From: Aurantiochytrium sp. KH105
Lineage: Eukaryota > Sar > Bigyra > Thraustochytrida > Thraustochytriidae
Reading direction: 5' to 3'
DNA: 64,000 nucleotides
Assembly (NCBI GenBank): GCA_003116975.1
Contig: BGKB01000069.1
Location: 62,001-126,000 of the forward strand
The notes under the pieces are model-generated. The model was not told the origin of the DNA and searched no databases. It worked only from the letters and a program-made list of their open reading frames with translations. Made by a program: the position numbers and the translations under genes. Of this stretch, positions 1 to 64,000 are shown in pieces; position 1 is the first letter of the stretch, and every line of letters begins with the position of its first letter.

Positions 1-575
1 GTGTGTATCGAATGGACTGCGAATAAGAGGGCCGCCGCCGTGCAGGGCAGGGCGACAGCGTCCATGGGCTCTTCTTCTGAATGCCTTGACTCTGATTGTA
101 CAATGTGTTTTGACGACTGTCTTCCTCGTTCCTTTTTACCATTGCTCGGATTCGCCACTATTGGCCGCTGCTCGGGCGCTTCGTTCTGTACGAGCAGCAG
201 CACGGCGCAGAGCCAGCCCACGAGGGCGCTTGCGAGCGCGTGCAGGAGCACGTTGGTCTCGTGAAAGGGTCGCGGATTTACGTAGGCGTTGCCATGACCG
301 TCGAGGATTCTGCCCCTGTACGCGTCGAGCCGAAAGGTCCATACCGCCAAGGGTCTGTAGCTCCTGTGCGACTTGTCGTGGTCCATGGCATCGCCCCAAA
401 AGTCATTTTTGAGCAGGTCCAGGTCCCAGAGGTCTCCGCGGAGGCCAACAAGGACATCGCGGTTGCCGCGTATCGCGCGCACGTCGTCCCAGACGAAGCC
501 GCACTCCAGCGTTCCCGCGTACACGGCCGTTGCAGCCGCAGCTGCGGCCGCGGCCCCTGCTGCCACCAGCCGCAT
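1..575 (-). CDS. TMTC-type protein O-mannosyltransferase, N-terminal part (runs off the left edge)
   Basis: The minus strand is open from an ATG at 575, the first after an in-frame stop at 636-638, to the window edge, giving 191 visible residues. An Ala-rich hydrophobic N-terminus is followed by CGFVWDDVRAIRGN, LLKNDFWGDAM, SHRSYRPLAVWTFRLD, FHETNVLLHALASALVG and, at the edge, AALLFAVHSIHT. These are the N-terminal luminal and membrane motifs of the TMTC/DUF1736 family (transmembrane and TPR-containing proteins). That family transfers mannose to Ser/Thr in the endoplasmic reticulum, notably on cadherin-type domains in animals. The TPR half would lie beyond position 1. An insert of about 35 polar residues sits between the second hydrophobic stretch and the AALLFAVHSIHT motif. 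Family assignment is confident from the motif order; the substrate cannot be inferred. Confidence 0.85.
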   Translation of the reverse strand, partial: MRLVAAGAAAAAAAATAVYAGTLECGFVWDDVRAIRGNRDVLVGLRGDLWDLDLLKNDFWGDAMDHDKSHRSYRPLAVWTFRLDAYRGRILDGHGNAYVNPRPFHETNVLLHALASALVGWLCAVLLLVQNEAPEQRPIVANPSNGKKERGRQSSKHIVQSESRHSEEEPMDAVALPCTAAALLFAVHSIH

Positions 576-1278
576 GTCTGTCAGTCTGTCTGAGTGCAGC
601 ACAGGCTCGTAAGGCCTCCGTGCTATACAGCGACGTTAAGATACTGGCCGCCGAGCCCAAACGAGCAATCAATCTAGGAAAGGCGTGATCGCGTGGTTGG
701 CTCGACCGAAAAAGAGAGAAAAGAAGAGGGAAAAAAAGAAACGGCTCGCGTCGTGCGTCGAACCACAATCTCGAAGACAAAAAAAAGAGAGAGAACGCCC
801 CAGTTGAAGTGGGGAGAGAGACTGCCCTTTGCGGGCAGTTGTAAGAAACAAGACAATTCTCGAAGATACTGCGGAGGTGCGCTCCAATGACTTATAACTC
901 CTAGCCGCTCAGAAAGAGAAGGGAGGAAGCGTTAGAGCGGGCAATCAACCGAGCCGAAAATTGATTGAAGCGAGAGCGTGCGCGCTTGGAGTCACGCTTG
1001 GCGCGTTATCCTTTTGCTAGCAGTTACTCTGTCAGATGAGGATTGCAATGCGTTTTTCCTTTACAAAAAGAAAAAGCTTCCATGGGTCTGCCTCGTCTCG
1101 AGACAGCTGCAAAAGTAAATTGAACAGCAGCACCGCATCACACTATTTGTGCCGAAGCTTCTCACGCAAAGTGCATAAGAGTAAATGCAATTCTTATTTT
1201 ATACTACATGGAGATCTGACGATACGGTGCGTTTGAACGCAGCGACTTTGTAACACACGTATACGCGCGTCGTACGTC
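576..1278. other. Intergenic, no gene seen
   Basis: This stretch lies between the ATG of the TMTC-type gene and the stop of the next minus-strand gene, so it carries the upstream region of one and the 3' end of the other. It holds purine-rich runs (about 700-800) and short ORFs without recognisable content. No repeat or RNA gene was recognised. Confidence 0.5.
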
Positions 1279-2055
1279 TCAAGAGGATCCGCGGTCGTAC
1301 TTGCTCAGATCAATGCTGGCGCGCACTACTGAAGCTTCGCGAGGATCCTGGTGTTCGGGCGCTGCCGAGGCCGTCTCTTGTGGTTCCGTTCGATGCTTTT
1401 TATGAGGTTGAGACTCTTGCGTTTCGTTTGGCGGGGGCGGCGGAATCGGTCGTAAGCGCGCGTTGGGCTCGCGTGGTGGAGGTGGTATAGGACGAAGCGG
1501 TTCTGGCGGCCAAGGCGGTGGAGATGGCGCACGAAAGGCTGACGCTGCGCTCGAAGCTTGACCAGGTTTGGGTGGCAAGGGAACACCACCTTGGCCTCCG
1601 ATTGCGATTTTGCGCCCTTGAAGGTTGGCGAACTTGATGCGTTCGTCCGAACGCGCTCCACCACCGCGTCCTTGGCGTCGTCGCTGCGATGGCGGCGGTG
1701 CAGGGCCGGTTGGTCGCACATCTCTCGCCTCGTAGTCTTGTCGCATTTTTTGCCGCCGGGCATCGCGCTCTTTGAGTCTTGCTCGTTGGACCAGGAGCAT
1801 CTTGAGGCGGCCTGCATCCTTTTCGGCAGCCTCGCGGTCCTCGGCGCGGCTGCCACCGCCCTTGCTGGTGTTGCCTTGCGCTTTGGCGCGGAGGCGCTCA
1901 ATCTCTGCCTCGAGGAGCTCCGGATCTTTGAGCACCACACGATCGTCTAGTGGTCGACGCGAGCCGCCGTCACCGCCGTCTCCGCCGCCTGCGCCCCCGC
2001 CCCGCCTTGCGCCTGCGCCAGGACGCGGCGCCGCGCCGCCGTCACGCCTCGCCAT
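1279..2055 (-). CDS. Hypothetical basic, proline-rich coiled-coil protein
   Basis: The ORF has 258 residues with a genuine ATG at 2055. The N-terminus is Gly/Arg-rich (residues 1-40). A charged helical stretch follows (about 45-115: ELLEAEIERLRAKAQG, then KMLLVQRARLKERDARRQ) that should form a coiled coil. After it comes a basic linker with the patch FANLQGRKIAIGGQGGVPLP, then a proline-rich region with repeated PIPPPPREP/PIPPPPPNE. The C-terminus is DLSKYDRGSS. Polar charged helices next to proline-rich tracts resemble splicing or RNA-associated scaffold proteins, but I recognise no family. Coding status rests on the ORF length and the non-random, heptad-like composition. Confidence 0.6.
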   Translation of the reverse strand: MARRDGGAAPRPGAGARRGGGAGGGDGGDGGSRRPLDDRVVLKDPELLEAEIERLRAKAQGNTSKGGGSRAEDREAAEKDAGRLKMLLVQRARLKERDARRQKMRQDYEARDVRPTGPAPPPSQRRRQGRGGGARSDERIKFANLQGRKIAIGGQGGVPLPPKPGQASSAASAFRAPSPPPWPPEPLRPIPPPPREPNARLRPIPPPPPNETQESQPHKKHRTEPQETASAAPEHQDPREASVVRASIDLSKYDRGSS

Positions 2056-2455
2056 CGACCACTTGCCTTTGTCTGGGCGGGAATAGTTTTGTTGGATGAT
2101 CTTACGAGATCTTGCTCGAAGTTCATTCTCTCTCGTGGCACTTTCGTGGGGAAAAGATTGGCGAGGGCGTGGCGAGAAATAAAAAAAAGTCAGTCTGGCG
2201 ACAAGAATGCAGCAGGCGACGTTGCTGTTTACGTATGGCCGATATGGTTTTGGAGAAATCAGACTTGCGCAGAGCAGAGCAGAGCAGAGCAGAACAGAGC
2301 ACGCAAAGAGGAGAACAAAAGGCTCTAAGTGCTATGCTGTGCTGCTGCCAGATGATAAGGTGATCTCCTTTGGCTTCTACCCATTCGAATCTGAGTGTGA
2401 TGAACGTAACGTTGCGTTGTCTGCCTCGTCTTACGTGTAGGACCTCGAGACTCTG
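2056..2455. other. Intergenic with short AGAGC repeat
   Basis: About 400 bp separate two minus-strand genes, and this should include the promoter of the 1279-2055 gene. It contains an (AGAGC)n microsatellite at about 2269-2300. No further feature is recognised. Confidence 0.5.
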
Positions 2456-2857
2456 TTAGACCTCTGAGTGTCTACCTGAAGTAGAAAGCTCTGAATGTCT
2501 GCGTGAATGATGCCCATGACCTCGTCTGTGCCCATGAGAGATTGGGGCGCCAACGACTTCGTTGGCAATATAGACTACCCCTGCATATCCTTTCGGTGCT
2601 TGGCAAGGGCCAAGGTCCTCGAGATATGAAGCAAGCGTCCTCGAATCATCATCAAGAAGGAGCGAATCGCCGAGAACCAATTTAAGATTTGCAGCCACTT
2701 CGATTCCAATCGGCGTTGCCGAAGTTTTGCTCGCGCTCGATATCTGCGCTTTTAGCGTCGCAATTGTCTCTTCTGTTTTGATACGCACCGCCACGGTGTC
2801 CGCGTACGAGGCCGCCGTCTCCGGCGCGGCCGAGGCCACCATCAACGTGACCGTCAT
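2456..2857 (-). CDS. Small ubiquitin-fold-like protein, hypothetical
   Basis: A 133-residue protein starting at the ATG at 2857 (MTVTLMVASAAPETAAS). The frame stays open upstream, but only through low-complexity GC-rich sequence with a (GATCG)n run, so this ATG is preferred. The pattern of an N-terminal beta-strand, VAVRIKTEETIATLKAQI, then LKLVLGDSLLLDDDSRTLASYL, resembles the ubiquitin fold (strand-strand-helix, a 'gdslLdDdsrTLasY' turn). The C-terminus is His/Arg/Ser-rich (HGHRRGHGHHSRRHSE). No terminal Gly-Gly is present, so it is unlikely to be conjugated; a ubiquitin-like adaptor domain is possible. The fold assignment is inference. Confidence 0.55.
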   Translation of the reverse strand: MTVTLMVASAAPETAASYADTVAVRIKTEETIATLKAQISSASKTSATPIGIEVAANLKLVLGDSLLLDDDSRTLASYLEDLGPCQAPKGYAGVVYIANEVVGAPISHGHRRGHGHHSRRHSELSTSGRHSEV

Positions 2858-3848
2858 TTTCCCACCTCTTCTCCCAACTATCCTTCCTCTTTCCTCTCCG
2901 CGCAATCTCCACCCCCCCCTCCCTCCCGCCCGCCCCGCCTCGGCTCGCGTCCTCCTTCTCCGCGCACGAGTTCTGCCGCGCGCTCGCGCGCTCGCTCTCC
3001 GCGGCGTCTCCCCGCCCTTTCCCAGCGATCCGTTGAGTCCCAGGATATCCTGGAGGCCCGGTCTTATCCTCGCGCACGTTTTTTTTTTCCAGCCCGTCCC
3101 GCTGCTTGCCGCCGCGCCTGCTTCGCCGCCGCGTGCAGACCCGCGACCGCGTCCGCGCCCGGGGCCGGCTCGCAGCAGCAGCAGCAGGTCGGGAGGCTGC
3201 GCGCCGGCAGGCCGCGCGAGCGGGAGCGCCGCGCCGGTCGCCGCGTGGGCCGGCGGGGCTGACCGGTCGCCTTGGATCGGATCGGATCGGATCGGATCCG
3301 ATCGGATCGGGGCCTTGGATTTGAAATCTCGCAGGGCGCAGATCGCCATCCCGGCGAGCCCACCGCGCCCGGCCTCGCTCGCGACGGCGCGACGCCCCGC
3401 GCCCCGCGCCCGGCCGACCGACCGACCGGGGCGCGACGCGCGGGCCGGCCGGCGCGTGCTGGCGGCGCGAGGCGCAGCGGCAGCCCGTCAGTCTGTGACG
3501 CGGCGACGGCCGCGGCCGCGAGGCGAGAAGGCCGTCGCGAACCCGGTGTACGAGGTGACCGAGGAGGCCGCCGTCCACGAGTACGCCGACGACGGCGACC
3601 AGCAGCGGCGGAAGAAGCAGCAGCAGCAGAAGCGACATCGCCTCCACGTCGTCCCTGAGAAGAAAACGAAAGCCGCAGACGCACTACAAGCGAGCGGGCG
3701 GGCGGGCGGGCGGGCGGGCGGGCGCGCGAGCGGGCCTTCCCGGCGCTAGCTCGCGGTGCTGTACGAGGACGTGGTCGTGGAGCAGGTCGTGGAGCAGGTG
3801 GTGAAGAATCGGGATCTAGATCAGGAGCCGGAGATCTGCGAGGACGAG
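2858..3848. other. GC-rich divergent promoter region with microsatellites
   Basis: This region separates the divergent ubiquitin-like gene and the piggyBac-like gene. It contains a (GATCG)n run at about 3274-3311, a (GGGC)n run at about 3692-3724 and Pro/Arg-rich spurious ORFs on both strands. The downstream gene's frame is open back to a stop near 3747 (encoding LAVLYEDVVVEQVVEQVV), so a short upstream exon spliced into it cannot be excluded. Confidence 0.5.
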
Positions 3849-6800
3849 ATGGAGAGCTGCCCGGCGTGCGGCCAAGAAGGCCATGCGGATGCCAGCGACG
3901 AAAGGTGCGAAAAGTACTCCGATCAGGCGGGCCGAGCAACGAAGAGGAGACGCCTAGAGGCCTCGGCGCCAGAGCCAGGGCCGGAGGAGTCCGTGGCTGC
4001 GAGGGAAAATGGCGACGACGCGCAAAATGGCGCGAACGACAACCCGAAAAGGTGCGTTTCTGCCGGCATCGTCTGGGAGATGATGCCTGAAGCTCCAAAG
4101 CTCCGAGTGATTCTGCCTTCGGAGGCAGAGGCAATCGAACGAGAAGCGAATCAGCACGTGACGAGCGTCATGCAGAAGCTCGACGTGATCTGGCCCGAGG
4201 CGACACTGGGCCTTGACAGCAGCGTATCTGTCCTCGATGCCTTCTTTTATGTAATTGGCAACGCCCGCACCCAAATATTTGAATGGACCCGCAAACGCAT
4301 GATTTCCGCGCAAGCAGCCAAACCACCAGAGGAGTGGGAACTGCTTTCGCTCATGGCCATGATGTTTTGGCTTCATTTGAGCGGAACCTCGGCAGAAAAC
4401 GCCTTCCGTGCTCTCGAGGGCGTCTGCGTGGTGTCTAGACGCAGCGGCGTCGACGCCATTCTTAGTTTGGATCGATTCGCGGAACTTCAATATTACCTCA
4501 GTGCGTTCGACCACGAGCATCCCATGAGCAATAGCACCGACCCGTACGAGGCGCTCGAACTCTCATTATCCCAATTTATGATGCGACGTCTCGATTTTGG
4601 AAAGCATTGCGTGGCGCTGTCAAAGGGTATGCCCAGCACACTTGGATTGTGTTCCCCGCGAGGCCAGAGCAGCGACGTAACCAACGATGAAAACATTACA
4701 ATGTCGTGTTACGATGCCGTCTTTCCAATTCATTTATTCAGTGTGCATTCGCTTGGGCGCGCGCGCCCGGAAGACCTATTGATTCGTGCCCTTCGTCAAA
4801 TGAAGAATTCTCGCCTTTTGGAAACGCTCAGCGACGTCCGCGTTTCTTTCGAGGCCGAGGGTTCCGGCACGGAATCTTTGCTTCGCTGTGCAATCATGGG
4901 CTGTGGCGTTGTCGCCAAGGCGAACGCTGATACGGCAAGCTTTCCGTCTTTTCTAATTCCAGCTTGCCAGAGCGGGGATTCCTGCGTTGCGACAGCCCGT
5001 CTTGAAAATTTCAAGGTCAAATCGCTGAGCCACGTCTCGTTCGAGGCTCGCGCAGTTGCAATACGCTCGCCAATGCAGAAGCACGGCGGCAGTGACGTTG
5101 AGTGTTACATCGCGCTGGAACAGCAGCAGCAACAAACAGCAGACCTCAGTGAGGACGTTGCGGGGTTGTCAACAACAGCCAAGCGCGGATCTCAATTAAA
5201 GGCCTTTAATGAGCTGCTTGTGGCTGACCCCGAGCGCCCAGAACGAGGAAGCGCAGTCCTCTTTGCAGAGGATTATCACATTCCCGAATGGACAAGTGGC
5301 CCGCACGTGCTGTCAATAAAGGACGTCGGGAACGCGGACAAGACTGAAGTGCCGGCGAGATCGCAACGTTGGTCTGCATATAGCGATGAATATGAGTGGA
5401 GTTCCCAACTTCACGATGTAGAGACAAGCGTTCGCGAACTTCCTGCTGGTGGCGAGCCTGATTTGCGAAATGCGCTCGAAACAGGAGCGCTCGCTGCGGA
5501 TGAGGTGGTCACAACGTTAGCACTTGAGAAAATCGTGCGCCAACGTCTCGAGCCTATCACAAAGGTGGGCTATCGTGGCCTGCATTTCAATCTCATGCAG
5601 GCCTTTATTCTTACAGAGGACACGGCTGGCTTTTGCACCCACGCCTTGCCTTTGCAATTACAAAATCTTGTTCGCAGTCAGAAAGAATCTGCTTTAGAAC
5701 CTTCAGAAGAGGTGATCGCTGATCATTTTGTGGACCAGTGGATCCGCCGCCCGAAATCGAGGGCGCCACGAGAAGCGCTGGAGCTGGTTCAGGACCTCCC
5801 GTTCGTTGAGGCTGCTTTTTTGCCAGGTCTTCTGCATCTCGAAGGCCAGCCTGCAATTGGGACAGCACCGTCTGCGATTTGCGTTGTGCACGGGCCAGGT
5901 CATTTGGCGCGCCTCCGAACAAATCGGATCTTGTGCCCTGTTGAAATCTTTATGTGCACTCTTGACGCGGCCGAGATGGCCGCGGAAGCTGCAGCGGCGA
6001 AAAATGGCGCATACGTAGAGTGCACGGCGGGATCGAAGAGATGGTTTGAGCTAATCCCGGCTCCGTTTCGACCGCGGCTTTTCCACGCGGCCGCAGTTCT
6101 CGGCACGTCATGTGTGCTCTTTTGCGCCGCATCACGCGGCACTGTGACCTATGCAGTCTTGGTGCGTATATCGTTGGACTTACGGACTCAATGGATGGCC
6201 CGCCAGGAGGAGATGGCCGAGCGTTTTGCCAAGTGGGCCTGGATGAGTGTCGTCGGCCAAGAAGATGCCGCGGCAAGGGCCGCAGACGTTCCGGGCGTTT
6301 TCAAGGGTTCGGCTCGCGTTGCGATATTGAGCAAGCTGAGGGTCTGGCAAGCGCTGCAGAGACGATGCAAGGAGATAGGTCCGGTGGCCCCGCTCGACAG
6401 CTTGCGAAGTTTTGCCGAATGTGCGTATGCAAGCTCGCGTCGCGGAAAGACCTCTTTCGATCGTTTCGTCTCGCAACTTCGCGCACAAGTGCCCGAGGAC
6501 GTCTCGTGGGAGTCCACAGTAGTGACCAGCAAACTCCTGGCAACGGTGGCAAATAGTGCCGTGCTTTGGCACGCAAATCAAGCGTGGAGGGACGAAAAGC
6601 TCGAGGGTGTGTACAAGTTTTTGTACGGCGACATGGGTGTGGCATGTGCAGACTTTGTAGAGCAGCTCTCGCTCCAATTGCTCTCGCGGGCGGCGTCACT
6701 CCGTGAAGATCGTGGTTTGGACGCCGGACAAGGCGCATCCAACAATGCGCATGGTGGAACAACGTCGGGAACCTTGCTGAATTCCTCGTATGGGGCTTCC

Positions 6801-7271
6801 ATGGGCATGGGGCCTGTGCAGATGTACGAGGTGACGCCAACGCCAGCTCTTTCTGCGGATACACATGCAAAACTTCGTTTTCCGGACAAGAAGCGCGGTG
6901 TTATCGAAATGGCGAACAACCCGCAAGTACGACAACTGCGCCTGTCTGCCAACATGCACGAGGAACAAACGCTGGCAAAGGCGCGACGCTGTGTTGTTTG
7001 TGGCGAAGCTGCGCGCAAGCATTGCGAATTTTGCAATGTTGTTTTGCATAAGCAAATCAAGTATTCCATAAAGCAGCGCATCTCGTGTTGGACGCAGTGG
7101 CACTCGAGCTATTCGATCAAGCGTGGCGAGCTCGAAAAGAAGCCGCGTTCTTTGCGCAATGATGTCTCGGAAGCTCGTGTGCGTTTGCATCCTGCTGACA
7201 AGCACGCTGGACCGTCGTCGCTCGTTGCGCCATCGCCGCCGCCGCCGTTTTCGTCCTCTTCCTCGTCCTAG
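3849..7271 (+). CDS. piggyBac transposase-like (PGBD-type) protein, possibly domesticated
   Basis: A long intact ORF: 1140 residues from the first in-frame ATG (3849). The N-terminus has a zinc-knuckle-like CPACGQEGHADASDERC. An early-middle block, AENAFRALEGVC...ILSLDRFAELQYYLSAFD, resembles the entry region of piggyBac transposases. Near residues 880-990 TVANSAVLWHANQAWRDE recalls the late conserved helix of the catalytic domain. The C-terminal Cys-rich motif CVVCGEAARKHCEFCNVVLH, followed by CWTQWH, matches the cross-brace zinc finger that closes piggyBac proteins. I cannot identify a convincing catalytic Asp triad, and at 1140 residues it is roughly twice the usual transposase length. No flanking TTAA-bounded terminal inverted repeats were recognised. 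The intact frame with a degraded core suggests a host-adopted derivative. An alternative is an unrelated zinc-finger protein. Confidence 0.5.
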   Translation: MESCPACGQEGHADASDERCEKYSDQAGRATKRRRLEASAPEPGPEESVAARENGDDAQNGANDNPKRCVSAGIVWEMMPEAPKLRVILPSEAEAIEREANQHVTSVMQKLDVIWPEATLGLDSSVSVLDAFFYVIGNARTQIFEWTRKRMISAQAAKPPEEWELLSLMAMMFWLHLSGTSAENAFRALEGVCVVSRRSGVDAILSLDRFAELQYYLSAFDHEHPMSNSTDPYEALELSLSQFMMRRLDFGKHCVALSKGMPSTLGLCSPRGQSSDVTNDENITMSCYDAVFPIHLFSVHSLGRARPEDLLIRALRQMKNSRLLETLSDVRVSFEAEGSGTESLLRCAIMGCGVVAKANADTASFPSFLIPACQSGDSCVATARLENFKVKSLSHVSFEARAVAIRSPMQKHGGSDVECYIALEQQQQQTADLSEDVAGLSTTAKRGSQLKAFNELLVADPERPERGSAVLFAEDYHIPEWTSGPHVLSIKDVGNADKTEVPARSQRWSAYSDEYEWSSQLHDVETSVRELPAGGEPDLRNALETGALAADEVVTTLALEKIVRQRLEPITKVGYRGLHFNLMQAFILTEDTAGFCTHALPLQLQNLVRSQKESALEPSEEVIADHFVDQWIRRPKSRAPREALELVQDLPFVEAAFLPGLLHLEGQPAIGTAPSAICVVHGPGHLARLRTNRILCPVEIFMCTLDAAEMAAEAAAAKNGAYVECTAGSKRWFELIPAPFRPRLFHAAAVLGTSCVLFCAASRGTVTYAVLVRISLDLRTQWMARQEEMAERFAKWAWMSVVGQEDAAARAADVPGVFKGSARVAILSKLRVWQALQRRCKEIGPVAPLDSLRSFAECAYASSRRGKTSFDRFVSQLRAQVPEDVSWESTVVTSKLLATVANSAVLWHANQAWRDEKLEGVYKFLYGDMGVACADFVEQLSLQLLSRAASLREDRGLDAGQGASNNAHGGTTSGTLLNSSYGASMGMGPVQMYEVTPTPALSADTHAKLRFPDKKRGVIEMANNPQVRQLRLSANMHEEQTLAKARRCVVCGEAARKHCEFCNVVLHKQIKYSIKQRISCWTQWHSSYSIKRGELEKKPRSLRNDVSEARVRLHPADKHAGPSSLVAPSPPPPFSSSSSS

Positions 7272-7836
7272 GCCTCGTCCGGAGAAGGTCTATACTTTTT
7301 TTAAAACTGATTGATTGACCGACTGATGAACTCGATACTTTTTTTCTTGATGCTAGTAGCCTTTTACGGATCGGGAACGCACATTATTCTTACCCTTGTG
7401 GTGTGTGAGGACCAAGGCAGTGAGCGCCTTTTGTTTCGTTCAACTTTGTTTCGAGGAGCTTTTTTTTTTGCGATGGAGAAAAGTGATCCCCGTCGGGATC
7501 CTAGCTTCTGCTTTCGTTGTTGGCCAATCTCAATGCACCGGACCCCACCCCTCGCCAATGTTAGGTCACTTCGCGTGCAAGATTCAGTCCCAGGTCTCAG
7601 GACGCAGCGAAAGGAAATCGTCGCAACGAGCCAATCTCAAAGCACCCAGCGACGCAACGTTCTGCGCGAGGCGCCGGCAGCGGCGAGCGCGACGATCCTT
7701 CCGTGTGCCGCAGAGGCCGTCGGCAACGCCGCATTGGCTGCACGCTGTGTGGTGCAGCAGACCTGCCTGCAAGGCAAGAAGAGTTGGCCGTGGAGGCAGC
7801 TTGTGCGATATCTACGAGGTTGCTGGGCAAGACACG
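7272..7836. other. Intergenic / 5' region of methyltransferase
   Basis: The methyltransferase frame remains open upstream from 7396 (a GTG), encoding an Arg/Ser-rich stretch with no clear homology. It could be 5' UTR or an organelle-targeting extension read from another start. T-rich tracts occur at 7290-7360 and 7460. Confidence 0.4.
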
Positions 7837-8664
7837 ATGAAGCGAGGCATGAAGGAGGTGTACACGCACGGACACCACGCAAGCGTGGTGAACTCACACG
7901 CCAAGCGGACGGCCGAGTCGTGCGCGGCCTTCCTTTTGCGCAGAAACATTTGTCAAGAGAACTCGACGCGACTGCTGGACGTTGGATGCGGACCAGGAAC
8001 GATCACGGCCGGGCTCGCCAAGTATTGCGCCAAGGTCGATGCTCTCGATAATGCGCCAGAAATTGTCGAGCGCGCCCGCGCAGAGGCAGAACGTGCTCAT
8101 GTAGCCGACAAGGTCAGCGTGCAAGCAGCAAGTGTTTACGAGCTGCCATTCGAGGACGAGACCTTTGATGTAGTTTACACGCACCAGGTCCTGCAGCATC
8201 TCGTGGACCCCGTGGCGGCGCTGGTGGAGATGCGTCGCGTCCTCAAGGTTGGCGGAGTCGTGGCAGTCCGTGAGGCAGACTACAGCTCCATGCTGGTTTT
8301 TCCAGAGATGGCGGCGGTGGACATGTGGCGTCGCGTGTACCGCGCGACCTGCGTTTCGAACAAGGCGCAACCTGATGCGGGGCGATACTTGCGACACTGG
8401 GCTATGCAAGCGGGTTTTGGAGAGAGCGCTCTGGACCTCGATTTCTCTACGGTGTCATACACCACCCTTGAAGAGTGTCGCGAGTGGGGCCAAAGCTGGC
8501 AGCAGCGCGCGCTGCATAGCGCTTTCTCTGCACAGGCTCAAGAGTATGGCCATGCTTCGAAGGAAGAGCTCCAGCGCATGAGCGACGACTGGGCAGCCTG
8601 GGCCGAAAAGCCTGGAGCTTGCTTTTATTACGTCAATGGCGAAATTCTCGCGACCAAAGAGTAG
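7837..8664 (+). CDS. UbiE/COQ5-like class I SAM-dependent methyltransferase
   Basis: A 275-residue protein from the ATG at 7837 (MKRGMKEVYTHGHHASVVNS). It carries the SAM-binding motif I LLDVGCGPGTITAGLA, an acidic loop (VDALDNAPEIVERA) and the post-motif FDVVYTHQVLQHLVDPVAAL followed by RVLKVGGVVAVREADYSS. That is a complete Methyltransf_11/25-type Rossmann domain. The C-terminal third (LEECREWGQSWQQR...WAAWAEKPGACFYYVNGEI) matches the cap seen in stand-alone UbiE-like enzymes of fungi and protists. The likely role is small-molecule methylation; the substrate is unknown. Start choice: the family normally begins close to this ATG, and the sequence before it is Arg-rich and unlike the domain. 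Confidence 0.8.
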   Translation: MKRGMKEVYTHGHHASVVNSHAKRTAESCAAFLLRRNICQENSTRLLDVGCGPGTITAGLAKYCAKVDALDNAPEIVERARAEAERAHVADKVSVQAASVYELPFEDETFDVVYTHQVLQHLVDPVAALVEMRRVLKVGGVVAVREADYSSMLVFPEMAAVDMWRRVYRATCVSNKAQPDAGRYLRHWAMQAGFGESALDLDFSTVSYTTLEECREWGQSWQQRALHSAFSAQAQEYGHASKEELQRMSDDWAAWAEKPGACFYYVNGEILATKE

Positions 8665-10461
8665 AAATAGAAGGGTCGCCAGAGGCCTAACAGTAAAATT
8701 AACGGCAAGAGCAAAACAGATGCTATGTTCAGCTACTCGTTATCGCATCGATCGGCCCCCGACCATGGTCAGAGTTTTTGAGACGAATTGACAGCTAAGG
8801 CCGGGCCGATATTACCAAGGTTGGCTACGTGTATCTGAACATCCGCAATCCTAGATGCGTCGGCCCTTCTCGCAGCCAAATCTCGTCGGCCCTCACGAGA
8901 TTTATCAACATTACACACTCTCAACTCAATCTCTCTATCCACACTCTAGGCTCTCTCTCACTGGCAATACTTTCTCTGCCGTGCGCATAACCTTTGCATC
9001 TTCATCACAGAAGGTATGCACGCCCCGGAATGGGTGGTGGACGCCAGCCGCAGCCGCGGCCGCCCTTCCTTCACCAGCAACCTTCCTCTTGCAAGGCCCG
9101 GCCTCTGCTCGCGATCGAGCGTGGAAGAACACCGCGCAACGCGAGCAGCTCAACGCGAGCAGACATCGCATTGCCCGAGAGAGAAGAACGGCCGGCCCAT
9201 TCCGGCGCGTGCGACAGCGACCACTGCGGCGGTAGTGCAGCACCGGGCAGTGCAGATGCGCGCGCGCGACGGCGGTGCGGTGCGGTGCGGCGCAGTGCAG
9301 TGACGCTCTGCAGGCTAGTATAGTGGGCGAACGAATCTTCAATCGAATCTCGCCCTCGGTTTCTCTTTTCGTTTCCCTTTACCTTGTTTTATACTTCTTT
9401 TCAATCAGCCTGGCAGCTCGAGCTCGCCATGGTCGATGCGTGCGTTGACAGTGATGCTGTTGAGCTCCATGCTGCCTTGGGCTGATTGCTATTGTGACCG
9501 TTGCTGCAGCAGCTGCTGCTGCAGCAGCAGCTGCTGGTGCTGGTGGTGGTTGAGCGTCGAATCGACCCTTCGATTTGGGGCAGCAGGGAGGCTATGTGTG
9601 CACCGAAGGCGTCGCCTGTGCATGTCTGGCTGGTTACAACTCGGCACCGGGAAGGTGGTCAAGTCGAGAGCAAAAAATTGCAATGCCTGGGGCCAAAGAA
9701 AGAAATTCAGGTCGTTGTGGGTCGGGGGCCTTTATGCAGTAGTATAGTCTGCGACAGCGAGCAGCTGCAGGAGAAACAACTTGGGTGAACCGGAGTCATC
9801 AGTCATCCATCATTCACACCAAGTTGCGGGGCTGGCCACTGTAACTAGAGCTGGAGCTGCACCGGCCATGACGATGCTGTAGCCATGTCTTTGCTCAGGC
9901 AGCTGGTTCTTGCTAAGCTGCTGCGGCCCGCACGACCATTCATTGGCTGGCAGCTGCAGCTACTGCCAATGGAGGCGGTGCATGCTTTGGATGTGCAGAG
10001 AGTGGGGTAGTAAAACCTACGTGCTTTACCTTCAAGTTCGCGCAAAGCCTCCGACTTGAAGCTGCAGCTGCAGCTGCAGCTGCGGCTCCTGCTGCAGCTG
10101 CAGCTAACGGACAGTGTGGCGCTTTCGACAGCGACATCTCGCAGCCAACCAGCCGCCGCACACCGAAATGGTCCGCGGCGCGTGCGAGGGTGTGCGCGTT
10201 TTTTTTTTTTCCTTTTTTTTTTCCACCTTTCAAAAAGCTGCTTGTTCCTCCATCTTCTTTCTATAGGGTGGCGCGCTGCGGCCGCTGGACGCTCGGTCGC
10301 TGGATGCTCGGAGGCACGGGGGTTGCTCCGGGCCGCACGAAGATGCGATCGCGGTGCTGTTGCTGCAGCTGCTAAACTTTAAGGGAAGCAGCTACCGCGA
10401 ATGCTTCTGCGACTGAGAGGAAATCTTGTGCGCTGCTGTGCTGCTGCTCGTTCCTCGGATC

Positions 10462-10469
10462 CAGCAGCC

Positions 10470-10512
<43 letters not shown>
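10462..10512. repeat. CAG trinucleotide microsatellite
   Basis: About 16 near-perfect CAG units with one CAA at the end. No supported ORF covers it. Confidence 0.9.
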
Positions 10513-10513
<1 letters not shown>

Positions 10514-11549
10514 GCGCCGTAGTAGCCGCACGCGGCGCCTGCCCCCACACCGTCACTGCGACGACTATCCCTGCTCGAACGGTAGCTTTCATCCGCAATA
10601 TCGTGCTGTATTGGGACTGTGGACCACAGCCTCCGCGTGATTGACCGTCCATTGCCCGCGAGCGAGCGAGCGAGCGTGCATGTGCGAGTCGCGCGTCTTT
10701 GACCGAGGCGATCCTTGAGAAGGCATAAAATGGCAAGCTTGAGGTCGCAGGGCGCAAAGACCGCCCACGCCAGACGCAGCTGCACCAACCTCGCTGTTTT
10801 CAAGCCGCACGGCTGGACTGCGGCGCATGTAGCCAGGTCGACATTCGAGGAGTGGCCACCGCTCCGGGACTTTGGGGCCTTGGTTTTGCAAATAACAGCG
10901 CGAGTGAATGTTGTTGCTTGGGACCAACATTCTGCGCGAGCATCATTCAATCAGGATGCGCTGCAGTCCCGCTGCCGATGGATGCCGATGGATAATGGCG
11001 AGTGCGACCTTTCACAAAGCGGCGTCTCGAGACCGACGGCGCTGCAGCTACAGCAGCTGCACTGCACGCGGCTTTTGCTACCTGCGCACGGCCCGGACCA
11101 ACTTGGACGGCGCCGCGAGGGCAGTTCAGCGAAAGCACTCCTCCCGCGTGCCCCCGCAAGCAGTGCCACCGCACGCGGCATCGCGCCCTCGCTCGCCTCT
11201 TGCCTTCTCCGGCCGCCGAGAAGACGACGAGGGTCGCGGCAGCTCGCCGAAGAGTGCGAGCGAGGCCAAAGTTGCCCGTGCGGCGTCCATTCATAAACAG
11301 TCGGGCCGACTACGAATAGGATAGGAGGCGGTCGGTGAAAACTAACGAACGACGGCCTGCCAGCCCGGTTCAGCCGCCGAGCTGAGCCGCTGCCGACCGC
11401 CCTCTACCGCGCCAGCCAGTCAGCCAGCCAGCCGACCTGCCCTCCAGCCACCGCCGCGCGGCTTGGCGCTGCTGCTCTGCGCGCGCAGGAGCGAGGCCGC
11501 GAGGAAAGGATCGCGAGCGAAGGCCGCGAGGGCGGCCAGGGAAGGATCG

Positions 11550-11582
11550 CGAGCAAGCAAGCAAGCAAGCAAGCAAGCAAGA
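11550..11582. repeat. (GCAA)n microsatellite
   Basis: About eight GCAA units. A second, similar (CAAG)n run occurs at 12008-12040, close to the SPX start. Confidence 0.9.
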
Positions 11583-12007
11583 GGAGACACGCGCGCCGCA
11601 GCGCCGGGTGCACCTGCCCCGCAGTGGACGGGAGGTGCGTGGGCGGTGGGGGGGAAAAGAAAAAGCGCGCGCGGGGCGGGAAACGAGAAAGGCGCGGGCG
11701 GGAACAGGGATAAAGCGGCTGCGCAAGTGGGCTAAACCGCTTTGCGCGACCACTGGTCGGTGTGTGAGTATCCAGGTGTGTGGGGGCGGTTTGCGCGACT
11801 TGCAGCGGTGCGGCGCAAGTGCGGAATAGGCGCGGGTTGGCAGTGGTGGGTGTTCCTTGGTGGCTAGTGTGCAGGGTCCAGCCAGAGGCAGAAGAAAAGA
11901 AAGAAAAAGTGGAAAAATGCGAGAAAGAAAGGATGGAAGGAGGCGAACCAGGCAAGCCACAACGTCAACCAAGAAGCAAGAAACAACCAGCCAGAGAAGA
12001 GCAACAA

Positions 12008-12039
<32 letters not shown>

Positions 12040-12179
12040 ACGCAGCGCCAGAACAGCAAAGCCGCGACGCTCGACGCGGCGCTGCGCTGCGCGAGCGACG
12101 CGACGGCGACGGCGACGGCGACGGCGAAGGCGGCGACGAAGACCGCGACGAAGACCGCGACGGCGACGGCGAGGAGGAC

Positions 12180-14381
12180 ATGAAGTTTGGGAAGCAGATA
12201 CTCGCGGTACGTAGCGGGCGGGCGGGCGGGCGGAGTGGAGGCGCGAGCGGCGCGCGGGCGGCGAGGCGCACGGGGCGCGGCACGTAGCGGGCGCGCGCGG
12301 GCAGGAGGGCGGCCAGGAGGAGGAGGGGCGAGAAGCAAGGAGGTCGTGGCGAACGAACAGAGACGGGAGCAGAGGAAATGGGGACCGAGCGAGGCAGCGA
12401 AGCCCTGCGTGCGCGGAGCACGGACGCTGGATGACACAGCATCTCTGGACGGACGACCCGATGAACTAACGTCTCGACCACGTCCACCAATCTCGTGAAT
12501 TTGTCGTGGACTTTTTCACGCACGCATGCACAGGCCTCCGCGGCGTCCGCGACACTATGCAGCGAGGACATGTGGCTCGACTACAAACAGCTGAAAAAGC
12601 TCATTAAACGCATCCCAGAGGGGGTGCGCGAATCCAAGGAACAAAATGAAGACCAAAAGAAAATGCTCAAGAGCTCCGAGCATGAACGCAGGTTCTTTCT
12701 CCTGCTGCGCAAAGAACTTAAAAAGGTCGCCTCCTGCTTCAAGGATCTCGAGTATCGCGCCTTGCGCAAACTCGTCAACCTCAAGGCAGACTACTCCAAG
12801 GAAATGGGCAAGATTACCGCGGAAGGCTCCGCCTACTACGACCTCTTGCAAATGTGCACGCGCATGCACATGGAGCTCCTCATGCTGGAAAACTATGCCG
12901 TTCTCAACTATGCTGGCTTCACCAAGATCCTCAAGAAGCACGACAAGACGACTGGATTTCGGACCAAGGACCAGTTTCTGCTCAAACTCGTGGATTGCCA
13001 GCCCTTTGTGGTGCATCCCTGGCTGAGGTCTGCCATCAAGGGCGTCGAGGAGCAGTTCCGCGCCATCGACAACATTGCCAAGGGCCGCGAAGACAAGGTG
13101 TCTCCATCGTTGGCCTCGTCCCCAGGCACGCGTGCAATCAAGCGGGGCCCTCATGCTGCTGGTCTCACCACCGCCAGCACCACCACGAACCGGAATGCGA
13201 ACAGTGCCACTAAAGCGAAAGCGCAAGGGAACAACAACGACGCGGCAATTCGATCTTCTGCAGCAGCTTCCATCACAGCTGCGCTCGAGGCCACTCAAAA
13301 GGCCGCAGCCGGCGCAACGCATGGCAAGCGCAAGGCCGATGATATCGGGGCGCAAGCCCAAGCACATGCCAAAGAGGCTCTTCGCATCGCCCAGTCCGCA
13401 GCCGCCGCCGTGGCACAGGCTCAAGCTCAAGCAAATGCATCCAACGGGGTTGGTGGTGCCGGGACAGGTGCCGGTGCAGGTGCGATTCCGTCCATGTCTA
13501 TTAACCACCTCGTCGCAGCTGCTGTCGCTGCCTCTTCTGCAAATGATTCTCGTCCCGGGTCGCCGCCCTCCCCAGGCAGCCAAACGCGGTCGCGCCAGGA
13601 GACTGAACATGCCAAGCCGCCTGAACGAGCAGAGTCTCCCTTTGCGCAATTTGGGCAGATGCAGGGTGCCGCAGCGCAGCAACTCATTCCCAAGTCACTG
13701 CTTCAGCTTAGTGCAACGCCCGAGTTTCACAAACAGCTCTTGCAGTGCCATCTTCTCCTCGAAAAGACCAAAGGTACCAACTGGCTTGGAAATGCTTTTG
13801 ACCGCGCCAACATATACCAGAACGTCCCCATTTCGACGATCAATGACCCTTCTTCGCATTCATCTTCTGCATTCGGCGCATCTTCGGTGATTGGGCGTAA
13901 CACCAGTGCTCTTTCTGCCGAAGCAGGGAGGACAAGTCTGTACACTGGTCATGTCGATACGCAGAATGATGAATCGGCCTACAATTCTGAGGACAACTCC
14001 ACGTCGAGCGAGGAACCCCCCTCTAGCTCAGGTTTTGCATCAACTTTGGGTTTGGCTGGCAATGGCAGCGGCGCTCTCTTCCATGGTCAATCGACTCCAT
14101 TCTCTCTTTCCCGCACCCTCGACACACTGGCGCTCTTGGCGCAGCAGGCCCAGTTTCAGGCCACCACCGAACCGCATGCAAACGCTGGCTCTGCTGCTTA
14201 CCGGTCGTCTTCACCGTTTGCGGCCGCTGCGTCCTCGTTTCCTGCAAAGCAAGAACCCGGCAATGGCAGCGTCAGCGCTCTCATCTCCACGTTGCTCAGC
14301 AATGCGCAAGGACAAGGCGGCCTCGCTCGCACGAACTCTTCTTCGCCGTCTCCGACAAAGCGTCGCAAGGTTTCCGAGTAA
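12180..14381 (+). CDS. SPX-domain protein (inositol-pyrophosphate/phosphate sensor), two exons
   Basis: The model joins 12180-12206 to 12534-14381, giving 624 residues. Exon 1 encodes only MKFGKQILA and ends at a gtacgt donor. The 327-bp intron ends in gcacag. Both are phase 0, and the join restores the canonical SPX start, 'MKFGK...' followed by MWLDYKQLKKLIKRI. The SPX domain spans about residues 1-190 and includes LRKLVNLKADYSKEM and the Lys-rich ligand site NYAGFTKILKKHDK, which in this family binds inositol pyrophosphates. The rest is low-complexity Ala/Ser/Gln/Gly sequence, and the C-terminus has a basic PTKRRKVSE resembling a nuclear localisation signal. No EXS, RING, VTC or transporter domain follows, so it is SPX-only, like the nuclear phosphate-response regulators of plants. 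Regulation of phosphate-starvation transcription is inference. Confidence 0.9.
12207..12533 (+). other. Intron of the SPX gene
   Basis: Donor gtacgt, acceptor gcacag, phase 0. It is needed to supply the conserved MKFGK N-terminus, since the exon 2 frame has no suitable ATG before the SPX core. Confidence 0.85.
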
Positions 14382-14709
14382 GGTGTGCGCAGCGCAAGCC
14401 AGCTGTGCGTATTGCGCTCTGCTGCATCGATGCATGCCTCGATGTTCGATCGCTGTCTCCGCCGCAGACATGTTCTCTTTTCTCTTTATTCATTTCTTTC
14501 TCTTCGTCGCTTTGGGAAACGGGTGTCGCACTGGCGGACGCCAGCGCGTGGAATCAATCACTTCTTGTTCCGTCACATCGTCGTCCCAAACTGCGAACCC
14601 TCACACCACCTTTCAATAATTTCTCGTCTATTTTATCATCTTCCCTGTTTACTTCCTCTACCCTTTTTTAAAATCCATATTGGTAACAGTCAACATGCGA
14701 CGCCGTTCA
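14382..14709. other. Short convergent intergenic region
   Basis: 328 bp between the stops of the convergent SPX and PRP3 genes. It is AT-richer than its surroundings, with T-rich runs on both sides that could serve 3'-end formation. No gene seen. Confidence 0.6.
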
Positions 14710-16384
14710 TTATAAACGAAGAGCTGTGTCCCAATAGTGGCCCACTCCGAGAGAATCCAAGTACGTCTTGGCTTCGCTGGCCGAGGCAAACTCTTGAAAT
14801 TCAAACCTTCGCGGCCACGTCTTGGTCGACACCACGCCTTGCCATACTTTGACGCATGTGTTGCCAGTGCTTCCATCAGGGTCCCACTTGATGCGTCGGA
14901 GCATTTGCTTCTCGAATTGGTACAGTCGCTTGGCGCCGCCCTCCACTACAACAAGATTGCACTTTTTCTTTTCACCACCGCCAATGTCCACAGCTTCTGG
15001 CACGATCACCACACACCCCGTGAGCAATTGTTTCTGCGCATTGGCGTCCATCTTGAAACGATTCCCAGCCGCGACCGTCGCCGGCTCCGTGAGCTCCGAT
15101 ACGCGATACACTGCAACCTGGGGCGGCCCTTGCGAGTCTTCAGCAACCTTGCGCAGCTTTTTGTCCCATTTTTCCTGTGGCGTCAGCTTGTTGGCCTGGT
15201 TGCGCATTTCATGATCGCGGATTCGAGCTTGCGTCTGTCTGCGCACCTCGGCCTCCATCTTGCTCGGATCCAGCACAGACTGTTCACCCAATACGCGCAT
15301 CATATTGCTCATCTTCACCTTGGGTGGAGGTGGCGGGATGAGGCCTGCTGCGATGCGATCATGCAGCTCTTGCTGCTTTTCACGTCGGGTTTGTCGTCGA
15401 AGCCGTTTCCGCTCCTCTTTGGTCAAATACAACGGAATGGGAGGGGCGGGCCGTGACGGCACGATCGAGGCAATGTGCGCAGGGTGCTGTACGAGCTTTA
15501 GTGTCACAATCGCGTTGGCCTTGAGATCCTCATAGCCAAACTCGATACTTCGAGAATCGTCCTTGTTGGTGCCACTCTCTTGCACATTGTCGGTCTCGTC
15601 ATCAGCGTCGGCGACATCCTCGGGATCTACGTCCTCACGCTTGCTGTCTTGAGGCGAGTCACCATCCGTTTTCTCGGTCATCGTCTTGGCTTCATCTTTG
15701 CTCTCATCAGGTGTACCGCCATCCTCGGCAGTCTGGCTAGTGTTCTTTTCTTTCTGCTGCGCGAGATTGACGAGGCGACGACGGGACACTACCTTTCGAT
15801 CCCACCACTCCATCTCTGGGGGTGGGGCTCTCTGCACAAGTGATGTCCTCGCGTCTTCAGACGTGTCCATAGCATTTTCGCTCTTTGCGGGCCCAGACGT
15901 TGCGTTGGTCTTTTGCGACGTCGTTGATTGGCCGCCCAGCAATTGACGAAAATGTCTACGCTTGTCAAGGTCTCGACGGTTCTTTATGTACTCGCGACGT
16001 GCTTCGTGCTCGCGCTGCGCCTTGGCCTCCTCAATGTACTTTCCCTGCGGTACAATTTGGAAGGCCTTTTTCTGTTTTCGGGCACGCCTGCGTTCCCAGT
16101 CGCGTGCAACGTCCTCGGCGCTCTCGCCAGGTTCGATGCCTGCCAGTTGGTTGTCTTGCTCATCGTCTGCATACGAAAGGTAAGGGTTTCTGGTTGACGC
16201 GGTAGCGGCCCTTGGGGCACTTTCGACGTTGTTGCCTCCCCGATGTTTCTTTGACTCCGGGACAGTATCAGGAGCCGCTGTGCTCTTGCGCTTTCCACCT
16301 GGCGACGACGTTGGCGGTGGCGGCGATGACGACGACGACGGGGCAAGCTCTGTTTCGCTTTTTGCTCCAGTTTGTAGCTCTTTT

Positions 16385-16417
<33 letters not shown>

Positions 16418-16725
16418 GAGTGCGAAGCTTCAAGTTTGCGTTTTGTCTTTTTCAGCTTCTTCTTGGCAAGCTTTTGCTGCCGCAAGAGCTCCATCTGCTG
16501 GCGCAACGCCTCGGCTTTCGCGCGCGCTTCCTCGGCGCTCAAAGCCTGGGGCACAGCGCCAGCTCCAGCTCCAGCAGCTCCAGCAGCTCCAGCACCATCT
16601 TGGGAGACCACGTCCGCTTCACCGGCCTCGCCACTGGCAAGTCGGGCGCGCTTTGCGGCCGAGGGCGCCGCCGCTGCGGCCGCCGCCGCATCCTCTGCGG
16701 CCTCGCGCTTCCCACTCGCAGGCAT
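14710..16725 (-). CDS. PRPF3: U4/U6 small nuclear ribonucleoprotein PRP3
   Basis: A 671-residue protein with an ATG at 16725. The PRP3 domain occupies the middle to C-terminal part: PIPLYLTKEERKRLRRQTRR, then AAGLIPPPPPKVKMSNMMRV and MEAEVRRQTQARIRDHEMRN. A C-terminal DUF1115 domain contains RIKWDPDGSTGN and CVKVWQGVVSTKTWPRRFEF. These are hallmark motifs of the splicing factor that binds the U4/U6 duplex in the tri-snRNP. The N-terminus is Ala-rich, then Lys-rich with a polyglutamine run (about 104-114, encoded by a CTG-strand microsatellite near 16384-16420), then acidic. The length is close to that of animal PRP3. No intron is needed. Confidence 0.95.
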
Positions 16726-17179
16726 ACTCGCGTCGCTAGCAAGAAGGCAAGCAGCCTCGAGCGAGGAGTGGTCAAGGTTTGCTTGCCTGCAAACTGCAAG
16801 GACAACCCAAAAGCCTGCCTGCCCAAAGCTTACCCAAAGCTTGGCGGCGAGGGAAGGAAGGGGGAAGGCTCTACATCATCTTTCAGCCGACGTGGCAGGA
16901 GACGGGATAACGAAGGCATCGCGTTGAACTGTGCATACGAGTGAGTTATCGTATGTATAGAAAAGAGACGCGTCTGGAAAAAGAAATAAACTCTTTTCGA
17001 GCCCAAGCAAACCACAAGGCAAAAACCATGTCTGCGTCGAACAAAACTTTAAAGAAAAAGGGTACAAGATGTTAATTCACTGTCTCTTCGAACATGATCG
17101 AGTCAAAAGGTCAGGGAGCTTTTCCTCCAATTGATTGGGTGCGTCGGTGGGTGCGTGGGTATGGGCTAGACACCAAAAA
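16726..17179. other. Intergenic between two minus-strand genes
   Basis: 454 bp containing the PRP3 upstream region and the 3' flank of the SLC10A7-like gene. Nothing further recognised. Confidence 0.5.
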
Positions 17180-18595
17180 CTATCGCGAACCTGAGGTGGA
17201 CGAGCTTGCGGCGTCCAAGACTTCCTGTTTAGTGACCATGACGGCGACTCGCGAGGCAACGACGGCATCGATGAGGATCTGCATGAGATGACTCACGACG
17301 ACAGGAATGGTAACGAGGCCAGCCGACCCAATGGCCTCCGTAGGGAGGAATTGCAGAATCGTAATCGCCACAGGAAGCGTTTTTTGCGAGCAGACAATGA
17401 CGACGGCTGTCTTTTCAGGAAGCGCCATGCGTAGGACGTACTGTGCAAAGACAAAATTAAAAGCAAGGTAGAAAACATGGATCGCAATCGAAGTAACCCA
17501 CATGAGCACGAAAGAAATGCCATCAACCTGCGAAAAGGACTCGGCGCTTGAGGAAATCTTCATCCATGGAATCAGCACGAGCATGAGCGAAGAGAGGAGC
17601 TTGAGTTCCAGGCTAAAACGCTTTACAAAGGCAGCCACGGGTTTGATCATGCCAAGCACCTTTCCCACTGCCAGTGGGACAAGAATCGTAAAGATGAGCT
17701 GCAAAATGATGGGCACCGGGTCCACGGATACATCGATATCGGAGCTTCCACCACCAATATCACCGCGATATTTTTGGTATACGCTTAGCGAGGACGACAC
17801 AAATAGAGGAGCGGTGAAGACGCCAATAATGTTGGTCGAAACGGTGAGCATGAGCGCAAGGGCCACGTTGCCCTTGGCCTGACCGACGAGAATTGGGCCG
17901 CTCGATAGCGTGGTGGGCATGCTGCAAAAGAGCGCGAGTCCAATCGAGAATTCGGGAATGTTGCCATACTTGCCCAGAACGACTACAAAGCTCATACAGG
18001 TGGTGACAAAGAGGATGCTGATAAAACCGTAGAGACCTGCCGGCCAGACCTTGAGAGCTTTTTTGATGGCCTCCGTCTTGAGCTTGAGACCCGAGATGAC
18101 AAAGATTCCCGTTACCAGTAGTGCTCCGATCGAGTCCCATACGCAGAGGCTGCTCGTGAAGCAAGCGCCGCCGAGGTCCAGATCGTTGGCCTTGCTGCCG
18201 GGGATGGGTCGGAAGTAGCCGATGATAATGAAGAAGATGAGCAGCAGAGGGAGATGCCACTTGATGAGCCATGCTTTTGTTTTCTTCGCCCATCGCTTGG
18301 CCTTTTCCTTTGCGCTTTCCGGGCCATTCCTCGCGCCCCGGTCGCTGCTTCCGCTCCCGCTGCTCTTTTTCGCCGCCAGGAGCTCCTCGCTCGGCGACTC
18401 CGCCTCGTCTTTCGAGCCCGCGTACGCGTTCTGGCCGCTCTCGGCCTCGTCCTCCACCTCGGCGTCGTCGCCGCCGCCGCCGCCGCCGCGCGTCTGCTCG
18501 GCGTCGCGCCGCAAGGCGTCTCCGAACGAGTGTTTCCCCGCGGCGCCCTGCTCGACGTCCTCCTCGCGCGCGTCCATGTCGCGCTCGCGCAGCAT
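17180..18595 (-). CDS. SLC10A7-like (SBF-like) sodium/bile-acid-family membrane transporter
   Basis: A 471-residue protein taken from the ATG at 18595 (MLRERDMDAREEDVEQ). The frame is open much further upstream but only through Arg/Ala-rich sequence. The first ~120 residues are polar and acidic, with a Gly run and a Lys-rich AKEKAKRWAKKTKAW just before the first membrane helix. The membrane part has about ten helices. Matching blocks are LPLLLIFFIIIGYFRPIPG, FSIGLALFCSMPTTLSSGPI and AVVIVCSQKTLPVAITILQF, characteristic of the SBF-like group that includes SLC10A7, YfeH and RCH1. Relatives affect cellular calcium regulation and glycosylation; the substrate here is unknown. The long hydrophilic N-terminus is an addition relative to the ~340-residue animal protein. 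Confidence 0.9.
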   Translation of the reverse strand: MLRERDMDAREEDVEQGAAGKHSFGDALRRDAEQTRGGGGGGDDAEVEDEAESGQNAYAGSKDEAESPSEELLAAKKSSGSGSSDRGARNGPESAKEKAKRWAKKTKAWLIKWHLPLLLIFFIIIGYFRPIPGSKANDLDLGGACFTSSLCVWDSIGALLVTGIFVISGLKLKTEAIKKALKVWPAGLYGFISILFVTTCMSFVVVLGKYGNIPEFSIGLALFCSMPTTLSSGPILVGQAKGNVALALMLTVSTNIIGVFTAPLFVSSSLSVYQKYRGDIGGGSSDIDVSVDPVPIILQLIFTILVPLAVGKVLGMIKPVAAFVKRFSLELKLLSSLMLVLIPWMKISSSAESFSQVDGISFVLMWVTSIAIHVFYLAFNFVFAQYVLRMALPEKTAVVIVCSQKTLPVAITILQFLPTEAIGSAGLVTIPVVVSHLMQILIDAVVASRVAVMVTKQEVLDAASSSTSGSR

Positions 18596-19456
18596 GTCTG
18601 TCCGTCTGTCCGTCTGTCCGTCTGCCCGTCTGCCCGTCCGCGCGTCGTCTGTCTTCGCCGCCCGCGCGCGCGTCGCCGTCGCTCCTGCGCGCCGCCCGCT
18701 CTCCGGCCTCGCGCGGGTGGTCGCGGGTTTGCTCGCCGAGTGGACTCGGGTTTGCTCTCGCTCCGCCTGTGGTCGAAATGGACCCCGCCCGAACAGAACA
18801 CCAGCCAGCCAGCCAGCTCGCGCTCCGCGTCCAAGCCGATCTGCTTGCTCTCGTCCACTCCGCTCTGCGCAGCTGCGCGCTGCTCCGCGCGGGCCCGACG
18901 GTCGCGGACCTCGTCCTCGAAGCGCGTCTGGCGAGGCCCGCAGACTCGCTCGCTTCGCGCGTCTGGCCGGCGTCGACTGGGCGGGAAGCCCTCGTCGCGC
19001 TGAGCGCTGCTTTTGTGCTTTGCTTGGCGCTCCTTCGAGCGCAAGCAGTTCACAGGCGACGTGAGCTACTTCGCCTGCGGTCCGGACCCGCTGTGGATGG
19101 CGAGCAGCGCGAGGAGGAGCTAGCTGGGAGACGAGAAGGCCGGCGCCGAAGACGAAGCTCGCGGCGATGCCGGAACGGAGCGAGCTCGGTGGCAGGAGAC
19201 GCTGCTGGGGATGACGTCTTCGGCCGGCTGCTTGTTGCCTTGGAAATGTGGATCGGGCTTCCCTGGGTTCGGCTTGCGGCGACGGTGGCGGGGAGGCCGT
19301 GGAGCGGGATCTTTGTGGCCAAGCCTGGCAGCTGCAGCTGCAGCAAGCCACTGCCACTTTCAGAGAGCTGCAGAGAAAACGTTCGATGACCGACTGTGAG
19401 ATGACATGACTTGACGTTGGGGAGAAAAGAAAAAATGTGAAGAGCAAAATTTACTA
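18596..19456. other. Upstream region of the SLC10A7-like gene
   Basis: 861 bp between the SLC10A7-like ATG and the MED6 copy A stop. It begins with a (GTCT/GTCC)n run at about 18597-18640, whose translation makes spurious DRRTDGQTDRR ORFs. No supported gene. Confidence 0.5.
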
Positions 19457-20755
19457 TTAGTCGTTCGTGGGTGTGGAGAGCCCATGGCTACTACGATGCG
19501 CCGTGGACGGGCGCGAAGAAAGGTTTCCAGGGACGATATTTGCAGGGAGAAACTTGGATACGACAACGTGTAAAAGACCTTTGACCTGGTCGTCGACGGA
19601 CCTTGCGCGCTTGAGCATCGGCGGCCCGAGGCGACGCTGTGGCTGTTGGTGGTGTTGCTGATGTGGCGAATAATACTGCTGATGCTGGTACGCAGGCTGC
19701 TGCGCCAGCGAGGACACTGTGTGCACAGATGGATGCAACGGCGAAGACGGGCCCCGGGCAAGCGAATCGGAACGCATGCGGCGACTCACGTCGAGGTCGG
19801 CCGAAGATCCGTGAGGCGTCCCCAAACCGCCGCCGCCTGGGCCTCCTCCCGAGAGCCCCCCCGAAGTTGGCCCGATGCGCAAAAGTGGCGGCACCGGGCG
19901 ATCGGGTGTTGCAGCATGGATCTCGGCCATCTTCGTGACAGCTTTTTCGAGATGCATGGCGCACTGACCTAGACGAGAGGCCAAGAGGCTGCGGAGCGCG
20001 GGCGCCTCGTAGATGCGGTTGTCCAGAATGTAATATGCTGCAAGCCGCTGAACCATCGTCGAGGAGAAGCGGCGCTGCTTGAGGATAATAAAAAGATGAT
20101 CGAATGAAGCCTCAAAGAGAGAAAATTCGACGCCCTTCATAAAGACGAGGGCGTCGGCATCGAGGTTTCGCGCGCGAAGCCTTTCATTGTTGCACGATGG
20201 ATCGTAAAAGGGTGAACGCGCAAAGTACTCGAGCGCGTTTTCGACAGACACCGGGCCGCACAGCCGCAGAAAGCTCGCGTCCTCAAACCCATTCAAGGGG
20301 TCTGACGAAGAAGACTGCGGTCTGGCACGCTTGCGGCGTGGTGTTGGCGCTGCTGTTTCGGACAGAGCTTGAAGCGCTCGTTTTGGTTTCTTCACCGCCC
20401 ACGTCTCCATGCCTGCCTCGAGCTCTTCGAGGTCGTCATTGGCTCGCTGCTGATGTTCTTGACCTCGTCCTGGCGCTGCTGCGTCTTGCCCCGTCGCCGC
20501 AGCTGCCGCCGTTGCTGGATTCTGTCGAGTCGGGTCTATTTGCGCTGCTCCTGCTGCTGCTGCCGCATCTCCGGCCCTGTATTCTACTTGAGCCGGCGTC
20601 GCTGCCGCTGCTGCTGGTCCTGCTGCCGCCATCGACGTCGTTGGCGCCGCCGGCCTCGCCGCTTCTCGCCGCCGCTGCTGCTGCTGCTGCTGCTGCTGCT
20701 GCCCCGCCGCCGCGGTTGCTGCCGGAGCCGCCGGCGGCGGCATGAGCGGCTGCAT
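19457..20755 (-). CDS. MED6: Mediator complex subunit 6, divergent copy A
   Basis: A 432-residue protein from the ATG at 20755 (MQPLMPPPAAP); the frame upstream lacks an ATG. The N-terminus is Ala/Gln-rich with a run of nine Gln. The MED6 core lies near residues 160-290: SVENALEYFARSPFYDPSCN, DALVFMKGVEFSLFEASFDH, LFIILKQRR, AAYYILDNRIYEAPALRSLL. This matches the MED6 signature 'yF..SpFYd.tCNNe', 'yyil...iYqaP.l'. The C-terminal region is Gly/Pro/His/Gln-rich, followed by QVKGLLHVVVSKFLPAN, a motif shared with copy B at 42625-43680. MED6 sits in the Mediator head and supports RNA polymerase II initiation. This copy is less canonical than copy B (for example ERLRARN instead of EILRMQN). Confidence 0.9.
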   Translation of the reverse strand: MQPLMPPPAAPAATAAAGQQQQQQQQQRRREAARPAAPTTSMAAAGPAAAAATPAQVEYRAGDAAAAAGAAQIDPTRQNPATAAAAATGQDAAAPGRGQEHQQRANDDLEELEAGMETWAVKKPKRALQALSETAAPTPRRKRARPQSSSSDPLNGFEDASFLRLCGPVSVENALEYFARSPFYDPSCNNERLRARNLDADALVFMKGVEFSLFEASFDHLFIILKQRRFSSTMVQRLAAYYILDNRIYEAPALRSLLASRLGQCAMHLEKAVTKMAEIHAATPDRPVPPLLRIGPTSGGLSGGGPGGGGLGTPHGSSADLDVSRRMRSDSLARGPSSPLHPSVHTVSSLAQQPAYQHQQYYSPHQQHHQQPQRRLGPPMLKRARSVDDQVKGLLHVVVSKFLPANIVPGNLSSRPSTAHRSSHGLSTPTND

Positions 20756-21294
20756 CTCGGGGCCCGCGGCGCGCCGGCCTCGCGCGAGAAGAAGAGGCCC
20801 CGCCGCGCCTCGCCTCGCGCCGCGCAGCCCGCCGCCTCCGCGCCGCGCAGGCCGCGCCGCCGTCGCCAGCAAGATGATCGATAGATAGTTTCTGCCGCCG
20901 CGTCGCGCCGCTTTGTGCGTCGAAGTCGAAGGCAAGTCGAAGGCGAGGCAGGTCGAAGAGGACGACGCTTGCCAGCCCCCTCTCGCCCGAGCAGACCCGC
21001 TTCGGCCTCGCTGCCGCTGCTGCTACTGGCGCCGCCGCCGCTGCTGCTGCGAGTTGTGCCGAGCGCGGAGGAGGAGGAGACCCCGCGCGCGGCTGTCTTC
21101 GCCGCGGAGCGCGCCACAAAAGGTCTTATCTTTCCTTCCCCACGGTGCGCGCGACGTCGTCAACTTGGCCGAGGAGGACGCCGTCAAAGACGGGGAGCTC
21201 AACGTGGCTCGGCGCCGAGTGAAAGAGGGGAATTCTCCGCTGCGAAGAGGATCCGAAGCTTGCGCGGAGTCGAGCATTTGGGAAAAGGAGAGCA
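20756..21294. other. Divergent promoter region, MED6 copy A / GH3
   Basis: 539 bp between two divergent starts, GC-rich, with CTG/CCG-rich stretches at about 20665-20715 (within MED6) and 21015-21050. Overlapping long ORFs on both strands are low complexity and rejected. Confidence 0.5.
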
Positions 21295-23598
21295 ATGGAG
21301 ACCTGGGAGAGAAGATCGAAACGACTGTGCCATGCCAAGGCGGCGCTCGCTTTTGCAGCAGCCTTTGCGGTGCTTTGGGCGGGGCTAAACGCAACGCTCG
21401 GCGCAAAGGGAGAACTTGAGCTGGTGGACGAGCAGCGAGAAAATACGAAGAGCAGAGTGGATGATGACGAAGCTGCAGCTCGGGCACTCTGGACCACCGA
21501 CGACGGCGAACTCGCAGATATCTCGCCTGCAACCTTGGCGCAATTCATGACCCTCGAGGAAAAGATCCGTCTCGTGCACGGATCTGCGCTGGGATGCCCG
21601 TACACGGGACGCACGCGGGGCGTGAGCCGCCTTGGCATTCCTGAACTGCGTGAAAACGATGGTCCTCAGGGCTTTCGTGGCGGACCAAACGGTTCGTCGA
21701 CAGCATACCCCAGCGCCCTCAACATGGCAGCCACCTTTTCGCCCGAGCTCACCAGGCAATGGGGTCGTGAAATGGCGTACGAATTTGCGGAAAAGGGAGC
21801 CAACATGCTGCTTGGTCCCGGTCTGAACGTGATGCGCGTCCCTCGCAATGGAAGAAACTTTGAATATCTATCAGGAGAGGATCCTCGACTCGGTGCGGCG
21901 CTGAGCGCAGCAGCTGTGCGAGGAATTCAGTCTGTGCCTGGCATGATTGCCACGGCCAAACACTTTGCCCTCAACAACCAGGAGACAAACCGATTCACTG
22001 TGAGCGCCGAAGTGGACGACGTGACGCTGCACGAAGTGTACCTGGCCCCTTTCGAAGCTGCCGTTCGCGCCGGTGTCTTGTCCATCATGTGCTCATACAA
22101 CTTGGTGCATGGCGTGCATGCATGCGAGCAAGGTTCACTTCTCGGCAAAACCCTCCGTGAAGACTGGGGCTTTGATGGCTTTGTGGTGAGTGACTGGCTG
22201 GCTACCCACTCAGTCCGGGCGTCCATGGATGCTGGTCTGGATCAAGAAATGCCATTGGGCATGCACTACGGTGCCAAGCTGGAGCGCCTTGCTGCCAAAG
22301 ATCCAAAGGTGGCAGCTCAGCTCACGAACCAAGTCGAGCACGTGTTGAACGCCATGAAAGGCGCAGGACTTCTCCCAACAATCAACCGTTTGCCATGCCA
22401 AATTGACGTGGATGTGACGACTCCTGCGCGGCGGCGTCTAGCGGCTGACCTTGCGACAGCCGGAATGGTACTCTTGCGCAACGAAAACAAAACGCTTCCC
22501 TTGCGTTCTAGCAGTGGTATCCGTCGCATCACTTTAATCGGTAGTGCTGCGGATGACGTGTCAGTTCTGGCAGGTGGGGGTTCGGGTCACGTCGATGCAG
22601 GTCCGCATGCAGTCACCGCACGACGTGGACTCGCAGATGCGCTCGCAATGAATGAGGCGTGGGCGTCCGCTGAACTGGTGTATACAAGCGGTACAAACGT
22701 GAGCGAAGCGGTGAAAACCATGGAGGATGGAGCCAAGTCCGCTGGCGCGTCCGTGGCGGTGGTGGTAATTGCGACTTCATCAACCGAAGGCGAAGACCGG
22801 GCATCACTCGAGTTTGACGCGCCGGCACAGCGACTGTCGTCTGCGGTCCTTGACGCAGCGCTTGCGCTTGGTGTGCCAACGATTCTCGTTGCAATCGCGC
22901 CTGGGCCAGTAATCATGCCCATGACATCGCAAGCGAGTGCCACTCTTCTTTCCTTTATGCCAGGCCAGGCCTTTGGCGATGCTCTTGCTCAAGTTTTACT
23001 CGGGCAAGCCGCTCCGACCGGTCGTCTCCCGATCACGCTGCCCAAACGCGGCGCCGAAATCGAGTTTGCTCCCGATGAGTACCCTGGCGACGCGCGTGCC
23101 TTGTACAAGGAAGGCCTCATGATTGGTTATCGCTGGTTTGACCAGCACAAGATTGACGTGGCGTTTCCATTTGGGTTTGGACTCACCTATACGGAATTTT
23201 CATTTTCAAATGCTAGTGCGCGAGCGTCGCATCATGGCGGCTGGGACCTGGAGGTAACTCTTCACAATGAGGGCAAGGTGGACGCGATTGAAGTTGTTCA
23301 AGTGTACCTGGGCCAGTCAGACAGCGCGTGCGTGACCGCTGCATCGAATGTGACGCGGCCACTGAAGAAGCTTGCTCAATTCCAACGTGTGCATGTGCGG
23401 GCGCAAGAGCACAAGCTAGTGACGATCCATGTGAGCTTTGCTGACGTCGCTGAGTGGAATGGCAGTGGGTCTTGGTCTCTTGGCACCTTGACCAAGTGCT
23501 CTCATGAATGGCTTTGGGGAGCTTCGTCGCGCGACATTCGCGCTCGTGCGCCGTTTTCAGCAATGGGCGCCACTCTGCCTCTCGTTAAAACAAAGTAA
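21295..23598 (+). CDS. Glycoside hydrolase family 3 beta-glucosidase, membrane-anchored or secreted
   Basis: A 767-residue intact ORF. A hydrophobic segment at about residues 15-36 (AALAFAAAFAVLWAGLNATL) after a basic start should be a signal peptide or signal anchor. The GH3 N-terminal barrel shows LRENDGPQGFRG, GANMLLGPGLNVMRVPRNGR, FEYLSGEDPRLGA, KHFALNNQE and GFDGFVVSDWLA. Asp300 (codon at 22192) in SDW is the expected nucleophile. The C-terminal sandwich (TAGMVLLRNENKTLPL) and the fibronectin-like tail (VAFPFGFGLTYTEFSFSNAS) complete the three-domain layout of family members. It should release terminal beta-linked sugars from plant- or algae-type polysaccharides or glycosides outside the cell. 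NVS/NAS-type sequons are present. The exact substrate is unknown. Confidence 0.93.
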   Translation: METWERRSKRLCHAKAALAFAAAFAVLWAGLNATLGAKGELELVDEQRENTKSRVDDDEAAARALWTTDDGELADISPATLAQFMTLEEKIRLVHGSALGCPYTGRTRGVSRLGIPELRENDGPQGFRGGPNGSSTAYPSALNMAATFSPELTRQWGREMAYEFAEKGANMLLGPGLNVMRVPRNGRNFEYLSGEDPRLGAALSAAAVRGIQSVPGMIATAKHFALNNQETNRFTVSAEVDDVTLHEVYLAPFEAAVRAGVLSIMCSYNLVHGVHACEQGSLLGKTLREDWGFDGFVVSDWLATHSVRASMDAGLDQEMPLGMHYGAKLERLAAKDPKVAAQLTNQVEHVLNAMKGAGLLPTINRLPCQIDVDVTTPARRRLAADLATAGMVLLRNENKTLPLRSSSGIRRITLIGSAADDVSVLAGGGSGHVDAGPHAVTARRGLADALAMNEAWASAELVYTSGTNVSEAVKTMEDGAKSAGASVAVVVIATSSTEGEDRASLEFDAPAQRLSSAVLDAALALGVPTILVAIAPGPVIMPMTSQASATLLSFMPGQAFGDALAQVLLGQAAPTGRLPITLPKRGAEIEFAPDEYPGDARALYKEGLMIGYRWFDQHKIDVAFPFGFGLTYTEFSFSNASARASHHGGWDLEVTLHNEGKVDAIEVVQVYLGQSDSACVTAASNVTRPLKKLAQFQRVHVRAQEHKLVTIHVSFADVAEWNGSGSWSLGTLTKCSHEWLWGASSRDIRARAPFSAMGATLPLVKTK

Positions 23599-24231
23599 TT
23601 TATTCACGACACGAAGAATTCATACAAATGCTTCAAGTTCGCAGGGACGACCGAATTGGGCATTTTTTTGGTCCTTACTTTTTCCCCTCTTGCTGCGCGG
23701 CTGCGTTGGGACGACCGACTTGGGCATTCTCTCGCCCCTTACTTTTCCCCCTTCTTGCTGCGGGACTGCGAAAAGACTCTTTTACTTTCCTTTCCTCGAA
23801 GTCCGCCCTGAGGAAGGTCCCGACAGCATAAATTTAACGATCGCGGCACGCACACAAGAGATGGAATACAGAAATCAGAGAAGAAAGATTGACAGACGAA
23901 GAAAGATCTCTTTCACAATCGTGCTTAGCAGTTGACTAGGTGTGAGCATGGCGCCCGGTCTGTTGTAGTCGTCTCCAGATGAACAGTGTGTCTTTTGTCA
24001 TGATCTTGCGTGCGAGGGAAATGACTTCATGCTTGCAGTCAGTCCAGCTGGCTGCGATATCAAGGTCCGAGTCTGGAGGCGGGCAGAGATGGAGGAAGAT
24101 GCATGGGATATGGCGTTGGCTGTGTTGTTGTTGTACTTGATGTGGTGGTGTTGGTGGTAAAATGATGGATGGTGGAAGTGGTGGTCGTGGCGATGGCGGT
24201 GCCAAAGCGAGACGACCCAAAAGGTCCATAT
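23599..24231. other. Convergent intergenic region
   Basis: 633 bp between the GH3 stop and the NDUFB7 stop. An imperfect direct repeat of about 45 bp occurs near 23646-23690 and 23706-23755 (ACGACCGA.TTGGGCATT...CCTTACTTTT). GTTGTTG/GTGGTG tracts occur at 24115-24200. No gene seen. Confidence 0.5.
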
Positions 24232-24636
24232 TTACTTTTGCGTCAGGGCCGCCTTGACAGACTTCTGGTACTCGTCATACTGGCACTGCTCGTAGGCGTG
24301 GAGCTGATGATGGCACTTGCTCATGGAAAATGCGGTCTCTCGCCGGCACTTTTCGAGCGGAATGAGGAGGTGGGAGCAAAAGTCACGGTTCGCAAGGCTA
24401 ATCTGGTAGCGGCGAAGCTCCTCACGGTCCACGGGCAGCTCTATTTGTTCATTCGTTCGTTCATTTGGTTTTGTTTTTTTCGCCAAGATTTTCGCGCATC
24501 GTCGAGAAACACAAAAAGTCGCAATCCACAGCGTCTCGCTGCGTCAGTTCCCATCTCGCCGCTCTCGCCTCGGCCCCGCCCCCGGCTTCCTCCCTCTCCT
24601 CCCGCCTCCGCGCCCGCACGTACCTCGCGTCGACAT
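24232..24636 (-). CDS. NDUFB7: NADH dehydrogenase (complex I) subunit NDUFB7/B18, two exons
   Basis: The model joins 24636-24624 (13 nt: M S T R plus one base) to 24440-24232, giving 73 residues. The donor is gtacgt at 24623; the 183-bp intron ends in aatag; the phase-1 join gives MSTRELPVDREELRRY. Exon 2 alone has no ATG, which prompted the search for exon 1. Twin CX9C motifs are exact: C26-C36 and C47-C57, within FCSHLLIPLEKC and CHHQLHAYEQC, followed by QYDEYQKSV. This is the coiled-coil-helix-coiled-coil-helix fold of NDUFB7, imported into the mitochondrial intermembrane space by the Mia40 route and forming part of the complex I membrane arm. It is about half the length of the animal subunit, lacking most of the N-terminal extension. 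Confidence 0.88.
24441..24623 (-). other. Intron of NDUFB7
   Basis: Donor gtacgt at 24623, acceptor atag ending at 24441, phase 1, 183 bp. It nearly equals the 182-bp intron of the adjacent carrier gene in length. Confidence 0.8.
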
Positions 24637-25400
24637 GATGTCTCTCTGTTCAAGCGTCTCTCTCGAGGCTGCCTGCCGGGCGAGCTAGCCAGCGAGCGAG
24701 CAAAGGGCGAGCGCGGGCCGCGCGTCTCCGCAGAAGCTCCTGCCGCCGTCTCCGGGCGTGCCTGCGTGCTCGCTCTGCCGCTCGGCCGCTCGCGCTCGCT
24801 GCCGCTCTCCGCGTCCCCGTCCTTGCGCTTATGCGGCTCCACGAGCGGCTGCAGCAGGGCAGGCCGGGGACTAAGCCCCGGGACTAAGCTTCGGGGCAAA
24901 CGCGCGCTTCTCCCCTGCACGCGGGGGAATTAAGCCCTTTGCGCACTAGGCCTAGGCTCTTGCGTTTCCATCGCATCGATGCCCGCGGGGGGAAAGAGGA
25001 ATCGCGGTGCCGCCGCTGGACGTCTGCCTGCCTGCCGGCGGTTTCTGCGCGGAAAGGCGGGAAGAGAGAGGCTCGCGTCGCCGAGGCTGCCTGCCGAGAT
25101 GCGCGAGGGGAGATGGGCGAGCTGAGAGCCGAGTCGAGTCGAGTCGAGTCGAGCCGAGCCGGGCCTGCGCGTGCCGTACCGTTGGGCCTGATAGCGGAAA
25201 GGCGGGCGGGATAGACCGGTTTGCGTTGGCCAGCCAGAATCGCAGCGCGCGTGCAGTTCGCGCTCGCGGAGGGCGCCGAGGAGGACGCGGAGAGCGCGCG
25301 CGGGAGCGGCGGCGCGCGGGCCGGGGAGATCGAGATCGCGGCGGAGCGCGGGGACCTCGGCCGGGCCTCTCCGGCGAGGAGCAGGCCTGGCGGCGAGCAG
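24637..25400. other. Divergent promoter between two mitochondrial genes
   Basis: 764 GC-rich bases between the divergent starts of NDUFB7 and the mitochondrial carrier, which could allow shared control. It contains a (GAGTC)n run at about 25131-25151 and an imperfect duplicated element with AAGCCCCGGGACTAAGCTTCGGGG at about 24871-24900. ORFs here are Arg/Ala-rich on both strands and rejected. Confidence 0.5.
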
Positions 25401-26626
25401 ATGTCGGAGAGCCCCTCGGGGGCCGGGGTGGTGGTGACGCCCAAAGGGCCCTCCGGCGTGGAGGCCCTCGTGGGCAACTCCGCCGCGCAGACGGCGACGA
25501 TGGACGCCGAGAAGGCGCGCAAGAGGCCGCGCGGAGACCGCGAGAAACAGCTGACGGTACGTGAAGATGGCAGGCCGAAGAACGGCAAGAAGAACAAGAA
25601 GGGGCGCCGGCCAGCCGAAGCGGGCGGGCCCCCGAGGGCGCAGAACCCGGGCGGAGACCGCCCCGGACGTGCTGGCGCATCGCGTCTCGCTCCGGAAGCT
25701 GAAAGACTGACGAGGTGAACATGGATTTGCATTGACAGAGACTCGTTCTCGGTGGCGTGGCCGGGTCTGTGGCCAAGACGACGGTAGCTCCGCTCGAGCG
25801 CGTGCGCATCATGGCGCAGACGGGGTACGCGCGAAAGAGCATGTTCAAGACGGCCCAAATGATTGTAGAAAAAGAGGGCGTTCAAGGCCTGTGGCGCGGC
25901 AACTTTGTCAACTGCGCCCGCGTGTTTCCCTCGCGTGGCATTCTCTTTAGTTTTAATGACATGTACAAGGTTGCGTTAGCCCAACGCTTCTTGGACGATA
26001 GTATCACGCTGCAAGACGGTTTTCTCGTGTCGGCCAAGTCGCAAAAACGCCACGAAGTCCCCTTCTGGCTGTCGTTCACGTCTGGGTCGGTGGCTGGAAT
26101 GACGGCGTGCGCGCTGACGTATCCGCTCGACGTTGCGCGAACGCGCATGTCTGGCAAATTAGTTCGCGCAGATGGCGTGCAGAATCGCATGTTTGGCACG
26201 CTAGCCCACATGGCCAAGACGGAGGGGATTCTGTCTTGGTATCGGGGCGTAGGGCCTACGCTTCTGGGCGCCATTCCGTACGAGGGCATCAAGTTTGCCG
26301 TTTTTGACGCGTCAATTGGCATTCTCGAAACGATTCAGCCCGAGAACAAAGTTATCAACAAACTCGTAGCGGGTGCTTTTGGTGGCGCGTGCGCCGGTTT
26401 TGTCATGTACCCCAACGACACGGTTCGTCGCATCATGCAGATGCAAGGTCACAACGGAAAGCCATCAGAGTACACTAGCGCCTTGGACTGTTACATCAAG
26501 CTGTACCGCGCCGAGGGTCTTGGTCGATTCTTCCACGGCATCTCTCCGTACCTCGTGCGCATGGTGCCGAATTCTGCCATTCAATTTGGCGCTTACTCTC
26601 TTCTTCGTGACGCACTTGGCGTCTAA
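25401..26626 (+). CDS. Mitochondrial carrier (SLC25), adenine-nucleotide/CoA-carrier-like, two exons
   Basis: The model joins 25401-25556 to 25739-26626, giving 347 residues. Exon 1 encodes 52 polar residues (MSESPSGAGV...GDREKQLT). Donor gtacgt, acceptor gacag, both phase 0, continuing as RLVLGGVAGSVAKTTVAPLE. Three carrier repeats are present, each with the signature loop: PLERVRIM, PLDVARTRM and PNDTVRRIM. Each is followed by an even-helix motif such as GLWRGNFVN, SWYRGVGPTLLGAIPYEGIK and RFFHGISPYLVRMVPNSAIQ. APLERVRI and the final PNSAIQFGAY resemble the CoA/ADP/phosphate carriers (SLC25A42/SLC25A24 side). Transport across the inner mitochondrial membrane is secure; substrate is not. Confidence 0.92.
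25557..25738 (+). other. Intron of the mitochondrial carrier gene
   Basis: Donor gtacgt, acceptor ttgacag, phase 0, 182 bp. Needed because the carrier core has no ATG upstream of its first helix within exon 2. Confidence 0.85.
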
Positions 26627-27169
26627 TTGCAAATCATTGCACCTTATTCTTCTTTTTGTTCCTTCTTTTCGCTCTTGCATTCCCGAAAAGGTTCTCCGGC
26701 AATCTCTGCTTTTGGCTTCATTTCTATACCCTCGCCTCCCTCTCTTCCCCCAGAAAAGGAAAAGGAGAACTCATTTGGCGGCCCGACTTCCTCGAGCTCT
26801 CCCGCGTCTGACCCGTCCCGGGTTTTAGCTCAACCCGTCTCTTTGCAAGTCATACTCGCTTGCGCGCTCGTCCGCTCGTTTGACTTCACTGTCAGAGAAC
26901 ACATGAGTTCCGCAGGGGTTCCGCAATCGTGCGAGAACCTGTTCTCCTTCAACAAGCCTTTGCATGGGAACCAGGCGCCTTTGCATGGGAACCAGGCCCG
27001 AGAAAGAGCGGGGACGGGGTGGACCCTCTCCGAGAGCGCAGTCCGAGCAAAGCGACCATCGTGTAGGTACGGGTGGAGGAACATGCGACAAAGATGCGAG
27101 CAGCTTTACAAACCGCAAATGGCGAAAATCCATGCGCACTGCCCCGCCCGCTCGCCGTTCGCAGCCCCC
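26627..27169. other. Intergenic / 5' region of ankyrin gene 1
   Basis: The frame of ankyrin gene 1 is open throughout, but the predicted peptide has no likeness to its paralogue before MSAHDDIFG. A short tandem duplication (CCTTTGCATGGGAACCAGGC twice) lies at about 26957-26998. An alternative in-frame ATG at 26903 would add 89 residues. Confidence 0.45.
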
Positions 27170-28102
27170 ATGTCGGCTCACGATGACATCTTTGGCCTCG
27201 TTCGGGCCGGAGATGTACAGGGCGTGCAAGACGCTGTCTTCGGAGCACCAGAAATGCTGTGCCTTGCGGACGCAGTCACTGGTATGACGCCTCTTATGTG
27301 CAGTGTTGCATGCAAGGAAAATAACGCGCTCTCTGCGTGGCTTGCGGAGCAGCTGGTGAAACGACAAATGCGAGACGCCCTCGACGCCGTTGATCTCGAG
27401 GGGCGCACCGCTCTGATTCATGCGTGCAAGCACGTTAATGAGGATATGGCAGCCTTCCTCCAGCAATGCGGCGTCAATCTTGACGCCAAAGATAAGCGAG
27501 GCTGGACTGCACTCATGTACGCCTGCCATCATTCTCTCGGCCGCGCGGCGAAACGGTTGGTTGAGCAGGGCAAGGTCGATGTTCATGCAAAGAGCTCAAA
27601 GGACGGTTTTACCGCTCTCGAGCTAGCTTGCCTGCCAGCAGCTTTGCTTTCGGAAAACGTTTGCAGCTCTCGACGCGATTGCTTCACAATCTGTTGGCAA
27701 AATGGCGCTGACCTGGGTCGCTCCTGTGACCTGGTTCACCATTCGATCGCGCAAGGCCATCTCGACTTTGACGAGGTTGCTCGTTTCATACGGTTCGTAA
27801 AGAGCCCACTGGCTGCGCTCGTTTTGAAAGACTTGGCCAGCGAGCCCAAGAAGCGCAGCGTTCTCTGCACAATGTTTCGTGATCGTGTTCGCAGCTTCAA
27901 GGACTGTGCACGAATCAACCTTGGCGCAGAGTACTTTTTGTTGCAAGGGGTCTCTTCGAGCTTGTGCGAGGACTTGGTTCATGATATTGTTCACACTTAT
28001 CGCGAGACATGTATTTTTGAACGAAACATAGTCTCGGCTTCAGCCGGGCCCGCGAAATCCAAGAATAGCACCGGCGAGCCGTCCCGCTGCGTGTGCATGT
28101 AA
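27170..28102 (+). CDS. Ankyrin-repeat protein with C-terminal CaaX box, paralogue 1
   Basis: 310 residues from MSAHDDIFGLVRAGDVQG, chosen because it aligns with the start of the paralogue at 29458 (MGDNIFTCIRNQNLRG). About four ankyrin repeats cover residues 1-150: TGMTPLMCSVACKENN, EGRTALIHACKHVNEDMAAF, RGWTALMYACHHSLGRAAKR, DGFTALELACLP. A helical C-terminal domain shared with the paralogue follows (KKRSVLCTMFRDRVRSFKDC). The protein ends PSRCVCM, a CaaX-type prenylation signal; the terminal Met favours farnesyltransferase in known systems. It is therefore probably membrane-anchored by a lipid tail. The cellular role is unknown. Confidence 0.8.
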   Translation: MSAHDDIFGLVRAGDVQGVQDAVFGAPEMLCLADAVTGMTPLMCSVACKENNALSAWLAEQLVKRQMRDALDAVDLEGRTALIHACKHVNEDMAAFLQQCGVNLDAKDKRGWTALMYACHHSLGRAAKRLVEQGKVDVHAKSSKDGFTALELACLPAALLSENVCSSRRDCFTICWQNGADLGRSCDLVHHSIAQGHLDFDEVARFIRFVKSPLAALVLKDLASEPKKRSVLCTMFRDRVRSFKDCARINLGAEYFLLQGVSSSLCEDLVHDIVHTYRETCIFERNIVSASAGPAKSKNSTGEPSRCVCM

Positions 28103-28522
28103 ATAAGTAAAGATTATTGTTGTTGTCATTTTGATTTATCGACTTCGCAGCTGCCCTTGGGGAAATGGAAATGACGTGAGCAGACAGCAGCGCCACAGAA
28201 GTGGTGAAATCGACTTGGCGCCCATAGGAAGTCTCTTGCAGACTTGCCGTGCCAACAACCATTCGAACTCAGCAGCCACTCGTTCATGCGACATTAAGAC
28301 AGTAAGTCTAACATCGCGTGGAGCACGAACCAGCATGGCCAGAGATCTGTGATCATTAAGCTCTTCACTACATCCTCTAGTCTAGACGACATATAAGGTG
28401 GGGAGAAGCATCGAGCTCCACTACGAGACTCTAATTCGTCGCAGTAGGATCGAAACCATTAAAGCGATCTTAGCGTACGTGACATCACCAGCAATCCATT
28501 TGATTACACATACTTCATAACT
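28103..28522. other. Intergenic after ankyrin gene 1
   Basis: 420 bp, AT-richer than its neighbours. No gene, repeat or RNA recognised. Confidence 0.5.
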
Positions 28523-28844
28523 GTGACACGCGTTGTGGGCCATTTTGACGGCAAGTACTGGTTGCAAGCGAGGGGACACCTTGAGTGTATTGCTCTGAGA
28601 GAAAGTGAAGTTGTCCGGTTTTTACCCGCATCGCATCCGGCAAGCACGATCGCAAGAGCAAAATGTGCCAGACGAAGTCCAAAGATTCCTCAACAAGCGT
28701 GCGAGTGCCACTCCGAACATCAAACCCCGGGATATGGTCAAGGCCATGCGCGAGAGTTTCCTAGACCTGGTCGGCATCAGCGGGTTGGAATCTGACGATG
28801 ACCAGCTCAAAAGAGCTTTCACCGCCGCCAAGAAGCGACAGTAG
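28523..28844 (+). pseudogene. Possible transposase-derived remnant between the ankyrin genes
   Basis: Two overlapping frames look coding in succession. One gives VGHFDGKYWLQARGHLECIA. After an apparent +1 shift near 28610 the other gives FYPHRIRQARSQEQNVPDEV and then FLNKRASATPNIKPRDMVKA up to a stop at 28844. The order 'yWlq..hleC', 'p.ei...l.k.a...ikp..i' recalls the N-terminal part of MULE/FAR1-type transposases, but the match is by eye and weak. No terminal inverted repeats or target-site duplication were found. It could equally be a short hypothetical gene fragment. Confidence 0.25.
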
Positions 28845-29457
28845 ACTCGAACTAGCTCAGGTTCTAGGCGTACCAGCTAACTCGGCCTCATAATACTACA
28901 TCTCAGCTCCTCTCATCGCGCCCGCCGAGCTCGAGACTTGTCTCACGCGCTCCCTGCTCGCCGCCGAGGGCCCGAAAGACCGCCGGGAGGCTGCCCAGGC
29001 CTGGCGCCGCCTCTCGCATGTTCTTGTCAGGTTTCGGCACCTTCGCCCAAGCCCTCTTTTGAGCACCTCGTTCTCGACGACTACGCCGCCCCCGACAGAG
29101 CAAGACCCGCCAGCGGCGTGGTAGCTCGCCCCCATGTTTTGGCAAAACGAAACTCTTCGCCCAAGAATCGATCCCGCCTCACTGTCAGTGCGGCCCCTTC
29201 AAGTTTCAGGCCTATTTTGGACCACTTTAAAATTGAAAAGAATCAAAATAGGCCGGGGGAGGGACCGCGCTTTTTAGGCCTACTATCAGCAGCGCTCACA
29301 CTCCCGGCACGCGCCGCCAGTTCTCCGGCGACCGGCTTCGTGGCTGCAAGTTCTCGCTGGACATTCTGCGAGCGAGTCGCGCGGCGGACGCTTCGTGCCA
29401 GCAAACCTGCAACCCTTACGAGGAGGAGAGAGCAAGAAGGGACAAGAAGCAAGGACG
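28845..29457. other. Intergenic / 5' region of ankyrin gene 2
   Basis: 613 bp. An imperfect inverted pair occurs near 29208-29248 (AGGCCTATTTTGG facing CAAAATAGGCC). The former half is at 29209-29221 and the latter at 29243-29253, with AAAATTGAAAAG between. It could form a hairpin or promoter element. No gene seen. Confidence 0.45.
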
Positions 29458-30441
29458 ATGGGCGACAACATCTTCACGTGTATCAGAAACCAGAATCTGC
29501 GTGGTGTGCAGCGAGTGGTCAGGCGTCAGCCCAAGGCTCTCTACCTGAGCGCTAGCAACACGGGCAACACGCCTTTGATGTCCAGTTTGGCGTCTTCTCA
29601 CCGGAGAACAAATTTTGCAATTGCCAAATATATCGTGGACGAAATGGTCAACAGAAGGCTCCAGAGCAAGCTCGGGACTCAGGATAAATATGGCCGGACA
29701 GCACTTATGCATGCTTGCATGAGCCACCATGAAAATATGGCCAACCATCTTGTTAAGCTCGGCGTGAAAACAGACGTGAGCGACAACAGAGGATGGACCC
29801 CGCTGATGTACGCTTGTCATCACTCTCTCCCAAGTGTTGCGCATGCTCTGCTCCACAATAAGAAGGCTGATGTGCATGCAACAGCCCGCGAGAGGGGGTA
29901 CACTGCGCTGGAGATCGCGTGTTGTGCTACGGTCCCGGCTGTTGAAACTGGAGGAGAGTCGATTGGGGAGTTCCGAGCTCATTGCGTTATGGTTTGCTAT
30001 GCCTTTGGCTCTGCGCTCGGTGACGGCGCCGATCTTGCTCAGAACGCGGTGCGCCGAGGCTTTGTGGAGTTCCGAGCGGTTGTTCAAGCCATGCATTTTC
30101 TCAAGGGGTCTATCGTCAAGGTGATTTCATCCCATCTGAAGTCTTCAGACGCGAAGCGGCGTATTGTCATTCACACTTTTTACAAGCGCGGAATTCGGTC
30201 GTATGACGACTTCGGAAGAGTACAACTTACCGCGTCCAACCTCAGCGGATTGGGCGTGCCAAAGGGTATCTGCAAAGCGATGTATAGTGACTTTTGCAAG
30301 GCATCTAAAGCAGAAGCTAGAGCCAGAGCACAAGCTCAGAAGAGGCGCAATGCTGGGGCTCAGAAAAGGCGCAATGCTGGAGCTCAGGCAAGTCGAGCTA
30401 CGAACAAGAAGCGGCAAGAGTCATCCTGTGTGTGTATGTGA
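29458..30441 (+). CDS. Ankyrin-repeat protein with C-terminal CaaX box, paralogue 2
   Basis: 327 residues with an ATG at 29458. Ankyrin repeats at about residues 1-150: TGNTPLMSSLASSHRRTNFA, YGRTALMHACMSHHENMANH, RGWTPLMYACHHSLPSVAHA, RGYTALEIACCATVPAVETG. The helical C-terminal domain is homologous to paralogue 1 (AKRRIVIHTFYKRGIRSYDD versus KKRSVLCTMFRDRVRSFKDC). A basic tail carries a duplicated AQKRRNAG motif, then NKKRQESSCVCM. The CaaX box CVCM is identical to that of paralogue 1 although the preceding tails are unrelated. The polybasic stretch before it would reinforce membrane association, as in K-Ras-type anchors. Tandem orientation and 1.4 kb spacing indicate local duplication. Confidence 0.85.
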   Translation: MGDNIFTCIRNQNLRGVQRVVRRQPKALYLSASNTGNTPLMSSLASSHRRTNFAIAKYIVDEMVNRRLQSKLGTQDKYGRTALMHACMSHHENMANHLVKLGVKTDVSDNRGWTPLMYACHHSLPSVAHALLHNKKADVHATARERGYTALEIACCATVPAVETGGESIGEFRAHCVMVCYAFGSALGDGADLAQNAVRRGFVEFRAVVQAMHFLKGSIVKVISSHLKSSDAKRRIVIHTFYKRGIRSYDDFGRVQLTASNLSGLGVPKGICKAMYSDFCKASKAEARARAQAQKRRNAGAQKRRNAGAQASRATNKKRQESSCVCM

Positions 30442-31152
30442 AGGTGTCCGTTCGATACGATGAATATGCGGTAAACCGCGTTTATTCTCAGAAATAGCAC
30501 ATGTGCTGACCCCAAAAAATTAAACGATTGCTTTCATTTTTCCTTTCTTTTTCTTCATTGCACTAAATGCAGTGAAACTTTGCTGCAACAGCGAGACGAA
30601 GAAAATGTGCTGTGCACCAAAACTAAAACAAGGCCATACACAGTAAAGGAAAACATGAAAAAAGTTCGACAAAGATCGATAAATCGGAATTGAACGCCAA
30701 CTGATGAGTTGGCGAGCAAAATGTATAGAGTAGAAAAAAAAAGAAGAACCGAGACGCCTGCCTGCGGGGAAGACGTCTGGCAAAGAGAGAGTTTGGTCAT
30801 ATTGCCAAAAATGGTGACAGGCAAGCGAGCGCAAGTCCTCACGGCAATGAGGTTCGTCACAAAGTGCTTGTCGTCTGTCAGAAAGAGGGGATTGGAAAAA
30901 GGTAAGGAGAATCGCAAGTTGCGCTCTCCTTTTTTGCAATGCAATGCAATGCGATGCGATACGCGAGCGATTTGATGCAAAGGGAGTTTGACCTCTTTGA
31001 CGTTTTTCGCTCCGAAGCATCGCAACGATAGAATGAAAAGAAAGGGTTGGGTGGGATGTACAGGGACCGATTCGGTTACGAATCAGAACGGGTGAATGGC
31101 CAACATGTGCAACGCTACAGTAGTCTTATGCCGCCACAGCAGCGGAGACAAC
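30442..31152. other. Intergenic, no gene seen
   Basis: 711 bp between convergent genes, AT-rich (30500-31030). Contains a short ATGCA/ATGCG repeat at about 30937-30960. No gene supported. Confidence 0.5.
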
Positions 31153-31953
31153 TTAGGCGAGAAGCACACGACGGCGAATGGTGCGCCAAAAAGACTTTGG
31201 GAGAAGCGATCGCGAGGAGCGCATCTCACACTGTGAACCATGGGCATCAGGGCAGACGCACTGACGCTTCATCTTGCCGTTGACGGTACCTGCCATGGCT
31301 GCTGCGTCTGCGGCCTGGGACGCAGACGCGGTCACAACAAAGTCCGTTTGCTTGGGGCCTTGGGGCACGGCGCGGCGGGCCTTTTGTGCGGCATTACTGG
31401 GAGAGCTGGCGGGGGGCAGACGCTTGAGCGGGCCGTTCGCCATGACCACGGGGTCTTCGTCCTGCGACTTGCTCGCGCTAGAGCCGGAGCGGGAGCTAAA
31501 GCTTGCTGCGAAGCTGGCGCCAAAGCTTGCGACCGAGCTGGCGCTTGCGGTGCTGCCGGAGCGCGAGACGGAGGCGCCGGGTCCTTCGAGGAGGTCGCGG
31601 ACCTCCTGAAGCATCTTTGTCACCTGGGCGCCGTCGTTAAGGCGCTCGAGGACGTCCTCGCGAAGCGTGGAGCGCCGGCGGGTGCGCGTCCGCTTCGAGT
31701 TCTCCTGGGGCTGTGCGTTTTCCCCGTACACGTTGTCCCAGAGGCGCGCCAAGTACCCGGTGGCGGGGCGGGGCGGCACGGGGACCTTGCTTGCGTTCTC
31801 GCTGCGCGCCACCTCTTCGTCCAGCTCTGCGGCCGCCGCCGTCATCCTCTTGTGCTGCTGCTGCTGCTCCAGCTGCCTCGCGCGCTGCGCCAACATGGCC
31901 TTGGCCACGGCGACGCCCTGCTGTTCTCGCGCCATGCCGACGAGCGCGACCAT
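31153..31953 (-). CDS. Hypothetical Ser/Ala-rich protein with N-terminal coiled coil
   Basis: 266 residues from the ATG at 31953. Residues 1-60 are helical with a Gln run (ARQLEQQQQHKRM...AELDEEVA), then PPRPATGYLARLWDNVYGEN, a basic SKRTRTRRRSTLREDV, a helical LNDGAQVTKMLQEVRDLLEG and a long Ser/Ala-rich linker. The C-terminus is Cys-containing (KRQCVCPDAHGSQCEMRSSR) and basic. The WDNVY/RRRSTLRE blocks look conserved in style, but I recognise no family. The upstream (TCTGC)n repeat at 31967-31994 abuts the start. Confidence 0.5.
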   Translation of the reverse strand: MVALVGMAREQQGVAVAKAMLAQRARQLEQQQQHKRMTAAAAELDEEVARSENASKVPVPPRPATGYLARLWDNVYGENAQPQENSKRTRTRRRSTLREDVLERLNDGAQVTKMLQEVRDLLEGPGASVSRSGSTASASSVASFGASFAASFSSRSGSSASKSQDEDPVVMANGPLKRLPPASSPSNAAQKARRAVPQGPKQTDFVVTASASQAADAAAMAGTVNGKMKRQCVCPDAHGSQCEMRSSRSLLPKSFWRTIRRRVLLA

Positions 31954-32054
31954 CTCTCTTCCGTCTTCTGCTCTGCTCTGCTCTGCTCTGCTCTACTTCG
32001 CCGTCGCGTCTAGTCTATCCTGCCTCGCTCGCTCGCCGTCCGTCTGTCTGTCCT

Positions 32055-32056
32055 CG

Positions 32057-32088
<32 letters not shown>

Positions 32089-32090
32089 TG
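32055..32090. repeat. (GTGC)n microsatellite
   Basis: About nine perfect tetranucleotide units. No supported ORF. Confidence 0.9.
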
Positions 32091-33909
32091 GATGCTCGAG
32101 TTGGTTTCTGGTTTGGGGTTTGCCTTCTCCGCGCGGCGCCTCGCGCAAGCGAGCCGAAGCAAGGAAAGAATAGGGCAGGAAAGGGGGGAAAGCAGGTGGA
32201 GCAAGCAGGAAGCGAGCCCTTGCACCGCCTCTGCTTGCCGTCTGTCCCTCTGACGCTCGACTTCTTCCGCCTCGATTCCGCTGTTGCCGCCGGTCGACAG
32301 GCGTTCTCAGAGAACCGCCTCGAGGCACAGCGGGAGCCGGCACCCCCGCACCATGCCCCGCACCCGGGCGGCTGCGGGGCCGCACCGCGGGAAGGCAGGC
32401 AGGCAGGCAGGCAGGCCGAACAGGCGAAGGAATCGCGAAGGCCCGGACGCCGCTGCCGGGAGCGACGGCGATAGATAGCGACAGCGGCCGGCTGCGACGG
32501 CACCGCAAAGCTTGAGTCGCGATGCGGGGCAGGGCGAGGCGAGGCGAGGCGAGGCGCGGAGAGGAGGGACGAGGCGGAGCGCCAGCGCGGCGAGGCGCGG
32601 CGCGCAAACAGACCCGTGGCCGGCGAGGCGCGGCGAGGCTCGACCACAGTGCGCACTGGTCGAGAACGCCGCGGGGCACACCGTGGACAAACAAAGTACG
32701 AGCGTTGGCTGTGAGGGTCGGCAGCGCCGCCAGTGCAGACCCATCGCTGCCGTCTCCAAGCGCCCCAGGGCACGTGACGCTCTCGCGCACGTTCGTTTGG
32801 AGACCGTCGTCGCGTCGCAAGTCTCGCCACCGCCTCCTCACTTTTCTCCGCCTCCTCGCGCCTCGCCGACCACCGTGCCCGTGTCCCTGCACCGCGTGCG
32901 CGCGCGGTGCGCTCCCGCGCGCCGGGGGCCGTTCGGAAAGCGGCGGCGAGCCTCGATCGATGGCCGGCCGCAGCCGGGTGGGTGGATGGATGGATGGTGG
33001 CAGTCGACGCACCATGGCGCGCGCGAGGAGCCCTATTTGTCTAAGCCTGCTGCTAAAAAGTTTAGCGATGATTTATTTGCTTGTTTTGGTGGTATAAACA
33101 AGTAGAGGGCTTCCAGACTTCCAGACGCACGGCACGCGCAGTGCGAGGGGGCCTGGCCGCGAGCCTGGCGCGGCGCGGCTGGGCGGGGCGGGGCGGGGCG
33201 AGGCGGCGCAGGGTCCGGCGGGGCGGGCGCGGAGGCAGACGGCCGCGCCTCGCCGGCCAGGGCAGGGCAGTGCGCCGGGGCACGACGAAGCGAGGGCGGC
33301 GCGGGGGGCAGGCCGGGGCAAATGGCCCGCGGGAAACCGCCCGACCAGGCTCCGGGAAGCTGCTATAGCTTGGGGTCTGCTTCACGGCCAGCTTCGTTGA
33401 GGCGCACGCTGCGGGAGAGGTAGCTTTCAACCCCAAGCTGTGCGGGGCTGGTTCTTGGGGGACTGTGGAGGGCTAGCTTGCAAGCCTCCCGCATCTAGCT
33501 TGGGAACCTAGGAGGGGCTTCCCGCGATCAGCTTGGCGTAGCTCCCCACAAGCGGATTCGCGGAAAGCAATCTGCTTGGCGTACAGCTTTCAGATCGCGC
33601 CGGTCAGCTCCTGGCAGGAAGCGGGGCCTGGTGCTAGGCCGGAGCGGCCCAAGCAGCCTGGCCGAGCTGCAGCTCAGTCGGCCGGCAGAATGAGTGTATG
33701 CGATGGTCTTCATTGCCCTTGCTCCAAGGAAGGCCGACTAACGTCAGCGTGTGCGCTTGCTGCTAGCTGCCTGATTATAACGGTCTCCTTTTTTCCACAC
33801 AACACACACCCAAACGCGCGCCGCTTTCTCCAACCCTAGCGAGTCGCCCGCGTAAAACGTGCACCCAAGCACGCATGCGCGTCAGCAGCCAGACCAATCG
33901 CGCAATCGA

Positions 33910-33974
33910 CCAACCAACCAACCAACCAACCAACCAACCAACCAACCAACCAACCAACCAACCAACCAACCAAC
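33910..33974. repeat. (CCAA)n microsatellite
   Basis: About 16 perfect CCAA units, the longest simple repeat in the window. The antisense reading gives the spurious VGWL ORFs. Confidence 0.95.
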
Positions 33975-36900
33975 GATAAACTATACGCATGTATACGTGC
34001 CCGCGGCTCCAGGAAGGTGGGCGGGCCACCAGCCATGGCCTCCCGGCCGGGAAATGCCAGCTAGCTCGGCGTCGCGCAGCGCAGCTCCCTTTGACCTGCC
34101 CGTCGCAGCTATTTTCAGAAAGAAAACGTAATCACATCAACAAGCAGAATCGCTCGCGCGGTCTCGCTCGGCCTTCCGTCTGACTCTGTCCATGAAGGAA
34201 GGCCTCCTTGCCTCCGACGATTGCTTTACACTTCCTCTCTCTCCCGGGCGGAATACTTGCTTGCTAGCTTGCGCAGCTTCGCTGCATCTTGCTGCAGCTT
34301 GCTTGTACTTGCTTGCTGGCTCTGGATTCCTCGCCTACTCCAGCTTGCCAGCTTGCTTGCGCTGCAGGCTGGCTGTGATTGGCTGTGATGGTCGGGCTGA
34401 CCGGGCGATGACGGAGAGGCGCTGACTCACTGATCAAGCACGGCGCGCGCGATGTAGAATTTTCACCTCGCTCCGCCGACCAGCACGCCGCGAGCTCAAG
34501 GCGGGGGATCCCGAGCCCAGCACGGTCGGCGGCGCGGGGGAGGGCTGGTGAGAGGCAGGGTCGGTTTGTGGGCCTGGCCTGGCCCGGCCGGGTCGGCGAG
34601 CCAGGAATGGCATGCAGGCAGGCAGCCAGTAAGGCGCCGCCGCCGGCCGCACTGCTGCTGCGGTCTGTTGTGCACCGCGTGCGCGTGGTGTCTGTCTGTC
34701 TGTCAAGCGAGCCGCCGCTGCAGCATCTGAAGGCGGTCGCGCGATTCCCACCCAGCACGCCTCGCAGGTCACACTGTGGGCCCCGCCGCCCTGCACACAG
34801 AACGAGCAGTGCTCGCAGCGTGCATCGCGCAGCAAGCAGCCACCGTGGACAACTTGCCGCTAGTGGCACGAAGGCAAGCAGGCAAGCAAGCAGCCCTCGT
34901 CCAAAACTGCCTCCTCATTCCTCGCTCCATCCCTCGCTCGCTCGCCGAGCCATGCCGCCGCCGCAACGCCTCACCTCCTCCCTCGTCCGGTCTCTGGCCG
35001 GCGGCCGAACCTTGCCCGGCTGCGCTGGCGTCATCGAGACAAGTACAGCAGCCGCGACTGCCGGGAGGCAGCTACACAGCCGAGCCGCGCCAGAGTTACC
35101 CGCAGCCCCTCCCTCCCCGGGGGCCCTTGGCGCTGATGGCCCCGTCTTGGAGAGCGCGCTGGAGACGAACGCCGCGGCGCCGCGCAAGGGCGCGGGAAGG
35201 CGCCGTCAGCCGCCGCGCGGCGATGGCGCAGCTGGAGCCGGAGGCTTGCGGGTGCTGTCGCGCCTGTGAGCGCTCGGCGGGGCGCGGCAGGGTGCGGTCT
35301 GTTGGCTGCGATTGTGCGTGCGCGTGTGTGCGGCGCGCGGGCGAACGCTGGGATGCGCGGCGGGCTTCTCGAGGCCGCGGGTCGAAACGAGACGAGACGA
35401 GACGAAACGAGACGCGACGCGGCGGGCGATGCAGCTGCAGGCAGGCAGGCAGTCGGGCAGGCAGCGCTGTGCTGCGTGCGGCCGCTGCGACGGTTCGGAG
35501 TGGAGTCGAGCCAATCGGCCGATCAAGCAAGCTACTGCAGCATGCGGAGCGAGACAAACACCAACGGACAAGTGATCTGGGGCGGCGTTACGTGCTACGT
35601 CAACCTACCTACCTACCGACGCGGCGAACGTGCGACCAAGGCTGGACATCGCGGTCCGTCCACGACGGTGCGCGCTGCTGCTTTATTCGCACCTTCGCGC
35701 TTGCACCAATCAATCAAACGATCGATCGATCGACCGAACTATCACTCAAATTCGATGGTCGATCGCAGTCGATCAATCCTTGTTGATCGTGGGCAGCTGC
35801 AGCCAGCACGAAAGGGGCCAAGGCCGATCCCGCTGGCCGATCAGTCGTAGCAGTCGTGCGTGCGTTCTGCAGGCAATCAAGCAAAGCAACCGAGCAACCA
35901 AGCAACCAAGCGACAAGGAGCGCGCCGAGTACAGACAAACAGACAGACAGACAGCAGCAGGGTAGATGATCGTGACGGCGGTCGTGACGACAGCCGGGCG
36001 GCGCGGTGACCGGCCACGCGCCCACGTGCACGTGCCGTCGTGGAGTCGATGGCGATCAAGTCGTCGCAGCTACATCGCAAAACCGCAGCTACACACCACA
36101 CTGTGGAAGCCGCTGTGGAACATGCTGGATCCCAATTTTCCCAACGCGCCCACGCCGCCGCCCCCGAACCGCGCGCGAGCGAGCCGCAGCCGTGCGCCAC
36201 GGCGCGCGCCCGCCGTGCCGCGCGCAACGCCGGCGCAACCTCGCACGCCGGGCGGCACCGCACGAGGCCTCGCCGCCCCAGAAAGACTCAGGGCGCGCCC
36301 TTGAGGCACTGCGGTTGCGGGCCGGGCGGGCCGGGAGGCGAATTCGAGGCCGAATACGCGCTTCGGCCTCGCTCGAAGGTATAGGTGCAAGAACTAACCT
36401 GGTTCTATTACTTCACCTCTAGCTGTTTCCCGCGCCTAGGCTAGGTCTATATATACTTCTTCTCCACCCACGCCAGGGAGACAAGAACCGCCGCGTCCTG
36501 CTCGCCACGTACTCCGCCACGTACAATGTCGGCTTTCGCGATCATCATGGGGAGACAACGAATGCAGAAAAGGGGGGTCGGCCGGGACAGCGGCCCGTAC
36601 GAGGGACCTCGAGAAGCGCCCTGCGTCAAAGTGCCGGCACGGCCTGGGAGGCGCCAGAGAGCACGCGAGAACCGTCCGCCTCGAAGGTGGGGGCGCCAGG
36701 ATGCGGCACGCGGGTAGACGGGCGCGGCGGCGAGGCCCGGACGTCGCGGAAAACTCACAAGCTTGGACGCCGGACGTTCCCTTCCGCCGCTCCCAGCGCG
36801 CGACTGACTGCGAGCGCTTGCCCGCGTCCGTGGCACCGTCGAGGCTTGACTTGACACCACCACTGTGTACTACAGCATAGCATGCCTTTGGTACTATCCT

Positions 36901-37077
36901 TGCATACATACTACATGTAATAGGCAGCACAGCAGCAGGCGGTCAGCCGGCCCGAAGAGGCTGCCCCGCCAACAAAGGCGCAACACAGACAAGATCTCCG
37001 CGCGCGAGATCGAGCAGCGAGCGAGCGAGCGAGCGAGCGACGGTCGAGAGAAGAAAGGCCTTCCTTCCCGCGCGGCC

Positions 37078-37719
37078 ATGACCTGGTCGCTGCAGACGAT
37101 GGAGTCCTTCGCCAAGGCGGTGCAACAGCTCCGTACCGCAGCACCCAGTGGGTCCGTGGAGGCCGTCGAGGACGCAGAGGCCGTGCTTCTTTTGCATACG
37201 AGCAAGTCGCGAAAATACTTTATCGCCGGAAAAGAGTACACGCACAGAGGCCTCATCCTCAAACGGCTTCACGCCTCACGCGCATGGAGTGCGCCGGTCC
37301 CTGTCCACGTGAGCAACGCTCCCAAGCGCAAGCTTGGAAACGGCAAAGTCGCTGTCATCTTTCTTCAAGATTGCCTCCTTGAAAGCTTTAGCAAGTCAGG
37401 CCGTCTGTACATTGACCCCGCTAAGCCGGGCGTCGCTCGAGGCTTCTTTGACTCCGGGGCGCCCACCACGCTCAGCGGTTGTATCGTAGAGATCGACGAG
37501 ACGCGTAGCCATCACAACGCACGCCAGTCCTTTGTCATTCCAAGCACACGTAGGCGAGACTCTTTGTCCTCCACAACGTCCACGAGTTCCGCCGCTTCCG
37601 ATGCCGCACTTTATCGAGAAAAAGTGCAATCCTACATGGACACAGAAGTGGCTTGGATCAGCTCCTTGCGAGGCGAGCTTGATCTCCTCTTCACATCTTG
37701 CAGCATGGTTGAGCCGTGA
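37078..37719 (+). CDS. Hypothetical protein, 213 residues
   Basis: An intact ORF from the ATG at 37078 (MTWSLQTMESFAKAVQQLRT). The N-terminal half looks like a compact domain: DAEAVLLLHTSKSRKYFIAG, KEYTHRGLILKRLHASRAWS, VAVIFLQDCLLESFSKSGRL and SGCIVEIDETRS. A Ser/Thr-rich linker follows (RRRDSLSSTTSTSSAASDAA), then a short C-terminal helix. Composition is typical of a real protein, unlike the surrounding repeat ORFs. I do not recognise the family. The (GAGC)n run lies directly upstream. Confidence 0.6.
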   Translation: MTWSLQTMESFAKAVQQLRTAAPSGSVEAVEDAEAVLLLHTSKSRKYFIAGKEYTHRGLILKRLHASRAWSAPVPVHVSNAPKRKLGNGKVAVIFLQDCLLESFSKSGRLYIDPAKPGVARGFFDSGAPTTLSGCIVEIDETRSHHNARQSFVIPSTRRRDSLSSTTSTSSAASDAALYREKVQSYMDTEVAWISSLRGELDLLFTSCSMVEP

Positions 37720-38032
37720 AAGTCTGCGGCACCATTGGTAAACGTTTTGTTCATTAACTTTCAGGTTGTATCCTCTTTCTTTTTTCCCCCTTGCTTTCCG
37801 AATGTTCCAGATCCTATGTTTCATTGATTATGCAATAGAGAGGCCTAAAGTAAAGCATGCATCCACCACATCATTTCATCGATGAGACGAAGTCTTGTTC
37901 TTCTTCCTCCTCTTCATCTTCTTGTTTTGGCTCTGTGGTGTCTATGCCATGCCATATCCAGCCACGCTGACTGTGTGAGAGTGCGCAGAATAATAATTGA
38001 CACAGAAACGTTTCTTGTTCTTATGGATCATC
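37720..38032. other. Short convergent intergenic region
   Basis: 313 bp between two convergent stops, AT-richer with CTTCTTCCTCC tracts. No gene seen. Confidence 0.5.
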
Positions 38033-38842
38033 CTATCGTCGCTGCGCGCCCGACGCTTGCCAGTGCCGATGCGTAGTATAAAGTGTGGTTCCTGGCATGT
38101 GCTGTTTAAAGTTTTGCAAAATGAGCACGTCATCACCTGTAGACTTGCTCGCGGACGAGGCGCGCGAGCGCGTGCTCGCAAGACCAGACCGCTTAAGACT
38201 CTTTGCAATCGCAAGAGTGTCAAGCCCACGTGCGAAATCGCCCTTTTCCTTGTCAAATGTCGGCACCGCGCGTGGGCGAACCGCCATGCTGCCTTGTGGA
38301 ATAGGCCCGCCAAACGGTGCCGCGGCATTCTCTTGCAGACGTTCAACCTTTTGCACGGAGCGCCCAGAAGTCGGCGCCGAAACTCCGCTGACACCGTCCT
38401 GGTACGAGGTTCGCCATTGCGATGGCTCGAGACCTCCTGGCGAGGCTTGGAGAACTGCGTTCGACGACCTGTGAACACTTTGTTGCTGCGAGAGCCGACG
38501 TTGCGTTGTACGTGCGTCTTGACCTACAAGAAAGCCGTCTTCGACGCGCACGTTTGTGCTTTGTTTCGAGTCGCTCGCAAAAGTCTTGCGCCGATTCAGA
38601 GGCACCATATTTCCTGCCCAGTCTACATCCTCGGGACGAAGTTGCGCCAAGGCGTCTTCAGCCTGGTTTCCACCGTGCAAAAGGTTTCGCGTCGAAGCAA
38701 CTTCCCGACTTGCGCGCCCCGCGCCTGGCAATGTCGCGAGCTCGTGATCAACGCTCTTGCCGCTTCCGACCGTTGTTGCGTAGCTCGTTCGCCCGTCAAG
38801 CCTGTGCAGCGCCCACTCGCGCTGCAGTTCGCTGCGCTCCAT
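38033..38842 (-). CDS. Hypothetical basic protein, 269 residues
   Basis: The ORF is open from 39247, but that first ATG lies only 29 bp from the stop of the upstream beta-helix gene and the added 135 residues look non-coding. I therefore prefer the ATG at 38842 (MERSELQREWALHRLDGRTS). Recognisable-looking segments are YATTVGSGKSVDHELATLPG, ALAQLRPEDVDWAGNMVPLN, RRKTFASDSKQS, SQWRTSYQDGVSGVSAP and TLYTTHRHWQASGAQRR. The polar, Ser/Thr/Arg-rich composition with repeated 'TSY' motifs is reminiscent of axonemal microtubule-associated proteins, but that is speculation. Antisense ORFs of similar length exist; this strand was chosen on composition. Confidence 0.45.
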   Translation of the reverse strand: MERSELQREWALHRLDGRTSYATTVGSGKSVDHELATLPGAGRASREVASTRNLLHGGNQAEDALAQLRPEDVDWAGNMVPLNRRKTFASDSKQSTNVRVEDGFLVGQDARTTQRRLSQQQSVHRSSNAVLQASPGGLEPSQWRTSYQDGVSGVSAPTSGRSVQKVERLQENAAAPFGGPIPQGSMAVRPRAVPTFDKEKGDFARGLDTLAIAKSLKRSGLASTRSRASSASKSTGDDVLILQNFKQHMPGTTLYTTHRHWQASGAQRR

Positions 38843-39276
38843 CTCCTCCTCGGCGTGCGCCCGCCCACGCGCAGCACGGAAGAGCAAGGCGCCTCCTCGA
38901 CGCCCCGCTCGGCTATGGGGAACTCCCGGTCGCAGGGCGAATGTCTTGCTCGGGCGGCTATTGATGCAGTTTGTCTTGCGCGCAGGAGTTTCTCTTCTCG
39001 TGCTCGGGTTCGGGGTCGCGCGCTGCTCCGGCAAGAAATGATGAAGAAATAGAGAACCGTTGAGCGCTGCTGGGTGGGGGGAATGTGAGCTGTTCAGAGT
39101 TCGCGACGCCAAGCAAGACCCGTCTGCGCTGCTATGTCGTTCAAAAGGAAGCTCTGCCCCGATTTTTCGATAGGAAGAAGCAGTACTTTGCAGTTTGAAG
39201 TGCAAGGGCCCTTCGAATACGGATATCAGAAAACGAAACCAAAGCATATCATGTTCTGAGCGAAGTTTTCTCCTAC

Positions 39277-41886
39277 CTACTTTATTGCGAGCTCGATCGA
39301 GGGTCCATCATCGAGTCCTAGAAGCTTGCGCGCCTGGTCAATCACCGCAGGTACTGCCGGCCAAGACGCGTACGCGGTCCCCGAATCATAGCCGAGACGT
39401 ACAAGATCCGGCATCGACATCCCACAGGCCTGCGCAGATGTTGTCCCCTGCGGGGTAAAGATGCGATTGTTGCCGAGACGTGTGCATGTGTTTTCTTCGA
39501 GCTTGCACCCGCACGGGAACTCAACGTACGCGTCGTCTCGAAGCATAATAACTGTATTGCCCAAAAATTGGTCTTGCTCGCCCGCCTGCGTCACATCTTG
39601 CCCCGCAACTGCACCCTTTCCACGAAGGTACGCATAAAGATTGTCGTGATGCGAATTCGAGTGCCCGAAGAAGTCCGTCTTGAGCCCGTTTTCAGCATAG
39701 ACAAACACATTGTGGTGCGTGTTGAAGCCTTGCGAGCCGTCATCCGTATCGACAGCTTCCTGACTGTAGTAGCTACCCAGCATAAAGTTACCCCGCAACT
39801 CATCGGCCGCCTTTTTGCTAAATACATAGCGGCCCGTCGCCGCGTCAAAACTATGCGCGAATGGCTGCCGATCCCACGCGTTAAAAGGTCCGTGGTCACC
39901 TGTTTCCTTGACCGTGTTGAAAAGGAGATTTCCCTCAAAAACGTTGGCGCCGCCAAAGCCGTCGTTCAGATTGATGCCCGCGCGCGGGGCGCGAAAAAAT
40001 ACATTGTTTTGCACGAGCGACTCCATGGCCTTGCCATGGAAAAGAAAGGATGTCTGCTTCATAAAGAGTCCGCATCCATAGCCAACATTGTTCCGCAGCA
40101 CAGAGCCGCGTGGCTGGTTACCCGCAGTTCCGTTCCAGCCCATGCCCCACGCGCTCGGTAGTGTTTCGCCTTCCGTCTCGCCAAGAAGCGAAATGGCGTT
40201 ACCTCCAAGCAGGTGGAAATCAGAATTCTGGATCAGCAGCCCTCGCGCAAATCCACGCACGTGGATTGCATTTCCGTCCAAATTCTCAAACACGCAAGAG
40301 TCCACTTTGGTGTCGCGCGTGCCTCGGAGCATGACCGCTGCAAGCGTGCTCAGGCCCCAGTCACCACCAGACACCATGGTGTGATTGTCGAGATATGTAA
40401 GTCGCGTGTCGCGAAAGCCGAGGCCCAAGATGTGCAAGTCCGTTACCGGGTTGGCCTGGTCTCCCGTGGCCTCCACCAGAGTACGCACCGTGGGAATCTC
40501 TACCGTTCCAGGGGCCGACGGCGCACCGGCGGAGCTCACGTACAGGATTTGCTGTGTTTTTGCATCCCAAAAGAACTCGTTGTCGGCATCGAGCTCCTCC
40601 CGCAGATTTTCCACGAAAAACGCTTCGCCCGTGTTCCCTCCCCGCGCATCCTGAAAACCTCCGCGACCGAGCATGATATGCGACGCATTGCTTTTCGCGG
40701 CGTCCACTTCAAAGGCCCATGATGCCCAGTGGTCCTTGTGCCATGCATGCACGATGGCCCCATCGAGCGATTTATACGGCCCATTCGGAAGCATTTCAGA
40801 GTTGATCTCGATGCCAGCGGGAAAACGCACCAAACATCGCGGCGGAGGACGCGTGCCGCCCCAACACCCAAGTCCACACCAGTACCCAGCTGGTGGATCA
40901 TAATCGCGGCACGTGCCCCCGACGCCAATCTGATATTCGTGATATGCAGTCCCTACCTCGCGTTGCGGGCTTTCCACTGTGATCTGGCGCCAGTTGGCCT
41001 GATGCTTGGTTGGCTGTTCCGGCTCGATCCACGTGCCCACCAGATTGCTTCCAAAACCGTCGCGCGGATCGACCACTGCGGCGCCCTGCTGCTTGCCTTT
41101 GCAGTGATACCCTGAAGGAAGAGGCGCGTCCGAGGTGCATCCGTTCGGATAGCGCGCGCGGACAGCACGTTCGCCATTAATGCGTAGACCCGTCGCCTCG
41201 CGAATGCCAAGACCGGCAACATCCAACGTCCATACATTTGCCTGCGTGGGATGTTGCTGCCAGGTTCTGTTTGATTTTCCGCCAAATGGCACGGCGATTG
41301 CGCCCGAGAGCCAAACCTCTTCGCCATTGTAATTTTGCAGCGTCAAATGAGAATCGCGTGGGCCAAGTTGCAAAGTGTCACGGAAATAATGGCGCCCTTG
41401 TCGAAAGACGATGCCATACATTGCATCTTCAGAGGCAGTCATTCGAACGCTACGGATGACGTCGAGCGCGTGCGCTGCTGTGGCAAACGGTTTTTCAATC
41501 GATCCGTCGTTGTCCTTGTCCGAGCCGCCATTGGCATCGACAAAGTAGGAGCGCCGCTTGGTGGGAATCTCGAAGCGCGGTTGAAAGCTCGCCGGGGCGT
41601 CCTTGGGGACCTCGGCCTCTGGGCATTGCATTTCGCCATCCGGAAGGCCGCCTGGCGTGTTGAGCTCCTTGACGAGTTCCTGGAAAAAGGATTTAGGACG
41701 AAATGGTTGAATCTTCAAGGCGAACTCGACCGCCAGCTTGCGAATAGCGCAATCAAACTCCCGCGGCGCCTTGTCCGCCGCGTCTCCTCGTACATTTGCT
41801 GCTTCGCCAACTCGCCGGCCCATTGTGGCGGCCAGCGTCAAAACCAAAACCAGCACCGCTCCGATGAGGCGGAGCTTGGGCCGCAT
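39277..41886 (-). CDS. Secreted right-handed beta-helix protein
   Basis: An 869-residue intact ORF. The signal peptide is clear (MRPKLRLIGAVLVLVLTLAA). A Cys-containing N-terminal region follows, then the usual entry motif of parallel beta-helix carbohydrate-active proteins, SYFVDANGGSDKDNDGSIEK followed by PFATAAHALDVIRS. The middle has Trp- and Cys-rich segments (YWCGLGCWGGTRPPPRC). Turn-like repeats typical of beta-helix coils follow: VDSCVFENLDGNAIHVRG, GLLIQNSDFHLLGGNAIS, SVLRNNVGYGC, LVQNNVFFRAPRAGINLNDG, NVFEGNLLFNTV. Relatives act on or bind polysaccharides, as lyases or epimerases. Catalytic residues cannot be assigned. With the GH3 enzyme it fits an osmotrophic lifestyle. Confidence 0.85.
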   Translation of the reverse strand: MRPKLRLIGAVLVLVLTLAATMGRRVGEAANVRGDAADKAPREFDCAIRKLAVEFALKIQPFRPKSFFQELVKELNTPGGLPDGEMQCPEAEVPKDAPASFQPRFEIPTKRRSYFVDANGGSDKDNDGSIEKPFATAAHALDVIRSVRMTASEDAMYGIVFRQGRHYFRDTLQLGPRDSHLTLQNYNGEEVWLSGAIAVPFGGKSNRTWQQHPTQANVWTLDVAGLGIREATGLRINGERAVRARYPNGCTSDAPLPSGYHCKGKQQGAAVVDPRDGFGSNLVGTWIEPEQPTKHQANWRQITVESPQREVGTAYHEYQIGVGGTCRDYDPPAGYWCGLGCWGGTRPPPRCLVRFPAGIEINSEMLPNGPYKSLDGAIVHAWHKDHWASWAFEVDAAKSNASHIMLGRGGFQDARGGNTGEAFFVENLREELDADNEFFWDAKTQQILYVSSAGAPSAPGTVEIPTVRTLVEATGDQANPVTDLHILGLGFRDTRLTYLDNHTMVSGGDWGLSTLAAVMLRGTRDTKVDSCVFENLDGNAIHVRGFARGLLIQNSDFHLLGGNAISLLGETEGETLPSAWGMGWNGTAGNQPRGSVLRNNVGYGCGLFMKQTSFLFHGKAMESLVQNNVFFRAPRAGINLNDGFGGANVFEGNLLFNTVKETGDHGPFNAWDRQPFAHSFDAATGRYVFSKKAADELRGNFMLGSYYSQEAVDTDDGSQGFNTHHNVFVYAENGLKTDFFGHSNSHHDNLYAYLRGKGAVAGQDVTQAGEQDQFLGNTVIMLRDDAYVEFPCGCKLEENTCTRLGNNRIFTPQGTTSAQACGMSMPDLVRLGYDSGTAYASWPAVPAVIDQARKLLGLDDGPSIELAIK

Positions 41887-42624
41887 CTTTCTTTCTTGCT
41901 TTCGCAGCCCGTGCTCTTTTTGACGTTCGCGTCCCCCACTCTGCCGTCGCCCCGACGAGTTGACGACTTAGCGAGCGAGTCTGTCTCCAGCGCAAGGGCG
42001 CTCGAAAATTAAAACCGGCCGCAGCGCCGTTGAGCGATTGATCGCGCCGTCGGTCCCCCCAAGAGATAGAAAAAACAAGTGGCGGGTTCTCACTCACATC
42101 AATGTGGCGGTCACCATCACGTAGGCCTAATGCGGTGTGATGTATTGTGATGTGATTTCATCGTCACTAACTGTAAATGGATCATTCTTTGCTGCGCACA
42201 TGGAGTCAGAGATGCTGCGCGCATTGGAAAGCCATGATTCTAAAGAAGGCGATGCGAATGAAAGAGAGTGAGATGGGGGGGGGGGGGCAGTGTCTCTAAT
42301 GGTTTAGAAGCAGGACTCGACATTTTGTAAAGATCGGGTCGAAGCGCCCGCGTGCGGGAAAGGTATCAAGTCAGGATATAGCCTGAAGCTTGCAATGATG
42401 TCTCCTTTGTTTGCTTTGGACGTATTGTCTGCGCACGACAACAATAGCAACAATAACGTCAAGAAACCGAAGGGTAACGCGGAGATCGATGAAACGATGG
42501 ACATCCATGATTTACTCTATTCGTTCAAGATTCATTGCTTCATCCACATAGAAGAGTCAAGCATATACGCAAGAGCTGCACTAGCTTCTGCGTAGTTTCG
42601 CCCCCACGTGTGGTCAAGTGGCCC
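41887..42624. other. Intergenic between minus-strand genes
   Basis: 738 bp, with a run of 13 G at 42275-42287 and a GTGATG-type tract at about 42134-42152. No gene seen. Confidence 0.5.
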
Positions 42625-43680
42625 CTACGGACGCGCATTCTCGGGTCGGGAAGGAGGCGCGCCAGGCCGTTCGCACGAGACAGCGGCTTGTGCCGGAGCC
42701 GCGGGAAGAAACTTTGAAGCAATCGCGTTCAGGAGACCACCGATCTCGGCCCCCGCGCGACGCTCGAGTTGTTCATCACGGCGCTGACGACGAGCCTCGT
42801 AAGCTGCGCCCTCTGCAGACTGTCGCCATGCACGGTGCGCGTCGCCGTCAAAGTGCCAGGTGAATCCTTGTGAGGGAGCATAGCGCGCCGCCTTGACCAT
42901 TTGGTCAAAGGCATTTTGCAAATGGTTTGTCGACTTGCTTAGGCGTGTCGCAATAAGGCGCTGCAAGGAGGGCGCCTGATAGATGACCTTGTCCAGAATA
43001 TAGTACAGCGCTTGCCTGCGAACGACTGTCTTGGACGCGCGCTCCTGCTTGACAACAATAAAGAGCACAGGCTCGTGGCCTGACGGCAAGAGTCTGTATT
43101 CGATGCCAGGCGGCATGTCGGCGAGCATTTCGAGGCCCAGGTTTTGCATGCGCAGGATCTCGTTGTTGCAACTCGTATCGTAAAATGGGCTGCACGCAAA
43201 ATAGTCGAGCACATTGTGCGCCGAGAGCCCGAAAGCACGAATCCAGTTGTCGTCCAGGAAGCTCACCTCGGCTAGCTTTTCGCCCGTCAGCTCTTCGTCC
43301 TGGTGCTGCTGCTGCTGCTTTTTGCTCGCCTTTTTCGACGGCGGCGCCGCCAGCTCGTCGCCCGCGGTCTCGCCGGCCTTGGACTCGGGCGCCGCGTCCT
43401 GCTCCGGAGTCTGCTTCTGCTGCTGCCGCTGCGGCTGCGCCTGCGCCTGGGCCCCGGCCGCCGCCGCCGCCTCGGGCGCCTCGTCCTCCTCGGCGCGCGG
43501 CCGCTTCACGGCGCGCGGCGGCGAGGCGGGCCCGTCCTCGTCGCGGGCCCGCTTACCGGCGGCATCCGAGGCGGGCCCTGCCTCTGCGCCGCCGCCCGCG
43601 CCGCCGCCGCCGCCGCCNNNNNNNNNNNNNNNNCCCGCGCCGCCGCCGCCGCCGCCGCCGTTGCCGCCGCCCGCGTCCAT
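42625..43680 (-). CDS. MED6: Mediator complex subunit 6, canonical copy B
   Basis: 351 codons with an ATG at 43680; 16 N bases (43618-43633) fall in the Gly-rich N-terminus, so the exact length is uncertain. After a low-complexity Gly/Ala/Gln region with the basic patch AVKRPRAEED, the MED6 core spans about residues 135-260: SFLDDNWIRAFGLSAHNVLD, YFACSPFYDTSCNNEILRMQ, PGIEYRLLPSGHEPVLFIVV, ALYYILDKVIYQAPSLQRLI. The order and motifs (FYDTSCNNE, YQAP) are canonical for MED6. The C-terminus has GLLNAIASKFLPAAPAQA, corresponding to the same element in copy A. This copy is closer to the standard MED6 consensus than copy A. Confidence 0.93.
   Translation of the reverse strand: MDAGGGNGGGGGGGAXXXXXXGGGGGGAGGGAEAGPASDAAGKRARDEDGPASPPRAVKRPRAEEDEAPEAAAAAGAQAQAQPQRQQQKQTPEQDAAPESKAGETAGDELAAPPSKKASKKQQQQHQDEELTGEKLAEVSFLDDNWIRAFGLSAHNVLDYFACSPFYDTSCNNEILRMQNLGLEMLADMPPGIEYRLLPSGHEPVLFIVVKQERASKTVVRRQALYYILDKVIYQAPSLQRLIATRLSKSTNHLQNAFDQMVKAARYAPSQGFTWHFDGDAHRAWRQSAEGAAYEARRQRRDEQLERRAGAEIGGLLNAIASKFLPAAPAQAAVSCERPGAPPSRPENARP
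43618..43633. other. Assembly gap of 16 N
   Basis: Inside a GC-rich CCG repeat encoding polyglycine in MED6 copy B; probably an unresolved microsatellite. Confidence 0.98.
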
Positions 43681-44394
43681 GCCGGCAGCCTCGCGCGCGC
43701 GGCGGCCCGGGCCTGCCGCTCTCGGGGTCTGCGGCGCGAGTTGAGGCGCGGCGCCTTCTTGATCGCCCCTTCATTGCACCGTCATCGTCGTCATCTTCGT
43801 CTGGGTCTTCATCTTCATCTTCATCTTCATCATCATTGATTGCATTCTCCCGGCCGTGGTTCTCCGTCGCCACCGCTGTGAAGGCTTCGGCGGCGACGAA
43901 ATGCGGAGTCGGCGCCGGCAACGAGGAGCAGCCAGCGTTGGCCTGCAGATTGCATCGCTGTCGTCAAGCTGCAAGAGACGCAAATGGCTGGCTTCGAGAT
44001 GGAAATTACGCAGGGCACGACGATTTTCAGGATCTCGTGGGCAGCAATGGAACGATCCGACGACAAGAGCTTGTTCTGGGCGAATCAGGGGGGAGCGGAA
44101 TCGCAATAACGCCAGACCCGCTGAGCCTAATCACCATTGCATTCACATGTCAGTCACCATAGAATCCATACGAGGCATCTTGCTTTCAGAATGCGTCATT
44201 CGAACGCAACATCATGATGTTGTTCTGCACACACGAAAGCCTTTCGTCTTGGAGAAAACAAGCCGAGCTCTACAGGCAGCTCGATTGACGCCTTGCACGC
44301 AGTTCATTGCGGCATGCAGAGCACCTACTACGCCTTTTGGTGGTGCTGTCACCTCTCGACATAATGACGACCAGCAAAACCATTCGTGGAAGCC
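43681..44394. other. Divergent promoter, MED6 copy B / BMT5-like gene
   Basis: 714 bp with CATCTT/TCATCG trinucleotide-like runs near 43790-43835. Antisense acidic ORFs (DEDEDED) come from this repeat and are rejected. Confidence 0.5.
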
Positions 44395-45303
44395 ATGAGC
44401 GGCAAGGACCCGAAGACGAGCGGCGGCGGCGGCAGCGGCGGCGGCGGCAACAGCAGCGGCCTTGGGAAGGACGCTGCTGCGAAGGCGGCCAAGAAAGACG
44501 CGAGGAAACGCGCCAAAAAGGCTCGACGCCAACAGGCCAAAGAGGCGCGGCGCGCTCAGGCAAGCCAGAATGGGGTCCAACGCAAACGAGGCCGCGACCT
44601 CGTCGACGAGAAGGAGGTCCCAAGAACGTCCATTGCGCAAGACAATGCCAAGGCGACAGTGAAACGCAAAAGGTCTCGGAGTAAAGCCGAACGCTCCGAC
44701 CGCGCAGACGAGACGATCAAGCCTGCTCCACCAGGTATTCTTGTCGTGGGCGACGGCAACTTTTCATTCTCCGAGGCCCTGGCCAAAAAGTCTGCACGAA
44801 TACAGTATGGCATCCAAGTGGTCTGCACGTCGCTCGACAAACGGTCCGAGGTTGCTCGGAAATACGGCAAATCCGCAACGCAAGCTCTTCAAACGCTCGA
44901 GGAAATGGCCCATTGCGAACTCGTTCACGGCGTCGACGCCACGGACTTGTCGTCGTCCTTTCAAGGGCGTCTGTTTTCGCGCGTCATTTTTAACTTCCCG
45001 CACACGGGCTTGCAGCGCGTTCATGACAACCGAGCTCTGCTTCGTGACTTCTTTTCTAGTGTTCGCCATGTCTTGGCGCCGGGCGGGCACGTGGAGGTCA
45101 CCTTGAAGGATGGCCCGCCATATAGCTCATGGCAAATCGAGGACCAAGCGGATCCAAGCGGTTTCGGACTCGTCGCTTTGCGTCCCTTTCACTTTCGGGA
45201 CTATCCCGGGTACCGTCACGTGACCACAAACAAGGAGGCAGAACCCTCAAATCCTCAGAACGCCTGCCGAATCTACGACTTTATGCTCATTCGAAGAGTC
45301 TAA
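44395..45303 (+). CDS. BMT5-like 25S rRNA (uridine-N3) methyltransferase, DUF2431
   Basis: 302 residues from MSGKDPKTSG. The N-terminus is Gly- then Lys/Arg-rich (KKDARKRAKKARRQQAKEAR), suiting nucleolar targeting and rRNA binding. The catalytic domain starts at PGILVVGDGNFSFSEALAKK, a SAM-binding motif with the 'GdGnfSfs.aL' signature of DUF2431. Then come VVCTSLDKRSEVARKY, ELVHGVDATDLSS, FSRVIFNFPHTG, RDFFSSVRHVLAPGGHVEVT, LKDGPPYSSWQI and RPFHFRDYPGYRHVTT. This is the full pattern of yeast Bmt5, which makes m3U in the large-subunit rRNA, and of its animal FDXACB1-related homologues. No intron is needed. Confidence 0.92.
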   Translation: MSGKDPKTSGGGGSGGGGNSSGLGKDAAAKAAKKDARKRAKKARRQQAKEARRAQASQNGVQRKRGRDLVDEKEVPRTSIAQDNAKATVKRKRSRSKAERSDRADETIKPAPPGILVVGDGNFSFSEALAKKSARIQYGIQVVCTSLDKRSEVARKYGKSATQALQTLEEMAHCELVHGVDATDLSSSFQGRLFSRVIFNFPHTGLQRVHDNRALLRDFFSSVRHVLAPGGHVEVTLKDGPPYSSWQIEDQADPSGFGLVALRPFHFRDYPGYRHVTTNKEAEPSNPQNACRIYDFMLIRRV

Positions 45304-45418
45304 TATAATTTCACAATGTACTTCTTGATAATCTCCTTTTCGAAGAAAGAATAACCCGTGTTATGCGTTTGTCGAGCTTAACCAAGGAATTGGTGGTGTT
45401 TGAAACTCGTTCTATCGA

Positions 45419-48400
45419 TCAATCCTCTGCGACGGCGACATTTGTCATGTATCTCTCTCTGCCAGCGCCAGCACCAGATCCAGCCGCACCACCAGGCCTT
45501 GTTGCAGCGGCGGCGTCAGGATCCTCGTCAGGGTCTTGATTGAAGAACTTGTAGAGCTTGACAGCGCCCGCGCGTCCGACGAGTGGCATGAGATCCTCTT
45601 GAGACATTAAGCTGAGCTCGCGTAAGTTCCGCACGTTGCTCAGGATGGCTCCGACATTATGCACTGTAATTCCTGGAAGCCTGCGCAGGACTTCATGCGC
45701 GGCAACATTGCCCTCTTGCTGTTGTTGCTGTTGCTGACCTTGAGCTTTCAGCGCATCACGAGCAGGGTCGTTCACAGTCGAGGTCGCTGTCCGGGGAAGT
45801 GATCCAAACGAAGAATTAGAAGAAGAGGCCGTAAAGGCATCGAGCACGCTGGCAGGTGCAGCAGGTGGAAGAGCATTGTCGAGGTTATCGGGCATGCCAA
45901 TCGCAGCGGCGAGAGCAGCTTCGGGATTATCGTAGTTGGTCTTCATGAGCTTGAAGAGATCCACCGTAGCGTGCGGGCTAGGCGACCAAAGCAGACGCAA
46001 TGCTGGAAAATGCATGGTCAGCAGGACCATTTTTGACAAAATGCTCGAATGCGAAATGTCCGAGGATATGTCGGTCACGGCCTGCAGCGAAAAGGGCTTC
46101 CCCTCGTCAAATTCGATCAAGAGGTTCGGGCGCTGATAGTATTTGCACATGGCCTCTGCCTGTGTAAAGAGCCGGCCCGAGTTGAAAGATCCGTGCAAAT
46201 CAGGAATGCTTTTGCGCTCAACACAAATCTCGGGCGCCAATATATAGTCTCCAACCTCCAAGGTTGCGGGTTCCACATGGACGCCGTTCTTGTGCAAAAG
46301 TGAGGGCAGCGCACTTCGAAATTCGCGCATGTCAACGACGATGCGCGGCACCACCGCAGCCTTGGCGTGGCGAGGACGACTCATGGCGCTCTCAAATATA
46401 GGTTCACCAGTACTGAGATTATAACCCACAATGTTTCGACTTTTTGCGGTGAGGTCATCTTGGAGCGCTGTCGCATTTTTGCTCTCTCCCATCCGACCTT
46501 GCGATGCAGATGCGAGAACAAGCCCTGCCTTTTCGTCAATGAGCTTTCGAAAGGTATCCTGTTCCCGTTTGAGGTCCGAAAGGTACCGCTGCTCCTCCAC
46601 CGAGTCCTGATACTGCAAGAAGAACATTTGGATTGGTTCGGGCGCAAGTTGTGCGTTTTGCGCGGCTGCGCGCGCTGCCTCATACACCTCGACGGTTCGC
46701 ACAGCCTCCACGTCGGGTTCAAACATGATGACGAAGCGAGGTCGCATTTCCTCGAGAATACTAAGCAACTCGCTTGCACCGTCGCCCCCTTCCACGGGGA
46801 AAACGACAACCTCGGCTCGCGGCCAGCCGGAAGGCGCCTCGTGATCTTGATCTTGGTCAAGATCGACAACTTCGTGCACTGCCTCCTCGCCCATGCTCAC
46901 CTCCTGAACATTGGTTTTCTTGACCAGAGCGAGAAGACGGCGCAAATGCTCGGCAAGAAAGAGTCTCGATTCCACGGGGGCTTTCGCAGCGGCCTCCACT
47001 GCACTTCTGTAGCGGCGGTCAACACCTGAAAATGCATTATCCCCGCGAGTGGGTCGTGGGCCCAAGTAAAGTGCGCGAAGAAGGTCGTGCAAGCCACGCG
47101 TGTCCTCCGATGTGAGACGGAGCGAACCCCTCGCGGCGGATCCTCCGGCTAAATGAGCCAGGCCGTTGGCCCCGCACCACCGGCGAAATCGCAGCCCGAG
47201 ATAGGTTTCCAGGCGGCGGCGATTCACGGCGGCAAGAGCATTCTCTTTGAGTCGAGAACGAATATCTCGTGCAGTAAGCTCATCATGGCAAAATACGATG
47301 GCCTCGGCGCCGCCCGCGGCACGCTGCAAGCTGCTGGATGGTCGATGGCGAAGCAACGTCCGCACCTCACGAATCACACGACGCAAAAGACCGAATTTCG
47401 GATTCTCCTCCACGTCAATTTTCAGTTTGCATTGCTGTTGACCTGTGCCATCGAGGACGATGGTGGAGGGCAAGGTTGTGGGGTCCATTACTGCGAGGCT
47501 ATCTGCGGATCGCTTGGTTTTAAGCTTTGGCGTTCGAAAGACTCGAGTTCGCGCATAGCGAAACATACGGTCTGCAGAATCTGTCAACAGCCAAAGTGAG
47601 GGCGCTTGATGGCCCGTGACCTCGTCGCGAATGCCGTCGAGGACACGCAAAAAGGTGACCGCATCAAGACGGAGAAGATCCGGAAGCAGACGGCGAAGAA
47701 CGCCAACGTCGTGAACGAGTTGTTTCGTCTTGCGACCCACCTTGTGCCATAGCGGGTCGAGCTGGCGGCGCAAGGTCACCTCAAAGGATCGAAAAAGCCC
47801 ATTTTCGACCGTGAGCCCGGACACATCAATGTTTTGCGTCTTGCGCAGCTCGGTGAGACACATCTCCAAGAGCGTCACGAGCTCGCGCTGAATTCCGGCC
47901 ATTAGAGCCGTGAGCGGCTGACCATACTCTGTCACTACGGGGCGGGCTTTGTCGAGAGTGGCGCGTACGGAAAGATGGAAGCGCGGCCAGAGATGAAGTT
48001 TGCCCACGCCAAGAGTGCCCATGACTTGCGCGAGGAAGCCAAATTTTGCTGCCAGGGCCTCGGGCGCGTCGCAAAAGGCCTTGACAAAGCCTGAAAATTG
48101 CGACGAGGTACGGAGAATGTTGAGAATAAAGCCAGAGTTTGAAGTGTCCGAGACACGATGCGCTCCATCGACCACGACGCCGGTGACGCGATCGAGGTCA
48201 ATCACCGCCGAGAGCAGGTCGACAACGAGGATGCGCGAAGTGACGATAAAGCATCCTCCCTCGAGATACAATGCGCGGCGAGCGGCGCTGGTAAGAGAGT
48301 TTGTGACAACGACGGGAGGCGTGCAGCGTGCCTCGGCGCCGCCGCGCTCCACAACGGCGCGCTGCAGCGCTGCTGCCTTTTCCGAGGCGTTGACAATGTA

Positions 48401-48697
48401 CACGAGAGGCACGCGGGACTTGCCGGATGCGCGGGCATGATCGACCTTTTGACAGTACAGTTGCACGAGTTTGGTGATGAGCACGTGGTGTCCGAGTCCG
48501 CGTGCGCTCACCACGAGCGAGTCCTCCTCGAGCGCGCCTTCGAGCATCTCCCTGTGGAAGCCTAGCATGCTCGCGGTGAGACTCCCACTCCCTCCGCCTC
48601 CGGCCTCTCGTGCGGTAGCGCCGCCTGCAGCCGGCGCCTGCGCCATTGCCTTCGAGGCCTCTGCGCCCGAGCCGCCCGCCTCCGCGGTCTCCGTCAT
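45419..48697 (-). CDS. ERCC4: XPF/ERCC4 structure-specific DNA repair endonuclease
   Basis: 1092 residues from the first ATG (48697; the frame is open slightly upstream without an ATG). The N-terminal part is the degenerate SF2 helicase-like module: LVVSARGLGHHVLITKLVQL, PVVVTNSLTSAARRAL, and VVVDGAHR where active helicases have DEAH. The nuclease is intact: IVVDMREFRSALPSLL, LEVGDYILAPE and ICVERKSIPDLHGSF give the GD...ERKxxxD catalytic pattern, with E827, K829 and D833. A C-terminal tandem helix-hairpin-helix follows a polyglutamine linker (VLRRLPGITVHNVGAILSNV, LMPLVGRAGAVKLYKFF). With an ERCC1 partner it cuts 5' of bulky lesions in nucleotide-excision repair and crosslink repair. It is longer than the ~916-residue human protein because of Ala/Gly-rich ends and linkers. 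Confidence 0.96.
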   Translation of the reverse strand: MTETAEAGGSGAEASKAMAQAPAAGGATAREAGGGGSGSLTASMLGFHREMLEGALEEDSLVVSARGLGHHVLITKLVQLYCQKVDHARASGKSRVPLVYIVNASEKAAALQRAVVERGGAEARCTPPVVVTNSLTSAARRALYLEGGCFIVTSRILVVDLLSAVIDLDRVTGVVVDGAHRVSDTSNSGFILNILRTSSQFSGFVKAFCDAPEALAAKFGFLAQVMGTLGVGKLHLWPRFHLSVRATLDKARPVVTEYGQPLTALMAGIQRELVTLLEMCLTELRKTQNIDVSGLTVENGLFRSFEVTLRRQLDPLWHKVGRKTKQLVHDVGVLRRLLPDLLRLDAVTFLRVLDGIRDEVTGHQAPSLWLLTDSADRMFRYARTRVFRTPKLKTKRSADSLAVMDPTTLPSTIVLDGTGQQQCKLKIDVEENPKFGLLRRVIREVRTLLRHRPSSSLQRAAGGAEAIVFCHDELTARDIRSRLKENALAAVNRRRLETYLGLRFRRWCGANGLAHLAGGSAARGSLRLTSEDTRGLHDLLRALYLGPRPTRGDNAFSGVDRRYRSAVEAAAKAPVESRLFLAEHLRRLLALVKKTNVQEVSMGEEAVHEVVDLDQDQDHEAPSGWPRAEVVVFPVEGGDGASELLSILEEMRPRFVIMFEPDVEAVRTVEVYEAARAAAQNAQLAPEPIQMFFLQYQDSVEEQRYLSDLKREQDTFRKLIDEKAGLVLASASQGRMGESKNATALQDDLTAKSRNIVGYNLSTGEPIFESAMSRPRHAKAAVVPRIVVDMREFRSALPSLLHKNGVHVEPATLEVGDYILAPEICVERKSIPDLHGSFNSGRLFTQAEAMCKYYQRPNLLIEFDEGKPFSLQAVTDISSDISHSSILSKMVLLTMHFPALRLLWSPSPHATVDLFKLMKTNYDNPEAALAAAIGMPDNLDNALPPAAPASVLDAFTASSSNSSFGSLPRTATSTVNDPARDALKAQGQQQQQQQEGNVAAHEVLRRLPGITVHNVGAILSNVRNLRELSLMSQEDLMPLVGRAGAVKLYKFFNQDPDEDPDAAAATRPGGAAGSGAGAGRERYMTNVAVAED

Positions 48698-50419
48698 CTT
48701 GGCGGCTGACGCGAGTTTGGCCCAGCCAAAAGGTTCGGGTATTGGTCGATGGACTCGCCAAGTGAAGAACAATGCGATGCAACAATGGCAGGCTGGGGAT
48801 GCGGTGCGCTGGCTGCCTTTGGGCAGAGCAGGACCAGATGTACAAACATCAGGCAGGCAAACACCCGGTGGGGCGAGGGCGCCCTGCGAGCATAAATGCG
48901 TTGATATGCTCTATTTGTGGAGGTGAGCACAGGCTGCGGACCCTTGGTCTTTGCGTGGGAAATGGCCGAATGTAAGTGCGAACGACAGCATTGACCGGCC
49001 ACAACGTTGAACACGCTTGTAAGCTTGGCCGAGCAATGGCCTCAGTGTTACTCCCTGTAAAAGCAGCGTAATAGTCAGTCGGTTAAGGACGTGGCGGCCA
49101 AAAGAGAGGTCGTCTTTTTGGCTTCCGGAGACCCTTTCGTTGTTGTTATTTTTGTTGATGTTGATGATGATCTGGCGAGCATGGTGCCTCGATAGTTTTT
49201 TCACTTTACAACATACGCGCAGTCGCTTGACTTTCAAGTACTACTTACAGTTAGAATTTTGTATTTCGTATGTGGTTTTTGACGAGCGTTTCTGAATAAT
49301 GAAGAAGAGTAGTACGCACACCCACACTTTTTGAGACAAATCTCACCGCAGACAAAGTTATACATTTCGTTGCGCCTCTCTCGGTATTCCGAGCAGGCAC
49401 AAAGAGACACAACCTTCGGGCCTTCCAAAAACCGAAGGACCTTCGTTAACCTGAATCTGCTCATTCCGCTTGTGGTTCTCTTTCAGGCACTACTATTTTT
49501 AATCTGCCCGCCTTGGCCATCGCTGGATACGAGGCATCATCCTGATCTCGCGAATGTGATTGTACGATCGCTCCGCTGCGGACGCCAAGCCAAGAAGCCA
49601 CTTGGTCTTTCCATGGACTATAGGTGCGAAGGCAATAGCCGTCGTGTCGTGGCGCAGCTCCGTGCTTTCAACAACGGAGGAGCACAGGGTCCGCCAAGCA
49701 TGTCACCTACCACCCCGCTTCCGTACGTGCCCCACTGCATCTCCGCCCCAGCGCTAGGGCCTACGCCTTCCGCTGCTCCTGCTACGCACATCCCGTTCGA
49801 GCCCCCGCGTGTCATTCCTTTGCGACGGTAGCGTCGGTTGCGCCTTGACTGTGAGGCAGCTTCCGCGAGGGCCGCCTCAACTTGAAGACTGCGACGGCCG
49901 GACCGCCCTCGCCCCGTCTCCTCGCAGCGCGTGTAATAGAAGCGAAGAGTTGCGAAGAGACGAGCGACGCAGGCGCGCAGAAGTCGCGCGCAGGCGGCTG
50001 CGACCGGCAGGACCCGTCGCGGCGCACGCGATGAAGAAGCGGGGGGAGACGCGCCTCTCGCGTTGACGGTACGGTTGCAAGGCATCGCATGCTGCGCGAG
50101 TGTGCTTGCGCGAGTGTGCTGCGCGAGTGTAACTAAGGGACGCAAGGCGACAAGGAGGATGCACGACGAAATAGCAGCAGGCAGAGCGCAAACGAAGCGA
50201 GACAGGCGACCGAAGCGAACACGAGCGTCCAGGAGCACGTACGCGGAGGAGGCAGCAGCGAGCGGAGCGGGGGCGTAGCGCGCGGGGGGGAAAGGGGGGA
50301 AGGAGGAGCGACGCGGCGGCACGAGCGATCGCAGCGCGGTGCATAAAGGGCGAGCGATTCCTGAGAGAGGGGGAGAAAGGACAAGCGTGTGCACGCACAC
50401 GGGGGATCAAGACGAGAAG
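48698..50419. other. Divergent intergenic region, XPF / LRR-kinase-TIR gene
   Basis: 1.7 kb between divergent starts. The 48,900-49,500 part is AT-richer; 49,850-50,390 is GC-rich with purine-rich runs just before the LRR gene ATG. Repeats of GCGAGTGTGCTTGC/GCGAGTGTGCTGC occur at about 50095-50130. ORFs here are low complexity or antisense to nothing; no gene supported. Confidence 0.5.
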
Positions 50420-53400
50420 ATGAATACTGTCAAGAAGCTCACTGCCCGCATGAAGCGGGCGCCTTGGGCCCAGGGTGATGATCATGCGCCTTTTCTCGCG
50501 CATGATGCCACCGATCAAGATGACGCTTCGCTCGGTTACTTTTCGGACAGTGACGAAGACGTGAACGAGGTCGTCCATGAGCATCTTGACAATCATGGGG
50601 ACGAAGAGGAAGAGCCGTATGACGGAAACATGGCTGATGACGCGTACAGAGAGAGAGATAAAGGAGAAAGCGATGAAGATGACGACGATGAGGACGAAAT
50701 TGATCACGATGATCATGGCGGCGGCGGCGGCGGCGGCGATAGCGGTGAAGGCGGGCATGAAGAAGAGGACAACGACGACGAAGACCGCGCCGGTAGCGGG
50801 AGCGAGGATGAGTCGCCCGAGGAAGAAGGCCTCGAGAAAGGTCTCAGCGGGCAACGGGCGGTCAGAAAGACGATCGATCTGATGCGGAACGGCGTCAAAA
50901 CGATTGAGTACGTTGAAAACCTTCTCGCAAGGAAGAATGACCCTCATGCGATCCGGCCAACTGACGATTTTCTTCAAAATAATCTACAGTCTCACCGGTC
51001 GTAAAATCGGCGACGAAGGAACCATGGCGCTGGGAGAAGAGCTTGGTACGAACACCTCACTCGTTTCGTTGAAGTAAGTTAGCATTTGTGCGGGATTTGG
51101 TTGCATTTAAGCGCGCATATCTTTGCGCAAGGAAAGAACCGAACTGGTCCAATTGAGTGCAATACTGCACAACGCCAGGAGGACACTGACTTTGTGTGCT
51201 TGTCGCCATAACCCAGTCTCGAAAGGAATGGGATCCACGGAGAGGGCGGCGCTGCTCTGGCCGAAGCCCTGCACAAGAACTGCTCCCTTACCACGCTTTC
51301 GTAAGTCAAAGCTTGTCGCGGGGTCGATCAGGGTACAGTACCAGCAAGAGAGACTCTGGTAAAGGCCGCTGGATATAGCATCGTAACGACGCCGCTATAT
51401 AACAAGCAAGAGACTAACAACCACAGACTCTCAAAAATTGCAGTCTCAAGAGCAACAGCATTGGTATCGATGGCGCGGTTACTTTTGCTCACGCATTGAG
51501 CGTGAACATCACGCTCTGCTCACTGAAGTAAGTTGAGCCTCGATCTGTTGTTTTGCCACAAGAAAGGTCTTATGCAGTTATCGCCGAGATCCTCTGGTCG
51601 ATTGCTCAGCCCCGGTGCCATTATTTCGGTGTTAAGGTGACACAAAGCAAAGAGAGGTCTCTTGGAAAAGAGTTGATCGAAGACTTACACGGCTCGCTCA
51701 TTGTCACGATGTCGACAGTCTTGGAAGCGACCCGAACTACATCCGCAATAACATTGGAGACGATGGGGTTTTGGCGATCGTTGATGCTCTGGGCGAGAAT
51801 ACTGTACTCACATTCTTGGAGTAAGTTGGCGGCTTGAGATAGGTGCAGAGGGCTTATGACGACACTCCTGCGCCAGACCCTTGAACTACATGACTGACAT
51901 CTCAATTGTGTCACTGACAACACACAGTCTCAGCTTCAACGGCATAAGCGAGGTTGGCGGCAAAGCAATCGCAGGCTTGCTCTCCACGAACACATCGCTG
52001 CAAATTCTCAGGTAAGTTCTGATTGTATCTTGACAATGGTCAACGAGGCAACATGCATGTATTTCTGCGAGAAGGAAAGCAAGTGGGCGTTCGTGGCGGA
52101 GACGACGGCGACGGCGACATGAGGGTGGACACTGACAGCCATTTCGCGCTCATCAATAAATGCAATCAATGCAATCAATGCCATGCCACACCACAATCAT
52201 CATGCACAGTCTCGAGTCGAACAAGATCGGCTCAGATGGCGCCATTGGGCTCGGGCAAGGCTTGGGCAAGAACAGCTCGCTTACGTCTTTGAAGTAAGTT
52301 GGTTCGGTTGTGTTTTGCTGCGTTTGATTGGAGGCAAGACTTTGGATTGGACAACGCAAGAAGGCGGCATGCGTGTATTTCTGCGTGAAGGAAGGCAGGT
52401 GGGCGTTCGTGGCGGAGAGCAGAAAGGCGGGACTGCGCCAAGACGACGGCGACGGCGACATGAGGGTGGACACTGACAGCCATTTCGCGCTCATCAATCA
52501 ATGCAACCAATGCAATGAATGCCATGCCACACCACAATCATCGTGCACAGTCTTCTGTCGAACAACATCGGCCCAGCTGGCGCCGTTGGGCTCGGGGAAG
52601 GCTTGGGCAAGAACAGGTCGCTTACGTCTTTGAAGTAAGTTGGTTCGGTTGTGTTTTGCTGCGTTTGATTGGAGGCAAGACTTTGGATTGGACAACGCAA
52701 GAAGGCGGCATGCGTGGATTTCTGCGTGAAGGAAGGCACGTGGCCGTTCGTGGCGGAGAGCAGAAAGGCGGAACTGCGCGAAGATGACGGCGACGGCGAC
52801 ATGAGGGTGGACACTGACAGCCATTTCCCGCTCATCAATGAATGCAGTCAATGCAATGAATGCCATGCCACACCACAATCATCGTGCACAGTCTTGGATA
52901 CAACGGCATCGGCGACTCGGGCGCCCTTGGGCTCGGGCAAGGCTTGGGCAAGAACAGGTCGCTTACGTCTTTGAAGTAAGTTGGTTCGGTTGTTTTTTGC
53001 TGCGTTTGACTGGAGGCAAGACTTTGGATTGGACAACGCAAGAAGGCGGCATGCGTGGATTTCTGCGTGAAGGAAGGCAGGTAGGCGTTCGTGGCGGAGA
53101 GCAGAAAGGCGGGACGGCGCCAAGACGACGACGACAGCGGCATGAGGGTGGACGCTGACAGCCATTTCGCGCTCATCATTACTGCAATGAATGCCATGCC
53201 ACACCACAATCATCGTGCACAGTCTTGGATACAACGGCATCGGCGACTCGGGCGCCCTTGGGCTCGGGCAAGGCTTGGGCAAGAACAGGTCGCTTACGTC
53301 TTTGAAGTAAGTTGGTTCGGTTGTTTTTTGCTGCGTTTGACTGGAGGCAAGACCTTGGATTGGACAACGCAAGAAGGCGGCATGCGTGGATTTCTGCGTG

Positions 53401-56400
53401 AAGGAAGGCAGGTGGGCGTTCGTGGCGGAAAGCAGAAAGGCGGGACGGCGCCAAGACGACGGCGACGGCGACGGCGACATGAGAGTGGACACTGACAGCC
53501 ATTTCGCACTCATCAATAGATGCAATGAATGCAATGAATGCCATGCCACACCACAATCATCATGCACAGTCTTGAGTCGAACATCATCGGCCCAGATGGT
53601 GCCGTTGGGCTCGGGGAAGGCTTGGGCAAGAACAGCTCGCTTTCAGAACTGAAGTAAGTTAGTTAGGTTGTGTTTTGCTGCGTTTGACTGGATGCAAGAC
53701 TTTGAATTAGACAACGCAAGAAGGCGGCATGCGTGGATTTCTGCGTGAAAGAAGGCAGGTGGGCGTTCGTGGCGGAGAGCAGAAACGCGGGACGGCGCCA
53801 AGACGACGACGACAGCGGCATGAGGGTGGACACTGACAGCCATTTCACGCTCATCGTTGAATGCAATAAATGCAATCAATACCATGCCACACCACAATCA
53901 TCATGCGCAGTCTTTACAACAACGGCATCGGCGACTCGGGCGCCGTTGGGCTCGGGGAAGGCTTGGGCAAGAACAGGTCGCTTACGTCTCTGAAGTAAGT
54001 TGGTTCGGTTGTTTTTTGCTGCGTTTGACTGGAGGCAAGACTTTGGATTGGACAACGCAAGAAGGCGGCATGCGTGGATTTCTGCGTGAAGGAAGGCAGC
54101 TGGGCGTTCGTGGCGGAGAGCAGAAAGGCGGGACGGCGCCAAGACGACGACGACAGCGGCATGAGGGTGGACACTGACAGCCATTTCACGCTCATCGTTG
54201 AATGCAATAAATGCAATCAATGCCATGCCACACCACAATCATCATGCACAGTCTTGAGCGGAACAACATAGGCCCAGAAGGCGCCGTTGGGCTCGGGCAA
54301 GGCTTGGGCAAGAACAGCTCGCTTACATCTCTGAAGTAAGTTGGTCAGGTTGTATTTTGCTGCGTTTGATTGGCTGCAAGACCTTGGATTGGACAACGCA
54401 AGAAGGCGGCATGCGTGGATTTCTGCGTGAAGGATGGCAGCTGGGCGTTCGTGGCGGAGAGCAGAAAGGCGGGACTGCGCCAAGACGACGGCGACGGCGA
54501 CATGAGGGTGGACACTGACAGCCATTTCGCGCTCATCATTGAATGCAATGAATGCAATGAATGCCATGCCACACCACAATCATCATGCACAGTCTTGCTG
54601 TCAACGGCGTCGGCCCAGATGGCGCCGTTAGGCTCGGGCAGGGCTTGGGCAAGAACAAGTTGCTTACAGAACTGAAGTAAGTTGGTTCGGTTGTTTTTTG
54701 CTGCGCTTGATTGGAGGCAAGACCATGGATTGGTCAACGCAAGAAGGCGGCATTCGTCGATTTCTGCGCGTAGGAAGGCAGGTGGGCGGTCGTGGCGGAG
54801 AGCAGAAAGGCGGGATGGCGCCAAGACGACGGCGACGGCGACATGAGGGTGGACACTGACAGCCATTTCTCGCTCATTTTATGAATGCAATGAATGCAAT
54901 GAATGCCATGCCACACCACAATCATTATGCACAGTCTTGAGTGGAACAACATCGGGCCAGATGGCGCCGTTGGGCTCGGGCAAGGCTTGGGCAAGAACAG
55001 CTCGCTTACGTCTTTGAAGTAAGTTGGTTCGGCTGTGTTTTGCTGCGTTTGATTGGAGGCAAGACTTTGGATTTGAGAACACGAGAAGGCGGCATGCGCG
55101 GATTTCTGCGTGAAGGAAGGCAGGTGGGCGTTCGTGGCGGGTTGCAGAAAGACGGGACTGCGCCAAGACGACGGCGACGGCGACATGAGGGTGGGCACTG
55201 ACAGCCATTTCGCGCTCATTATTGAATGCAATGAATGCCATGCCACACCACAAAAATTATGCACAGTCTCGGATACAACGGCATCGGCGACTCGGGCGCC
55301 GTTGGGCTCGGGCAAGGCTTGGGCAAGAACAGNNNNNNNNNNNNNNNNNNNNNNNNNNNNNNNNNNNNNNNNNNNNNNNNNNNNNNNNNNNNNNNNNNNN
55401 NNNNNNNNNNNNNNNNNNNNNNNNNNNNNNNNCTGCGTGAAGGAAGGCAGGTGGGCGTTCGTGGTGGAGAGTAGAATGGCGGGACTGCGCCAAGATGACG
55501 GCGACGGCGACATGAGGGTGGACACTGACAGCCATTTCTCGCTCATTTTATGAATGCAATGGATGCTATGCCACACCACAATCATCATGCACAGTCTTGA
55601 GTCGAACAAGATCGGCCCAGATGGTCAGATGGTACTTACAGAGATTCTCTTGACGGAGAATGGTGGCTTGCGTGAAATATCGTAAGTTCGTTTGTTCACT
55701 ACCCCCGCCTTGGAGGAAAATTTGAATTTCTGCATACTAATTCTCCCGTTCTCCGGAACCAGTGGTCTACCGGATCTACCATCATTGACATGGAGCGAGT
55801 TGCTTCAAGCTTCGAAAGGCGATTCTCGGATAAAGCTGATAAGGGAGTATCTTCTTGACGCGGGGGAGATGAAATGGACGTCGGCCGCGCATGAGTTGGC
55901 TGGGGTATCGGCGCACATATTTGCGGTCTTTCTCATCGTCCTCACTCAGTATACCCCGGAGACGCAAGTAGCTCTCGGAAAGCCCAATTTCTGGCTTTTG
56001 AAGAACGTAGGTGCGAACGAAAAGGAGAAAGAGGGACAAGACGAAGACTCCAATGTTCCATTGATCCATGCATTGTTTGACTGTCACGCGACAACAACGC
56101 AATACTCTCTTCCGCGACGATTTTGCGATGAAGTTCTTATGAAGGTCCTGTCTCTCAAAGATGGTCTACTGTTGATGAAGGCTGAAGACGGCGGTGGGCG
56201 GACGGTTCGTTCACTTGCGCTCACTAATAAAAACACGAAAGCGTGGGCCAAAACTTATGGCACATATCTCGATCGTTACAGTGTCATGGAAGGCCCTCCA
56301 GTCCACGAATCCAAAACATGTGCGGTGCACTACGCGACGGATATCCAAACAAACGAAGCAGTGGCGCTCAAGATCATGCGTAAAAAAGATCAATACAATC

Positions 56401-58742
56401 GCGAGATTGTTGCACGCACAGTTGCAGACGATGGAGATGCGAATCTTGAAGGCTGTTTGCCACTTCTTCACCACGTGGACAATGAGCTATGCCTGGTGAT
56501 GAAAAGAGGCTCGCGTTCGCTTTTCGAAGCTATCAACACGGAGCGCTTTGCTGGCCGCGATCTGCGAAAGATCCGCACGATCGCGTACAAGATTGCTTCT
56601 GCAGTCAAAAGTCTGCACGACAGTGGTCGAATTCATGGCGACATCAAGCCACGCAATATGGTGCGTGTCAGCGATCCGAAACTGCAAACATTCTCCGATG
56701 AAAAAAAAGGAAGTCGTCTCACGGTGCCAGACGAATGGAGAAAAAATGTGACGGGGGAGCTCTTGGACGTCACCATCAACGAAGACTGGCAACTTATTGA
56801 TTTGGACGCATCGGCATCGATTTCGACGCCGAAGAAAGAAAGTGCTGTTACAGAAAAGGTGAGCACAGGCTACGCAGCACCCGAACTCGCCAAATGGCAT
56901 TTCTTGCCCAAAGCAAAAAGGGACAAGAGGCCCCCGGCTCACCCAGCGATTGATGTTTGGGGCTTCGGCGTAGTGCTTTTTCAGATGCTCTCGGGCACGA
57001 AACTTTTCATGGTTGATGAGTCTGACGACAACCTAGTGACAGATCACGACAAGGTTGAGCTCATGAATTGGCTTGCGCTGGACGACGAACGTCTTCGTCG
57101 CATCAAGAGTCGTCATGAGAAAGATGAGGAGAAGGAGGAAGAGAACGACGGTGAGATGACTGGGGGTGAGGATAGCGTGAAGACAGATGGTCTTGATGCG
57201 AAAGATTATGAGATCGAGGCCGCGCGCGACTTGGTGCGACTCTGCCTTCGCGGCGATGCGAAGGAGCGCATTACAATAGAGCAAATCCTTGACGAGCATC
57301 CGTTTTTCGAGACGCTTCGCAACACAAGCCATGAGAACGAAGAGGGAAAGAAGACCACGAAGGGCGCACGCGCAAGCAGCTCCTCTCTTCGTTTCTCTCG
57401 CCGTGTGATGAGCCTTCACAAGCGCGTGATCCCCAAACGATTCAGTCTTTTCGGTCGCACGACAGAGTTCCGAAAATACAGAAATTCAAGGTCGAGTGCC
57501 TTCTACAAAGAACGTGCTCACAACGAGCTCATCGAGCTCCCGACGTACCATTTTTTTCTGTCACACATGCAGTCGCAGGCCGCAGGAATCGTCAAGGACC
57601 TTGCAGCTGGCCTCGAGCGCCACCGAATGTCATCTTGGGTTGATATGAATGCGACTGAGATCAACCTCGAAAGCATGCATCGTGGGGTGCTTTCGTCGCA
57701 GTGCTTCATCATGGTGCTCACCAAGGACGTACTTTCCCGGCCCTACTGTCTCGCCGAACTACATTTTGCCGTTGAGTACTTCGGCCCAACAGAAGATGGG
57801 CTGGCGAAGCACATTTTTTTCGTTGTCGAAGAAGATACCCGATTTCATCCATGGAATGATCATGATGTGCCACGGCATTGTTCTTCCGAGGATTCAACTG
57901 CGGACGACGACCAGTCGGACCGAGAAGAAGCAGGCAACGATAAAGCTTCCAGTCATAACCCAGGCTTAAGTAAGCTGGGCGCATGCCAGTTCTGGTCACA
58001 TCGACGTGGGTTGCAGCATTCTGGCGGCGACAAGGCAGATGCAGTTACACATGCATCCAAACATGAGACTTTGTGCGATTCATTGGACAAGCTAGAGTTA
58101 CAGAACTGGGAAGGAGATCCTGTGAATTCAAAACAGATACTGAACAATGCGAAGACGGCTCTATTGGAATGCAAACGTATCCCATATCGTCGACGTCTCT
58201 TTGAGGAAGATGCAATGCTGCGTGTTCTGGCAGATAGAGCAGGTTTCCAAGCCATCCCATGTCCCATTGAAAAGATTGCCTCAGATGAGAAGGAAGATCT
58301 TCGACTAAAGGTGGTGGGCAAACAAAGCTCCAAGGCAGTCAAAAACTTTGCACTCAAGCTCGGTGAGCAAAGGATTTCTTGGAGAAGTCAAAAACCTCAC
58401 GTCGTTGTGGTCGTTCTTGAGAAAGATTGCTGGGACGACGTCCAAGCGTTCTGGAAGAGCCAACTCAAAGGAGAAGATGCTGAGGAAATGAGAGCTCCTC
58501 TGCTTGCAGTCGCGGTCTGCGGTACTGATGAGGCGTGGGATTTCAACGACATAGATAAGTTTGAAATCCCAGCACTCCGTTCAAGACTCTTCGACCGCCT
58601 CGAGGTGCTCATGTGGCGGGATGCCCCTGGAGCTAAAAACCGGGATCCCGAAAAGTACATTGTGGAACACGAGGAACCTGCGCTCATTAGGGAGCTCTAC
58701 TCGCGCGCGAAAAGGCTGCAGCGGTCGTCTCTCACCACTTGA
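50420..58742 (+). CDS. LRR-kinase-TIR receptor-like protein, 18 exons, LRRs encoded by tandemly amplified exon-intron units
   Basis: Exons: 50420-50907, 50990-51073, 51217-51300, 51444-51527, 51719-51820, 51928-52011, 52210-52293, 52551-52634, 52892-52975, 53223-53306, 53570-53653, 53911-53994, 54252-54335, 54593-54676, 54935-55018, 55267 into an N gap, 55595-55681, 55763-58742. All introns are phase 2. With one unit across the gap the total is 4833 nt, 1610 residues, in frame. Residues 1-162 are acidic. Next are 16 ribonuclease-inhibitor-type LRRs of 28 residues (34 in unit 4, 29 in the last), consensus LxxNxIGxxGAxxLGxGLGKN. A protein kinase follows (about 787-1133) with Lys821 in VALKIM, HGDIKPRN (Asp911) and DLD instead of DFG (964-966). 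A TIR domain follows (about 1210-1320; FFLSHMQSQA, FIMVLTKDVLSRPYCLAEL) with Glu1283 at the NADase position. A 290-residue tail has no recognised domain. No signal peptide or membrane helix is seen, so it is probably cytoplasmic. Confidence 0.85.
52210..55681 (+). repeat. Tandem array of about 341-bp LRR exon + intron units
   Basis: Ten or more units, each an 84-bp exon (starting T-CTN after cacag, ending before gtaagtt) plus an intron of about 257 bp. Exon starts fall at 52210, 52551, 52892, 53223, 53570, 53911, 54252, 54593, 54935 and 55267, then 55595, giving spacings of 341, 341, 331, 347, 341, 341, 341, 342, 332 and 328. Spacing variation comes partly from an (AATGCAATG)-type microsatellite just before the acceptor. 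Introns share nearly all bases; exons differ mostly in their first half. ORFs on the minus strand here repeat because of the array and are not genes. Confidence 0.95.
55333..55432. other. Assembly gap of 100 N inside the LRR array
   Basis: Starts within LRR exon 16 and ends inside the following intron. In the neighbouring unit the equivalent stretch is 105 bp, so 100 N could be real length, but 100 is also a conventional placeholder. Extra units may be collapsed here. Confidence 0.98.
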
Positions 58743-60703
58743 GCCCACAAACAATGATATTTCCTTTTGCAACTTCGCTGCTTGTTGGTCGTGAGAAGAA
58801 TCGAGCTTGGCGCTAATCGCGTCTTCGAAGGCAGGGCTCACTCAGAAAATTCTGTGGCCTCGCGGCGTCACAATCACCTCGTTGACCTTTTGCCTACGCT
58901 GTGATGAAGGCACTTCGTTCGTTCTTGACTTATATCTTTTCCAGTCTGCCCTCTACTCTACTGACGTGTTCTGTGGCTGCGCTGTACGCTGAAGAGAGTC
59001 CAGTGGCAAGTGTGCAGCAAAGAGAACAATGGAGATTCGAGATTGTGGAAGCGACAACTCATCGCGGCGCACTTGCTCAATAAGCTTTGTCCATGTCGAA
59101 GCCTTCTCCCTTCGAGAATCATGCTTCCAACCCTTGCCAATCGGCTTGCAACTTCCGCATATGCCTCCGCAGCCGGTGCTGACATCGCGTATGGACCAAC
59201 CTCTTCTTCATTTATTGGACGTTCTTTTCTGCTGATTGCCAATCTAAACCAAGCGAATGAAAGGCTGCATAATGCGCAGCTGTTATCAAGGATGAAAAAT
59301 GTCTTGAGATAGTGATGTACGGCACCGGGGTATCTGGATTGCATGAAAGAGCACTTCGTTTGCGCATGCGACAAGAGCGGTAATACCATGGAGTCCGTTG
59401 TTTTACAATGTGTATTCTTTCGCGTACCACGCGACGGAGGACAAGCCAAGCAAGAGAAAAAGGAAGCGGACACCCTCGTTCTTGTCTGCCTTGATGGATC
59501 TGTCTGCAACTATTATACGGTTGCTCAAATAATTCGTGTTGCGACACTCTTGAGAGATCGACCGCTCAGGCCCAGGGACAAGATCAGATTCAAGGCCTTA
59601 TAAGTGCCTTTCATTGCGTCCAAGACGCCACCCAAGCGCTGGAACCCGTCGCGGATCGATTTCTACGATCGGCCCAAGATGAACACAGAATGACACCATC
59701 AGAAAAATCCTCACCGGTCATCTCCGCCTCGCGGACGAAACTGGACTCGCGCAAGGGCCTGGCTGGTCGCTTTCTTGCCCGAACTCTTCTTAGATTCGCC
59801 ATTTGTCACGAGGCAAAGCTGGCGTCGGCCCGCAGCCGCCGGTCGCCATCGCTGCGCCAATGTCCCCAGTCCTCCAGCCCAGATTTGCGCGCTCGCAAGG
59901 AAACGCCGAAAGCCTGAGTCTCAAGAGCCTGACCGACCCCGCGACATTTGACAGAACAGAACAGAAGTGAAGTGAAGTCGAATAGAACGTTCCAGAACGT
60001 TCCAGAACGTTCTCTTATTCGGCACCTGTTCTAGATGCGGTAGCTCCTGTCTAGCACAAACTCTAGGCCCCGGGGCACGCGCAGAAGCCGGGCGCGCGGC
60101 ACTTTCCGAGGCCGCACGAGTGGCGGCCCCAGTTTGCTGCACTTGCGGAAGCGCCGTGCAAGTGAAGAATGCCAGCTATAACCGACTGAAGCCGATGGCG
60201 GGAACAGGGGGTGTGCGCCGACGAGCCAGCACAGGCTTGCCATTGAAAAAGCAAACGTCAACTTTGGCATCGCGTGCGGACGCGAGCACCGGCTGCTTGG
60301 ACCCTCGCGTCGCGCTGCGCTTTGCCACGACAGAGCTCGTACTCGTCGCCTCTCGCCCTCGCCCCACGCTTCTGTCCGGGCCTTGCTCGCGCGAGAAGCC
60401 AGTCAGCGAGCAGCCGGAGTACCTCCGACACAGGTAGTCCTACTCGGCCATTTCTGCTTGGGCCCGCGACCGTCGGCCTGCGCGCATACAGCGAACGAAC
60501 TCTCCTCGGCGGGCGTCGAAGGGGAGCCGTGCGACGTCTCTAGTTCCGCAAGAGGCCTTGCCGCGTCGCATCGCGTAGCGCGGCGTCTTACGCAGATTGG
60601 ACGACAGCGAAAGAAGCCCGACCCGCGGACGCCCGTGTCGACCACAGCAAGGACTTTTGTGCGCACGCACACGCAGCAGCTCAAGCTAGACAACAAGCCT
60701 AAG
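58743..60703. other. Intergenic, with a heat-shock element
   Basis: About 2 kb after the LRR-kinase-TIR stop. Apart from the element at 59984-60013 nothing is firm. An ORF at 59343-59603 (86 residues, VLVCLDGSVCNYYTVAQIIR) has plausible composition but no family and is not called. Confidence 0.5.
59984..60013. promoter_or_regulatory. Perfect six-unit heat-shock element
   Basis: Thirty bases made of six contiguous alternating 5-bp units: aGAAc, gTTCc, aGAAc, gTTCc, aGAAc, gTTCt. This is the exact nGAAn/nTTCn pattern bound by trimeric heat-shock factor; three units are the usual minimum. It lies about 690 bp upstream of the LITAF-like ATG, with no other start nearer downstream that I can support. 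The target gene is inferred, not shown. A simple 10-bp tandem repeat (GAACGTTCCA) would also produce it. Confidence 0.7.
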
Positions 60704-61144
60704 ATGCAGCCCGTGACCGCTGTTCCCGTCAAGTCTGGCGAGGATAGCCCGTATGTGGCTGTACCTGTGACGGCAACACCGGTGAACGCGCAGCAGACTT
60801 CTTATGCGTACCAGCAGCAGGGCCAGGCGTACACGGGCCAGCAGCAAAGCATGAACCAAAGCTATCAGTATCCGCAGATGCAGCCCGGCATGTATCGACA
60901 AGAGGTCGTGTATACGACGTACGGGAATACGAATTCTGGGTCATGTCCGGCGTGTGGATCAAACGCCCCGGTAATCGCAAGCACGCGGTCCATCTCCTTT
61001 GGCCAGGTTCTGTGGATGATTATTCTCCTCATCGTCTTTTGGCCTCTGTTTTTTCTTCCTTTGCTTTTTCCGAATTGCTACAAGCAGCGCTTCGTGTGCT
61101 CACATTGTGGTGTGGTGCGCTATGAGTCAGGTGATGGCTGCTAA
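60704..61144 (+). CDS. LITAF-domain-like membrane-associated zinc protein
   Basis: 146 residues from the ATG at 60704 (MQPVTAVPVKSGEDSPYVAV); upstream frame lacks an ATG near it and is Arg/Ser-rich. The N-terminal half is Gln/Tyr/Pro-rich (AYQQQGQAYTGQQQ, YQYPQMQPGM). The domain is CPACG, then a hydrophobic stretch (VLWMIILLIVFWPLFFLPLL), then FVCSHCGVV, so two CxxC knuckles flank a membrane-dipping segment, as in LITAF/SIMPLE and BRI3 proteins. Those act on the cytosolic face of late endosomes and lysosomes. Such proteins are expanded in protists. The heat-shock element upstream may control it. Confidence 0.8.
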   Translation: MQPVTAVPVKSGEDSPYVAVPVTATPVNAQQTSYAYQQQGQAYTGQQQSMNQSYQYPQMQPGMYRQEVVYTTYGNTNSGSCPACGSNAPVIASTRSISFGQVLWMIILLIVFWPLFFLPLLFPNCYKQRFVCSHCGVVRYESGDGC

Positions 61145-62202
61145 GCCAACTCTTTTCTGGCCTTCGCAGAGATCACAAACCCTCCCCTAATGGGTGTAAT
61201 GAGGAGGGCGAGTGGAATTGCTATCGATTGGGGATCTTCGAGCATGCGCATTTTGTAGAACGTTGCCAGCTCGGAGATTGCCGCACATCTTTTTTTTGAG
61301 GCTACGTGTGTGAGCAATCGACGCGTGTGAATCTGTGTGCATTCGCTTCAAATGAACGCTCCTCGAGTCTCGATGAAGCGTTCACGCCTCATTTGACTTT
61401 AGAGTTTTATAAAATAATCCAAGTATTATGACCTGTTATACTTTTTATGCTTTGACTACATGTGCGAGCGAGACTGCTGCGTGAACGAAGACAAGACAAG
61501 ACCCATGGCTCTTGTTTTGGGCAAAACAGGTGAATTTTAATTTTCAAAGGTCGAAGCGATCGTTGTCGATAACAATTTGCGGTTGTGAGACGACATGGAA
61601 GATTTTAAATTTTAAAACGACGAAGAAGAGATTGACTCTGCTTTCGGCAAAGCAGACAGTTGTTGATAAGGTTCCGATTGCTGCAGATCAGCAGACAGCG
61701 TAACGTTTGATATTTGAAATGCAACTAGCTTCGAGCTTGCAGACCTCAAATATTTGAGTACCCAAGTAGATCAAACGACCGAATGCAATGCAAATGACAC
61801 AAACAATGCAAACGGCAAGCAGTTACGAAAGCTGCTCTTCGAAACACACGCTGCTTCCTCTCCGTTCGAGGATGAATAGGAGAGAGCAGTTCTTTCTTTT
61901 CCGATATCGTGCACGAACAGAAGCTCCGCACGCGTCAGCGCCCCAGGAGGGGTGTATTTATTAAAGGCAGAAAAACCAATAAAAAGACGTGGGCACAAGC
62001 CAAGTGCAAGAATACAAGAGTACATCATTTCCCCCCCCGTGCGCAGACTTTCTTTTCGGCAGACTGTTTCTCTTGTTTCTTGAGAGTAATGTAAGCGACT
62101 GGACGCAGAATTGCATCGCAGAGAAATTAGGACTGCAATTGCGCAGGAGCTACTTTCATGGACTATGTCAGCAAGACGTCTTCTCCTCGCGACGCAGTCC
62201 TT

Positions 62203-62231
62203 GCATCCATCCATCCATCCATCCATCCATC
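62203..62231. repeat. (CATC)n microsatellite
   Basis: About seven CATC units, followed by an interrupted copy. Confidence 0.9.
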
Positions 62232-63604
62232 AATGCATCCATTTCTCAATCCATCGTCGCGTCACGTGGCCGTCGAAAATTCCCCTTTTCGCATTTTGAA
62301 AAGACCGCGTTGAGCAAGATCTTGGCGACGACGGAGACGGATCAGCTCTTTTGCCTGACGTCAACGAAGCGGCGAGAAGCGTCCTACATTCCAAGGCTGC
62401 TTCTGCGACTCAAAGCACCCTTGTTGGCGATCTTGCAGTCTCCGCCAGAGCATGCCTCGATCGCGCTCTTGCAGCCGAGGCGGAAGCGGGCCAGCTTCAC
62501 CGTGCGCGCTCGCGCGTGCTTCCAGGAAAAGCGGGTTGACGACCAAGGACCGGCAGTCAGTCAGTCAGCCAGTCAGTCAGTCACGCGGCGCCATTTTCTT
62601 CCCTTCCCCGCCCTTTTCTCTACAGTCCTGCCCCGCAGAGGCTACCTCTCCCCGCCCACCCGCTGCGCTCCGCGCGTGGCGCTCGCTTGATCGGCAGCAG
62701 CCTCGGGCTGCAGCTGCTCGCGTCGGTCGCGTCGCGCAGCAAGGCCCGTGCTGCATTCCCTGCAAGTGTGCGCCTGCTCTCTTATCTAAGCGCAGCGCGT
62801 TCTTCCACCAACACGCTTTTTCTCTCCTGCGCGGGTGCCCAGCGCGACCCGAATTCCCGCGTCCGTCCCCGCCTCTTCGCCGCCCACGCCATCGACGGCG
62901 AGCGGCCTCCGGAGCAGCGCGGATGGCCCGGCGCAGCAGCGAAGGTCTGGCGAGGCGCGGCGCGGCGAGGCGCTGCGAGGCGCCGCGAGGTGCTGCGACC
63001 TCGAGCTGTTGCCGGGCGGTCGTGACCGACCGAGGACATCCGCGCGTGGCTTCTTCCTTCCAGCTAGCTCAGCTAGAGCTGGCTGGTCGGCGGCTCGTTG
63101 CGATCGTAGCTCTCGCGTGCGCGCCGCTGCCGGCAAATTGCGGCCGTGTCGGTGCGAGGCCTCGCGAGGCTCTCGCGCAGCAGCAGCACAGCAACAATGC
63201 GGCGCGCGCAGCAGAGCCTGCAGCTGAGCCGCGCGGCACGTAGCGTCGTCATCGTCCGTCGACGTGCATGCCGCAGGGGCTGCCGCAGGCAGTCAGTCAT
63301 TCGCGTGGAAAGAAAGAACGACGTCTGGCAGGCATGGCGGAATGAGGTTTTGACTTTTCGCGCGAGCGAGGAAGGGGGGAGGGAGGACATGCATGTGCGC
63401 GAGAAGAGGGAGCGCCATGGATGAGACGGCGCGCGGCGGAGAAGGGCCGCCGGGCGCCAGCTGCAAGTGCAGAGCCATATATTGTGAAGACCTCCGACAA
63501 AAGCCCTCCTTCTGCCAATGAGCGCAGTGCTTCGGGGACATCACGGGCGCCTCCATCGTGGTGCGATGGCCCGCACCTCTTCCTCTCTCCTCCCTGGCGA
63601 GAAG

Positions 63605-63656
63605 ACAAGCAAGCAAGCTATCGAGCAAGCAAGCAAGCAAGCAAGCTAGCTAGCTA
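63605..63656. repeat. (AAGC)n and (TAGC)n microsatellite
   Basis: Interrupted AAGC units merging into three TAGC units; no ORF supported. Confidence 0.9.
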
Positions 63657-63731
63657 GATAGCAAGTAACTGCAAGCAGCAGCAGCAGCAGCCACCAAGCG
63701 ACAGCGGCCAGCTGCAGGCGGCTCCGAGTCA

Positions 63732-64000
63732 TCAACGCGGAGCAGAGCAGCGCAGGACACTGGCCGCACGGGCACGCTGACGTCCGCGCAGGGACATAAA
63801 TCCACAGCGGTATCCCCGCACATCTCCACAGCAAGGTGCATCGCGCACACCTTCCACTGCGGCCATATAAAACTCCCGCAGCAGCAAGTCCTTTTGAGCG
63901 CAACGTTGGAACGGGCGGGGCGAACGTGTGTTGATGACCTCACCGTACCGATCGATCACCAAGCGCGCGAGAAAGCGCCGCGCCTCGCGCGAAGTCGAGG
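63732..64000 (-). CDS. Possible 3' end of a minus-strand gene entering from the right
   Basis: The minus frame is open from the right edge (codon starting at 63998) to a stop at 63732, 89 codons. The first part, SREARRFLARLVIDRYGEVI followed by FQRCAQKDLLLREFYMAAVE and CGDVRGYRCGFMSLRGR, has globular-protein composition unlike the repeat ORFs nearby. The last 15 residues are low complexity. No family recognised; it may be a partial exon, with a splice site before the stop. Weak support. Confidence 0.3.
   Translation of the reverse strand, partial: STSREARRFLARLVIDRYGEVINTRSPRPFQRCAQKDLLLREFYMAAVEGVRDAPCCGDVRGYRCGFMSLRGRQRARAASVLRCSAPR

What the first reader, a model, noticed from the sequence alone, without database searches (positions are those of the whole stretch)
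52210..55681. LRR exon-intron cassettes amplified as units, with introns more conserved than exons
Units at 52551 and 52892 were compared by eye. The 84-bp exons differ at 14 positions, all within the first 47 bases; seven codons change and every change alters the amino acid (LLSNNIGPAGAV...E versus LGYNGIGDSGAL...Q). The following 257-bp introns compared (52294-52550 versus 52635-52891) differ at 10 positions. Exons diverging faster (about 17%) than introns (about 4%), with no silent change, is the signature of diversifying selection or of templated exchange of exon blocks. The changes sit in the LxxNxIGxxGA part of the repeat, while the LGKN half is fixed. The rest of the genome looks intron-poor, so the introns may exist to give homologous flanks for unit exchange.
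Basis: partly seen in the sequence, partly recalled or inferred. Interest (0 to 1): 0.9.

Follow-up and report, generated by a model that had tools for sequence, protein, structure and literature searches.

The report
Shuffled LRR cassettes in protist receptors
A single-celled marine protist (apparently a thraustochytrid) has a family of receptor-like genes whose sensing part is built from interchangeable one-exon units; a few contact residues in each unit vary wildly while the rest hardly changes, and the same units occur in two different kinds of receptor, which looks like an evolving recognition repertoire.

Summary
It lies in an 18-exon gene model, 50420-58742: acidic N-terminus, 16 LRR exons, one last exon with kinase and TIR domains. 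Best named relatives: the thraustochytrid Hondaea. Cassettes occur at 12 'young' loci (41 intact exons) and in two older arrays, one with at least 41.

Exon silent divergence (0.077) is close to intron divergence (0.061): the introns are a near-neutral yardstick, not unusually conserved. Codons 3, 4, 6, 9, 10 are replaced in 54-87% of pairs, codons 2, 5, 8, 11 in none. Pooled NG86 counts alone show no excess (pS 0.187, pN 0.178).

Cassette introns differ as much within loci (0.061) as between loci (0.062); constant introns of the same loci differ by 0.175. The pool serves two chassis, kinase-TIR and Roc-COR-TIR. Homeologous loci carry different arrays.

Best reading: LRR receptors diversified by cassette duplication and interlocus exchange under diversifying selection, a variant of brown-algal LRR-ROCO exon shuffling. 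Splicing of the cassettes, function and any somatic component are untested.

The parts
50420..50907 (+). exon 1, acidic N-terminus (MNTVKKLTARMKR...)
   Evidence: 17 matches in the genome, 10 of them covering most of the exon; close N-terminus in Hondaea P0002
50990..51073 (+). constant LRR exon C1 (84 bp)
   Evidence: present in 12 of the fetched loci
51217..51300 (+). constant LRR exon C2 (84 bp)
51444..51527 (+). constant LRR exon C3 (84 bp)
51719..51820 (+). constant LRR exon C4 (102 bp)
51928..52011 (+). constant LRR exon C5 (84 bp)
52210..52293 (+). cassette exon 1
   Evidence: counterpart at C133 differs at codons 2 (silent), 3, 4, 9 and 13 within 43 bp
52294..52550 (+). cassette intron, GTAAGT...CACAG, 257 bp
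52635..52891 (+). cassette intron, 257 bp
53223..53306 (+). cassette exon 4
53570..53653 (+). cassette exon 5
53911..53994 (+). cassette exon 6
54252..54335 (+). cassette exon 7
54593..54676 (+). cassette exon 8
54935..55018 (+). cassette exon 9
55267..55350 (+). cassette exon 10, its last 18 bases inside the N gap 55333-55432 (length assumed)
55595..55681 (+). terminal LRR exon, 87 bp
55763..58742 (+). last exon: protein kinase (Pkinase 6.7e-23) and TIR (TIR_2 1.1e-8), stop codon at its end

Best explanation
The window gene is one of a family of LRR receptors in a thraustochytrid-like protist. The recognition domain is an array of 28-residue, ribonuclease-inhibitor-like LRRs, each on its own 84-bp exon with both borders in phase 2, so units can be added, lost or replaced without breaking the frame. 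Arrays change by duplication and loss of exon-plus-intron units and by exchange (gene conversion or ectopic recombination) between loci, including between two receptor types, LRR-kinase-TIR and LRR-Roc-COR-TIR. Diversifying selection favours new residues at about five positions per repeat: codons 3, 4 and 6, by the LRR consensus on and just after the exposed concave beta-strand, and codons 9-10 at the start of the helix. The likeliest role is recognition of varied non-self ligands (viruses or bacteria, for example), passed to kinase/TIR or GTPase/TIR output. SHOWN by sequence: cassette structure, per-codon excess of replacements over a silent/intron yardstick, common pool, two chassis, different arrays at homeologous loci. 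INFERRED: splicing of the cassettes, selection as the cause, exchange as the mechanism, the immune role.
For: Silent four-fold 0.077 and intron 0.061, yet codons 3, 4, 6, 9, 10 replaced in 0.83, 0.87, 0.76, 0.54, 0.61 of pairs and codons 2, 5, 8, 11 in none (41 exons). The same codons vary in the C9 array (0.689 against 0.190 elsewhere, 40 exons). Older homeologous arrays at a similar intron distance (0.059, 0.077) differ at only 3 of 40 and 15 of 85 of these codons. Cassette introns: 0.061 within and 0.062 between loci against 0.175 for constant introns, closer in 10 of 10 young locus pairs. Locus label on the intron tree: 18 changes, shuffled mean 19.3. Two chassis, nearest intron in another locus of the same chassis in 6 of 25 cases, p 0.885. 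Eight non-consensus codon 3-4 hexamers shared with older arrays, 3.16 expected, p 0.0003. Homeologous loci with flanks 92-95% identical carry different cassettes. No stop-containing or frameshifted cassette among 105 exon-like hits nor among the hits in the C9 stretches.
Against: Pooled NG86 gives pS 0.187 and pN 0.178. Pairs of units are not independent, and no recombination-aware site model was run. Window and L011 introns cluster by locus (3 changes against 7.2; 2 against 3.8), and one clade for the window introns is not rejected (AU p 0.070). The variable block keeps weak links with its surroundings (Mantel 0.12, p 0.037 with the 5' part of the intron). No transcript, no test of function. 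None of the 136 proteins fetched by then carried more than one GLGxGLGKN motif, and the Hondaea model P0002, with the same N-terminus, lacks the array: so no protein-level support for the cassette array from another organism. Arrays sit at contig ends or hold N gaps, so array lengths are uncertain.
Confidence: 0.68

Rival explanations
1. Old variants, homogenised backbone: the variable codons are ancient, and gene conversion keeps rewriting introns and conserved exon parts, so introns look younger than the variable codons. Little accelerated substitution is needed; selection only keeps diversity.
For: Eight codon 3-4 hexamers shared with older arrays (p 0.0003); discrete three-base alternatives at codons 9 and 10 without many intermediates, also in the older arrays; star-like introns; blocks 3-4-6 and 9-10 reassort.
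Against: Codons 2, 5 and 8, which lie between or beside the variable ones, are at the silent baseline, so rewriting would have to spare single codons; that needs selection anyway.
Confidence: 0.22
2. Neutral tandem-repeat turnover: units drift and are homogenised by unequal crossing-over; variable codons are merely unconstrained.
For: Tandem units, an identical pair (52892 and 53223), two-unit block duplication 95% identical in L029.
Against: Replacement at codons 3, 4 and 6 far exceeds the intron and silent rates; lack of constraint cannot exceed the neutral rate unless those codons are older than their flanks.
Confidence: 0.05
3. Targeted mutagenesis of the 5' part of the exon, in the manner of a diversity-generating retroelement or deaminase.
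For: Changes concentrated in the first 47 bases, many multi-base codon changes.
Against: Several bases and all three codon positions vary at codons 3, 4 and 6, while interleaved codons 2, 5 and 8 stay near baseline. No reverse transcriptase or deaminase was searched for.
Confidence: 0.03
4. Assembly artefact: short reads of near-identical units were joined wrongly, giving chimaeric cassettes and false mixing between loci.
For: Several arrays end at contig ends or contain N runs; the likely assembly is 454/Illumina based (PMC5924542, passages; identity of the organism unproven).
Against: The per-codon excess and linkage within about 40 bp lie within a single read length; silent and intron rates agree over 12 loci.
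Confidence: 0.06

Closest known systems
Shuffled LRR-ROCO genes of brown algae (Teng 2024, PMC11378527: abstract and two sections read; Zambounis 2012 known only as cited there)
   Same: One LRR per exon, all phase 2, tandem arrays, variable residues around the conserved Asn, diversifying selection reported, exon shuffling, proposed immune role; some sibling loci here also carry Roc-COR.
   Different: There 72-bp exons of 23-residue LRRs in multicellular algae; here 84-bp exons of 28-residue LRRs in a unicellular stramenopile, shared by kinase-TIR and Roc-COR-TIR genes, with TIR in both.
90-bp LRR exon arrays of Tetrahymena (PMC6564038, passages read)
   Same: Tandem LRR exons of fixed length, phase-2 introns, recent expansions, shuffling, some fusions to protein kinase.
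   Different: 90-bp exons, thousands of genes, association with a retrotransposon; here 84 bp, few genes, no element looked for.
Lamprey variable lymphocyte receptors (recalled, no call)
   Same: Works like: repertoire from interchangeable LRR units by conversion-like exchange.
   Different: Here differences are between loci of one assembly, introns lie between units, and no somatic step is shown.
NLR and NOD2/RNH1-type LRR proteins
   Same: RI-like 28-residue LRRs; PDB matches include ribonuclease inhibitors (1dfj, E 1.5e-26) and NLRP proteins.
   Different: No NACHT or NB-ARC family among the Pfam matches of the window gene.

Membership tests
Brown-algal-type shuffled LRR-ROCO receptors | one LRR per exon, phase 2, tandem array | tested here: met
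   (gene models, not transcripts)
Brown-algal-type shuffled LRR-ROCO receptors | 72-bp exons coding 23-residue LRRs | tested here: not met
   84 bp, 28 residues
Brown-algal-type shuffled LRR-ROCO receptors | ROC-COR tandem | tested here: not met
   window gene has kinase and TIR instead; Roc and COR-A are present in sibling locus L011
Brown-algal-type shuffled LRR-ROCO receptors | diversifying selection at ligand-face residues | tested here: inconclusive
   strong per-codon excess by counting, pooled NG86 without excess, no site model run
Brown-algal-type shuffled LRR-ROCO receptors | alternative splicing of LRR exons | not testable with these tools
   no transcripts at hand
Tetrahymena 90-bp LRR exon genes | exactly 90-bp exons | tested here: not met
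   84 bp
Tetrahymena 90-bp LRR exon genes | phase-2 introns around LRR exons | tested here: met
NLR receptors | NACHT or NB-ARC domain | tested here: not met
   none among Pfam matches at E 0.01 of the window gene or at E 0.1 of the L011 tail
Lamprey VLR-type system | somatic assembly in clones of cells | not testable with these tools
   one assembly only; needs clonal long reads
Diversity-generating retroelement | adenine-specific variation from a template repeat | tested here: not met
   codons 3, 4 and 6 vary at all three positions with several bases
Diversity-generating retroelement | nearby reverse transcriptase | not tested
   no search for a reverse transcriptase was made

The most novel reading that the evidence does not exclude
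One genome-wide pool of LRR cassettes feeds two different signalling chassis (kinase-TIR and Roc-COR-TIR) in a single-celled stramenopile, and exchange between loci is frequent enough, perhaps in mitosis, that clones of one strain carry different arrays: a clonally diversifying recognition repertoire without lymphocytes, working like lamprey VLR assembly.
Probability: 0.15. Interest if true: 0.93.

Novelty: new variant of a known kind. Interest (0 to 1): 0.72.

Why it matters
Shuffled one-LRR exons were described in multicellular brown algae, where a somatic, adaptive role was proposed but not shown (as told in PMC11378527). A counterpart in a unicellular relative would separate the idea from multicellularity and make it testable: does array content change within a clone, and does infection select it? 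A cassette pool shared by two signalling chassis is a clear case of recognition and output evolving as separate modules. The variable codons, set against introns that match exon silent sites, come with a built-in near-neutral control that most receptor families lack.

Tried and rejected
Pooled NG86 dN/dS was not used as the main statistic, because codons with two or three changes inflate S; replaced by third-position differences at codons of unchanged amino acid. The pooled result is against my reading and is told above. 'Introns abnormally conserved': rejected. The first exon patterns were too strict or too loose and gave way to the chained catalogue. In one search the fifth constant exon was mostly not recognised and stayed in the cassette set, so its cassette figures are not used; one search dropped nine such exons. 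The chain also missed the exon at L029:3355 (GTGAGT donor), which is intact but not in the statistics. In one search one printed field was garbled by a reused variable name; the paired counts do not depend on it. Rfam (gathering threshold) and tRNA searches of the window gave nothing. The PDB sequence search of the TIR stretch gave only E 0.15 to 0.44, so nothing is claimed about TIR catalysis. AlphaFold2 of P0097 alone, a Hondaea relative of L025/L027 rather than of the cassettes, had mean pLDDT 63.5; used only for a rough strand and helix assignment. Eleven association tests and six Mantel tests are uncorrected for number. Organism: assembly size, diploidy and relatives fit Aurantiochytrium sp. 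KH105 (PMC5924542, passages only), but the 18S search did not complete, so this is unproven; the reported GC (54.4%) was compared only with the window's 57.9%.
Full report
WHAT IS THERE. The window lies at G000:C69:62001-126000 of a 76.03-Mb, 367-contig assembly. The array is part of a gene that I model with 18 exons, 50420-58742, 1610 residues, introns in phase 2 throughout: an acidic N-terminus, five constant LRR exons, ten cassette exons of 84 bp (the tenth runs into the N gap, so its length is assumed), a terminal 87-bp LRR exon, and one 2980-bp exon. Pfam finds LRR_6 (9.7e-70) in the LRR part, Pkinase (6.7e-23) and TIR_2 (1.1e-8) in the last exon. The closest protein relatives of the last exon are from the thraustochytrid Hondaea fermentalgiana (9 of 16 hits bear that name; P0001 65% identical). 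P0002 has a closely similar N-terminus and the same first exon junction, but as annotated it then lacks the LRR array. No transcript was available.

They are right: 14 exon differences, seven codons, all replacement; 10 of 257 intron differences. The introns compared precede the exons rather than follow them. Over all 36 pairs of nine exons, 68 of 314 codon differences are silent.

A NEUTRAL YARDSTICK. Pooled NG86 over the 36 window pairs gives pS 0.187 and pN 0.178, which taken alone speaks against positive selection; codons with two or three changes make that statistic unreliable here. At codons that keep their amino acid, four-fold third positions differ in 0.076 (window, 9 exons) and 0.077 (41 exons, 12 loci), introns in 0.071 (8) and 0.061 (29). 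So introns and silent sites agree. Among the 41 exons, replacement over pairs is 0.83, 0.87, 0.76, 0.54 and 0.61 at codons 3, 4, 6, 9 and 10, also 0.57 at 23, 0.38 at 27 and 0.36 at 17; it is 0 at codons 2, 5, 8 and 11. Codon 3 shows 12 amino acids and codon 4 fourteen. As an empirical null, 255 overlapping intron trinucleotides in 29 units are non-consensus in 0.095 on average and 0.538 at most; codons 3, 4 and 6 (0.72, 0.69, 0.66) exceed the maximum, codons 9 and 10 (0.52, 0.48) do not. The same five codons are variable in the C9 array: 0.689 against 0.190 at other codons, silent 0.094, intron 0.142 (40 exons, 36 introns).

CONTROLS. Constant LRR exons of the same genes (8-9 young loci) show amino-acid differences of 0.14-0.22 per codon, four-fold silent 0.10-0.21, introns 0.12-0.18: no such excess. 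Two homeologous pairs of older arrays, L025/L027 (8 exon pairs) and L026/L028 (17), have intron p 0.059 and 0.077, near the cassettes' own, but the five codons differ at only 3 of 40 and 15 of 85 (other codons 3 of 176 and 29 of 374).

ONE POOL OVER MANY LOCI. The cassette query had 87 matches in the genome, a lower bound, many of them partial. Young-cassette introns differ by 0.061 within loci (52 pairs) and 0.062 between loci (354 pairs), constant introns of the same locus pairs by 0.175 on average; cassettes are the closer in 10 of 10 young locus pairs. The introns are star-like (mean distance to consensus 0.033; 112 private and 47 shared derived states), and the tree needs 18 changes of locus label against 19.3 shuffled, as low in 48 of 200. 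Against full mixing: the window introns need 3 changes against 7.2 shuffled and three of them form a supported set; the L011 introns need 2 against 3.8; one clade of all eight window introns is not rejected (AU p 0.070). Local duplication is therefore part of the story. The C9 gene has 12 cassettes in L019 and 29 in L029, with one 1312-N run between some of them, and a two-unit block repeated at 95% identity with identical exons (L029 6431-7102 and 7103-7774). Of 105 exon-like hits in the cassette loci, 64 are catalogued cassettes, 30 other LRR exons of the chains and 11 others (constant or terminal exons, or exons cut by a contig end or N run); none is a frameshifted or stop-containing cassette.

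TWO CHASSIS. Behind the cassettes of L011 (C303) lies an exon with Roc (3.1e-16), COR-A (2.4e-11) and TIR_2 (1.2e-14). L009 (C101), L017 (C90) and L020 (C342) are 91-94% similar in DNA over 4-5 kb that includes this tail and have COR-A matches there; their own domains were not scanned. Kinase-TIR matches follow the cassettes in the window and on C57, C29, C225, C42, C300 and C116; on C9 they lie beyond an unfetched 4.3 kb; on C215 only the two ends of that exon match, side by side. The nearest intron in another locus is of the same chassis in 6 of 25 cases (label permutation p 0.885; L010, whose contig ends inside the array, left out). The genome has 124 COR-A matches, 116 over the cut-off.

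REASSORTMENT. Codons 3, 4 and 6 are associated with each other (p at most 0.0002), as are 9 and 10 (p 0.0002); 4 with 9 (p 0.37) and 6 with 10 (p 0.76) are not, 6 with 9 weakly (p 0.015); eleven tests, uncorrected. The variable block shows no correlation with the 3' part of its unit's intron (Mantel -0.07), a weak one with the 5' part (0.12, p 0.037), 0.10 with the rest of the exon (p 0.086) and 0.17 with the preceding intron (p 0.067, n 20), while the rest of the exon follows its intron (0.59, p 0.0005). LD over 21 biallelic sites in 29 units falls from r2 0.50 under 5 bp to 0.10 at 15-40 bp (0.14 at 80-150; permutation p 0.0025), partly because codon blocks change together. Eight codon 3-4 hexamers other than the consensus, of 28 distinct young ones counting it, also occur among 51 older exons, against 3.16 expected if codons 3 and 4 reassort (p 0.0003).

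HOMEOLOGOUS LOCI. C133 is the counterpart of the window locus: a neighbour protein is 98% identical; DNA is 97.5-100% identical at 48201-48600 and 76-88% in the 200-base blocks from 50801 to 52000. Its first cassette, 43 bp of which precede the contig end, differs at codons 3, 4, 9 and 13, and silently at codon 2, behind an intron block 97.5% identical over 200 aligned bases with 34 gap columns. L009 and L011 have flanks 95.4 and 94.5% identical but four and five cassettes and no codon 3-4 hexamer in common; they also differ in constant exons. L010 plus L013 (two contigs that I take for one locus) and L016 have flanks 92.8 and 91.8% identical and share the codon 3-4 hexamer of the last cassette only, apart from the consensus hexamer in another L016 unit. 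L014 and L023 (flanks 87.0 and 84.1%) were too incomplete to compare. Whether such pairs are alleles or two subgenomes is open.

HOW IT PROBABLY WORKS. By the LRR consensus LxxLxLxxNxI (recalled), codons 3 and 4 are the exposed residues before the conserved Asn and codon 6 the one after it. In a model of the Hondaea protein P0097 (mean pLDDT 63.5, weak), codons 27 to 3 are strand in 4 to 6 of six repeats, codon 4 in 2, codon 6 in 3, and codons 9 to 20 helix in all six. In brown-algal ROCO LRRs, sites 14, 16, 18 and 19 were reported as selected and concave (PMC11378527, sections on exon shuffling read in full); lined up on the conserved Asn by me, these are codons 4, 6, 8 and 9 here. Kinase, GTPase and TIR parts suggest signalling. 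Non-self recognition is the natural reading; viruses of thraustochytrids are known (PMC4512727, listing and start of abstract). That role is inference.

PRIOR ART. Known: one-LRR exons shuffled in brown-algal ROCO genes (PMC11378527) and tandem LRR exons in Tetrahymena (PMC6564038, passages). Zambounis 2012 itself was not held. In the held library I found no paper on LRR, TIR or ROCO receptors of thraustochytrids (listings; one search listed 15 of 102; most subscription papers are absent). New here, as far as those searches go: a unicellular thraustochytrid case, the 28-residue type, one pool for two chassis, and the intron/silent yardstick.

Noticed in passing
L019 and L029 (contig C9, minus strand): One gene with at least 41 intact cassette exons and recent two-unit block duplications; 4.3 kb between L029 and the kinase-TIR exon was not fetched, so the array may be longer.
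   Followed up: partly
G000, genome-wide: 124 COR-A (ROCO) matches, 116 over the cut-off, in one genome, including several about 20-65 kb downstream of the window on the same contig.
   Followed up: no
L014 (contig C215): The kinase-TIR exon matches only at its two ends, which lie side by side (residues 1-155 and 831-988), as if the kinase and TIR parts were lost from this copy.
   Followed up: no
window 48066-52252 against L024 (contig C133): Haplotype or homeolog identity falls from 97-100% to 76-88% on entering the constant LRR part of the receptor gene.
   Followed up: partly
window 45422-48772, minus strand: The upstream neighbour is a single-exon ORF with an ERCC4 nuclease domain; no link with the arrays is claimed.
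   Followed up: no
window 63598-63700: A CAAG-type tandem repeat with matches on many contigs.
   Followed up: no
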